DNA from: a virus
Reading direction: 5' to 3' (one strand)
DNA length: 38,962 bases
IMG/VR virus record: IMGVR_UViG_3300025585_000091
Span: 1 to 38,962 of that record
Positions 1-38,962 of the stretch are shown one piece after another (within the stretch, counting starts at the first letter, position 1; each line of letters starts with the position of its first letter). The translations under genes and the position numbers were made by a program. The notes beneath the pieces are model-generated. The model saw nothing but the letters and a program-made list of their open reading frames with translations, was not told the origin of the DNA and ran no database searches.

Positions 1-145
1 CCAGAACAACCATCCCTCCAACCGTAAGACCACAATCAAGAAGGGCAAGTAACATGAGTGATGAACAGACCGTGACAAACGACGGGCGCAAGATCAGTGT
101 CAGTTTCTCCCGTAAGGTTTCGGACGGAAACTATGGCACCATCGA
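1..145. repeat. Terminal repeat, left copy (assembly overlap or terminal redundancy)
   Basis: Bases 20-145 are identical to 38837-38962 (offset 38817). Bases 1-19 match 38818-38836 with five differences at positions 2, 7, 10, 16 and 19. The simplest reading is a circular or terminally redundant genome of about 38,817 bases sequenced past its joining point. The mismatches fall at codon positions giving three silent and two amino-acid changes, so they look like population variation more than random error. Confidence 0.9.
2..52 (+). CDS. 3' end of the small basic protein gene (wraps from 38555)
   Basis: The last 16 codons and TAA of the same gene that is complete at 38555-38869. The reading frame ends in the same lysine-rich tail (RKTTIKKGK). 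The upstream part is cut by the window edge. Relative to the right-hand copy it has Gln for Lys and Asn for Lys in its first two codons, plus three silent changes. It is not a separate gene if the genome is circular. Confidence 0.85.
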   Translation, partial: QNNHPSNRKTTIKKGK

Positions 146-587
146 AGCCTCCGCATGGGTACAGGGTGACGCACCTGAGGGTGCGACCACTGGTGATGTT
201 GCACTGTTGCTCGGTGACCTGTTCACCGCAGCATCGGCAGCAGTGTTCGACCAGTTGGGTATCACCTACGAGATGAGCGACGACGGTGTGTTGCGTGAGA
301 AGCAGCAGCCGACCGTGCATGCCGCCCAGCAGGCAGTGGAGCGTGCATTCGGCCCGACCAGCGACGCACCCACAGACGATACGGTACGCATCATGAATCC
401 TGCCGATAGCACTGGCCCGTTGCCTGACTGGATTGTGCGTGAGTGCAACAAGTTGGGTATCAGTGCAGTGTGGGATAACCGTTCCAAGGCTACGGGCAAG
501 CAGCCCCACTTCAAGGAGGCTGTGCCCCGTGGTGGCACGGGTCACGGTAAGGATGGGGAACCGAAGGCGTTCTGGCCCCCTCGGTAA
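54..587 (+). CDS. Putative single-stranded DNA-binding protein
   Basis: A 177-residue acidic protein starting one base after the stop of the upstream small gene, with GAAGGG upstream as ribosome-binding site. The N-terminal half (about 1-75) looks like a beta-rich domain. The C-terminus carries a WDNR...FKEA...AFWPP pattern (about 140-177). That arrangement is known to me from phage SSB-like proteins whose C-terminal zinc ribbon reads WDNR...C; here the ribbon cysteines are absent, apart from one upstream, so the ribbon would be degenerate. It sits between recombination genes and the helicase/primase block, which suits a role in replication. The assignment is by pattern only; a structural comparison would decide it. 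Confidence 0.5.
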   Translation: MSDEQTVTNDGRKISVSFSRKVSDGNYGTIEASAWVQGDAPEGATTGDVALLLGDLFTAASAAVFDQLGITYEMSDDGVLREKQQPTVHAAQQAVERAFGPTSDAPTDDTVRIMNPADSTGPLPDWIVRECNKLGISAVWDNRSKATGKQPHFKEAVPRGGTGHGKDGEPKAFWPPR

Positions 588-593
588 TCCATT

Positions 594-620
594 GATGGGG
601 AAGCCCGCCACTTCCCCATC
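594..620 (+). other. Perfect 10-bp stem-loop before the tRNA
   Basis: GATGGGGAAG (594-603) and CTTCCCCATC (611-620) form a perfect 10-bp stem with a 7-base loop. It lies 7 bases after the stop codon of the SSB-like gene and 5 bases before the tRNA. There is no T-run after it, so a rho-independent terminator is doubtful; a processing or stability element for the tRNA-containing transcript is possible. Confidence 0.6.
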
Positions 621-624
621 ATCC

Positions 625-698
625 GTCATCGTAGCCCAACAGGCAGAGGCAACCGACTCAAACTCGGTACAGTGTGGGTTCGACTCCCACCGATGACA
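625..698 (+). tRNA. tRNA with anticodon CAA (nominally Leu), short variable loop
   Basis: A full cloverleaf can be drawn. Acceptor stem 625-631 (GTCATCG) pairs perfectly with 691-697; D stem is GCC/GGC (634-636/648-650); anticodon stem ACCGA/TCGGT (652-656/664-668) carries loop CTCAAAC with anticodon CAA at 659-661; T stem GTGGG/CCCAC (674-678/686-690) carries loop TTCGACT; discriminator is A698. CCA is not encoded. The variable loop is only five bases (669-673), whereas bacterial leucine tRNAs normally have a long variable arm, so the amino acid identity is not settled by the anticodon alone. Confidence 0.88.
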
Positions 699-727
699 CT
701 GTTCTTTATACCAGAAAGAGAGAGAGC

Positions 728-1078
728 ATGGAAATCAATAGTGAACTGTTTGCAGCAGCAGAAATGCACGACACTAAGATTCAGATTCATCTTGTGTCAT
801 GGTATGTTGACCCCGTTGAAGATGCCGAACAGGGCAGCGAACGATACGGAATCTATATTGGCACCGAAAACGGTGGCACCCTTGTTGCAGAGTTCGGTGC
901 TGACGTACCGTTCGATGTGGCCGTGTCCGTGTTCGTAGCGATGGGTTTCTCCACCATCGTGGACGGCAGCCCCCGTGCGGCACAATCGGTGCAGTCTTTG
1001 ATGGACGACACAGATGAGACAGATAGTAGTAAGTTGGTTATCCCCGACACAGCGACCGTGGAGCGTATCACAAAGTGA
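728..1078 (+). CDS. Hypothetical protein (116 aa)
   Basis: Start chosen at ATG 728 after the purine-rich stretch AGAGAGAGAG, which can serve as ribosome-binding site; the frame is open further upstream but into the tRNA. No signal peptide or membrane segment is visible, and the C-terminal 25 residues are acidic (DDTDETDSS). Its stop overlaps the GTG start of the helicase gene by four bases, so it is translationally coupled to it. I do not recognise the family; the position suggests a replication accessory role, which is inference only. Confidence 0.75.
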   Translation: MEINSELFAAAEMHDTKIQIHLVSWYVDPVEDAEQGSERYGIYIGTENGGTLVAEFGADVPFDVAVSVFVAMGFSTIVDGSPRAAQSVQSLMDDTDETDSSKLVIPDTATVERITK

Positions 1079-2166
1079 CTGACACCGAACAGATGCTTGC
1101 GAAACTTGCAGAGTTTGAACAAGCAAACGTGTATGAACATTACCGTCCGCTGCGAGATGCAGCGGACGAGTTCATTTCATGGGCACGCACACCCAGCGAA
1201 CGAGTCTACACAGGTATCAAAGAGTTGGATGATGCGATGCGTGGCACCGCCCCATCCGAACTGACCATCATCCAAGGGTTTACACACAGCGGCAAAACGT
1301 TGCTGGTTACCGAACTAATCCTCAACAATCCTGACACACCGCTAGTGCTGTTCACACCCGACGAGACTCGTCCGCTTGTGCTGACGAAACTGACTAGCGC
1401 GTTGCATGGTGTGAGTGCTAAGGATTTGGAGCAGCGTATCCAACAGGATGATAAAACTGCCCGTGACCTGCTTATCTCTACCGCTGAACGGTATGCGAAC
1501 CTTGCTATCTTTGATGAGTCCGTATCGGTTGTCGATATGGATATCATGATGGATGAGGCATGCCATGCTTTCGGTCAGAAACCTATGGGCATCATCTTCG
1601 ACTATGCTGAACTGTTGGAAGGGCCAGATGATGTGAAGGCAAAGATGACCGCACTGAAAGCGTGGGGTAAGCGGCAGCATGTCGCCATGTTTGTGTTGCA
1701 CCAGACTTCCCGAACCTCAGGTTCGGGTGGACGTAAGGTCGGTATCGACAGCGGTGCATACGGTGGTGAGCAGCAGGCTACCCATGTGATTGGTGTGCGG
1801 CGCAAGAAGTATATGCACATGGCGATGCTGGCATTGCTGGAGGAAAAGATTGCTAACTCTAGTAATCCGAAAGCGATTGAGGAATACAAGTCCCGTATCC
1901 GTCAGATCGAAACTGTGGACATGCCCCGTGACATGGATACGGTTACGGTTTCGTTGGTGAAGAACAAGCGGCCACCATGCGATCTTGTTGATGATATTGA
2001 TTACAAGATTGATTTGGGCACGGGTCGTGTGCGTCGTGTGGAGAATGTGGTGGACGAGTACGGTAACACGGTGCGTGTATCGAAGGCGGCTGCGTTGGAT
2101 TATTTGCGGCAGCGTAGACAGGTGCCGATTGTTGAGCAGGCTATGACCGAGTTGGAGGATTTCTGA
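1075..2166 (+). CDS. DnaB-like/RecA-fold replicative helicase ATPase
   Basis: A 363-residue P-loop ATPase. Walker A GFTHSGKT is at 68-75, a Walker B-like strand GIIFDY at 172-177, and a conserved HQ (209-210) with the following TSR...G segment resembles the DnaB C-terminal core motifs. The N-terminal region (1-45) is short, unlike the full DnaB primase-interaction domain. In the family such proteins unwind DNA ahead of the fork; here the next gene is a primase, so a two-gene primase-helicase module is likely. It starts at GTG, overlapping the previous stop, and its own TGA overlaps the ATG of the primase. A recombination ATPase (DnaB/KaiC type) is the alternative. Confidence 0.82.
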   Translation: MTDTEQMLAKLAEFEQANVYEHYRPLRDAADEFISWARTPSERVYTGIKELDDAMRGTAPSELTIIQGFTHSGKTLLVTELILNNPDTPLVLFTPDETRPLVLTKLTSALHGVSAKDLEQRIQQDDKTARDLLISTAERYANLAIFDESVSVVDMDIMMDEACHAFGQKPMGIIFDYAELLEGPDDVKAKMTALKAWGKRQHVAMFVLHQTSRTSGSGGRKVGIDSGAYGGEQQATHVIGVRRKKYMHMAMLALLEEKIANSSNPKAIEEYKSRIRQIETVDMPRDMDTVTVSLVKNKRPPCDLVDDIDYKIDLGTGRVRRVENVVDEYGNTVRVSKAAALDYLRQRRQVPIVEQAMTELEDF

Positions 2167-3062
2167 TGGAACTAGACACACTACGATTTGCCCACATCTT
2201 CACAGGCCGAGTCGATGCTTACGGCACCGACACAGGAGGGGCAGCATGGAAGCCCGTCACCATCCACACCTATGAGCGACACCTGAACGGTGTCGAACCC
2301 ATCGGTATCTACCCGATCATCCACCACGATGACGAATGCTGGGTGCGTTGGGGATGCTGCGACATTGACACTGGTGACTGGTCGGAAGCATTTATGCTTG
2401 CGACCGCTCTCACAGGTATGGGATTCAAACCGTGGGTGGAACGTTCCCGTTCCAAGGGTTGGCATGTGTGGGTGTTCGTATCCCAATGGATGCCTGCATC
2501 TGTGATGCGTCGGGCACTAAAGGTTGCATACGCTGCGATTGATTTGCCTGCTAAGGAAGCGAACCCTAAGTCGGAGAAGTTGCGACCTAACCAGTTGGGT
2601 AACTATGTGCGACTCCCCTACAAGGCTGCTGCTATCATGCCGTCAGAACGGCAGGTGTTCACCGAAGGTTGGAATCCATCCTGTGATGGGCAAACTGTTT
2701 CTGTCAGAGACTTTCTGGCTATCCCTGATAAGGAACTGTTCACCGATATGGGTAAACTTCAGCATTGGGCATCGAAATGGTATGAGCCTGTGCGACGCTC
2801 AGTCAATATTGTTTCTGACCCTGACGCAGATGTGCTGTGGCTGGCTGATAGACTGCCAGCAGATTGGCGTAAGGTATGGTTGAGCGGTGAGGTGCGTGAC
2901 CGCTCTGCGACGTTTGTTGCTATGGCCTATGCTATGGCTAAGCGTGGCTGGCAACCACAGGAAGTGTTTGACCTGCTGTGGGGTTGCCCGTGGAACAAGT
3001 ATCGTGACCGACCCAACGGTGAAGTGTACGTTCAAGACATTGTGGAAAGGGTGTTCTCATGA
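2166..3062 (+). CDS. Archaeo-eukaryotic-type (AEP/Prim-Pol) primase
   Basis: A 298-residue protein with the signature of the AEP superfamily: a catalytic DID pair (66-68), the basic SKGWHVWVF strand (96-104) equivalent to the SG(G/Y)HLW motif, and GNYVRLPY (145-152) equivalent to the conserved G-N-R-P segment. It should synthesise primers at phage forks. A C-terminal helical part (about 225-298) may be a PriCT-like accessory domain. TGA/ATG overlap on the helicase side and a four-base overlap with the next gene show tight coupling. No DNA polymerase is found nearby, so either the host polymerase extends these primers or this enzyme itself has polymerase activity. Confidence 0.8.
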   Translation: MELDTLRFAHIFTGRVDAYGTDTGGAAWKPVTIHTYERHLNGVEPIGIYPIIHHDDECWVRWGCCDIDTGDWSEAFMLATALTGMGFKPWVERSRSKGWHVWVFVSQWMPASVMRRALKVAYAAIDLPAKEANPKSEKLRPNQLGNYVRLPYKAAAIMPSERQVFTEGWNPSCDGQTVSVRDFLAIPDKELFTDMGKLQHWASKWYEPVRRSVNIVSDPDADVLWLADRLPADWRKVWLSGEVRDRSATFVAMAYAMAKRGWQPQEVFDLLWGCPWNKYRDRPNGEVYVQDIVERVFS

Positions 3063-3427
3063 GTAACATTTACAAGGATGCGTCCGAACGGTTGGCACAA
3101 GAGATGCGTACCATGTCATTCAATGACATGGTAAAGTATGTGAACAACCTGCAAGAATCAAACGGTTCTCTGACCGAAAAGTTGTTGCATGCAGAAGATC
3201 GGATTCACGAACTGGACACCGACCCGCTGGTGGTGGATTTGCGTGAACAGTTGGAAGCAATGGAAACAGTTGCCGACATGTGGGTTGATATCGCTAACGA
3301 CCTGTTTGAAGGGTTGCTGATTGCTGAGGGACAGTTGGCGAAAGCGAACATCGGGTTGCGTCCCCTTGCACAGAAAGCCAAGAAGGCTTTCATTGAATTG
3401 ACCGAAGAATCTGATGATGAGGGTTGA
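3059..3427 (+). CDS. Hypothetical coiled-coil protein (122 aa)
   Basis: Starts at ATG 3059, overlapping the primase stop by four bases. The sequence is strongly helical with heptad-like spacing of Leu/Met over about residues 20-90, and ends in an acidic tail (ELTEESDDEG). No catalytic motif is seen. Its last 14 bases overlap the RusA gene. A small scaffold or accessory factor for the replication module is plausible but unproven. Confidence 0.72.
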   Translation: MSNIYKDASERLAQEMRTMSFNDMVKYVNNLQESNGSLTEKLLHAEDRIHELDTDPLVVDLREQLEAMETVADMWVDIANDLFEGLLIAEGQLAKANIGLRPLAQKAKKAFIELTEESDDEG

Positions 3428-3911
3428 GGTTTGGATTCCGTTGAAGGCTGTTGCGAAACAGCGTGCCAGACTAACTAGACGTAGGAGAGGTAGGAAGAAT
3501 GTTGCGTATACACCACAGCCCACTAGGAATTTCGAGTCGGAGGTTGGTAGATTTGTACGGGACTCGCTACCTGAGGGTTTCAGTTTCGGTCAGAAACCCG
3601 TTTGTGTCAACATTGAAATCCACAAAGATGGTTTCTTGTTGGAAGTGGAATATGCGGAATGTAGTGTTCGCCCTGTCGGTATTCGTGGAGACATAGATAA
3701 TATTGTGAAATCCATTTTTGATGGTTGTAACGGTGTGATGTGGGATGATGATCGTCAGGTTGAGTTGATGACGGTCGGTTTTGTTGGGGTGCCCCGTAAG
3801 GGCACCACGTTCATAGGAGAAACAGATGGACAAGAGGACAACGACAATGATGTTCTCATCAGTGACAGACGAATGGGCGACACCACAACAGTTTTACAAC
3901 CATCTGAGTGA
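3414..3911 (+). CDS. rusA: RusA-family Holliday junction resolvase
   Basis: A 165-residue protein carrying the RusA signature RGDIDNIVKSIFDGCNGVMWDDDRQVE: acidic residues D93 and D95, Lys99 and the D111-D113 cluster match the metal-binding site that cuts Holliday junctions in this family. The N-terminus is very basic (RLTRRRRGRKN), as expected for junction binding. It probably resolves recombination or replication intermediates before packaging. The start is ATG 3414 or the adjacent ATG 3417. The C-terminal 28 codons overlap the methyltransferase gene in another frame, an unusually long overlap; the tail after about residue 137 is low in conserved features. Confidence 0.88.
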   Translation: MMRVEVWIPLKAVAKQRARLTRRRRGRKNVAYTPQPTRNFESEVGRFVRDSLPEGFSFGQKPVCVNIEIHKDGFLLEVEYAECSVRPVGIRGDIDNIVKSIFDGCNGVMWDDDRQVELMTVGFVGVPRKGTTFIGETDGQEDNDNDVLISDRRMGDTTTVLQPSE

Positions 3912-4299
3912 GTCACACAATTTTACGTTAGACCCATGTGCATTGGCTGCTAGTGCTAAGTGTTCTAACTGGTTCGGCCCCGACCACCCTGACGTTACGA
4001 AACGTGACGGGCTAGTGTTAGACTGGGCTGACCATGCTGACGGTGGGGTCGTGTTTATGAATCCACCCTACGGTAGAACTATCGGTGTGTGGGTGGCTAA
4101 GGCGGCTGCTACTGCTGCCGCTGGAACCACTGTTGTTTGTCTGCTGCCTGCTAGGACTGATACAAGGTGGTTCCATGATTACTGCATGGGACACGAAGTA
4201 GAGTTCCTTCGTGGTAGACTAAAGTTTGGGGAAGCAAAGAATGCTGCCCCTTTCCCATCTATGGTTGTTGTGATGCGTCCGATTGAAGGAGATGAATGA
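3826..4299 (+). CDS. Phage DNA N6-adenine methyltransferase (Dam-like)
   Basis: A 157-residue methyltransferase with the phage Dam-type pattern: DEWATPQQFYNHL (15-27) preceding LDPCA, and the catalytic NPPY at 79-82 characteristic of amino-methyltransferases. It should methylate adenine in phage DNA, a common means of escaping host restriction. The start ATG 3826 has AGGAGA eight bases upstream; an internal ATG pair at 3847 is the alternative. It overlaps the RusA gene by 86 bases. No matching restriction enzyme is present, so it is a lone methylase. Its target site cannot be read from the sequence. Confidence 0.87.
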   Translation: MDKRTTTMMFSSVTDEWATPQQFYNHLSESHNFTLDPCALAASAKCSNWFGPDHPDVTKRDGLVLDWADHADGGVVFMNPPYGRTIGVWVAKAAATAAAGTTVVCLLPARTDTRWFHDYCMGHEVEFLRGRLKFGEAKNAAPFPSMVVVMRPIEGDE

Positions 4300-4706
4300 T
4301 GAAACGGAAACTGGTAGCAGCAGTAGTAGCGATTGTGGCAGCAGCCACAATCATCCTGACAGTACCCACTAAAGCCGATGCGGCAGGTGGACGATGCCCA
4401 CGGTACGAGTCACTGATGTATGCCTATGGGCCGAAGCGTGGCTGGCCTGTGCAACGTATGAGTTATATTGCGTGGCGTGAATCACGCTGTATCCCTACCG
4501 CTGTGAATAAGACGGGTGGGGATTCGGGCCTGTTTCAGATTCATCCTGTGACTTGGGAGTTTCTGAGTAGAAAGTTTGGGGTTACTGTGAATAGGGAGTG
4601 GTTGTTGGATGTGGTGAATAATGTGCGTGCTGCGGCTGTGTTGTGTGATTATGGTCGTCGTGTGTTTGGTAGTTGTTTGCAACCGTGGAGGGTGAACAAT
4701 GGTTAA
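4296..4706 (+). CDS. Secreted lytic transglycosylase-like protein (SLT fold)
   Basis: A 136-residue protein with a clear export signal: MMKRK, a hydrophobic helix (about 6-24) and an AxA-like cleavage site near 27-30. The mature part has the goose-lysozyme/SLT core: catalytic Glu in AWRES (E62) and GLFQI (78-82), with two cysteine pairs likely to form disulphides. It should cleave peptidoglycan glycan strands outside the membrane. It is encoded among replication genes on the early arm, far from the endolysin and holin, so roles other than final lysis (entry remodelling, superinfection, virion-associated activity) should be considered. Start overlaps the methylase stop (ATGA). Confidence 0.83.
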   Translation: MMKRKLVAAVVAIVAAATIILTVPTKADAAGGRCPRYESLMYAYGPKRGWPVQRMSYIAWRESRCIPTAVNKTGGDSGLFQIHPVTWEFLSRKFGVTVNREWLLDVVNNVRAAAVLCDYGRRVFGSCLQPWRVNNG

Positions 4707-4920
4707 CGATTCGATTATTGACGGTTTGAACAAGGCGTATGAGATGATGCAGGGTCGTGTTCCTCGTCGTTATCATCCTGCTTTGCATGATGCAATCCAT
4801 GAGATTGAACGTCTGCGCGAGTTGGTTGACATGCTCGCGCACGATCTCACATGTCCACTTCCGCCATGTCCCCTATGTGGTGAAGGGTTGCGTGCGTGGG
4901 ACGAGGCCCGCCGTGGCTGA
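4699..4920 (+). CDS. Small protein with C-terminal CxxC motifs (73 aa)
   Basis: Starts at ATG 4699 inside the end of the transglycosylase gene. Residues 28-45 contain DAIHEIERLRELV, the helix shared with the two following genes, and the C-terminus has a CPLPPCPLCGEG segment resembling half of a zinc knuckle. Its stop overlaps the GTG of the next gene. It appears to be a member of the small tandem family that follows. Confidence 0.72.
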   Translation: MVNDSIIDGLNKAYEMMQGRVPRRYHPALHDAIHEIERLRELVDMLAHDLTCPLPPCPLCGEGLRAWDEARRG

Positions 4921-5245
4921 CGACATCGTGAACCAACTGCGAGCAATCTCCCAGTTTGTGGGAGCGGCTGGGCCGAAACTGCGGGAAGCCGCCGACGAGA
5001 TCACCCGTCTGCGTGCCGAGGTGGCAAGCCTGACTCAGCAATGCGACGACTACAGCGACGAGATCGGCAACTGCCGAGTGCTGGAGTGGCGTGAACTGTC
5101 CGACCAGTTGGCCGAAGCGTTGCGATGGGTGTCCGACCCCGAACTTTGTGAGGAATCGCACGAAACGATCATCGGCATTTGGCAGGCAGCACATGCTGCC
5201 CTCGCTGCCTATGAGGCAGCACGCAAGGAGGCCGACCGTGACTGA
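4913..5245 (+). CDS. Small helical protein, tandem family member (110 aa)
   Basis: GTG start at 4913. The protein opens with VADDIVNQLR and carries AADEITRLRAEV near 33-45, the paired motif found in many small phage proteins of unknown function. The rest is predicted helical and rich in Ala/Glu. The 17 bases at its start recur almost unchanged at the start of the next gene, indicating tandem duplication. It ends overlapping the next GTG. Confidence 0.75.
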   Translation: MADDIVNQLRAISQFVGAAGPKLREAADEITRLRAEVASLTQQCDDYSDEIGNCRVLEWRELSDQLAEALRWVSDPELCEESHETIIGIWQAAHAALAAYEAARKEADRD

Positions 5246-5456
5246 CGACATCGTGACCCGACTACGGCACGTCTCATGGCTTGCCGAAGAAGGCAGCGAA
5301 GTCGTCGACCTCGCCGCCACTGCCGCCGACGAGATCGAACGGCTGCGTACTGCATTGGCTCTGGCGTGTGGACTTCTGAGTACCTATGAAGATCATTCAA
5401 TGTTTGAACCCGACCAGTTGATGCAGCAGTTTCTGAAGAAGGCCGACCGTGGCTGA
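5238..5456 (+). CDS. Small helical protein, tandem duplicate (72 aa)
   Basis: GTG start at 5238; opens with VTDDIVTRLR and has AADEIERLRTAL near 29-40, paralogous to the preceding gene but lacking its C-terminal extension. Its codons are richer in G+C than those of the flanking methylase and nuclease genes. Preceded by AAGGAGGCCGACC, which contains the ribosome-binding site within the end of the upstream gene. Function unknown. Confidence 0.74.
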   Translation: MTDDIVTRLRHVSWLAEEGSEVVDLAATAADEIERLRTALALACGLLSTYEDHSMFEPDQLMQQFLKKADRG

Positions 5457-5607
5457 CGACAACAGATGGGATAGAGAATCATACTGTGTGAAGAAATGCG
5501 GAAACCCTGCCACACACCAACACCCAGTCGGCATGGCATACGAAACCCCAGTAGTGGAATACCTGTGCTACAAATGTTGGAAAAAGAAAACCCGTGGCAA
5601 TTGGTAG
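5449..5607 (+). CDS. Small zinc-finger-like protein (52 aa)
   Basis: GTG start at 5449 in the same junction sequence (GGCCGACCGTGGCTGACGAC) as the preceding genes, so the start context has been copied while the body differs. Contains C-x3-C near 14-18 and C-x2-C near 41-44 with histidines between, an arrangement compatible with one zinc site. The C-terminus is basic (WKKKTRG). Too short for the usual gene-calling limit but well coupled to both neighbours. Confidence 0.66.
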   Translation: MADDNRWDRESYCVKKCGNPATHQHPVGMAYETPVVEYLCYKCWKKKTRGNW

Positions 5608-5800
5608 CGCACCCGAAATCGGAATGGTGTTCGGCACATGGGGGAAAATGTCTGAACATGAACAAACCGTATGGTTCCAACATATGCGAACCATCTTCGG
5701 TGACGACCTGCTAGGAGGCTACGGCCAACTAGTATACCCTGACCCTGCGAAACGGAAAGAGTATCTGGATGCTATACTATTATCGTTGCCCGAAATGTGA
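5594..5800 (+). CDS. Hypothetical protein (68 aa)
   Basis: GTG start at 5594, overlapping the zinc-finger gene by 14 bases; internal ATGs at 5624 or 5650 are alternatives. Soluble, with no recognised motif. It overlaps the following small gene by 32 bases in another frame. Supported mainly by its place in an otherwise continuous chain of overlapping genes. Confidence 0.55.
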   Translation: MAIGSAPEIGMVFGTWGKMSEHEQTVWFQHMRTIFGDDLLGGYGQLVYPDPAKRKEYLDAILLSLPEM

Positions 5801-5939
5801 TAAACGAGTAGGGCAAATAGACACCACCTACAATCCGTGGTGCCGACATGGCAACACGGAACGACGACTAGCCAAAATGTGTATGATGGAAAGGGAAACC
5901 GATGACACAGTTTCGGGACGAAACTTGGAAAACTCGTGA
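5769..5939 (+). CDS. Small zinc-ribbon protein (56 aa)
   Basis: ATG 5769 opens a frame MLYYYRCPKC with C-P-K-C at 7-10 and a second pair C25-x-H27, a likely single zinc site. It overlaps the upstream gene by 32 bases and the downstream nuclease by 38 bases, which is long for both sides; the zinc-site residues argue that it is real. Function unknown. Confidence 0.5.
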   Translation: MLYYYRCPKCDKRVGQIDTTYNPWCRHGNTERRLAKMCMMERETDDTVSGRNLENS

Positions 5940-6354
5940 ACAAACATTAGGTGACCCTGCCGAGAAAGCGTTTGAATACTGGTCAGATCATAACGGTCTA
6001 AAGTATGCACGCTACGGTCTGCTCCGACCCGACCTTGATATGCGAATCATCCCAGCAGAAATCCGATACACCCCCGACTATGTGACCGACTACGGTTTCG
6101 TAGAAGTCCAAGGTTGCGGCAAAGATGGTCTGTTAAAGTTTAAGCATGACAAGTTGGAAGCACTCAGATGGTGGGACAAAATGTTCCCTGTCACATTCTG
6201 GTTGTGGTCACAGCCCACCAGTCTGGATGTTCAGTGCGGACTGATGGATGTGATTGACCGTGCAGTTGATGAAGTGTTCGCAGAGTATCGTACCGATGGT
6301 TTGTTCGATGGGAACAAACCGTATAGTGCTGTACGTTTCACCGATCTGATGTAA
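5902..6354 (+). CDS. PD-(D/E)XK-type nuclease, VRR-NUC/resolvase-like
   Basis: A 150-residue protein with a restriction-fold active site: PDY (58-60) followed by FVEVQ (66-70) and a lysine-rich helix LLKFKHDKLEAL (77-88). This D...E-x-Q...K pattern is that of small PD-(D/E)XK nucleases, including phage resolvases. It likely trims branched or damaged DNA. The TTTCGGGACGAAA palindrome at 5911-5923 lies within its first codons. Its stop overlaps the start of the sigma-like gene. Confidence 0.68.
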   Translation: MTQFRDETWKTREQTLGDPAEKAFEYWSDHNGLKYARYGLLRPDLDMRIIPAEIRYTPDYVTDYGFVEVQGCGKDGLLKFKHDKLEALRWWDKMFPVTFWLWSQPTSLDVQCGLMDVIDRAVDEVFAEYRTDGLFDGNKPYSAVRFTDLM

Positions 6355-6767
6355 TGAAGTTCGGCTATCTAGATAAGTTTGAACGGCACGAAACACCAGT
6401 CGGTGAATACCATCCGACAGTGCAAGGACGTAGACACCAGCCGTACAGTGACCATCGTGTACCCGTCAACGAGTATCAAGCGTTGATGGAAGCAGCACCA
6501 TGTGACGATATTGTTATGACTGAGCAGGAACGTGAACAGGACTGGGAAGGTTTCCAACAGAAACTTGACGCAGCAAACCTGACTACACGGGAACAGTTAA
6601 CGTTCGACTGTATCGCATTCGGTGGCATGTCACTATCACGCACCGCTACGGTGATAGCACAGGTAGAGCATCTATCTAGGGCACCGTCGAAGATGCAGGT
6701 GTCACGGTATCGTGATCGTGCATACGAAAAACTTAGGGCAGTATTCACTCAGAAAGAGGATAACTAA
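6354..6767 (+). CDS. Sigma-70 region-4-like helix-turn-helix protein
   Basis: A 137-residue protein whose C-terminal part (about 78-135) reads LTTREQLTFDCIAFGGMSLSRTA...MQVSRYRDRAYEKLRAVF, which follows the sigma-70 region 4 pattern: a first helix, a HTH with serine-rich turn, then R-x-R-AyekLR. No region 2 is present, so it is not a full sigma factor. Small region-4 proteins of this kind in phages can redirect host RNA polymerase or act as late activators. Given that the late arm is one long operon with no clear host-like promoter, it is a good candidate for the late switch. That is inference. Confidence 0.62.
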   Translation: MKFGYLDKFERHETPVGEYHPTVQGRRHQPYSDHRVPVNEYQALMEAAPCDDIVMTEQEREQDWEGFQQKLDAANLTTREQLTFDCIAFGGMSLSRTATVIAQVEHLSRAPSKMQVSRYRDRAYEKLRAVFTQKEDN

Positions 6768-7213
6768 TGGGAACCATCTATCACAACTATGTTGAGAACA
6801 CTTGGGAATGGGCAGCGTCCCGTGTCATTGTTCATCACGAAATGGATTATGAAACAGGGAACAAGGCATCATATAAGGAGATGTTTCGTAGCGGCATGTA
6901 TGCAACTATTGCGCGTGTAGCATGGCAAGAGTTGCGTGACAACGGTATCGAATGGGACGCACATGCTATGGTTGCTTTGCTCGCAGCAAAGCAACATGAC
7001 TATGGGCATGCGAACATTATCGAATTCGGACAGCAAGGAGTTGTTGTTCGTTTGTGGGATAAGATTTCCCGATACGAAAACTTGATGCGCCGTGGCGTAG
7101 ACCCCGAGAACGAATCGTTGACCGACACGTTGAAAGACATTATCGGCTACTGTGTGCTGTGGCTGATGCTGGCAAACAACACGTTCATGATGCCACTGGC
7201 AGGTGACCAGTGA
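6767..7213 (+). CDS. DUF1599/nucleotide-modification-associated domain protein
   Basis: A 148-residue protein. Residues about 75-135 match the pattern K-x-HDYG-x-N...G...R-x-WDKxxRxxNL...SLTDTLKDIIGYCVL of the DUF1599 (Nmad1) family, an all-alpha MazG-like fold found in many phages. The family is linked by gene neighbourhood to nucleotide metabolism or base modification, but the reaction is not established. Tight overlap with the sigma-like gene (TAATG). Confidence 0.72.
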   Translation: MGTIYHNYVENTWEWAASRVIVHHEMDYETGNKASYKEMFRSGMYATIARVAWQELRDNGIEWDAHAMVALLAAKQHDYGHANIIEFGQQGVVVRLWDKISRYENLMRRGVDPENESLTDTLKDIIGYCVLWLMLANNTFMMPLAGDQ

Positions 7214-7296
7214 TGTTTGCTTGTGCCAACTATGACGGTTTGGCGGGGTTCCTGTTTGGGGTTGCTGCCTGTATCTGGTGGAGAGCGACACGCTAA
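7213..7296 (+). CDS. 27-residue single-pass membrane peptide
   Basis: ATG 7213 (overlapping the previous TGA) to TAA 7296. The peptide has a short polar N-terminus, a hydrophobic helix LAGFLFGVAACIWW and a basic end RATR, so it should sit in the membrane. The core LFG-x-x-AAC recurs in two 29-residue peptides at 32119 and 33325, suggesting one dispersed family. Its stop overlaps the next ATG (TAATG), which supports real translation. Confidence 0.6.
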   Translation: MFACANYDGLAGFLFGVAACIWWRATR

Positions 7297-7568
7297 TGAT
7301 CTATGAGGATGCTGCTGGAGATATTGTGCATCTCCCAGTGAAAGAAGTTTCTGGCGAAAAAACTTTGCAAGACGGTTCAACCCGTTTCAAATTTCTTGGT
7401 GGCCCCTACCATGATATGATCTTTCGTGTGTATCCACCATACGATAAAATTGTGTGGCCTGACGGCACCACCTACGAGATTCATCCACCGATCAATCTGA
7501 AACGTTCATCGAAATGGACGTATGTGTACAACATGTCAGAATCGAAAGAAAGAGGTAAGAATGAGTGA
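7296..7568 (+). CDS. Hypothetical protein (90 aa)
   Basis: ATG 7296 is chosen because it overlaps the stop of the 27-residue peptide; a GTG-type extension upstream would overlap that peptide. The first 60 residues look beta-rich (RFKFLGGPYHDMIFRVYPPYDKI), and the end is polar. No recognised family; many actinophages carry small proteins of similar length in this position. Confidence 0.7.
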   Translation: MIYEDAAGDIVHLPVKEVSGEKTLQDGSTRFKFLGGPYHDMIFRVYPPYDKIVWPDGTTYEIHPPINLKRSSKWTYVYNMSESKERGKNE

Positions 7569-7773
7569 AGCATTGCGTAACGATGTACGAGACTGGCTGG
7601 CATCGAAAGGTGTTAGCCTGTGGGCTAACTGGCTGGTAACCTCAGATGACGGACTAGAGCAGGCTGTAGACTGGTTTGTTCGTGAACTGTGTGCGTTCAG
7701 TTCGCACAGGGTAACTGTGCGTAACGAACAGTTGGGACACGAATATGCTACCGCATGGGATGTGGTCGCATGA
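7561..7773 (+). CDS. Hypothetical protein (70 aa)
   Basis: ATG 7561, eight bases inside the previous gene, with AAAGAGG upstream. A small helical protein with four tryptophans and one cysteine and no clear motif. Its stop overlaps the ATG of the following short gene (ATGA). Confidence 0.68.
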   Translation: MSEALRNDVRDWLASKGVSLWANWLVTSDDGLEQAVDWFVRELCAFSSHRVTVRNEQLGHEYATAWDVVA

Positions 7774-7919
7774 CAGCAAACCAGTTGGTGAAACTGTCTG
7801 AACAGTTGAAACTGTTGGAACAACAGTTGGTACAGCATAAAGCCCCCAAGTCTATGGTGCGTCGTGCAAGCGACGCACTGTTGGCTGTATCATGGGAGAT
7901 TGATCACCGTGACCGATAA
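7770..7919 (+). CDS. Small coiled-coil protein (49 aa)
   Basis: ATG 7770 overlaps the previous TGA. Residues 5-22 are a leucine-heptad helix (QLVKLSEQLKLLEQQLVQ) with regular Leu spacing, followed by a basic region. It overlaps the next GTG by 11 bases. The context of four-base overlaps on the upstream side supports it; function unknown. Confidence 0.62.
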   Translation: MTANQLVKLSEQLKLLEQQLVQHKAPKSMVRRASDALLAVSWEIDHRDR

Positions 7920-8244
7920 CCCGTGGTGGGGAGAAATCTTTGATGACCACGAAATCGCAGACCTACAAAACATCACCGACCAAGCCATCGAAGAACACGA
8001 CGACGAAGAAGAAGATGACGACGACTACATCGAAGCCTACATCGCTATCACGCTAGACAAAATGTGTGACGTACTCAACGACATTCGCCGTATCATCGAA
8101 GCCAACATCACCGTCACAGACACGGGCACAATGTTTATGCGTTCGTTGGGTGAGGCGTTAGCGTTGGAGTGGATGTTGGGGCCAGCAGATTATGATGAAC
8201 CTACAGCGGATGCTGCCCAATGGTTTCTGCCAGAAAGTGACTAA
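7909..8244 (+). CDS. Acidic hypothetical protein (111 aa), last gene of rightward arm
   Basis: GTG start at 7909 (VTDNPWWGEIFDD). A run of Asp/Glu at about residues 31-41 (HDDEEEDDDDYIE) makes it very acidic, and it is otherwise helical. Its TAA at 8242-8244 overlaps the stop of the convergent minus-strand gene. The palindrome TTTCTGCCAGAAA (8224-8236) falls in its last codons. Acidic small proteins at this position can be DNA mimics, but nothing specific shows that here. Confidence 0.7.
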   Translation: MTDNPWWGEIFDDHEIADLQNITDQAIEEHDDEEEDDDDYIEAYIAITLDKMCDVLNDIRRIIEANITVTDTGTMFMRSLGEALALEWMLGPADYDEPTADAAQWFLPESD

Positions 8245-8408
8245 ACCTCAGGTGGCGACAACACAACGTTGTCGTCCTCCACATCGGCATCGGGGACGCT
8301 AGCGTCATCCCAACCGTAGTGTCCATCTTCCAACATGATGGGGTCACCCAATAGGGTGGCCCCATATGTGTATCCTGACCAGTTGTTCACAGATTTCAGC
8401 AGTCCCAT
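8241..8408 (-). CDS. Last gene of late operon, 55-aa acidic protein
   Basis: Minus-strand ATG at 8408, directly after the TAA of the large tail gene, to TAG at 8241-8243. The product is MGLLKSVNNWSGYTYG followed by an acidic tail (DDASVPDADVEDDN). Stop codons of this gene and of the convergent plus-strand gene overlap, with no terminator between. Possibly a small virion or chaperone protein of the tail; unrecognised. Confidence 0.62.
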   Translation of the reverse strand: MGLLKSVNNWSGYTYGATLLGDPIMLEDGHYGWDDASVPDADVEDDNVVLSPPEV

Positions 8409-10763
8409 TTAGGCCGTCCCATACAGTTTACAGATAGCGGTGATTTCGGCAGCAGTCAACGCTTTCGGGATCACTGCAACAGCCAGCAGTTCCATATCAC
8501 TAACTCCACCACCACCAGTGGCAGCAGCGATACGCAAAGGAATAGCAGTTGACAATGAGCCAACACCTGCAATAGAAAGTGTTGCAGCAGCCGCAGTGTC
8601 CTGATACAAATTTATCAAGTTGGTTGTACGATTACACACACCAGTGATAACATTTAGAACACCAGAAGTAGGAGTGTTGCCGCTCGCGTAATATTGAGTA
8701 CCATCTGAACTGGTAAACAACAACGGTTGTAGCGTGGTTCCGTTATTGAATATGGCATATCCTGTTGATGGAACTCCACTCAGTTTGTCAACAATTCTTT
8801 GAAACGCCGTCGATGGTGTCCCCCATCGACGTACAACTGCTACGATTGTAAACGAATCGGTTGAACCAAAGTTCAACTTGTTCGCACCCGTGATCGTTGT
8901 GCCAGCACCATTAATTGACCACACATTTCTGTATCCGTCAACATAGGTTTCTTTGCTGGATGGATGACCATACGCAGCCCAATCAGCAACTATGGAACCT
9001 CCAATACCGTCACGCACAATCGCACGATAAAATACACCATTAAAAGAACGATCAGCACTACCACGATCACCAATCACCAAAGGATCAGAACCATTATTCA
9101 ACGTCAACACAGCACCCAAAGTGCGAGTAGTACCAATCTGAGTCCACGATGAAGGAACTGTAGCAGAATCTGCTGCATAATAGAATGCAATATCAGCACC
9201 ACCAGCACCATTATCAACATCAACAGTCAACCGCACCCAATATGTTGTGTTATCAACAAAAGGTACTGTAACCGATGATGTGATACTAGCAAACGCTGCA
9301 CCTGTAGAATAGTTGAAACCCAAAAATCCTGAACTAGCAAAAAAATCCCATGTAGCATTAGCAGGAACAGCACTAGATTTTGATACAAGTCTACCTGCAA
9401 ATGCGGCAGCCCAGTTTTTCCCTGCGACTCTCACGGCTACGTCAAGATCAGATAGAATATTAAAAGCAGACTCAATAATATATGTCGAAGTCGCATCAGG
9501 AGTAACAGTCCATGCAGCCACCGTCAAATCGGTTACAGTGTTAGCAGTAATCCTACGTCGCTGACCTACCCCTGTACCACCAGTAATACGAACCTGATAG
9601 TTGACATATGCGTTCACAGTCCAAGTCTTAGCGGTGTCCACCAAAGTGGTAGCAGTAGCAGAAGTTGCTGTACCAGTCACCAATGACTGATATGGGGTCG
9701 AAATATATGAACCAGAAGTACCAGTGGTAGTAACATATGCGCCCTCAGGGTCGGCAGGGATTTCCATATAGTCATCCGTACCAAACAGCCACACAGGACG
9801 AACCACAGCCACCGCTTTACGGCCAGAAGTGGCACGGGTAATTGTCGCAGCCTGACCGCTGCCCAAAGTAAATGACGTAGTAGCACCAGAAGTGAAATCA
9901 CGATTAGCAACAAAATCTAGCGTTGTAATACCAGCGGTAATGATCTTTGCAGCATAAATAGCAGAATCTCCACCAACGCCAAATCCGATAGAACCCATAT
10001 ATAGAAAACCAGTGAAAACACTGATAGCACCAGCAGCCACAGTTTGCGTCCCTGTCGAAGTCCACGACAATCCGTCAGTGGACTGAAACCCATTTGCGAC
10101 ACCAGTAGCAGGATCAAACGTAGCCCTATAATACATGACAGAACCAGTGGTACAAGCACCAAGATTCATAAAACGGTTGATGCCACCGACTGTCAAACCG
10201 AGTTGTAAGTTCCCAGCACTGACATAGAGTCCAAAAAGATTTGTAGCAGAAGTACCTAGCAGTTCTGCCGACGTTGCATATACCAAAGCCCGAGCCTGCA
10301 ACTCAACCGCTCCAGAACCAACAATAGTGCTAGGAGTCACGGTTACAGAAATCCCATTCAGCAACGCATTAAGTGGAACATGCACATAATTTGTTCCCGT
10401 ATGTGGCAGCAACAACGGGTCATTCGTGTCAGAACCAGTAGCGGAACCATAACGGGCAGCATACGCAGTGCTGCCCACACCAAAATTCTTTGCCGACTGC
10501 TCACCAGCCACAGCCGAATACGCATCCAACCAGACAACAGCCTGACCCAACGCACCACCCGACCAATACGAATAGGCTGCATCACCAACCGTAGCAGCAG
10601 ACGGAACCTGAGTGAAATAGAAATCGACAAGATCGAAACCTTGCGACAACGACTGTTCCTTCAACCAAGAATCCCACACATCACCAATCTGATATGTGGG
10701 TGCAGTCACATTGTAACGGCTGGAAAGCCGTGCCCAAATCCAATCATTCGTAGTCATCGACAT
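8409..10763 (-). CDS. Large tail/receptor-binding protein with LamG-like repeats
   Basis: A 784-residue, Ser/Thr/Gly-rich beta protein. Three stretches (about 135-290, 425-600 and 625-780) show the LamG/concanavalin-like jelly-roll pattern, each ending in a DxxFxG/FNG-type strand, typical of phage carbohydrate-binding adhesins. The first 110 residues (TNDWIWARLSSRYN...) are likely the virion-attachment part. The start is ATG 10763, overlapping the preceding zinc-ribbon gene by 20 bases; ATG 10757 is an alternative. It probably binds the host cell envelope. Which fibre of the particle it forms cannot be told from sequence. Confidence 0.7.
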   Translation of the reverse strand: MSMTTNDWIWARLSSRYNVTAPTYQIGDVWDSWLKEQSLSQGFDLVDFYFTQVPSAATVGDAAYSYWSGGALGQAVVWLDAYSAVAGEQSAKNFGVGSTAYAARYGSATGSDTNDPLLLPHTGTNYVHVPLNALLNGISVTVTPSTIVGSGAVELQARALVYATSAELLGTSATNLFGLYVSAGNLQLGLTVGGINRFMNLGACTTGSVMYYRATFDPATGVANGFQSTDGLSWTSTGTQTVAAGAISVFTGFLYMGSIGFGVGGDSAIYAAKIITAGITTLDFVANRDFTSGATTSFTLGSGQAATITRATSGRKAVAVVRPVWLFGTDDYMEIPADPEGAYVTTTGTSGSYISTPYQSLVTGTATSATATTLVDTAKTWTVNAYVNYQVRITGGTGVGQRRRITANTVTDLTVAAWTVTPDATSTYIIESAFNILSDLDVAVRVAGKNWAAAFAGRLVSKSSAVPANATWDFFASSGFLGFNYSTGAAFASITSSVTVPFVDNTTYWVRLTVDVDNGAGGADIAFYYAADSATVPSSWTQIGTTRTLGAVLTLNNGSDPLVIGDRGSADRSFNGVFYRAIVRDGIGGSIVADWAAYGHPSSKETYVDGYRNVWSINGAGTTITGANKLNFGSTDSFTIVAVVRRWGTPSTAFQRIVDKLSGVPSTGYAIFNNGTTLQPLLFTSSDGTQYYASGNTPTSGVLNVITGVCNRTTNLINLYQDTAAAATLSIAGVGSLSTAIPLRIAAATGGGGVSDMELLAVAVIPKALTAAEITAICKLYGTA

Positions 10764-10911
10764 AACCAGTCACCACCCTGTTCTTAAACTTTCTGCCCGA
10801 AACAGCACGCTGCGGACTATCATACAAAGAATCCTTCAACCCGCAAGACGGACAACGACCCCTGCAAGAAACAGGAGGATACGTTTCACCACAATTCAAA
10901 CACTCAACCAT
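10744..10911 (-). CDS. Small zinc-ribbon protein (55 aa)
   Basis: Minus-strand ATG at 10911, six bases after the endolysin stop. Cysteines C4-x2-C7 and C16-x3-C20-x2-C23 give a zinc-ribbon arrangement; the C-terminus is basic then acidic. Its end overlaps the large tail gene start. The palindrome TTTCTGCCCGAAA (10790-10802) lies inside it. Below usual size limits, but the cysteine pattern and tight spacing support it. Confidence 0.66.
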   Translation of the reverse strand: MVECLNCGETYPPVSCRGRCPSCGLKDSLYDSPQRAVSGRKFKNRVVTGYVDDYE

Positions 10912-10917
10912 ACAAAC

Positions 10918-11433
10918 CTATACAGGCCTCGGCCACATCGTCAACGGTTCACCCTTATACTGTGAACGAGAATTCGGAAACTCCATCGGCTGCACATGCC
11001 ACGGTTCCTTCACCGAAGTGAACTCCTTCAAACCGAACTTGGCACAATTCTTCTTCATCCAATCCAAATCGCCAATCAAATCTGCTGCCACAGCAAACCC
11101 TGCAACAACACCTTCCTCATGATACGACAGGTTCGGAGGCGCAGCATGCGCCATCCCCTTACGCAACCTGTAACGCTTACCTTGATATTTGCAGCAGCCA
11201 CCAAACAGCACCCGTTCATGACGGGCAAGGAACACAGTTTCCTGAGTCTTAATAGAACGGGCACCGCCACCGATACCAAGATCGGTGCCAGCCCGTTGAG
11301 CAGCATCAAACATGGCGATAAGACGGTTACGAATCTCAGGGTGCAGCGTGTACCACTGCCACCGCTTATTTAGTTCATCCAAAGTCAGACGATCCGTAGG
11401 AGTCCGATAACCGTACAGATAGGTGTTAGCCAT
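10918..11433 (-). CDS. Endolysin, VanY-like D-Ala-D-Ala carboxypeptidase/L-alanyl peptidase (M15)
   Basis: A 171-residue peptidase of the M15 zinc family. SYHEEG gives the first ligand (H105), the Asp of AVAADLIG the second (D118), and EPWHVQP supplies the catalytic Glu143 and the third ligand His146. It should cut the peptide part of peptidoglycan at lysis. No cell-wall binding domain is present. It follows a membrane protein gene (11426) that overlaps its start by eight bases, the usual holin-lysin order. Confidence 0.85.
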   Translation of the reverse strand: MANTYLYGYRTPTDRLTLDELNKRWQWYTLHPEIRNRLIAMFDAAQRAGTDLGIGGGARSIKTQETVFLARHERVLFGGCCKYQGKRYRLRKGMAHAAPPNLSYHEEGVVAGFAVAADLIGDLDWMKKNCAKFGLKEFTSVKEPWHVQPMEFPNSRSQYKGEPLTMWPRPV

Positions 11434-11758
11434 TAGTTGTTTCCGTTTCTACAAGCATCTTCTTTTTAGCAGGTTTCGTCACCTTAGAATCCACATCAAC
11501 CACCATATTGAACAACGTTTCATGTGACTGCAACAACCCATCCACCCTATCGTTCATGATGTTGAACTGCTGTTCAGCCATATCACGATGCAAATGGACG
11601 GTATCCAACATCACATTCTGACGTTCCTCAATCGCAACCAAATGTCGTGTCTGCTCATTATGTTGACTGGTGGAGGTGCGGCGTGAACCCTGCACCGTAA
11701 CCCACACACCCAACAACGTTAAACTCCCAGTGATAGCAGCAGCAATGATTGTTTCCAT
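11426..11758 (-). CDS. Holin-like single-pass membrane protein
   Basis: A 110-residue protein from ATG 11758 (METIIAAAITGSLTLLG): one N-terminal membrane helix at about 3-22, then a helical cytoplasmic coiled-coil part and a lysine-rich tail. Size, topology and position next to the endolysin suggest a holin of the type annotated in actinophages, although one-helix holins are hard to prove. The start codon lies within the palindromic sequence TTTCTGATGGAAA. An upstream in-frame extension is open but would overlap the large virion gene. Confidence 0.66.
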   Translation of the reverse strand: METIIAAAITGSLTLLGVWVTVQGSRRTSTSQHNEQTRHLVAIEERQNVMLDTVHLHRDMAEQQFNIMNDRVDGLLQSHETLFNMVVDVDSKVTKPAKKKMLVETETTNG

Positions 11759-11765
11759 CAGAAAC

Positions 11766-14700
11766 CTACCCGTTAAACGAAGCCAACGAACGAGCATACT
11801 TTGCTTTCAGCCTTGCTTCTTCCTTACGGCGAATATTCTCACCAGCAATAGCCCTCTCGCCCAATTGGCGTGTACCAATACCAGTCAACCAAGTCATCCA
11901 ACCCTGCAAACCCTGACCGCCAGAACCCTCAGAAGTAGGCAACAGCCGTTCCAACTGGCCCGACACAGGAATAATACTGTTCAACGCCTGAGCATACGAA
12001 GCCTTCATCACTGGCCCCTTCGGAGTGTTCTGAATCACATCGGACGGAATCTCAATACCGCTCGCTTGAATCAACTGTTTGAAACCCAACGGGACAGGCA
12101 CATACTTGTCAGCAGTCGGAATACCAGTGTACAAAGATTTGCCAGCCAAAGCCTCCAACGGAACCTTCACAATCGGCCCCAAGTTACCCAACATCTCGGT
12201 AAACTGGGAAGGTGTTGTCAACTGGGAAACCTGAGAGGGAAACAAAGTCATCGGCAAATCAGGGAACCAATAGGTAGGATTGTTTCCACCAGAAACTCTG
12301 ATAGCACCAGCCTTCTGGAAGTAGGCTGGCACAACAGTCGGGTCTTGACTATCGACAGTCATGTTGCGTTCAAAGTTGGTGATAGCCCTGTTGTATCTTG
12401 GGATGTTACGCACATAGGTTTGAGCCTGCAACGCAAGGTTGCGGGAGAAGAACGTCCAGAACGGCACAAAATTCTTTGCCATCCTATCCCAACTACCCAA
12501 ATCGGAATAGTTGAAATGCCACTTGGCAATAATATCGGAAGCCAAATCCTTAGAACCGCCACGTTCCAACACAGCAAACGCATGCGCCCCACGCACATTG
12601 TCCTCAACCATCGTACCAATCTTACGAGAAGCAGCAATATACCTGTTGTTCGGATCAAGCGGATTAAACCCTGCTTTACCAAACGTGGTTGCTGCGGTAC
12701 GAGAACCGACGTTACCTGCACCAGAACCATACATGACTTCGAGCGCATCGTTCAGTTTGCCAGCAGTTTCTGCCCCAAACTTTCGTTCAGCCAACAACAT
12801 ATAGTTCTCAGGGTTCTTCTGAACCATACTGTAAAACTGATGCCACTTCTTGATACCAGCGAACGCTTCAACACCACCTTCAAGATACATGTTGAACAAC
12901 GCCGTATAGGCGTTGCGAACATGAAATCCTGGCCTAATAGTCACATATGCGCGGAACAAATCCATATACCTTTTGAATGCTTCGCCAGCCTTAGTAACAT
13001 CCTTCACAGCATGCTGAACAGTGGTAGCATCAAACAACCATTGAGGAACTTGAAGGTTCTCACCAACCTGCACAGAACCAGTCTGAACAGACTTCAACAT
13101 GACCTCAATCTCTTTCTTGTTTTTCGTCATCGCAATCATGTCATTCAACGTACCGATATGGTCACCCAAATCGGCAGCCCACATATCAGACTCGGCAGCA
13201 GCAGCCTCCAACCCTGCAATAGCACGCAACTCGGGACTAGTATCAGGACTATCCAACACCTGCAACAACGTGTTAAATCGTTCACGCAAATCGTTCTGCA
13301 ACTTTAGTTTAATGTTTGCCTTCTTCGGAATAGAAGGCAAACCAGTCAACGAATCAATCCGTGTTTGCAACTCTGTCAACGTATCCTTAACCACAGACTT
13401 AGTAATATCAGCATCAGCCTGTGCCAACAGATGAGCATTCACAGCCACATCTGCCTCCGACGTAGCAGACTTCACACCCTTCACCAACTGTTGAGCACGC
13501 GCTTTAGCCAACTCCAACGACCTGTTAGCAGCACGACCAGTAGCAGCCAACGTCTTGATTTCTTCGCTACTGATCTCACCAATGGTTTTGCCCAACTCGT
13601 CAATCTGACCTTGCAAAGCAGAACGCTCAGCCTGCAACTCCAACATACGTTGGCGCATCGGAGCCAACCGTTCAGTAATCTGACGAGTAGAAACATTCAT
13701 GACCGACACATCAGACACTGTTGAGCGCAACGCCTTCAACTCGGCAGTCTGTTCTTTCAATGTTTGCTTCGCAACCTGCAACTCCTGTGCAGCCTTAACG
13801 CGAGCATCACCCTTCAACACCTTCACCTGTTGCTGCCAATTCTTAACAGCAGCCTTAGCAGCATCCAACTTAGTAGTAACCTCAGCCAACTTGGCCTGCT
13901 TCCCAGCAGCAACCTTCTCCAACTTGACCAACTCGGAATCAACCTCACGCAACCTAGCACGCAACACAGTCGCCTGCTTCGCATACTCCTTGCGCGCAGC
14001 CACCAAACCATCACGACGCAACGTGGCACCATTCGACAAATGCACCTGCTGCTCCGCAACCAACAAATCCTTACGGGCCTGCAAATCAGCCAACTCTTTA
14101 ACCCACGCCTTGTCAGGATTCAACTGACGTTCAACACGCTCCAACAACGGGCCAGACAAACCAACAGAACCCAAAGCCTCATACGTCTTAGCACGACGAA
14201 TAGCGTTCTCAGCCGACTTCAAATACTTCGGCATTACAGTCTGCAAATTGTCATCAAACAACTTGACATTATATTTCTCCAGCATGCGAGCATTAATCTC
14301 TTTAGCAGAACCTTCAACAAGGTTCTGCCCAGCAGCAGCAGAAGTTTCGTTCAGAAATTCTGAACCAGCAACAAGAGTACGAGAATGCTCAAAACTACTT
14401 TTAGAAGCCAACGAATCCAAAATAGTACGAACCTCAGGATTCTTACCAGCCAAAACCCGAGCCTCATCAGTAATAAAGTGAGGGAAATAGTTCTCACCAA
14501 GATTACCGACATTCACCCCAGCAGCAACCATGTCATCATGAATCTGCTTCAACTCTGCACGGGCAGAATCCTGCAACACACCAGTGCCACCAGTTTCCAA
14601 ACTGTGAGTAGCATCAGCAGCAACACTATCAACAACGTTATGCCACGACTGGACACCAGCCTTTTCAGCAGCCTTCGTAGCCGCCTTATCAACGTTACCC

Positions 14701-15902
14701 TCTGCATCACGCACAACACCAGACCAGTTTTGACGGATACGACGCTCAGTCAACTTGCCCCACATTGTAGCCTCACGCTTAGGAGCAGCCATCACCTGCT
14801 CAGCAATCAAAGCATTCACACGGTTCGATGTAGTTTCAGCCTTATTGAAAGCAATCTTACGCAACTTCTGAACGCTTTCAGCACCAAACTTGCCACGCAA
14901 AAACTGTGCACCAGCAGACTCACGAATAGAAGCCTTGATACCACCCTTGAAACCTTCGGCAATGTCAGTCAACATAGAACTCTTAGGGATAGTAACAGCA
15001 CCATGTAGATAGGTTCGGCCCAAACGACCGATACCCAACTTTGCTGCCATCTCCTCAGAAACACCAGCACTCAACAAAGCCCTCTTAGTCAAACCGCCAA
15101 CGCCACGTTTCTGAGTTTCAACCAGCAACCTATTCAAAGCCTCATCAGTAAAACCGCCACCAGCAGCCATCTCAAAGCCTGCTTCCTTAGCAGACTTAAT
15201 CAAAGCATTCGTAATACTCTTAGAGGATGCCGACTTGATGGCGGCATCCAAACCTTCAAACGCTGCCTGCTGTCCAGCAGTTTCAGCAACACGACCAGCC
15301 TTGCCTGCAAGGTTAGTAACACCGACACCAGCATGCATCAACGGATCAGTAGCAACGTCGCCCAAGAATCCCATGATTCTACGATAGCCAAGAGAACGCT
15401 TCGGATTAATCTGAGTAACATAGTCACCCATACCTTTACGTTCAGCAACCTGCTTAGAAAAATCCTTCCACTCAAAACCGCCAGTAGCACCCTGCTGCTC
15501 CAACAGTTTCTGATATTCCTCAGGAGTACGCTGAGTCATCAACCAGTCAGGAAGATGGTTACCAGTAGCCATCCACTTAGCCAACGCAGTATTAGCCCAA
15601 GCATCATTCACCTCCTTGGTGAACGATGCGATAGCGCGCTGAGGGATCATAGCCTTATCTAGTAGCCATAGCAAACCATGACCTGCACCAGACAACACAT
15701 CCCCAATGCCAGTACCACCATCAGACTGGGCAGGCTTATTCTTGCCAGCAGCAACCAAAGCATCAAAAGCCCCAGCATACTTACTACCAATCTGCATCGG
15801 AGCCACCGCAGGGGCAGCAGCAGGGACAGCCTGTTGAGGCTGTCCAGCAGGGAACAAAGCGCGCAGCGCAGCATAAGGATCAGTGGTAGCAGGAACTGCC
15901 AT
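11766..15902 (-). CDS. Very large internal virion/ejection protein (1378 aa)
   Basis: Start set at ATG 15902 (MAVPATTDPYAALRALFPAG), which follows the TGA of the upstream gene; an upstream frame extension is open but would overlap it. The N-terminus is Ala/Pro/Gln-rich. The middle (about 690-860) is a long coiled coil. The C-terminal third has FHVRNAYTALFNMYLEGG and WHFNYSDLGSWDR...FVPFWTFFSRN, a helical segment found in giant internal proteins of podoviruses and in polyvalent proteins. It likely leaves the capsid with DNA and helps form the trans-envelope channel. No lytic domain was recognised. It is the longest gene in the genome. Confidence 0.7.
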   Translation of the reverse strand: MAVPATTDPYAALRALFPAGQPQQAVPAAAPAVAPMQIGSKYAGAFDALVAAGKNKPAQSDGGTGIGDVLSGAGHGLLWLLDKAMIPQRAIASFTKEVNDAWANTALAKWMATGNHLPDWLMTQRTPEEYQKLLEQQGATGGFEWKDFSKQVAERKGMGDYVTQINPKRSLGYRRIMGFLGDVATDPLMHAGVGVTNLAGKAGRVAETAGQQAAFEGLDAAIKSASSKSITNALIKSAKEAGFEMAAGGGFTDEALNRLLVETQKRGVGGLTKRALLSAGVSEEMAAKLGIGRLGRTYLHGAVTIPKSSMLTDIAEGFKGGIKASIRESAGAQFLRGKFGAESVQKLRKIAFNKAETTSNRVNALIAEQVMAAPKREATMWGKLTERRIRQNWSGVVRDAEGNVDKAATKAAEKAGVQSWHNVVDSVAADATHSLETGGTGVLQDSARAELKQIHDDMVAAGVNVGNLGENYFPHFITDEARVLAGKNPEVRTILDSLASKSSFEHSRTLVAGSEFLNETSAAAGQNLVEGSAKEINARMLEKYNVKLFDDNLQTVMPKYLKSAENAIRRAKTYEALGSVGLSGPLLERVERQLNPDKAWVKELADLQARKDLLVAEQQVHLSNGATLRRDGLVAARKEYAKQATVLRARLREVDSELVKLEKVAAGKQAKLAEVTTKLDAAKAAVKNWQQQVKVLKGDARVKAAQELQVAKQTLKEQTAELKALRSTVSDVSVMNVSTRQITERLAPMRQRMLELQAERSALQGQIDELGKTIGEISSEEIKTLAATGRAANRSLELAKARAQQLVKGVKSATSEADVAVNAHLLAQADADITKSVVKDTLTELQTRIDSLTGLPSIPKKANIKLKLQNDLRERFNTLLQVLDSPDTSPELRAIAGLEAAAAESDMWAADLGDHIGTLNDMIAMTKNKKEIEVMLKSVQTGSVQVGENLQVPQWLFDATTVQHAVKDVTKAGEAFKRYMDLFRAYVTIRPGFHVRNAYTALFNMYLEGGVEAFAGIKKWHQFYSMVQKNPENYMLLAERKFGAETAGKLNDALEVMYGSGAGNVGSRTAATTFGKAGFNPLDPNNRYIAASRKIGTMVEDNVRGAHAFAVLERGGSKDLASDIIAKWHFNYSDLGSWDRMAKNFVPFWTFFSRNLALQAQTYVRNIPRYNRAITNFERNMTVDSQDPTVVPAYFQKAGAIRVSGGNNPTYWFPDLPMTLFPSQVSQLTTPSQFTEMLGNLGPIVKVPLEALAGKSLYTGIPTADKYVPVPLGFKQLIQASGIEIPSDVIQNTPKGPVMKASYAQALNSIIPVSGQLERLLPTSEGSGGQGLQGWMTWLTGIGTRQLGERAIAGENIRRKEEARLKAKYARSLASFNG

Positions 15903-15903
15903 A

Positions 15904-16611
15904 TCATCCACCCAAAAGACGAGTAAGAGCCGCCTGATCCAACATGGCCTGACCAGCCTCAGTAGGAACATAACGACGCTTCGATGCTTCCAACAACATG
16001 TTCACAGTATTCTTAGCATGCTCCTGCAAATACTGATTGATCTTCGGATTCTCATGAAACATTTTCGCAGGAGATTTCTTATTCGACAACGCATACTGTT
16101 GCAACAAATTCTCCGCAGTCAAAGGCGTACCAGTTTCCTTCGTCATAACATCATACTGGGTTTGCCCAGTGATATCCTTAATCGTAGGCTTCGCCCCAGC
16201 AGCAGCCTTCGCCTCAGCCTTCGCCTTATAATAATCCTGCTGAGCAGTATAATCCTGCATCTTAGCCTGATTCTCAACCTCAGTCTTATACCAGTTAGTC
16301 AGAATGTCAAGATACTTTGGGCCAGTACCCAAAGGATCATCCTGCAAACCAACCTGCTTCATAGCAGAAACAGGATCAACACCTTGTGCCAACAAATTGT
16401 AAGCCCCTCTAACCTTCTCGTCGCCACCGTACACTTCCCACGGATTAGCCAACGTCGGAGCAGGGCCAGCAACATAGTCAGGAACATCAGGCTGATTCGT
16501 ACCAAACAAATCAATACCCATAGACTTCAAAGTATTCAACTTCGCACGAGCATCCTTACCACCAGTACCCTGCAACAAAGCATAAAGAATAGCAAGTTCT
16601 TCCTGAGTCAT
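15904..16611 (-). CDS. Putative internal virion protein (235 aa)
   Basis: Start at ATG 16611 with GGGAGG upstream and a TGATG overlap with the preceding gene. The protein is helical with an Ala/Lys-rich coiled-coil part (about 105-145). Location immediately upstream of the 1378-residue protein suggests it is a second internal/ejection component, as podoviruses usually have two or three encoded together. No catalytic motif. Confidence 0.6.
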   Translation of the reverse strand: MTQEELAILYALLQGTGGKDARAKLNTLKSMGIDLFGTNQPDVPDYVAGPAPTLANPWEVYGGDEKVRGAYNLLAQGVDPVSAMKQVGLQDDPLGTGPKYLDILTNWYKTEVENQAKMQDYTAQQDYYKAKAEAKAAAGAKPTIKDITGQTQYDVMTKETGTPLTAENLLQQYALSNKKSPAKMFHENPKINQYLQEHAKNTVNMLLEASKRRYVPTEAGQAMLDQAALTRLLGG

Positions 16612-17321
16612 CACTTACCTCCCAACAAAGCCTTATACGCAGCCAACTGCTGCTCAATATCAGCCTGCTGCATAGCACCCTGAGCAGCCGTCTGACCACG
16701 CAACGCAGTCAACACATCCATAGCAGACATACCGCCAACATCAGCAGCAGACTGAGGGGCACCAAACGCCTGTAGCGTTTGTGCCTGAGCCTGCCTACGA
16801 GCAGCATCCGCAGCCGCATACTCATTAATCAACTTCGACAACTGATCACCAGCCGTACTGTATGCGCCAGCAATATTAGTACTAGCACCCTGCAATGCTT
16901 TCTGAACATCAGGCCACTTCATAGCACCAACACCAGAAACCCCACCACCGCCGCCACCACCACCACGGCGACTACCACCACCATCAGTATTATTATTGGC
17001 ACCAAGACCAAGCATCTTTAGAATGTCCTCCAAAGAATAACCAGTAGTAGGAACCATCCCTGCCAAAGCCGCATCACTCTGTTGAGCAAGATTCTGAACA
17101 TACCGTTCAGCCCGATCAGCAGTCATGTTCGGTGCAGTAGAACCCCGATACGGGGCAGGAGGCCCAGCCACAGGAGCAACTGGCGGTCTACGCTGTCCAG
17201 TAGAAGCAGAAACAGTAGAACGACTTTGAGGGTGCTTGATAGGAACATTCTGACCAGCAATATAAAACTTGCCAGTCAAAGGATCAACACCATTAAACGG
17301 AGGATTAATACCATAACCCAT
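16611..17321 (-). CDS. Gly-rich structural protein, putative internal virion protein (236 aa)
   Basis: Residues 1-60 are Pro-rich and extended; a run GGGSRRGGGGGGGG at about 115-130 forms a flexible linker; the C-terminal half is an Ala/Gln-rich helix bundle. The two-part structure joined by a glycine linker and the location between fibre and ejection genes suggest an internal virion protein. Its TGA overlaps the next ATG. Confidence 0.58.
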   Translation of the reverse strand: MGYGINPPFNGVDPLTGKFYIAGQNVPIKHPQSRSTVSASTGQRRPPVAPVAGPPAPYRGSTAPNMTADRAERYVQNLAQQSDAALAGMVPTTGYSLEDILKMLGLGANNNTDGGGSRRGGGGGGGGVSGVGAMKWPDVQKALQGASTNIAGAYSTAGDQLSKLINEYAAADAARRQAQAQTLQAFGAPQSAADVGGMSAMDVLTALRGQTAAQGAMQQADIEQQLAAYKALLGGK

Positions 17322-17333
17322 AACAGCCCCCTA

Positions 17334-17720
17334 TCAGACCTTCACACCAGAAGCCAAAGCCTGCTGCTTCAACTGTGCCAACAACTGCTCCAACTGAATC
17401 TTACGATCCAAATCCTCCTGCGTCCAACCAGCCTGCGCCTGAGCCGCAGCCAAATCAACATCCTGCAAACGACGCTGAAAATCGCCAGTGAACTCACCAA
17501 GTTTCTGACCGAAAACACCAGACTTGGTACCAGACCCCAAACGTGCAGCCCAGTTCCCAGTGAAACTGGGGAACTGGCGCACCATCTGCCTATTCAAATC
17601 AGACCGTTGACGACTAAACCGTTGCTGACCAAGCATACGGCCAGTCTGCTGAGCCAACCCCTGCTGCCCATAGTCAGACAACAACTTAGATTTCTGTGTG
17701 TTGTAATCAAACAGATTCAT
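17334..17720 (-). CDS. Small Gln-rich helical virion protein (128 aa)
   Basis: Starts MNLFDYNTQKSKLLSDYGQQGLAQQ; nearly all helical, rich in Gln and Arg, ends with a coiled coil (LDRKIQLEQLLAQLKQQ). It lies 12 bases upstream of the Gly-rich protein and 21 bases after the fibre gene. Probably an internal virion or tail-associated protein by position; family not recognised. Confidence 0.6.
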   Translation of the reverse strand: MNLFDYNTQKSKLLSDYGQQGLAQQTGRMLGQQRFSRQRSDLNRQMVRQFPSFTGNWAARLGSGTKSGVFGQKLGEFTGDFQRRLQDVDLAAAQAQAGWTQEDLDRKIQLEQLLAQLKQQALASGVKV

Positions 17721-17741
17721 ACAAATAACCCTCTTTCGTAA

Positions 17742-19004
17742 CTAGCCACAATCAGTTAAAACACCAACAGACCCAGCCTTCAACGTCACCGTCGAACCAT
17801 TTACCTCAGTACGGAACTGAAGTTGCAACGTTCCAGCCGCAGACGGCTGGACGTAACCTTCAATCATCCAAATATAGTCGGTATTTGCTGCAACGACCGA
17901 AGCAGAAGAAGCGATAGAACTCAACTGGTTAGCGGACGAATATGTATACATCTGGTCTGTACCAGCAGCAGCCTGCTGAATAGCAGCAGTCCAAAACGCA
18001 TACGTCACCGCAGGCCCAGTAAACGAAAACCCAATACCAGTCGTAGTAGCAGCAGAACTAAAACTACCAACAAACTTAAAATAGTACATCCTGCTAGACG
18101 ACAACGAAAACGACAAACCAGTAATATCAGTCAAAGTACCACTAGTAGCATTCGTTAACTGAGTAGTTCCCTTAGTCGCAGAAACAGGAGAAGAACCACC
18201 ACCCGCAGCAGCCCAAGTTCCATCCGCTCTAAGAAAGTTTGTTGTTCCACCACCAGAAGCAGGAACCAAACCCTTAAGAGCCGAAGTGAACGTGTTCAAC
18301 AATGCTGTAGCCTGAGTGGCTGACAAATCCTCCACATTGCCAGTACCAGCAGTAGTCCGCCCCTTAAAGGTTGCGGTAGCAACCGTAGCCAACTTGGTGT
18401 TATCCACAGCATTGTTACTGATATTGCCAGTAGCCACAGTGATCGGATCAGACCCACCATTTGTATGTGTAGCAGCATGAGCCGAAGGTGTACGACTGTT
18501 TGTCAACCGAGTGTCACTACCTTTAACAACCTCACCCACAGCAGCATCACCAGCAGCAGGAACGTTCAGCACCGCTGACGTTCCCAAACCAAGATTCGTT
18601 CTAGCCGTAGCAGCATTAGCCAAATCCGACAGGTTGCTGGCTTTCTGAGCAGCCCCAGTAATCCTGCTATCATCGCCAGCAGCAACAGTGCTAGCGATAG
18701 TTCCGACGTTCAGAACGGCGGCACCACCCAATCCAAGATTGGTGCGTGCCGTAGCAGCCGAAGCAATATCTGACAAATTGTTAGAACGCAACGTGTAACG
18801 TGCATCACCCCGAGTATCGTTATGATACTGAGAGTGATCGTCATCTCCCAAACCTGTCAGCAAACCGTGATCGGTAACACCGCCACCTCCACCGCCTCCG
18901 CTGACTCCTGCGATAGCAGTATCGACGTATTCACGCAGCCAAATGAACGCCCTCAACACGGGGGCGTTCAACTCGTTAGCATGCGGGATACGCTTAGCAA
19001 CCAT
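17742..19004 (-). CDS. Tail fibre protein with ATARTNLGLG repeats
   Basis: A 420-residue fibre. After a glycine run (about 36-42) comes GLLTGLGDDDHSQYHN, a common fibre-neck motif, then two copies of LSDIA(N)AATARTNLGLG...AVLNV with DDSRIT between, the repeat seen in trimeric phage fibre shafts. The C-terminal 130 residues form a beta-rich tip likely to contact the receptor. Start ATG 19004 overlaps the stop of the upstream fibre gene. Confidence 0.8.
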   Translation of the reverse strand: MVAKRIPHANELNAPVLRAFIWLREYVDTAIAGVSGGGGGGGVTDHGLLTGLGDDDHSQYHNDTRGDARYTLRSNNLSDIASAATARTNLGLGGAAVLNVGTIASTVAAGDDSRITGAAQKASNLSDLANAATARTNLGLGTSAVLNVPAAGDAAVGEVVKGSDTRLTNSRTPSAHAATHTNGGSDPITVATGNISNNAVDNTKLATVATATFKGRTTAGTGNVEDLSATQATALLNTFTSALKGLVPASGGGTTNFLRADGTWAAAGGGSSPVSATKGTTQLTNATSGTLTDITGLSFSLSSSRMYYFKFVGSFSSAATTTGIGFSFTGPAVTYAFWTAAIQQAAAGTDQMYTYSSANQLSSIASSASVVAANTDYIWMIEGYVQPSAAGTLQLQFRTEVNGSTVTLKAGSVGVLTDCG

Positions 19005-19747
19005 CAGTCACCAATACGCCTAACAACCACATTCGCATCAAATGTGATAGTGTTCGATGAACCATTCGTAAACTGAACAGTGAACGTGTTACCAGCAGCA
19101 AACGGAATCACATAGGTTTCACCAATATAGTTATTCAAATGCGTAGAAGCAGGCAAATAATAGTTTCCACTAGGAGCAATAATGTTACCATACGAACCGA
19201 AACCAGCAACAAACGTATTACCAGCAGTCTGCGTTAAACGAACAGTAACCGAATAAGTGCCAGCCTCAGGCATTGTAAACGTCGAACCACCAGCAGTAAA
19301 AAAGTTGTCCGTATCATAGTTCTCAGTAGCATACGTCAACGTAATCGTAGATGTAGGGCTAGAAGTACCAATAATGCCAGTTCCAGTAGCAGAAACACCC
19401 TGAGCACCAGAAACCAACTGCCATACCGACGTAGTAGCATTCCAAATACGGACACGCTGAGTGTCCGTTTCCCAAATCATCTGACCAGCAACAGGAGAAG
19501 CAGGACGAGTCGAAGAAGTCACAGAAGAAATCTTACGATCCACATACGCCTTACGAGCCAACTGGTTATCCGATGAAGGATCAGAAGCAGGCCCGCTAGG
19601 AACACTAGTGAAAGCCTTGGTGGCATCCAAATGCACAGCATTTGTATTAATCCAGTTCAGAATATCAGTAAAGTTCTGATCCACATTATCGGCAATAGCA
19701 GCAGTGCCAGCCTGAAAGTTGTAAGAAACAGTCACATTAGAAGCCAC
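19004..19747 (-). CDS. Fibre/appendage protein with C1q-like tip (247 aa)
   Basis: The N-terminus (about 1-75) includes NQLARKAYVDRKI, a segment typical of fibre attachment regions. The part FTMPEAGTYSVTVRLTQTAG to the end has the strand order of a C1q/TNF-type jelly roll found at trimeric fibre tips. It overlaps the start of the next fibre gene by one base. It may be a second fibre or a head/tail decoration. Confidence 0.68.
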   Translation of the reverse strand: MASNVTVSYNFQAGTAAIADNVDQNFTDILNWINTNAVHLDATKAFTSVPSGPASDPSSDNQLARKAYVDRKISSVTSSTRPASPVAGQMIWETDTQRVRIWNATTSVWQLVSGAQGVSATGTGIIGTSSPTSTITLTYATENYDTDNFFTAGGSTFTMPEAGTYSVTVRLTQTAGNTFVAGFGSYGNIIAPSGNYYLPASTHLNNYIGETYVIPFAAGNTFTVQFTNGSSNTITFDANVVVRRIGD

Positions 19748-19759
19748 AACACACCATCC

Positions 19760-21322
19760 TTAACGGTACGAACGAATATAGTACGGCAAAGTAACACTAT
19801 CAATCCACCACTTAGTAGCATGATCTCGCATCCTAAACTTAAACTGGATAGCATGCGACCTGCCCAAACTAGAAGTACGAGAAAACTCATAGGAAGGATC
19901 AGTGCCCTGCCAAGTAGCAGTATCCCAGTTAGAAGAACCCCACACCATGTCCCCTCTAGAAGCAAAGGTTATTGGAACATACACCGTCTTAACAGGATTT
20001 GACTCCAGAAAGTCATGATAGATTTCTACATTCAACGTGGCAGTATCACCACAGGCGACCGTCACATGAGGTCGCCGCCACTTCTTACGCAAACCAGCAT
20101 CCTGAGAAGAAAACCATGCAGTCTTATAGTAGGCATCAATCGGAGTAGAAACACCCAACACATCATCAACCTCCTGAGCAGGGTTCCCCATATCGAACAA
20201 ACCACCCGTAGAAGCCAATGTAAAAAACATTGCACTAGTAGAAGAAGCAGAACGCCACCAATACATACTTGTCGGAGCAAATCCCCACCTAGTCCAAGCA
20301 CCAGACTTGCCAACAGCAGGATCATACATAAACAAAGTACGAGAACCATCCGACTTCAACAACGAAACAAACAACTGGTTCTCAACCCACACCGCAAGAT
20401 TCGTAGTAGAAGTCTGAACAATAGAACCATCCAACACACCAGCAGTAATCCTATCACCAATCGGAACAACACCACGCCCATTATAGGCATACACATTCCC
20501 ATCAATCGACCACCAATAAGCCACACCAGCATTCGCAGTCACACAACTAGGAGCAGCAACACCAGCACCAGTAGCAATACGTTGCACCACAAACGAATCA
20601 CGATCATAACCATAGATCGCATACACGGCACGACGCTTAAACACCAGCAACGAATCCTTAAACGGCACCAACGCAGTAATCTGATCTGTCTCATCATCAG
20701 GATCAACATCAAAATAATCTGCCGCAGCAAAATCTTCAGGCTGCAACGGGTGCGACCAACGCACCCTAGACCTATAGCGGACACTAGATTCCACCGTGTC
20801 AGCCCAAAACATGTGACCCGAATGGTCACAAATAAGTCTAGCCAACGGCGCATTACCGCCCGTTGGCGCAGAATAGTTGTTATTCACAGTGTTCGTCAAT
20901 GTCGTAAACGCAGTACCATTCCAATAACGCATCAACAACGAACCACCATTCAACCAGTTCGCAAAATACAACTTGCTGTTCCACACCGCAGACGTAACAG
21001 ACCTAGACATATCGGCAGGCAATGTCGTAGCCACCGAAGTAAACACAGAACCAGTCCAAGTCCACAACGCCCCAGCATTATTAATACCCCACAACACCTC
21101 AGACCCAGCAGAAAACTGGCCGCCAATATAACCGCCAGACAACGTAGCCTGAGTAGAAGTAGTACGATAACCCTTACGGGACACAAAACCGCCACGGGCG
21201 TTGAACACAACATCCAAACAATCAGGTGACTCGTTCACGGCAAGATTCTGCCGTGATTGACGGTTATTCAAACCGCCAGTGAAATCGTTAAAGAACTGAA
21301 CAGCAAAACGATCCTGTGCCAT
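19760..21322 (-). CDS. Tail nozzle / tail tubular protein B-like beta-propeller (520 aa)
   Basis: Start ATG 21322 (MAQDRFAVQFFNDFTGGLN) is preferred over an upstream frame extension that overlaps the adaptor gene. The opening phrase with NESPDCLDVVFNARGGFVSRKGY is characteristic of podovirus nozzle proteins (T7 gp12, P22 gp10-like). The central region has repeated W/Y-rich strands of a beta-propeller. It follows the adaptor gene at once, the canonical order. It would form the lower end of the short tail. Confidence 0.75.
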   Translation of the reverse strand: MAQDRFAVQFFNDFTGGLNNRQSRQNLAVNESPDCLDVVFNARGGFVSRKGYRTTSTQATLSGGYIGGQFSAGSEVLWGINNAGALWTWTGSVFTSVATTLPADMSRSVTSAVWNSKLYFANWLNGGSLLMRYWNGTAFTTLTNTVNNNYSAPTGGNAPLARLICDHSGHMFWADTVESSVRYRSRVRWSHPLQPEDFAAADYFDVDPDDETDQITALVPFKDSLLVFKRRAVYAIYGYDRDSFVVQRIATGAGVAAPSCVTANAGVAYWWSIDGNVYAYNGRGVVPIGDRITAGVLDGSIVQTSTTNLAVWVENQLFVSLLKSDGSRTLFMYDPAVGKSGAWTRWGFAPTSMYWWRSASSTSAMFFTLASTGGLFDMGNPAQEVDDVLGVSTPIDAYYKTAWFSSQDAGLRKKWRRPHVTVACGDTATLNVEIYHDFLESNPVKTVYVPITFASRGDMVWGSSNWDTATWQGTDPSYEFSRTSSLGRSHAIQFKFRMRDHATKWWIDSVTLPYYIRSYR

Positions 21323-21323
21323 A

Positions 21324-22019
21324 TCACTCCAACATCCCACGAACCCAACGAGTAAAACTGGTAGGCACATAGTTTTGCCCACCCATCACATTGTTACGGG
21401 CACCAAAATCTTTGAACGACTCATTACGCACAAACCTATCAACCATCTGCTCATACTCACGCAAATAAGTACCAGACAACTGCAAATCTTCCTGCGACAT
21501 GAAATATGACGACAACATGTACCAAGCAATAGCCTCATGCAACACGGCAGGAAGATCAGGGATAGACCCAATACCTGCAGGCCAAGCAGCAGGAGAACGC
21601 AAACCACGCACCTTATACGTCTTACCAGTAGAAGAAGGTTTCGGATAGAGAGAAAGCACACCATTCTCCACCGTATACGCCGTAGCCACATCAGAAGTCA
21701 TACCAACAGGCGCACCATACGCCAAATCAGCATCCGATTTCGTCATAAAAATAAGACGACGACCCAACGTCGTCGTATCAACCACAGCAAAAACCTTATC
21801 CAAATCACCCGAAGGGATAGAAGTAAACGCATAATCCTGCTGACCAGCCACCGTAGTCAACGTATAAACAACCTGCAACAACGGAAAGTTAGTACGAGTA
21901 TGAATATCATTATAAGCAATACGGGCATAAGTTTCCAAAGTGTCATTCGTAACATCAGCACTATCAATGTCTGCATGTGCACGAACAAAAGTACACAACT
22001 GGTCAAAACTCATTGACAT
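21324..22019 (-). CDS. Head-tail adaptor / tail tubular protein A-like (231 aa)
   Basis: The pattern RIAYNDIHTRTNFPLLQ...YTLTTVAGQQDYAF, followed by beta strands and a C-terminal helical bundle with YMLSSYFM...LREYEQMVDRF, is that of podovirus adaptor (T7 gp11 / P22 gp4-like) proteins. It should form the dodecameric ring under the portal to which the nozzle binds. Position between capsid and nozzle genes agrees. Confidence 0.76.
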   Translation of the reverse strand: MSMSFDQLCTFVRAHADIDSADVTNDTLETYARIAYNDIHTRTNFPLLQVVYTLTTVAGQQDYAFTSIPSGDLDKVFAVVDTTTLGRRLIFMTKSDADLAYGAPVGMTSDVATAYTVENGVLSLYPKPSSTGKTYKVRGLRSPAAWPAGIGSIPDLPAVLHEAIAWYMLSSYFMSQEDLQLSGTYLREYEQMVDRFVRNESFKDFGARNNVMGGQNYVPTSFTRWVRGMLE

Positions 22020-22021
22020 AA

Positions 22022-22300
22022 CTAGCCCTCCTTCTTAGGCCGACCACGCTTCACAGTCGGCACATCCACCTCGGCAACAGCCTGCTCATACTCGTCAACC
22101 CACGAAAAATCTGAACCATCATCACCAGAATATGGAACAGCACCCTTCAAAGCCGACTCAACACCAACATCCTGCAACGGACGAATATCAAACCCAGCAG
22201 CCATAGCAGCCGAATCATACAACACCGCACCAGCCTTACTAGAAGCAGCCTGCCCTTTGAACGCATCAAACGAAACAGCACCCTTCCAAGTAACAGTCAT
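22022..22300 (-). CDS. Hypothetical late protein with basic tail (92 aa)
   Basis: Start at ATG 22300 (MTVTWKGAVSFDAFKG), next to the stop of the membrane protein gene. The first part reads as a short beta/alpha domain; the C-terminus ends KRGRPKKEG, an AT-hook-like basic motif that could touch DNA. Located between capsid and adaptor, so a minor head-completion protein is possible. Confidence 0.62.
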   Translation of the reverse strand: MTVTWKGAVSFDAFKGQAASSKAGAVLYDSAAMAAGFDIRPLQDVGVESALKGAVPYSGDDGSDFSWVDEYEQAVAEVDVPTVKRGRPKKEG

Positions 22301-22301
22301 A

Positions 22302-22490
22302 TCAGCCACTGATCTCATCCTTAGCATTCGGCACAACCCAAACCACCAGCGAAATAATCACAGCATTAATGATCGCCTCAACCGACCCAACATCCAACTT
22401 CACCCAACGATTCAACCCAGCCACAACCGCAGCAGCCAACGCTGCCGCAACAGCCTTACGAATCTTACGCACAGCCCCAAAAATTTCCAT
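22302..22490 (-). CDS. Small membrane protein, holin-like (62 aa)
   Basis: ATG 22490 (MEIFGAVRKIRKAVAAALAAAVVAG) with AAAGGAG upstream. Two hydrophobic segments (about 12-27 and 36-53), the second ending in VWVVPNA, resemble small holins of actinophages. It is embedded in the head gene cluster, away from the endolysin. The ATG sits inside TTTCTGATGGAAA, the same context as the start of the holin-like gene at 11758. With two candidate holins, one may be an antiholin. Confidence 0.62.
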   Translation of the reverse strand: MEIFGAVRKIRKAVAAALAAAVVAGLNRWVKLDVGSVEAIINAVIISLVVWVVPNAKDEISG

Positions 22491-22513
22491 CAGAAACTCC
22501 TTTATAAACAGAT

Positions 22514-22543
22514 GACGGGAGGGAGGCGAACCCCCCTCCCGTC
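22514..22543 (-). terminator. Strong hairpin after the capsid gene
   Basis: GACGGGAGGG (22514-22523) pairs perfectly with CCCTCCCGTC (22534-22543); two further G-C pairs can close a CGAA loop. On the minus strand it comes 25 bases after the capsid stop and is followed by TTTATAA rather than a long T-run. It probably works as a partial terminator or 3' stabiliser that sets capsid mRNA above the distal genes. Confidence 0.68.
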
Positions 22544-22567
22544 TATCAGACTGAACCGTATCAGGAC

Positions 22568-23506
22568 TCAGGGATTCCAAGTGGCACGGCCAAGGTAGCG
22601 ACGGCCATTCGTACCGAACGCACCATAGCAGGTGATAAGACCGTACTTAGCGTCACGGTCATACGGCTCCACGAAGCCACGGAACTTCATCCAGTTACCC
22701 GACAACACAGCCAACTTCACATGGCGGCTGTTGAGGAAGTACCAAGTGTTCGCAGGCATCAGATCGCTCCACACAACCTTCGACCCACGGTGCAGCAGGT
22801 TCGTGAAACCCGACTCCGCAGTCTTAGCATCGGTGAAACGCTGGTTCGGCTGCAACTTGCCCTCATAGTTTTCCCACAAGGTCTGAGTCGTGATCTGGAA
22901 ATCGCAAGCATCTCCACCATACGACACCGTGTTGTACGCCTTGGAATGCAAACCAAGGGTATAGGTAGCGGTGGTGGGAGCATACGACTGCCAGTAGGCA
23001 TAGGTGTTACCGTCAATACCGCCGCTGCTGCTGGTCGTACCGACAAGGTTCGGCAAACCGCCCCACGCCTTACCGTTCGACTCAGTACCGCTATACTGCA
23101 AGAATGCAGTCTCAAACTGCTCAGCAGCAGTCATCTCAGCGTTCTCCACCTTCGTCTGCAACAACTTGACAACCGCACGGTCACCACTGTTCTTCGCTTC
23201 CTCCATACCCGACATGGGGATAAAGATAGCAGCCTGCTTCCACTGGTATTCAGCAGCAGTGATCAGTTCCTCACCATGCACAGGAGTCAACGCATCGTAG
23301 CCCGAGTAGTACTGGAACGACGAGTTAGCCTTGTACTGGAGCGGGAACACAGCCGTCGAACCACCCTGAGCATCAATCTTCGCAGTGTTCTTCAACCAGT
23401 CAAGCGCAGCACTACGCTTAAAAATGTTGTCAACAGCCTTACCGCCCTCGGTGAAATACCGCTTCAGCGTAGTTGCAACAATGTTATCAAAGTTCGGGTT
23501 AGCCAT
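22568..23506 (-). CDS. Major capsid protein (HK97-like fold expected)
   Basis: A 312-residue protein directly after the scaffold gene and followed by a strong hairpin, the normal setting for the major capsid protein. Features in keeping: an N-terminal helical arm with TLKRYFTEGG, an E-loop-like region (FPLQYKANSSFQYYSGYDALTP), a central helix (AEMTAAEQFETAFLQYSG), and a C-terminal strand set (MKFRGFVEPYDRDAKYG). No N-terminal protease-cleaved domain is seen, matching a separate scaffold gene. It has low similarity by eye to any one well-known capsid. Confidence 0.82.
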   Translation of the reverse strand: MANPNFDNIVATTLKRYFTEGGKAVDNIFKRSAALDWLKNTAKIDAQGGSTAVFPLQYKANSSFQYYSGYDALTPVHGEELITAAEYQWKQAAIFIPMSGMEEAKNSGDRAVVKLLQTKVENAEMTAAEQFETAFLQYSGTESNGKAWGGLPNLVGTTSSSGGIDGNTYAYWQSYAPTTATYTLGLHSKAYNTVSYGGDACDFQITTQTLWENYEGKLQPNQRFTDAKTAESGFTNLLHRGSKVVWSDLMPANTWYFLNSRHVKLAVLSGNWMKFRGFVEPYDRDAKYGLITCYGAFGTNGRRYLGRATWNP

Positions 23507-23527
23507 TGTAACCTACCTTTCTAAAAA

Positions 23528-24445
23528 TTATGAACGTGTCTTTTCAACTTCATACGCAAAGATATCCTCAAAGGAATCAAAACGCTTCCAAGAATCATCA
23601 GCCTCCGCAGAAACCTTCGATGAACCCTTAGAAACCTTCTTGCTCGCATCCCGAGCCTGCTGCCTCTTAACAGCAGCAGCCTCAGCCTTAGCCTTAGCAG
23701 CCTCAGCCAACTTTGATTCCGATTCCATGTGGTCAATCTTCCACAACTTGTACGCCTTCTCCATCGACAAATTATTCTCAATAGCAATAGGCAACACAAC
23801 CATCGGATCAAAATCGGCATACTTTGCTTGCACCGATTCCAATTCGGATTGAACCTGCATACTCACCTTGTCACTAGCAAACTGTTGCGTCTGCTGACGC
23901 AACTGTGCCAACTCCTGCTGAGTACGCTTAAGTTCATCAACAATCGGCTTAACATCAGGATCAACCTCACCCCACGGATCAGATTCCTCCAGCAGACCCA
24001 ACTGTTCCTGAAGATACCTGATACTTCCAGCAGGATCAGTCCTGAAAGCCTCTTGCATATCACGCGCCCACTGCAACACCTGAGCATCCGCAGCAACCTG
24101 CTGCGTCTTACGAGTGTAATCAGCCTGACGCATGTAACCATTACGCAACTCTGACAACGGAACCTCAAAGGTTTCTCCGTTCACAGTAACAGCAACAGTT
24201 TTATCTTTGATAGAGTCAAAATCAAACACATCCTCGGGTGCATCATCCTCAGAAAGATCAGCCTCATCTTCTGAATCAATGTCCTCGTCAGTATCATCGA
24301 CCTCACTATCAACCGAAGTTTCCTCAGAAACTTCGTTATCGTCACCCAAATGAACAGTAGCGTTCTTGGACAACGAATCTTCTGTGACTTCCCCACCTCC
24401 GTCAGCCGCAGCCTCATCGAACATGGTCATCAAATCGTCACTCAT
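23528..24445 (-). CDS. Scaffolding protein
   Basis: A 305-residue acidic, helical protein: residues 1-80 are Asp/Glu-rich, about 90-120 hold an IKDKTVAVTVNGETFEVPLSEL beta segment common in phage scaffolds, followed by a long coiled coil and a basic Lys/Ala/Arg-rich C-terminus (about 250-285) able to bind capsid protein. Position just upstream of the capsid gene fits. A perfect palindrome GAAGTTTC/GAAACTTC (24315-24334) lies in its 5' part. Confidence 0.84.
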   Translation of the reverse strand: MSDDLMTMFDEAAADGGGEVTEDSLSKNATVHLGDDNEVSEETSVDSEVDDTDEDIDSEDEADLSEDDAPEDVFDFDSIKDKTVAVTVNGETFEVPLSELRNGYMRQADYTRKTQQVAADAQVLQWARDMQEAFRTDPAGSIRYLQEQLGLLEESDPWGEVDPDVKPIVDELKRTQQELAQLRQQTQQFASDKVSMQVQSELESVQAKYADFDPMVVLPIAIENNLSMEKAYKLWKIDHMESESKLAEAAKAKAEAAAVKRQQARDASKKVSKGSSKVSAEADDSWKRFDSFEDIFAYEVEKTRS

Positions 24446-24476
24446 TGTTTCCTTTCAGAATCCCAAACGGGGTGTT

Positions 24477-24752
24477 CTACCATTTAACTTTATCAGCCCA
24501 ATATGCCGCAGACATTTTACCCTTAGCAATATTAGAAGCATGCCTAGCCTTAAACGACTCACGCCGTTCACGATAAGCAGCAGATTCGCCAGCCTTCTTC
24601 GGAGAACCCGAAACACCTTGCTGACCAAACCTGATCAATTTTACCTTACTACCATCTTTCGCAAGCACAGCATGCGACTTCTTCGGATGGCTAGGAGTAC
24701 GTTTCGGCTTGTTATAGCCTGCAAACGTTTCCTTGCCACGCTTAATTGTCAT
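24477..24752 (-). CDS. Basic conserved phage protein (91 aa), DUF6321-like
   Basis: Reads MTIKRGKETFAGYNKPKRTPSHP...SFKARHASNIAKGKMSAAYWADKVKW. The end with FKARH...AYWA-x-KVKW is a conserved block of small structural proteins known from aquatic phages (DUF6321, from memory). Very basic, so it may bind packaged DNA or RNA. Lies between scaffold and other basic proteins of the head cluster. Confidence 0.66.
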   Translation of the reverse strand: MTIKRGKETFAGYNKPKRTPSHPKKSHAVLAKDGSKVKLIRFGQQGVSGSPKKAGESAAYRERRESFKARHASNIAKGKMSAAYWADKVKW

Positions 24753-24753
24753 A

Positions 24754-24870
24754 TCAATCTACAGTCTTGGCACGCTTCATCGGCTTAACCTTCTGCCGAG
24801 CCAACCCCGTAGGAGGCGACGGAGGATAAGACGACTTCTTCATAGCGACCTTAGGGGCCTTCTTCTTCAT
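24754..24870 (-). CDS. Very small basic protein (38 aa)
   Basis: ATG 24870 overlaps the stop of the upstream gene; opens MKKKAPKVAMKK and ends KPMKRAKTVD, with a Pro-rich centre. One of four adjacent Lys/Arg-rich small proteins in the head cluster, which could neutralise or condense packaged DNA. Too short to assign. Confidence 0.58.
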   Translation of the reverse strand: MKKKAPKVAMKKSSYPPSPPTGLARQKVKPMKRAKTVD

Positions 24871-25046
24871 TTAGCCACACCCTTCACACGCTTCAAACGA
24901 GGATTAGCCCGCTTTGCAGCAGGACTAGCCTTACGGGCACCAGCCGCCAAAATCGCACCAGCACGATCCATCGAAATCCCCTGCTTCTTAGCAATCGACT
25001 TCTGAACCGCCTTAAACCCACGATGCGCCTTCTTGGCGGCAACCAT
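24867..25046 (-). CDS. Basic, histone-like small protein (59 aa)
   Basis: ATG 25046 is used, within a TGATG overlap; a GTG one codon upstream is possible. The composition is Lys/Arg/Ala-rich (AKKAHRGFKAVQKSIAKKQ...RKASPAAKRANPRLKRVKG), resembling histone-H1-like tails. Likely a DNA-binding virion component by composition and location only. Confidence 0.6.
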   Translation of the reverse strand: MVAAKKAHRGFKAVQKSIAKKQGISMDRAGAILAAGARKASPAAKRANPRLKRVKGVAK

Positions 25047-25186
25047 CACGAACCCTTAACCTTGCCACCCAAACGCAACTTCTTGAAATGCGAAGGCGTA
25101 TGAGCATCAATATGGGTATGGGCAGGCGAATCACGCCACGCCTGCTGCGGTGAATTCTTCACCTTTGGAGCCTTAAAACCCTTCAT
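25046..25186 (-). CDS. Small His/Lys-rich protein (46 aa)
   Basis: ATG 25186 to TGA 25046-25048. MKGFKAPKVKNSPQQAWRD is followed by AHTHIDAHTPSH, a histidine-rich stretch that could bind metal, and a basic end. The start motif MKGFKAPK echoes MKKKAPK of the neighbouring 38-residue protein. Function unknown. Confidence 0.58.
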   Translation of the reverse strand: MKGFKAPKVKNSPQQAWRDSPAHTHIDAHTPSHFKKLRLGGKVKGS

Positions 25187-25190
25187 GATA

Positions 25191-25541
25191 TCAGACGAAA
25201 GCAAACCAAGTGCTGACACCCGAGGCTTCCGAAACCTTCACAATCTTACGGGTAGCGTTCTGAGCAGCAGTAGCAGTACCAGTCAACACATCACTACCAG
25301 TCTTAGCGACCGTCACACCACCAGCACCATTGCTAAAAATCGTGATGATCGTCCCAACAGGGAACGAAACCGACGAAGTAGCAGGAATCGTCACAGTAGT
25401 TGCGCCAGCAGCACTGCAAGTAATAAATGCGTCAACGTCAGCAAGGGTCAAAGTATCCGAGGTGCCAGTAACGTTACGATAGGTTGCACGCTTTGAAAAA
25501 CGCTCGTCTGCCAGACCCGACTGGTTATCACTATAAGCCAT
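25191..25541 (-). CDS. Head decoration/fibre-like beta protein (116 aa)
   Basis: After a polar N-terminus (about 1-25) comes a Thr/Ala/Val-rich repeat of short strands (DAFITCSAAGATTVTIPATSSVSFPVGTIITIF) similar to the capping domain of phage fibre and decoration proteins. Placed between portal and capsid clusters, so a capsid decoration or head fibre protein is the best guess. Confidence 0.6.
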   Translation of the reverse strand: MAYSDNQSGLADERFSKRATYRNVTGTSDTLTLADVDAFITCSAAGATTVTIPATSSVSFPVGTIITIFSNGAGGVTVAKTGSDVLTGTATAAQNATRKIVKVSEASGVSTWFAFV

Positions 25542-25570
25542 GATATCTCCTTAATTTACAAATAAAACGA

Positions 25571-25864
25571 TCAACGACCCTTGTAAGAACTACTCTTAGG
25601 AGCAGCCTTACGCGGAACAGTACCAGAACCCGAACCCGAACGACCACGATTAGCAGCAGCCTTCTTCATAGCCACACCAACCAAACCAGCGTTCTGCTTG
25701 GCACGAGCCAAACCATAAGCACGAGTACCCTTCTTAATGCCCTTCTTAGCAAGTTCCTTATCCAAACCTGCCGACAAAGCAGTAAGACCACTAGTAGTAC
25801 GGCTAACAGTCGAAGGCTTCTTTGCAGTCGCCTTCTTTGCTACAGGACGCTTTCCCATCGGCAT
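25571..25864 (-). CDS. Lysine-rich basic protein (97 aa)
   Basis: Opens MPMGKRPVAKKATAKKPS and ends KAAPKSSSYKGR, with a helical centre (LTALSAGLDKELAKKGIKKG). Histone-like composition. Follows the portal gene, so it may enter the head with DNA. A run GSGSGSG near the C-terminus is a flexible linker. Confidence 0.62.
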   Translation of the reverse strand: MPMGKRPVAKKATAKKPSTVSRTTSGLTALSAGLDKELAKKGIKKGTRAYGLARAKQNAGLVGVAMKKAAANRGRSGSGSGTVPRKAAPKSSSYKGR

Positions 25865-25918
25865 GATAACTCCTTAGATAAAAAACTTTGCTCTAACCAT
25901 TAAACAAGAAACGTAACA

Positions 25919-27763
25919 TCAACCCATCGGAGGCATGTCCTGAGGCATACCTTGCGGCATATCTTGCGGCATACCAGTAGGCATCTGTCCCATATCCTGA
26001 GGCCCAGCAGGCTCAGCCTGCTGTGGCGCAGGAACCTGCTGAATAAACGAAGTAGGGTCTTTAATACCAAAACCGTTACGCATCACATGCTCAGCCAACT
26101 TGGCAGGATCAACAACACCAGCAGAAATGAATGGGGCCATAGCATCCAACAACTGTAGGGCCGACTGGCGACGGAAAGTTTCATTACGAGGCTGAGTAGA
26201 CCCAGCCTCAACCTGAAAATCATACTCGCCCTGAACGGCATCACGATCATACTGCACCCAAACAGTAGAACCATCAGGGCCAACAATCTTAGCAACCTGC
26301 TCAGTGGTCAAAAACTCTTGCGTCAACTGAATACAACGCTCAGCAATCTCACTGATAGTGGTTTCAATTGTAGCCAACTTGTCAGCAGACCTAGCATTCG
26401 ACATGTCCTGAATCATCGAAGCCTCAGTAGCGGTACGACGAACCTCAGACACCGAACCGCGCTGATATTCGGTCACCGCACTTGTACGATCCATGTCATC
26501 CAGAATCATAGCGGTCTGGTTATAGAACTCGGGAGGCAAACTGGTGGTGGTAATCGGGGCGATTACCTCACCAAACGGCACATCCGAATCGACAGGGATC
26601 AAAGCGTTATCATCTGACGACATGAGAGCAGCCAAACCGTCAGGCCCAATCTCATCAGGCTTATACATGTACATGCGACGGAACCTTTTACGGTCATTCA
26701 CCATCTGAGTACGGGTCAAAGCCAATTCCATCTGCAATGGAACAATCGACTCCAAATCACCCATCGGATACAACTTCTCAGGCACCACATAGTTCTGAGC
26801 AAACACAAACGGATGCCCAAACGGGTACGGAAAATCGTCAGGTGCGCTCAAAAACATGTCGCAACCCTCAGCGAACGTGCACAACATGCCCGAAACCAGA
26901 TCGTAATACTCCCAGACCACCACAAAATCGGACTCACGACCACGTTCCTCACCCGAAAACATCAGGTCATAATCCTTCTTAGCCTGCGACATAGCAGTAC
27001 CCTTAAGTTTCTTGCGAGCAGCCTTATCCCAACCCTCAAATTCCTTCGCTTCCTGCAACGGAACATACAAACGTTGAGCAATCCACCGTGCATTCTTCAA
27101 ACGAGTAGCATCAGGATCAATATAAACATCAAAAGGAGAAACACGTTCCACATGAGGACGGTCTTGGCGTGCCACAGACCGCACCGTAGGCACAGAACTA
27201 ATGATTTCTTCCTCAGTAGGGAACTCTAAATCCAAACCAGACTGCTCGGCCTGCAACTTTGCCTGCTGAACCTGCAACAACTGCTCTTTAACATCCTCCA
27301 CCCACACATCATGCGGAGTGTCCTCAGTTTCTTCCTCCAACAACCAAGTGATCTTAGCGATACCCAACCCCAAAACCACAAAATCCTTGATAAGGAGTTT
27401 CAATTCCTCATGAAAATCGAAATGTTGCCAATGATAGTTGGCAACAGCCTCAATAACACGGGCCTGTTCCTCAAATTCGGGCTTTCGGGCAGAAACAGTG
27501 ATCTTCGGATAGTTCACCATAATCGACGGAATGATAACATTCGCCGTAGAAAACATCATATTCGGCGCAATAACGTCCTCATAGCCAGAAAGTTCCGAAT
27601 ATTCGTACTGGTTGGCATACAACTTGATGATCTTAGCCCACTTCTCATCAAAACCAGCGTTCTTACGCCACTTCATAGCGTCGTTCACACGACGCAAACA
27701 AGAACCAACCGACATTTCATAGCCGTCAGGTGACTGGGGATGTTCCTTCTCATCGTTCTTCAT
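25919..27763 (-). CDS. Portal protein
   Basis: A 614-residue portal of the podovirus type: an N-terminal helical region with W-x-x-N...LYANQYEYSELSGYEDVIAPNMMFSTANVIIPSIM, the central stem/clip part with DPDATRLKNARWIAQRLYVP, and a C-terminal crown. It ends in a low-complexity Met/Pro/Gln tail with repeated MPQDMPQGM units. It lies after the terminase and a zinc-ribbon gene, as expected. It forms the ring through which DNA is packaged. Confidence 0.87.
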   Translation of the reverse strand: MKNDEKEHPQSPDGYEMSVGSCLRRVNDAMKWRKNAGFDEKWAKIIKLYANQYEYSELSGYEDVIAPNMMFSTANVIIPSIMVNYPKITVSARKPEFEEQARVIEAVANYHWQHFDFHEELKLLIKDFVVLGLGIAKITWLLEEETEDTPHDVWVEDVKEQLLQVQQAKLQAEQSGLDLEFPTEEEIISSVPTVRSVARQDRPHVERVSPFDVYIDPDATRLKNARWIAQRLYVPLQEAKEFEGWDKAARKKLKGTAMSQAKKDYDLMFSGEERGRESDFVVVWEYYDLVSGMLCTFAEGCDMFLSAPDDFPYPFGHPFVFAQNYVVPEKLYPMGDLESIVPLQMELALTRTQMVNDRKRFRRMYMYKPDEIGPDGLAALMSSDDNALIPVDSDVPFGEVIAPITTTSLPPEFYNQTAMILDDMDRTSAVTEYQRGSVSEVRRTATEASMIQDMSNARSADKLATIETTISEIAERCIQLTQEFLTTEQVAKIVGPDGSTVWVQYDRDAVQGEYDFQVEAGSTQPRNETFRRQSALQLLDAMAPFISAGVVDPAKLAEHVMRNGFGIKDPTSFIQQVPAPQQAEPAGPQDMGQMPTGMPQDMPQGMPQDMPPMG

Positions 27764-28110
27764 GCAGAAATCACCTTATCAGACGCAACAGAAGCAGGCT
27801 TACCACCAAAAGCACCACTCTTTTTAGAAACTTCACCAATTTTCTTCAACGTAGACCCCGCAGCACCATTCCAACCCTTACCAGTATCCATCGGAACAGG
27901 ATCGAAACCTGCTGCACGGGCCTCCGACATTGCTTTGTCGGCCCGTTCCTTCTCAGTGGACTCATGAAAATACTCTTTACCACCCTGAAACGACACCCGA
28001 AGTGTCTTGGCACGACAAGCGAAACACCAATCAGGTTTAGAACATTCCAAATTGAAACGATCCAACGGCCATTCACGGTCACAGTTCTTACAAATCATCA
28101 CATTACTCAT
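27760..28110 (-). CDS. Zinc-ribbon protein between terminase and portal (116 aa)
   Basis: The N-terminus has CKNC (7-10) and C23...C29-x2-C32, giving a four-cysteine zinc ribbon of the type ICKNCDREWPLDRF...CFACR, often annotated as an HNH-less ribbon in phages. The C-terminal half is disordered, Lys/Gly/Ser-rich. No HNH histidines are seen, so a packaging endonuclease is unlikely. It overlaps the portal start by four bases. Confidence 0.66.
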   Translation of the reverse strand: MSNVMICKNCDREWPLDRFNLECSKPDWCFACRAKTLRVSFQGGKEYFHESTEKERADKAMSEARAAGFDPVPMDTGKGWNGAAGSTLKKIGEVSKKSGAFGGKPASVASDKVISA

Positions 28111-28119
28111 AACAAAACG

Positions 28120-29832
28120 TCACACCAGCGGAGACAAACCCTGATTTGTTTTGTTCCTCTTATCCAACATACGCTCATACCAAGCAAACGAACCCTTCAC
28201 ACGGGCAGCATCACCCTGCCCGTGCGGCAACTCAGTCCTAGCATACTTCAAACCCTGCACAGCCATACCCAACGACATAACACAGTCATCATGCGGACTA
28301 CCAGACATACGGCCACGCACATCCCGAGTGAACGTCCGCAACTCATGCAACGTCTTTTGATGCGGCATATTCTCCACATCACGCAACCAAGCAGCCAACT
28401 CATCCACCAACAACGGTTTCGACGTATGCGTCGTCAACCAACCCATCGACTCCAACGGCCTATCCTGCCGTTTCGTAAACGTCCTACGCTTATACAACCA
28501 CTTATACTTAGAACGCTGGAGAGCCTTCAAAACAGTCAAACCATGATTGTTCACCTCAGGAACAATCAAAGCATTCCGATAAAACCAGCCGATAGCAGGC
28601 AAAACAGTTTCACCAAACACATCAGGATCAACACGCCCATACCACACCGCCACAGGCTGACCAGTATTCACACACAACACCCAAGCCACCGTAGCATCAC
28701 CATGCTCCAAACCCTCAGCAATATCAGCACCAATCGTATACGTCCACTTATCCGCATGATTCGGAGGATCAAACACAATAAACGGGCCACCCTCTACCAA
28801 CGTCACCTCAGACGACTTGGCACCAGAAATAGTATAAGCCGTAGCATCCGTCGCCTTAAAGCGACGGATATTCACCTGATCGAAAACAGGATTACCAGAC
28901 CCAATAAACGCCTCAACAGGATCAGAAGGATACTCCTGATGCAACTGCCACAACTTGCCAGCCAACTCCTTAGCCTTAGCATCATACCAATCCTGCGAAC
29001 GTTCATCCACCGCAGACCACGGAAAAAACACAGAATGAAAACCATTCTCCCCCGACTCAGCCTGCAACCACATGTCATGAAAAAACGTGCCCTCACCATT
29101 CGCCGTACTTAAGCCAATAGCACGACCACCCAAATCAATCGTCGGCTCCACAGAAGCCCACGCAGACTCAGGATTAGGAAGAAACGCCCACTCGTCCAAC
29201 ACCACCAAAAACAGCGACTCACCACGAGCAGGATCATTATTCGACGGCAACGACTGAATCTGCGAATCATTATCAAACGTCATAACCAAACGAGTACGAT
29301 CCAACAACTTAGGGCCACGCAACCGCACCCACTCAGGCAAACCACGAAACGCATACCGAGTCTTAGCCAACAACGCAACCGACTCACGCTCAGTCCTAGA
29401 AAGCATCACAATATGACGATCAGCCCAACCAAACGCACACCACAACGTAAAAGCCGACACCAACGTAGAAAACCCGATCTGACGGGCCTTCAAACAAATA
29501 TTACGACGATACTTAATCCAATCCCAAGCCACCTGCGACTGGGCATCCCGCAACCTTAGCGGGATGCGCCCACGGCCAGGAAATTTGATACTAAGATTAT
29601 CCTCACAAAACTTGGTGAAACCATCATGAAAAACCCTGACAACATCGTCAGGCAACTCAGGCAACGTCCAATCCACCACAACCTGAGGAAACCACGTTTT
29701 CCACGCAATCTCCTGCTCCAACTCCGTAATCGACCAAGTAACCTTCTGCTTACGCTGACGCTTAATTTCATTAGCAGAACGCACCACCTCACGCACAGGC
29801 GTAGCCCGAGCATCCGAACCAGAAGGCATCAA
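28120..29832 (-). CDS. terL: Terminase large subunit
   Basis: A 570-residue packaging motor. Walker A-like KARQIGFST (115-123), Walker B LVVLDEWAF with D213-E214, and coupling motif STANGEGTFF follow in order. The nuclease half has a first acidic strand TIGADIAEG, later VPEVNNHG, and SPHDD near the C-terminus supplying metal ligands. It should translocate DNA into the head and cut it. Start ATG 29832 overlaps the small subunit stop. Confidence 0.92.
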   Translation of the reverse strand: MMPSGSDARATPVREVVRSANEIKRQRKQKVTWSITELEQEIAWKTWFPQVVVDWTLPELPDDVVRVFHDGFTKFCEDNLSIKFPGRGRIPLRLRDAQSQVAWDWIKYRRNICLKARQIGFSTLVSAFTLWCAFGWADRHIVMLSRTERESVALLAKTRYAFRGLPEWVRLRGPKLLDRTRLVMTFDNDSQIQSLPSNNDPARGESLFLVVLDEWAFLPNPESAWASVEPTIDLGGRAIGLSTANGEGTFFHDMWLQAESGENGFHSVFFPWSAVDERSQDWYDAKAKELAGKLWQLHQEYPSDPVEAFIGSGNPVFDQVNIRRFKATDATAYTISGAKSSEVTLVEGGPFIVFDPPNHADKWTYTIGADIAEGLEHGDATVAWVLCVNTGQPVAVWYGRVDPDVFGETVLPAIGWFYRNALIVPEVNNHGLTVLKALQRSKYKWLYKRRTFTKRQDRPLESMGWLTTHTSKPLLVDELAAWLRDVENMPHQKTLHELRTFTRDVRGRMSGSPHDDCVMSLGMAVQGLKYARTELPHGQGDAARVKGSFAWYERMLDKRNKTNQGLSPLV

Positions 29833-30338
29833 ACCACCCTACGCTTCGCAAGTTCAATAGCAGCCGCCTCAGCCCGCTCAGCCACAGCCAAATCCCTAAC
29901 GCGCTGCAACTCCTCCAACGACAAATCAGAAATCGAATCCTCAGCAATCTCATCAGCCACATCCAACAAATCCGAAGAACGACCAAACTGACCCATCACA
30001 CCAGAAGCACGCATCCACACCTCAGCATACTTCACATCACGCTTCTCCATCGCCACATCATACACCATATTCAACATCGCCTGAACACGCTCAGGCGAAG
30101 AAGCATTCTGCAACGTATAAAACCTGATCGCCTCCTGAACCCGAGCATCCTTCGACCACTTCCACACAGCCTGCTTCGTAACACCCAAAACCTCACACAA
30201 CTCCACCAACGTCTGAATCTCACGCTCAGCAGGCGGCGTAGCCGCCCACACCACATACGCACGCTGACGAGCATTCAACTCACGACGCTTACGCTCCTGA
30301 ACCTCAGAAGTAGGACGACCACGCTTCACATCAACCAT
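29829..30338 (-). CDS. terS: Terminase small subunit
   Basis: Start ATG 30338 (MVDVKRGRPTSEVQERKRRE); a TTG two codons upstream also fits. 169 residues with a HTH at about 50-75 (TLVELCEVLGVTKQAVWKWSKDARV), a central helical oligomerisation region, and a C-terminal coiled coil. The KRGRP at the start is AT-hook-like. It recognises the packaging site; first gene of the leftward operon. Preceded by two G+C-rich hairpins. Confidence 0.82.
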   Translation of the reverse strand: MVDVKRGRPTSEVQERKRRELNARQRAYVVWAATPPAEREIQTLVELCEVLGVTKQAVWKWSKDARVQEAIRFYTLQNASSPERVQAMLNMVYDVAMEKRDVKYAEVWMRASGVMGQFGRSSDLLDVADEIAEDSISDLSLEELQRVRDLAVAERAEAAAIELAKRRVV

Positions 30339-30392
30339 AAACAAACCACCTCACAATAAACCCCAGAAACGTAACAACCATAAACAAAACAA

Positions 30393-30409
30393 CCCCCCAC
30401 GGAGGGGGG
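30393..30409 (-). terminator. Hairpin with T-rich tail in late-operon leader
   Basis: CCCCCC (30393-30398) and GGGGGG (30404-30409) make a six-pair G+C stem with a five-base loop. Read on the minus strand it is followed by TTGTTTTGTTTATGG, a T-rich tail typical of a rho-independent terminator. It stands 55 bases before the small terminase start, so it would stop late transcription unless antitermination occurs. Confidence 0.62.
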
Positions 30410-30471
30410 ACGGCCGCAACGAGGGGGGAGGACAAAACAAACAAAACAGACACCACAAACAAACACAGACA

Positions 30472-30495
30472 CCCCCGAAGCGCAAGCGAAGGGGG
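30472..30495 (-). terminator. Second leader hairpin with GAA/GAA internal loop
   Basis: CCCCC (30472-30476) pairs with GGGGG (30491-30495); inside, symmetrical GAA/GAA strands flank a GC-closed GCAA tetraloop. On the minus strand the downstream sequence is T/G-rich (TGTCTGTGTTTGTTTG). It may be a terminator or a protein-binding leader element; the purine-rich internal loop is unusual for a simple terminator. Confidence 0.5.
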
Positions 30496-30804
30496 AAAGT
30501 CGTAACAACACAAACACAAAAAAGAGCAGCCCATTGACCACCCACAACACGTTCCCTGTCTCCACCTACGTTCCGACAGGAACACAAACAAACACCCAAA
30601 CATAACCCCACAGCGTAACAGCAGGTCACAACACATGCAACCCTCTGACCAGCACATTCACAAACACACAAACACAAAACTTAACCAAAAACATACCAAA
30701 AATTTACCTCCCGTTAACCTAACGTTCACCCAACATACACGGATATGTACGGAACCATCTAGGAATCATACAGGTTTGAGGGCGGGTGGGGGGCCGTATA
30801 CCCC

Positions 30805-30873
30805 GTTAGGCTTCCTTCGCATGCCGTGTTAGGCTGACTTGACGGGCGATGTTAGGCTGACCTAACGAACATG
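30805..30873 (+). repeat. Three iterons, 23-bp period
   Basis: GTTAGGCT occurs at 30805, 30828 and 30851, exactly 23 bases apart; the last two share GTTAGGCTGACYT. An inverted partial copy (CCTAAC) lies at 30861-30866. Regular spacing near two helical turns is typical of initiator or repressor binding arrays. Confidence 0.72.
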
Positions 30874-30879
30874 TGTTCG
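30866..30879. promoter_or_regulatory. LexA (SOS) box 1
   Basis: CGAAC-ATGT-GTTCG, a perfect match to the Gram-positive/actinobacterial LexA operator CGAAC-N4-GTTCG, flanked by A and A. It directly follows the third iteron. Confidence 0.8.
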
Positions 30880-30880
30880 A

Positions 30881-30894
30881 CGTACATGCGTTCG
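30881..30894. promoter_or_regulatory. Imperfect LexA box
   Basis: CGTAC-ATGC-GTTCG, one mismatch from the LexA operator, starting two bases after box 1. Tandem placement suggests cooperative binding; alone it would be weak evidence. Confidence 0.5.
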
Positions 30895-30896
30895 AT

Positions 30897-30910
30897 TGAC
30901 TGGCCAGTCA
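30897..30910. promoter_or_regulatory. Perfect 14-bp palindrome TGACTGGCCAGTCA
   Basis: A perfect inverted repeat followed by further GTCA/TGAC copies up to about 30935 (AGTCAGTCAGGCTGACTC, CCAGTCAGTCAA). Looks like a multi-site operator for an unidentified dimeric protein, between LexA boxes. Confidence 0.55.
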
Positions 30911-30953
30911 GTCAGGCTGACTCACCAGTCAGTCAACACGCTCGGCACACGAC

Positions 30954-30967
30954 CGAACATACGTTCG
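30954..30967. promoter_or_regulatory. LexA (SOS) box 2
   Basis: CGAAC-ATAC-GTTCG, perfect consensus, 18 bases before the first DnaA box. Confidence 0.82.
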
Positions 30968-30985
30968 ATGGAGTGTCCTGTCTGG

Positions 30986-31016
30986 TTGTCCACAGGTTGT
31001 TCACAGGTGTGGATAA
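30986..31016. promoter_or_regulatory. DnaA box cluster, putative replication origin
   Basis: Three 9-mers within 31 bases: TTGTCCACA (30986-30994), TTGTTCACA (30997-31005) and TGTGGATAA (31008-31016, the complement of TTATCCACA). These are the actinobacterial and classical DnaA boxes. A fourth near-match, TGTGGATAT, is at 31103-31111. The cluster, beside iterons and an A+T-richer tract, looks like a host-DnaA-dependent origin. Confidence 0.72.
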
Positions 31017-31021
31017 GTGGT

Positions 31022-31035
31022 CGAACGTGTGTTCG
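31022..31035. promoter_or_regulatory. LexA (SOS) box 3
   Basis: CGAAC-GTGT-GTTCG, perfect consensus, five bases after the third DnaA box, so LexA and DnaA binding could interfere. Confidence 0.8.
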
Positions 31036-31194
31036 TGCACAAGCGCACAAGCGCCGCTGTAGTGCGTTCTGCGGTTTCTGGGCACCCTAGTACCGTGCAC
31101 CCTGTGGATATTCGATCCTGAGCGAAATCACTGTCCGTGGTCGGTTTGGCCACTGTGGGTGGTTTGTTTCTGACAGAAATGTCAGGTTTGCGCC

Positions 31195-31301
31195 CGTGTA
31201 CGCGCGTGTGCGCGCCCGCGTGCGCCCGCGTGATCCTAAGACAAGGTGCCAGCGTGCGCATGCACGCACGTGTACGCGTGTACGTGCGCGTCGCGCGCGC
31301 G
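31195..31301. other. Alternating purine-pyrimidine (Z-DNA-prone) tracts
   Basis: 31195-31215 alternates for 21 bases; 31252-31291 alternates without a break for 40 bases (GC/AC/GT steps) and is followed by (CG)5 at 31292-31301. Such sequences flip to Z-DNA under negative supercoiling. Composition differs sharply from the rest of the genome. Confidence 0.75.
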
Positions 31302-31318
31302 ACCCCCATCTGTCGGAG

Positions 31319-31334
31319 AGATAGGCACCTATCT
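31319..31334. promoter_or_regulatory. Operator-like palindrome upstream of early promoter
   Basis: AGATAGG-CA-CCTATCT, perfect seven-base arms, 21 bases upstream of the candidate -35 element of the rightward promoter. A repressor or activator site is plausible. Confidence 0.5.
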
Positions 31335-31355
31335 GTTTCCCGAATAAGAAATCGC

Positions 31356-31384
31356 TTGCAATGGTCGAGGGGTTCGTGTAGCGT
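31356..31384 (+). promoter_or_regulatory. Candidate rightward early promoter
   Basis: TTGCAA (31356-31361), 17-base spacer, TAGCGT (31379-31384), fitting the actinobacterial -35 TTGNNN / -10 TANNNT pattern. It lies 64 bases before the first early gene. The near-perfect palindrome GGCGGACCG-TA-CGGTTCGCC at 31400-31419 would fall just downstream of the start of transcription. Confidence 0.55.
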
Positions 31385-31426
31385 TTCACTCATCACAACG
31401 GCGGACCGTACGGTTCGCCCCGAACG

Positions 31427-31444
31427 CCAGAGTCTCTGGCAGAG
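31427..31444 (+). promoter_or_regulatory. Composite operator CCAGAG-TCTCTGGCAGAG
   Basis: Contains the perfect 15-base palindrome GCCAGAGTCTCTGGC (31426-31440) overlapping a TCTCTGGCAGAGA copy of the dispersed palindrome. The same composite occurs before the next gene (31782-31800) and, inverted, before the AAA+ gene (33501-33519). Confidence 0.6.
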
Positions 31445-31447
31445 AGA

Positions 31448-31696
31448 ATGAGGGGAACAGTGAACGAACAGGCTACGGTGCAGGTCGGTGGCGGCACGCT
31501 GACGTTGGGCGGTTGGTATGTCCATGCGGGCTATCCTGAGCGGAGGATGCAGGTCGGCTACCCTGTGGGCAGCGATACCGTCATGGGGCTGCTGTACTGG
31601 CGCAGTGCCGACGGGGATGGCGTGTACTGGGGTGCGGATCGTTGGGTATCCATCGGTGCGGATGACCTTCAGTACATGTTTCTGATCGTCGGGTAG
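31448..31696 (+). CDS. First early gene, small protein (82 aa)
   Basis: ATG 31448; GTG 31460 has the better ribosome-binding site (AGGGG five bases upstream) and would give 78 residues. The protein is beta-rich with VMGLLYWRSADGDGVYWG near 46-63. The phrase MG-x-x-R-x-(T/A)DGDG recurs in the products of 31811 and 32317, so these look like diverged paralogues. First gene downstream of the control region, so likely expressed at once on infection; such genes often counter host functions, which is inference. Confidence 0.7.
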   Translation: MRGTVNEQATVQVGGGTLTLGGWYVHAGYPERRMQVGYPVGSDTVMGLLYWRSADGDGVYWGADRWVSIGADDLQYMFLIVG

Positions 31697-31724
31697 TTTC
31701 GGTCAGAGTCTTTGTGTGGTGACG

Positions 31725-31753
31725 GCTGCCCCACTCGTGGTGAGTGGGGTGGC
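31725..31753 (+). other. Intergenic stem-loop after first early gene
   Basis: CCCCACTC (31729-31736) pairs with GAGTGGGG (31742-31749) over a five-base loop; G·T and C-G pairs extend it to about 12 pairs. Preceded by the half-conserved palindrome TTTCGGTCAGAGT at 31697 right after the TAG stop. No T-run. Confidence 0.6.
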
Positions 31754-31810
31754 AGTGGGTACACAAGGGTATCCAACGAGTGCCAGAGTTTCTGGCAGAG
31801 GGAATGGTGA

Positions 31811-32122
31811 GTGGTGAAACTGGCAGACATGAATCCCGCTAGCGGGGTGGCGCACAAGGGGCACGATGTGTTGCGGAACGTTGGGGCATGGTCGTTCTAC
31901 GACTATGTGGACAGCGACGGCATGTTGGTGCGGGCGGTCTCGCACTATCACACTGTGATGGGTCGGTTCCGTGGTACTGAGGACGGCGTGTGCTGGTGCT
32001 GGCTCCCCGAGTCGGTGGGTTGGGGCAGCGTGTCAGACCAGCAGGGTTGCAACAGGATTGTGGCTGGCCTCGGCGGCTGGTATTTCCAGCGTGCGGGTGG
32101 CAGTAAGTGGGTGCAACGGTGA
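31811..32122 (+). CDS. Early hypothetical protein (103 aa), paralogue family
   Basis: GTG 31811 (or the adjacent GTG 31814) following GAGGGAATG. Contains YHTVMGRFRGTEDGVCWCWLPE (about 46-67), matching the MG-x-x-R-x-TDGDG-x-x-W core of the flanking paralogues. Trp-rich, soluble. Its stop overlaps the GTG start of a 29-residue membrane peptide. Confidence 0.68.
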   Translation: MVKLADMNPASGVAHKGHDVLRNVGAWSFYDYVDSDGMLVRAVSHYHTVMGRFRGTEDGVCWCWLPESVGWGSVSDQQGCNRIVAGLGGWYFQRAGGSKWVQR

Positions 32123-32208
32123 GGCTTGACAGGTACGACATGTTTGTTGTATGCTTGTTCGGCGGCATGTTGTTGGCTGCTTGGGTGGCCGAACTGCTTG
32201 TGTCGTGA
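32119..32208 (+). CDS. 29-residue membrane peptide, copy 1
   Basis: GTG 32119 overlaps the preceding TGA (GTGA). The product MRLDRYDMFVVCLFGGMLLAAW is a single membrane helix with a short acidic/basic head DRYD. It aligns position by position with the 29-residue peptide at 33325 (xDRxDxFVVxLFGGMxxAA), which shows selection on the peptide. Probably acts in the host membrane; function unknown. Confidence 0.66.
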   Translation: MRLDRYDMFVVCLFGGMLLAAWVAELLVS

Positions 32209-32213
32209 ACCAT

Positions 32214-32293
32214 CACCACCAGTTGTGCGATGGCTGGTGGTGGTGCTTGTCAACACAAGTTGGCAGTTACAAACTTTGCATGGGTGCAAAGTT
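32214..32293 (+). other. Two intergenic stem-loops
   Basis: First: CACCACCAG (32214-32222) with CTGGTGGTG (32234-32242). Second: AACTTTGCA (32272-32280) with TGCAAAGTT (32285-32293), nine perfect pairs closed by a TGGG tetraloop, immediately before the Shine-Dalgarno hairpin of the next gene. A similar ACTTTGCA/TGCAAAG hairpin is found near 38800. Confidence 0.62.
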
Positions 32294-32297
32294 GCGA

Positions 32298-32313
32298 GAA
32301 CCTAGGAGGGTTC
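32298..32313 (+). promoter_or_regulatory. Shine-Dalgarno-in-loop hairpin
   Basis: GAACC (32298-32302) pairs with GGTTC (32309-32313), exposing TAGGAG in the loop four bases before ATG 32317. A 19-base block around it is identical at 33089-33107. Confidence 0.62.
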
Positions 32314-32316
32314 ACA

Positions 32317-32637
32317 ATGGAAAAGGTTGGTCGGGGTTACGATACCCACTACATGATGCCTACGATGTGGATTGCTGTTCGCCAGCAGGCTGATGGTGGC
32401 GAGGTGCTGCTCACGGTGGCTCCCGAATTTGCTGATGCAAAGTTCTGGGTGATAGCCGAGTATCCGACTGTGGAGTGGCACGAATACAAGTGTGTGAACA
32501 CCACGGTGTGGGAGAATGGCACCCCCCATCATGGGCTTGCCCATAGTTGGGTTATGCTGGGTCGGTGCAGAGCGACTGATGGTGATGTGACCATCATTCT
32601 GCATGGCTTTCAGGGATTTACCCAGCACTGGGATTGA
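32317..32637 (+). CDS. Early hypothetical protein (106 aa), paralogue family
   Basis: ATG 32317 is fixed by the AGGAG loop upstream. The C-terminal part WVMLGRCRATDGDVTIILHG (about 78-97) is the same core as in the 31448 and 31811 products, here near the end of the protein. Beta-rich, Trp-rich, no membrane segment. Function unknown. Confidence 0.72.
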   Translation: MEKVGRGYDTHYMMPTMWIAVRQQADGGEVLLTVAPEFADAKFWVIAEYPTVEWHEYKCVNTTVWENGTPHHGLAHSWVMLGRCRATDGDVTIILHGFQGFTQHWD

Positions 32638-32657
32638 TTCCAGTTCTAGCCTGAGTG

Positions 32658-32708
32658 TATGCTGGGCTTAGGTGGCACCGCTCGTTGGTGCCACCGACTG
32701 TCAGCATA
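32658..32708 (+). ncRNA. Two-stage stem-loop RNA element
   Basis: Outer stem TATGCTG (32658-32664) with CAGCATA (32702-32708); inner stem GGTGGCACC (32671-32679) with GGTGCCACC (32687-32695), both perfect, separated by a 6+6 internal loop. It precedes a 22-codon reading frame. It could be a leader or small RNA; expression is unknown. Confidence 0.5.
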
Positions 32709-32711
32709 GGC

Positions 32712-32780
32712 ATGGCGCACCCCCACTCGTGGCACGAGGTGCGGGAACGGTTCGACCGTAAGCCGAAGTGGAAGAAGTGA
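32712..32780 (+). CDS. 22-residue basic leader-like peptide
   Basis: ATG 32712 to TGA 32778-32780, product MAHPHSWHEVRERFDRKPKWKK. Its TGA overlaps the ATG of the next gene (TGATG), so translation would be coupled. No obvious ribosome-binding site is visible within the preceding hairpin. May be a leader peptide or a real small protein. Confidence 0.4.
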   Translation: MAHPHSWHEVRERFDRKPKWKK

Positions 32781-33004
32781 TGGACATGTGGGCAGTGTTG
32801 TCGTGGTCACGATACCATTACATGTGGTATCCGTTGGATGCGGTGCAAGAGTGCGAGGTGGTCGGGGTGTTTCCCGATGAGCGGTCGGCGGTTGAGTCTG
32901 CTCTTGATCTCGCCATCGGGTACAGGGAGGGAGAGGGTCTTAGTCCTGCTGGCTCGTTGTGTTTCATCGGGAATACGGTTGCGACTCGGGTGGTTCGGAT
33001 ATAG
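32780..33004 (+). CDS. Early hypothetical protein (74 aa)
   Basis: ATG 32780, with GGAAGAAG upstream; the frame is open four codons further. The product MDMWAVLSWSRYHYMWYPLDAVQE contains VFPDERSAVESALDLA, a helix resembling small phage proteins that modify a single response. Its TAG is followed directly by the exact palindrome TTTCGGCCCGAAA. Confidence 0.66.
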   Translation: MDMWAVLSWSRYHYMWYPLDAVQECEVVGVFPDERSAVESALDLAIGYREGEGLSPAGSLCFIGNTVATRVVRI

Positions 33005-33063
33005 TTTCGGCCCGAAAGTTTCTGTGGTGACTGAGGATGCACTAGTGTGGTGCTGGTGCATCC
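33005..33063 (+). other. Palindrome plus intergenic stem-loop
   Basis: TTTCGGCCCGAAA (33005-33017) then GGATGCAC (33035-33042) pairing with GTGCATCC (33056-33063). Same order as after the 31448 gene (TAG, TTTCGG motif, TGTGGTGAC, stem-loop), showing a repeated intergenic module. Confidence 0.62.
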
Positions 33064-33090
33064 GATTGTCAGCATGGTGCTGGCTAGTGA

Positions 33091-33106
33091 GAACCTAGGA
33101 GGGTTC
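33091..33106 (+). promoter_or_regulatory. Shine-Dalgarno-in-loop hairpin, second copy
   Basis: GAACC/GGTTC stem with TAGGAG loop, four bases before ATG 33110 (CAGA spacer); identical to the 32298 element. Confidence 0.62.
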
Positions 33107-33109
33107 AGA

Positions 33110-33325
33110 ATGAATGTTTGGTTGGTTCACGGTCTGCTGGACGATGAGCCGTGTGCTCAGTTCTTCGACACTCACAAGGGTGCCGAAGAATTTATGAAAG
33201 AAACTATCGGTCGGCATGCAACAAAGTTGCGTGTGCTGAACATCCGTGATGGTGTGGATTATGACCATCTGGAAATCGGAGGTTCGCTGGCACTGCTGTG
33301 GGTTCAGACACTGGTGGAAGGGTGA
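33110..33325 (+). CDS. Early hypothetical protein (71 aa)
   Basis: ATG 33110 set by the conserved AGGAG loop. Contains FFDTHKGAEEFMKETIGRH (about 18-36), a helix after a beta start. Soluble and slightly acidic. Its stop overlaps the ATG of the second 29-residue membrane peptide, the same arrangement as the 31811/32119 pair. Confidence 0.7.
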   Translation: MNVWLVHGLLDDEPCAQFFDTHKGAEEFMKETIGRHATKLRVLNIRDGVDYDHLEIGGSLALLWVQTLVEG

Positions 33326-33414
33326 TGTTCGACAGGCATGATTGGTTTGTGGTGGGGCTGTTTGGTGGCATGATTGCTGCCTGCCTGCTGGTGCAGGTAT
33401 TGTTCCCCATCTGA
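33325..33414 (+). CDS. 29-residue membrane peptide, copy 2
   Basis: ATG 33325 overlapping the previous TGA. MFDRHDWFVVGLFGGMIAACLL is one membrane helix, homologous to the peptide at 32119 and related to the 27-residue peptide at 7213 through LFG...AAC. Ends six bases before the tRNA-like minihelix. Confidence 0.66.
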   Translation: MFDRHDWFVVGLFGGMIAACLLVQVLFPI

Positions 33415-33419
33415 TGGTC

Positions 33420-33450
33420 GGTACGCTAGGGTTCGATTCCCTAGTGTACC
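33420..33450 (+). other. tRNA T-arm/acceptor minihelix-like hairpin
   Basis: A 12-bp stem, GGTACGCTAGGG with CCCTAGTGTACC (one G·T pair), closed by the loop TTCGATT. The inner five pairs and loop are a canonical T arm; the outer seven are a normal acceptor stem, followed by A. The D and anticodon arms are absent. It could mimic a tRNA acceptor half, be a degenerate attachment core, or act as a terminator. Confidence 0.62.
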
Positions 33451-33465
33451 ACGACTGTGACACAC

Positions 33466-33525
33466 ATTACAGTTCTGTTACAGTTATGTTACGAGGTTGG
33501 TTTCTGGCAGAGACTCTGGTAACAT
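33466..33525 (+). promoter_or_regulatory. Candidate promoter of AAA+/VWA module with operator
   Basis: TTGGTT (33497-33502), 17 bases, TAACAT (33520-33525). The palindrome TTTCTGGCAGAGA (33501-33513) lies between the two elements, where a bound protein would block polymerase. Upstream are 11-base direct repeats ACAGTTCTGTT/ACAGTTATGTT (33466-33487). Confidence 0.52.
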
Positions 33526-33543
33526 GGTTCCCATAACAACAAC

Positions 33544-33557
33544 GACCTAGGAGGGTC
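33544..33557 (+). promoter_or_regulatory. Shine-Dalgarno-in-loop hairpin with compensatory change
   Basis: GACC/GGTC stem with the same TAGGAG loop three bases before ATG 33561. Compared with GAACC/GGTTC, an A-T pair has been lost from both sides, so pairing is kept. Confidence 0.6.
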
Positions 33558-33560
33558 AAC

Positions 33561-34931
33561 ATGGCAAGGCCGATTATTCCCGCAAGAGTACGCCGACTGC
33601 ATTTCGGCGGTCATCTGGAACTCATGTCCCGTGGGGGCGTGTGGATTCCCTACAATCTGGTGGCACACGCTGTGTCGGAGCGTGCCATCAAGATGGCATG
33701 CGAGCGTGGCTACCTCATGCCGAATTCGCAGTGGCCGTCGTCCCCATTCGACTACGACCTGACGGTACAGTCGGAACAGAACACCGACACCCCTGCCCCG
33801 CAGGTCGATGACGACAACGATTCTTTCGGCCCGAAAGATTCTGAGTCCGATGCCGAACAGGTAGAGTCGTCATCATCGTCGTCGTCCGAATCGGACTCCG
33901 ACTCCGACACCGAGACACAATCCGAATCCGAATCCGAACAGCAGAACAAGGAGAATGCTGAGATGAGCATGGAAGATATTGTTCGCCGTATCGCTGGCGA
34001 ACTTGACGGTACCCAACAGGAGGGTATCGACGCTGCGTTGGCCGATGTGCTAGCCAACGTGGACAAGCGGCTGGAAGATTTCCAACCGAAGTCGGACACC
34101 ACCAACACGCTGGTGCCGATCATCACTCGGGTCGAAATCTCTCTGCCCGAAACAACCATCACCACCGACGGCGTGTTCCACATGGCAATGCCCGACCTGC
34201 TGTTCAACATCCAATTGGGCACCCACACCTACCTGCCCGGCTCGCCGGGCACGGGCAAGTCGCATGCTGCGGGGCAGGCTGCTGAGGCTTTGGGTTGGAA
34301 GTTTGGTTCGATATCGTTCGGCCCGACCACACCTGAGTCCCGTCTGGTTGGTGGCATGACGGCTGATGGTTCGTTCTTTGAGCCGATGCTGTTGAAGTTG
34401 GTTCGGTTCGCAATGGAGAACCCTGACTCGGGTGCTGTGATGTGTCTGGATGAGATGGACAACGGGCATGCTGGTGTGCAGGCTACGCTGAACAGTCTGC
34501 TGGCTAACGGCTGGATGACGGCACCGAACGGTGACCATCTGACTATCGGCAATAACCTTGTGTTCATTGCTTGTGCCAACACTTACGGTACGGGGCCGAC
34601 TGCCGAATTCTCTGGCCGAAACAAGTTGGATGCTGCCACGCTGGACAGGTTCGCTTACCTGCCGTGGGAGATTGACTTGGGGTTGGAGGAAGTGCTGGTT
34701 CGTCGCTTCTTCTCCGACGACCAGCAGTATCTGGCTTCGCACTGGCTGGATGTGTGGCGTTCGGCCCGTCAGAACGTGGCTACTCACGGTCTGAAACTGT
34801 TCGTCACTCCCCGTGGTGCTCAGGCTGGTGCCCGTATGGTGGCGGCTGGTCGTACTGTGGAGAAGTCGCTGGCTCAGGTGCTGGGCAACAAGGTTCCTGC
34901 CGACCAGTGGTCGAAGATCAATCCTCTCTGA
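33561..34931 (+). CDS. CobS/MoxR-like AAA+ ATPase with acidic linker
   Basis: A 456-residue AAA+ protein. An N-terminal domain (1-70) is followed by a Ser/Asp/Glu-rich disordered linker (about 78-132), then the AAA+ core: Walker A GSPGTGKS (227-234), Walker B MCLDEMD (294-300), sensor-1 Asn340 in ACANTYG, and an arginine finger in LDRF (R363). CobS-type and MoxR ATPases act with a VWA partner to remodel a target; the next gene encodes a likely VWA protein, so the pair is read as one system. Cobalamin chelation is unlikely in a phage. The palindrome TTTCGGCCCGAAA lies in the linker coding part. Confidence 0.83.
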   Translation: MARPIIPARVRRLHFGGHLELMSRGGVWIPYNLVAHAVSERAIKMACERGYLMPNSQWPSSPFDYDLTVQSEQNTDTPAPQVDDDNDSFGPKDSESDAEQVESSSSSSSESDSDSDTETQSESESEQQNKENAEMSMEDIVRRIAGELDGTQQEGIDAALADVLANVDKRLEDFQPKSDTTNTLVPIITRVEISLPETTITTDGVFHMAMPDLLFNIQLGTHTYLPGSPGTGKSHAAGQAAEALGWKFGSISFGPTTPESRLVGGMTADGSFFEPMLLKLVRFAMENPDSGAVMCLDEMDNGHAGVQATLNSLLANGWMTAPNGDHLTIGNNLVFIACANTYGTGPTAEFSGRNKLDAATLDRFAYLPWEIDLGLEEVLVRRFFSDDQQYLASHWLDVWRSARQNVATHGLKLFVTPRGAQAGARMVAAGRTVEKSLAQVLGNKVPADQWSKINPL

Positions 34932-34958
34932 CAGAAACAACTACGAAAGGAAACTGTC
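34925..34958 (+). promoter_or_regulatory. Junction element between AAA+ and VWA genes
   Basis: TCTCTGACAGAAA (34925-34937) spans the stop codon of the ATPase. GACAG (34930-34934) can pair with CTGTC (34954-34958), placing the Shine-Dalgarno AAAGGAAA in the loop before ATG 34959. Confidence 0.5.
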
Positions 34959-35828
34959 ATGCAAACAGCAGTAGGTAAGGGGCTGGGCAAGGAACAGTCC
35001 CGCAAGTATCACCTGTGGGAATTCGATTCGCTGCGGGAGGTTGTCGATTACGCTCGCAACCATGAGCACCATCAGTCGTCTGACCGTCCGCTGGCTAGTC
35101 ACTACAATCTGACTAACAGTTTGTCGGATGCCGCCGATCTGGCAATCGACGGCTGGCACGATATCCGTAACAAGGTGGACGGATATTTGGAGCCGATGCG
35201 TGAGAAGTTGGGCAAGATTCTTTCGACAGAAACTGTCCGTGTTCACGATATGATCGGGGTCGAACCCGATATCGACCGTTACATCATGGGCGAGATTGAG
35301 TGCATGATGGATGACGTAATGGTTGAAGCACCTAAGGATGGTAAGGTGTTCACCATGATGGTCGATGTGTCGATGACATGGGATAACAGTGCCGACGATA
35401 TCGCTAAGCGTGGTGCCACGCTGTGTGCTCTGGTCGAATCGTTCATCATGCTGGGTTACCAGTTGGAACTGTGGTCAGAGTTCACGGTGCGTGGGTCGGA
35501 AACGCAGGACATGGCTACTTGTCTGGTGCGTGTCAACAAGGCTGGCGAACCAATCGACATTGACTGCATGATGTTCGCACTGGGTCATCCCGATTACGGT
35601 CGCCGTATCCTGTGGGGTTGGGGTGAAGCCAACACCATTACCCGTGATAAGATGGGTTTCAATGGCGGCTATTACGGTTTGCACCGTAACGGTTCGCACT
35701 TCATTGACCGTATCGGGGCGAGCACTTCGGTGTCGTTGGATGGTAATCGTTCGATGACTGCCGACCCTATCAAGTGGATTACCGACCAGTTGGAGATGCA
35801 GGGTATCTTCAACACTGACAGTTTCTGA
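34959..35828 (+). CDS. VWA-like partner of the AAA+ ATPase
   Basis: A 289-residue protein. MMVDVSMTWDNSADDIAKRGA (about 133-153) is MIDAS-like, D136-x-S138-x-T140, followed by a helix; LELWSEF is the next central strand, as in VWA folds. The N-terminal part (HLWEFDSLREVVDYA) resembles a family of phage proteins annotated as DUF7192/CobT-like, from memory. It likely recruits a substrate to the ATPase. Ends in TTC TGA within the palindrome TTTCTGACAGAGA (35822-35834). Confidence 0.7.
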   Translation: MQTAVGKGLGKEQSRKYHLWEFDSLREVVDYARNHEHHQSSDRPLASHYNLTNSLSDAADLAIDGWHDIRNKVDGYLEPMREKLGKILSTETVRVHDMIGVEPDIDRYIMGEIECMMDDVMVEAPKDGKVFTMMVDVSMTWDNSADDIAKRGATLCALVESFIMLGYQLELWSEFTVRGSETQDMATCLVRVNKAGEPIDIDCMMFALGHPDYGRRILWGWGEANTITRDKMGFNGGYYGLHRNGSHFIDRIGASTSVSLDGNRSMTADPIKWITDQLEMQGIFNTDSF

Positions 35829-35847
35829 CAGAGACAAAGGAGATAAC

Positions 35848-36009
35848 GTGAGCATCATGTGGTACGACGAGTATCAGGACGAGGAAATCCTGCAAGGATT
35901 TCACGAGGACGAGATGGGCAAAGCGGAGCGTCACGAACTAGAGTTTGATGAGGCTGAGGTTTGGCTTGCCGCTCAGGATGTGCCCGACTGGACAACGTGG
36001 GACGAGTGA
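35848..36009 (+). CDS. Small acidic protein (53 aa) in AAA+/VWA operon
   Basis: GTG 35848 preceded by AAAGGAG at seven bases. The product starts MSIMWYDEYQDEEILQGFHEDE and is strongly acidic with four Trp residues. It follows the VWA gene by 19 bases, with the palindrome between them. May be a substrate or adaptor of the AAA+/VWA pair. Confidence 0.65.
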   Translation: MSIMWYDEYQDEEILQGFHEDEMGKAERHELEFDEAEVWLAAQDVPDWTTWDE

Positions 36010-36033
36010 CACACATCTAGTTCGACTGGTGTG

Positions 36034-36162
36034 TATACTAGTGTTACTAGTTAGCCAGCCAGAGGAATCTGGCTGGCGACTAGTAGCCTAGTGGTCTAGT
36101 GGATTGTCGATAGTAAGCAGATAGTATCCCCCTCCGTACTATCTGCTTAGTGTCTACAATCC
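36034..36162 (+). other. Structured intergenic region with long hairpin
   Basis: Holds TATACT (36034-36039, a possible -10 without a good -35), six CTAG sites between 36017 and 36105, a ten-bp perfect hairpin GCCAGCCAGA/TCTGGCTGGC (36054-36063/36068-36077), and a long hairpin: GGATTGT/ACAATCC (36101-36107/36156-36162) outside, AAGCAGATAGTA/TACTATCTGCTT (36115-36126/36137-36148) inside, loop TCCCCCTCCG. Possibly a terminator followed by a small RNA. Confidence 0.6.
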
Positions 36163-36189
36163 GTAGCCACTCCACCGTAGGTGGTAAAC

Positions 36190-36204
36190 ACAGGAGAGTC
36201 CTGT
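36190..36204 (+). promoter_or_regulatory. Hairpin containing the Shine-Dalgarno of 36206
   Basis: ACAGGA (36190-36195) pairs with TCCTGT (36199-36204), ending one base before ATG 36206; AGGA is in the stem, so initiation would be hindered unless the stem opens. Confidence 0.5.
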
Positions 36205-36205
36205 C

Positions 36206-36853
36206 ATGTTTGATAATATGGAAGCAGTGCTGCCGCTCACGCCGCGTAACGGCGAAGTGTTTGCACAGAAGATTGTCGAGTTCGGCCAGTGGATTTCCAC
36301 TCTGCCGACCGACACCCCGTTGGAGTTGCATGTCACGGTCGCACCGTTCGATACGACTGCCCGTGCATGGTCGTACCGTCGGTTCACCGACGACGAACAG
36401 CAGACCATGATGCCTTGTCACCGTCTGATTGTCGGTTGCACCGACATGTGGGGTGAGGAAGTGCAGGAGATTGAGTACGCTATCTGCCAGCCGACCCAGC
36501 AGGATGATGAGGATTTCAGTTGGGGTGGCGGTATCGCTGCCGTGCTGTCGTCGTATCCTGAGTTGGCTATTGCTTGCCAGTCGTCCTATCTGGACAAGAT
36601 GTATCGTAAGCATGGTTTCGATACTGACGAGTTTCTGTCAGAGACTAAGAACAAGTTGAGTGCGGAAGCAACGTTCGATATCATGGAGTCGTTGCTGTAT
36701 GTTTGCGAGATGGAGGACATGATTGCGAAACTGTCCGTCACCGAAGCGGACACGTTCCCGCAACAGTTGTTCCAGTTGGTTGCCAACGAGGTGCGTACCC
36801 ATTTGGAAACCACGATGAAGAACCTTATCGACATGGCTCGGGGTGCGGAATGA
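36206..36853 (+). CDS. Hypothetical protein (215 aa)
   Basis: ATG 36206 after the GGAGAG-containing hairpin. Mixed alpha/beta protein, acidic, with no membrane segment or known motif; helical C-terminal half (about 130-215). The palindrome TTTCTGTCAGAGA is inside it at 36632-36644. It is coupled to the next gene by an ATGA overlap. Not recognised. Confidence 0.78.
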   Translation: MFDNMEAVLPLTPRNGEVFAQKIVEFGQWISTLPTDTPLELHVTVAPFDTTARAWSYRRFTDDEQQTMMPCHRLIVGCTDMWGEEVQEIEYAICQPTQQDDEDFSWGGGIAAVLSSYPELAIACQSSYLDKMYRKHGFDTDEFLSETKNKLSAEATFDIMESLLYVCEMEDMIAKLSVTEADTFPQQLFQLVANEVRTHLETTMKNLIDMARGAE

Positions 36854-37245
36854 GTAGCCAGTTGTTTGAACACACGCTTGCTGTTCCCATGTTCGGTTCA
36901 CTGAACGGGCATGACATGGTGATGCGTGCCCGTGGCATGGGCGCATCTATTCCTGACTGGTTGCATGATGAGGTTGCGTACATGCAACCTGTTGAAGCAG
37001 CAGGATATTTGGAGAACCGTGTCGGTGTATGTTTCATCGACCGTTACAAGCATGGGCATACGTTGCGTATCGGTGATGAGGGTGGCCGTGTGAACGTACA
37101 GTTCCGTTCATCGGTGCAACCTAAGTGTCGGGTTGTGATTCGCAACCTGTCACGATATGATGCACAGAAGATGCAGACAGACTTTGAATCGTCGGGTCTG
37201 TGGTATCTTGATTCGGTTTCCCCTAGCACAGACAGGAGTCTGTAA
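36850..37245 (+). CDS. Hypothetical protein (131 aa)
   Basis: ATG 36850, in the ATGA overlap; an upstream extension is open but would lie in the previous gene. Beta-rich centre (HTLRIGDEGGRVNVQFRSS, CRVVIRNLSRYDAQKMQ). No family recognised. It ends in the SD hairpin of the next gene. Confidence 0.74.
   Translation: MSSQLFEHTLAVPMFGSLNGHDMVMRARGMGASIPDWLHDEVAYMQPVEAAGYLENRVGVCFIDRYKHGHTLRIGDEGGRVNVQFRSSVQPKCRVVIRNLSRYDAQKMQTDFESSGLWYLDSVSPSTDRSL
37228..37243 (+). promoter_or_regulatory. Shine-Dalgarno-in-loop hairpin
   Basis: ACAGAC (37228-37233) pairs with GTCTGT (37238-37243), AGGA in the loop, ATG at 37245. It uses the last codons of the upstream gene, so the structure is kept within coding sequence. 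Confidence 0.6.
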
Positions 37246-37607
37246 TGTCCTTGCCCGTCTATCAGCCAACCGTGGGGGCCATGTGCCCCCACGGGGAACC
37301 CGATTGTTTGTGTGATGTACACATCACCACACACACCGTTGTGAACCGTGATGTTCGCCACGATTTCCACACTCTTGTGTTGGATGACATGGATGATGAT
37401 TGGGTTTCTACCCGAAACATTTACGAGTTTCTTTGCAAGGTGTTGGGTTGCTTTGAATATGTGAAGCAACTAGATAACCCTGTGGTGCCGCTGCGTAACT
37501 GTGTTGTGTGCAACAACGTGTTGCCCGACAACGACCCTCGGCGTACCACCTGTAGTGGTGCATGCCGTTCACGCAAGTCCCGTGCAGACCGAAAGGCATC
37601 CCGATGA
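37245..37607 (+). CDS. C-terminal zinc-finger protein (120 aa)
   Basis: ATG 37245 overlapping TAA. The C-terminus reads CVVCNNVLPDNDPRRTTCSGACRSRKSRADRKASR: C-x2-C...C-x3-C followed by a basic helix, the pattern of small bacterial and phage zinc-binding proteins ending in RYCSxxCRxRxxR. The N-terminus has another cysteine cluster (MCPHGEPDCLC). A nine-pair hairpin lies in its 5' part. Located just before a Cas4-like nuclease. Confidence 0.74.
   Translation: MSLPVYQPTVGAMCPHGEPDCLCDVHITTHTVVNRDVRHDFHTLVLDDMDDDWVSTRNIYEFLCKVLGCFEYVKQLDNPVVPLRNCVVCNNVLPDNDPRRTTCSGACRSRKSRADRKASR
37271..37293 (+). other. Very stable hairpin inside the zinc-finger CDS
   Basis: CGTGGGGGC (37271-37279) pairs with GCCCCCACG (37285-37293), loop CATGT, starting 24 bases after the start codon. 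Nearly all G-C. No T-run follows. Confidence 0.62.
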
Positions 37608-38479
37608 GATTCGATAACGATGGTATCCACATCCACCAGTCCGACCTGAAGAATCATTGTTTGGAGAAACTCAGGTTGGAAACAGTGGCGACTGGGCCAC
37701 GGTTAGAGAACGATGCCGCAACGGTTGGCACAGCGTTGCATGCTGTGATCGAATACGAACTGGCAGGTAACATGTTTGAAACACGTTACGATTGTCAGGC
37801 GTATGCGGCCCACACCTATGTGCGACTGTTGGAGGAATACCAGCAGGACGGTAAGCCGTATGCGTTGTCGTCGTTCAACAGTCACGACCGTGCTATCGAA
37901 TTGCTTACAGGTTTGGCAGCAGCATGGTATGAATGTTCTGAACGTATCATTTTGTTGGGTTCAAGCGAAGCCCCACATATTGAATGGAACTTTGATTTGC
38001 CGTTCTGTGAGGTGGAGGTGAAGAAGCATGGGAAGAAGCAGGAGATTGTTCCCGTGTTCCTTGCTGGCACCGCCGACATTATCCACAACAACATGGTGTG
38101 GGATTGGAAAACCTCTGGCAGCGAATACCGTCGTTGGGAATACCAGCGTTGGGGACGGCAGCCAGATGTTTACACTTGGGCAGCAGCCAAGTCAGGACTG
38201 ATTCATCCGAACAGCGATGGGTTGTACCGTTTCGACTTCAAAGTGTTTGTCAGAAACAATGACCCATCGAACGGATGCCAGACCGTGACCGTGGAACGGT
38301 CACAGAAATCGTGGGACTGGCTACAAGAAATTGTTTCCCGACTGGTGAACTTCTCATACAACATGGGGTTGGACAGAGAGTGGCCCGTCGATGACCAACA
38401 TGTGCTGTGCTCACCGAAGTGGTGCACGTTCTTCGACATGTGCAAAGGTTCTCACGTTTCGGGAGAAACGTGGGTATGA
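37604..38479 (+). CDS. Cas4/RecB-like PD-(D/E)XK exonuclease with Fe-S cysteines
   Basis: ATG 37604 overlaps the previous TGA; 291 residues. Family features in order: first cysteine C19, VGTALHAVIEYELAG (motif I His/Glu region, 41-55), GTADII (D158) and WDWKTSG (D167, K169) of the catalytic site, and a C-terminal cluster with C-x5-C-x5-C. These four cysteines should hold an iron-sulphur cluster, as in Cas4 and AddB. Likely processes DNA ends in phage recombination. No Cas1/Cas2 is nearby, so it is not part of CRISPR. Confidence 0.82.
   Translation: MRFDNDGIHIHQSDLKNHCLEKLRLETVATGPRLENDAATVGTALHAVIEYELAGNMFETRYDCQAYAAHTYVRLLEEYQQDGKPYALSSFNSHDRAIELLTGLAAAWYECSERIILLGSSEAPHIEWNFDLPFCEVEVKKHGKKQEIVPVFLAGTADIIHNNMVWDWKTSGSEYRRWEYQRWGRQPDVYTWAAAKSGLIHPNSDGLYRFDFKVFVRNNDPSNGCQTVTVERSQKSWDWLQEIVSRLVNFSYNMGLDREWPVDDQHVLCSPKWCTFFDMCKGSHVSGETWV
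38451..38474 (+). terminator. Hairpin at the end of the nuclease gene
   Basis: CACGTTTC (38453-38460) pairs with GAAACGTG (38465-38472) around GGGA; two more pairs extend it. It precedes the TGA by five bases and has no T-run, so termination is uncertain. The core is a four-base-spacer variant of the dispersed TTTC/GAAA palindrome. Confidence 0.45.
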
Positions 38480-38490
38480 TAGAGATAGCA

Positions 38491-38518
38491 TTCATCTGTG
38501 TCTACCTTGGTATATACT
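38491..38518 (+). promoter_or_regulatory. Candidate promoter before 38555
   Basis: TTCATC (38491-38496), 16 bases, TATACT (38513-38518). The -10 is good, the -35 poor. A TATACTA core also occurs at 36034, so these may share regulation. Confidence 0.4.
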
Positions 38519-38554
38519 ATTGGTATGACAACCGCGACAAGTGAAAGGAAAGCA

Positions 38555-38869
38555 ATGACTGTCAAGTCCCGAATGGTGAACAACATCCCAATGTCCACCA
38601 TCTACGATGGTATGTCCATCAGCCGACTTCGCAAGTTGGAAGCGTTGGAGAACAAGGCATGGGTCGAAACTTACGAGGCTGACCCGTTGGAAACCTTGGG
38701 CGACGACGCTTTCATGGAAGCAGTTGAGCAGCGGTTCGCAGAACTGTGCAAGCGTGCCGCCATCAAGGCAGGCTGGCATGCCAGCAAGCGTGCAAATAAC
38801 TTTGCACGCATGCAAAGCAAGAAGAATCATCCATCTAACCGTAAGACCACAATCAAGAAGGGCAAGTAA
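38555..38869 (+). CDS. Small basic protein upstream of SSB-like gene (104 aa)
   Basis: ATG 38555 after GAAAGGAAAG; the frame is open 19 codons upstream across the promoter region, which I reject. Helical (SISRLRKLEALENKAWVETYEADPLETLGDDAFMEAVEQRF), with a Lys/Arg-rich tail (KRANNFARM...RKTTIKKGK) that could bind nucleic acid. It contains a CTTTGCA/TGCAAAG hairpin. Its end is repeated at 2-52 with five differences. One base separates it from the SSB-like gene. Confidence 0.74.
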   Translation: MTVKSRMVNNIPMSTIYDGMSISRLRKLEALENKAWVETYEADPLETLGDDAFMEAVEQRFAELCKRAAIKAGWHASKRANNFARMQSKKNHPSNRKTTIKKGK

Positions 38870-38962
38870 CATGAGTGATGAACAGACCGTGACAAACGAC
38901 GGGCGCAAGATCAGTGTCAGTTTCTCCCGTAAGGTTTCGGACGGAAACTATGGCACCATCGA
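38818..38962. repeat. Terminal repeat, right copy
   Basis: Right copy of 1-145 (see left copy); 126 identical bases at 38837-38962 preceded by 19 with five differences. Confidence 0.9.
38871..38962 (+). CDS. 5' end of the SSB-like gene (wraps to 54)
   Basis: The first 30 codons plus two bases of the gene complete at 54-587, identical to it as far as the window runs; truncated by the window edge. Counts as the same gene in a circular map. Confidence 0.88.
   Translation, partial: MSDEQTVTNDGRKISVSFSRKVSDGNYGTI

Follow-up and report, generated by a model that had tools for sequence, protein, structure and literature searches.

Host LexA is known to act as a phage repressor in GIL01 (Tectiviridae), which infects Bacillus thuringiensis and in which LexA bound at dinBox1/1b represses the phage together with the phage protein gp7 (PMC4551915). 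Host DnaA sites are found in the ori/pO region of phage lambda (PMC3985674). For actinobacteria, the LexA motif of Streptomyces is tCGAAC-N4-GNNCGa (PMC9380542), TTGTCCACA is a DnaA box of both M. tuberculosis and Streptomyces (PMC4285127), and DnaA binding at the S. coelicolor oriC is inhibited by AdpA (PMC4285127). The LexA-controlled phages known so far couple transcription to the SOS response; were LexA operators paired directly with origin arrays for host DnaA, the licensing of replication would be coupled to it as well. No paper combining DnaA boxes, LexA, the SOS response and a replication origin in a phage was found in the non-subscription literature searched. Here we describe a phage locus at which the two kinds of site adjoin, and compare it with these systems.

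The window, i.e. the whole 38,962-nt stretch analysed (positions 1 to 38,962 of IMG/VR record IMGVR_UViG_3300025585_000091), has ends that match each other over 143 bp, apart from a few mismatches at the extreme edge, and therefore represents a complete circular map (~38.8 kb) of a dsDNA phage, circular or circularising. The structural genes occupy the leftward arm, which starts with the terminase small subunit at 30344 and extends to 8.4 kb; the early genes form the rightward arm, from 31448 across the circle junction to 8.2 kb. The control region at 30.35-31.45 kb is the sole divergent region of the genome and contains both the DnaA and the SOS boxes. The genes that bear on the analysis are as follows:

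1075 to 2166, plus strand: DnaB-like helicase, RecA-like part (PF03796, E 6e-11), in the rightward arm beyond the circle junction
2166 to 3062, plus strand: archaeo-eukaryotic-type primase, AEP-TOTE (PF22548, E 1.6e-17)
28120 to 29832, minus strand: terminase large subunit (phrog_2)
29829 to 30344, minus strand: terminase small subunit, opening the leftward structural operon (phrog_2538, E 0.00095; also supported by synteny with MW202803.1)
31448 to 31696, plus strand: 82-aa ORF that opens the rightward early operon, assigned to no family

The DnaA C-terminal domain, Peptidase_S24 and integrase were not detected in the window genome or six relatives, and a ParA-type ATPase (PF13614) was absent from seven genomes, window included, with positive controls detected throughout; no HTH_3 domain scored above the cut-off in the window genome or the six relatives. 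A phage-encoded LexA, DnaA, integrase or ParA was considered and none was recognised in the window genome; the partition ATPase that would mark a phage-plasmid is missing. An AAA_5 (CobS/MoxR-like) ATPase is encoded in window 33561-35828, and after it a DUF7192 protein; relatives of the latter come almost exclusively from Mycobacterium/Gordonia phages. Taken together with the TTGTCCACA box type and the Streptomyces-like LexA motif, these relatives point to a host that is probably actinobacterial. Terminase alignment against 84,980 species genomes revealed no prophage relatives in bacteria, and the control region gave no match to phage records by megablast or blastn.

Within the control region and along the rightward arm, the following elements were located:

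30662 to 30721: 60-mer of lowest stability in the control region, within the top 0.5% genome-wide and possibly an unwinding element
30763 to 30800, minus strand: clade landmark, AATCATA (TATGAT on the minus strand, a putative leftward -10) plus GGTGGGGGGCCGTATACC, with a local GC- and AT-skew minimum here or just to the left
30866 to 30879: SOS box 1, CGAACATGTGTTCG, perfect CGAAC-N4-GTTCG (motif as in PMC9380542 and PMC4551915)
30881 to 30894: SOS box 2, CGTACATGCGTTCG, imperfect at one base, 15 bp on from box 1
30954 to 30967: SOS box 3, CGAACATACGTTCG, perfect
30986 to 30994, plus strand: DnaA box 1, TTGTCCACA, listed among the high-affinity boxes for M. tuberculosis and S. coelicolor (table in PMC4285127)
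30997 to 31005, plus strand: DnaA box 2, TTGTTCACA, starting 11 bp after box 1
31008 to 31016, minus strand: DnaA box 3, TTATCCACA, inverted, 11 bp after box 2
31022 to 31035: SOS box 4, CGAACGTGTGTTCG, perfect, separated by 5 bp from DnaA box 3
31103 to 31111, minus strand: near-match DnaA box, ATATCCACA
31167, 31433, 31789, 33501, 34925, 35822, 36632, 2698 and 8224: copies of the palindrome TTTCTGNCAGAAA

A sequence-only reading had described three DnaA boxes (two direct, one inverted) within 31 bases, a fourth near-match at 31103, and interleaving of the boxes with LexA boxes 2 and 3. The coordinates and sequences of the three boxes proved correct and the near-match is present; 'interleaved' is a fair term, the array being bounded by the SOS boxes at 30954 (18 bp away) and 31022 (5 bp away), and no DnaA box overlapping any SOS box in the window. 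DnaA boxes 1-3 are separated by 2 bp gaps and keep an exact 11-bp start-to-start pitch. None of 300 dinucleotide shuffles of the window produced three TTRTYCACA in a span of 31 bp, nor in one of 300 bp, and the intergenic region holds 3 DnaA boxes against 0.14 expected. The cluster is thus both beyond chance and helically phased, as in a DnaA origin. That it reflects mere chance clustering of short motifs is scarcely credible: loose patterns are indeed common (TTWTNCACA with one mismatch allowed occurs 62 times in the whole window against 73 expected, i.e. no enrichment), but the shuffles never gave the cluster and the arrangement recurs in relatives and, against a scrambled control, in unrelated phages (see below).

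Perfect CGAAC-N4-GTTCG boxes number three in the whole 39-kb genome, all of them in 30866-31035; shuffled windows average 0.02 such boxes. The SOS boxes are of Gram-positive/actinobacterial type, and a phage control region carrying boxes of what we infer to be the host type is a feature of LexA-regulated phages. So is the lack of a CI/LexA-type phage repressor, as indicated here by the Peptidase_S24 and HTH_3 searches, other repressor types being possible. A consensus scan showed no good sigma-70 promoter overlapping the window SOS boxes, and the promoter that LexA would repress was not located.

We consider it somewhat probable that this control region is read by both host DnaA and host LexA and is probably the replication origin, with binding, start site and repression all predicted from sequence. 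Host DnaA would bind the helically phased array at 30986-31016 and probably open the DNA to the DnaB-like helicase and the primase encoded by the phage, while host LexA on the four flanking SOS boxes would hold the lytic programme in check until RecA triggers cleavage of LexA. With LexA as the lytic repressor, we propose, the phage would therefore need no CI repressor. LexA probably acts mainly on early transcription, which by analogy with GIL01 would be its most economical role; direct occlusion of DnaA is a sub-hypothesis. An origin is favoured by the phased array, its position at an intergenic divergence point, the presence of a helicase and primase with no recognised initiator, and the recurrence of the arrangement elsewhere.

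The control regions of eleven clade members, window included, were compared. Both elements are present in 6/11 (the window, G004, G005, G009, L044 and L045), SOS boxes only in G006, DnaA boxes only in MW202803.1 and neither in the remaining three (G001, G008, L050). Ten SOS boxes flank six DnaA-like boxes in G004, G005 has five SOS boxes and many DnaA boxes, and G009 has five SOS boxes with its DnaA boxes ~300 bp off, on the opposite side of the landmark. In L044 and L045 a single SOS box lies a few bp from TGTGGATAT near-boxes, and such near-boxes, comparable to the near-match of the window, also occur in G005 and MW202803.1. The first DnaA box is found 182-336 bp right of a conserved GTATAC landmark in six of the seven DnaA-bearing members, and the spacing of DnaA and SOS boxes falls within 3-18 bp for three members, amounts to tens to 100 bp for two and reaches ~300 bp for one. 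The two elements are kept in place across the clade yet are separable. Given the three members with neither element and G006 without a DnaA cluster, host DnaA is therefore not needed clade-wide at the control region, and clade members without DnaA boxes must replicate by other means.

Several further elements surround the boxes. The GGTGGGGGGCCGTATACC and AATCATA element (30763-30800) is conserved next to the terminase operon in almost every member and is a putative leftward late promoter or cos site. Three GTTAGGCT(GAC) copies stand at 30805-30862 with a 23-bp pitch; G001, G004, G008 and G009 have similar TTAGGCNNNCCTAA repeats whether or not SOS and DnaA boxes are present, and both are possibly iterons or activator sites. 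The 13-bp palindrome TTTCTGNCAGAAA, with 0-2 mismatches, is scattered over the rightward arm, and different palindromes take its place in G008 (TTTATGNCATAAA), G001 (TTGCAANNTTGCAA) and G009 (TTTCAANTTGAAA); these scattered palindromes resemble stoperators of a phage-specific regulator. An alternating CG/CA-rich tract that ends in CGCGCGCGA covers window 31190-31308, and such a tract is also present right of the DnaA boxes in L044, L045 and MW202803.1 and, in shorter form, in G004 and G005.

All viral contigs were scanned for CGAAC-N4-GTTCG followed by TGTGGANAA within 30 bp, similar loci being grouped, with a dinucleotide-matched scramble of the DnaA box (TGGTGANAA) as control. This yielded 101 stretches in 60 independent groups, compared with 30 in 24 groups for the scrambled box. 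That SOS boxes are enriched near DnaA arrays is judged from the counts of extra boxes: at least two extra DnaA boxes within ~300 bp in 19/60 groups (0/24 in the controls), an extra SOS box in 16/60 (0/24), and a mean of 1.65 extra DnaA boxes per locus against 0.14 expected from the same loci. Among same-orientation DnaA neighbours within 60 bp in the 60 phage groups, the pitch is 11 or 12 bp in 30 of about 62 pairs, which would fit a DnaA filament on one face of the DNA. The largest arrays contain 12 (L158), 10 (L140) and 9 (L186) boxes; L116 alternates SOS box, DnaA, DnaA, and units of a LexA box and a DnaA box 2 to 4 bp apart are repeated in the unrelated phages L116, L121 and L169. Several of the loci have phage terminase, helicase, primase, polymerase or ribonucleotide reductase genes as neighbours. 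Striking SOS-box/DnaA-array regions on unrelated phage contigs include L116 (reverse strand 570-690), L121 4437-4533, L140 2855-3220, L158 13153-13440 and L186 (reverse strand 3924-4150). The pairing in many unrelated environmental phages suggests that replication or gene switching may be tied to the damage alarm of the host, and it offers a simple sequence signature for phages that lack a classical repressor but possibly respond to DNA damage, including those of uncultured bacteria, in which induction is hard to test.

These arrays also bear on a possible, if somewhat unlikely, alternative, namely that DnaA serves as a transcriptional regulator or is titrated at these sites, the boxes adjusting an early promoter while replication begins elsewhere. 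In its favour, the boxes do sit between divergent operons, and several clade members have none. However, up to 12 phased boxes in both orientations in unrelated phages are origin-like rather than single regulatory sites, and no other initiator gene was recognised.

When bacterial genomes were searched for the same composite, 32 matches were obtained, few with extra boxes and several at lexA promoters, three of which have the arrangement LexA box, TGTGGATAA, LexA box (L253, L255, L263). Some single TGTGGATAA matches may therefore represent promoter elements or else DnaA sites that belong to the SOS regulon itself. These three promoters are what one would expect if TGTGGATAA beside SOS boxes were mainly the GGATAA[CT] -10 element of LexA-controlled promoters and not a DnaA site. 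We regard this as very unlikely for the phage loci, as it leaves unexplained both TTGTCCACA and TTGTTCACA in the window and the many-box arrays with 11-12 bp pitch and both orientations; moreover, the consensus scan accepts no promoter-like pair at the boxes of the window.

GC skew at 31 kb had been put forward as a check on the origin. A skew switch is present in the region, but it is confounded with the switch in gene direction, and the fine GC-skew minimum falls at ~30.74 kb, ~245 bp left of the DnaA boxes and beside the leftward promoter motif AATCATA. The minimum lies at this motif in most relatives too, including G006, which has no DnaA cluster; skew therefore tracks transcription at least as well as replication. 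Since in most members the minimum goes with the leftward promoter motif and with gene direction, skew was discarded as proof of an origin. The least stable segment (30662-30721) is AT-rich and lies ~270 bp from the DnaA boxes, farther than usual. The proposal of a host-DnaA origin retains its real boxes, their divergent region, their retention in relatives and their recurrence, but finds no proof in skew; the array is a candidate start site.

The sequence-only reading had further proposed that replication could be blocked by LexA bound next to the origin. The SOS boxes do adjoin the array, but the spacing varies across the clade from a few to ~300 bp and each element occurs alone. In its direct form, LexA at the 30954 and 31022 boxes would occlude or distort the DnaA array between them, making replication itself SOS-inducible. 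SOS boxes flank the DnaA array on both sides in the window, G004 and G005, the gaps are 3-5 bp in the window, L044 and L045, the closely spaced LexA-DnaA units of L116, L121 and L169 are of the same kind, and AdpA at oriC provides a precedent in principle. Against this, the spacing reaches 42-100 bp in G004 and ~300 bp in G009, the elements are separable (G006, MW202803.1), and the DnaA and SOS boxes of the window do not overlap. We therefore hold direct gating to be unlikely; occlusion of DnaA is possible at gaps of 2-5 bp, yet conservation does not require it. It is equally doubtful that many actinobacterial phages carry a composite element through which host LexA gates a host-DnaA origin directly, with LexA cleavage licensing replication without a phage switch protein.

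Lastly, we return to the comparison with known systems. The window shares with GIL01 the CGAAC-N4-GTTCG SOS boxes in an early control region and a proposed role of LexA as lytic repressor, the window having no Peptidase_S24/CI-type repressor. It differs in being a tailed-phage genome with terminase and portal and a circular map of ~38.8 kb, in having four SOS boxes (up to ten in relatives) with an adjoining DnaA array, and in that no gp7 equivalent was identified. With the actinobacterial oriC of Streptomyces and Mycobacterium it has in common the TTGTCCACA box, the clustering and AT-rich DNA in the same intergenic region, whereas it has only three or four boxes, no dnaA/dnaN neighbours, and an array flanked by SOS boxes with phage genes on either side. 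As in lambda, host DnaA sites lie near a phage early promoter and origin, in the window putative ones, but lambda has its own initiator O and the window has no recognisable one; ori-lambda is not known to carry SOS boxes. Among annotated genomes the nearest is MW202803.1 (Caudoviricetes sp. ct52p938, deposited as a podovirus). Its control region differs in being without SOS boxes, but it has the same layout, its terminase large subunit and helicase are 60% and 62% identical to those of the window, and a DnaA-box cluster occupies the same control region.
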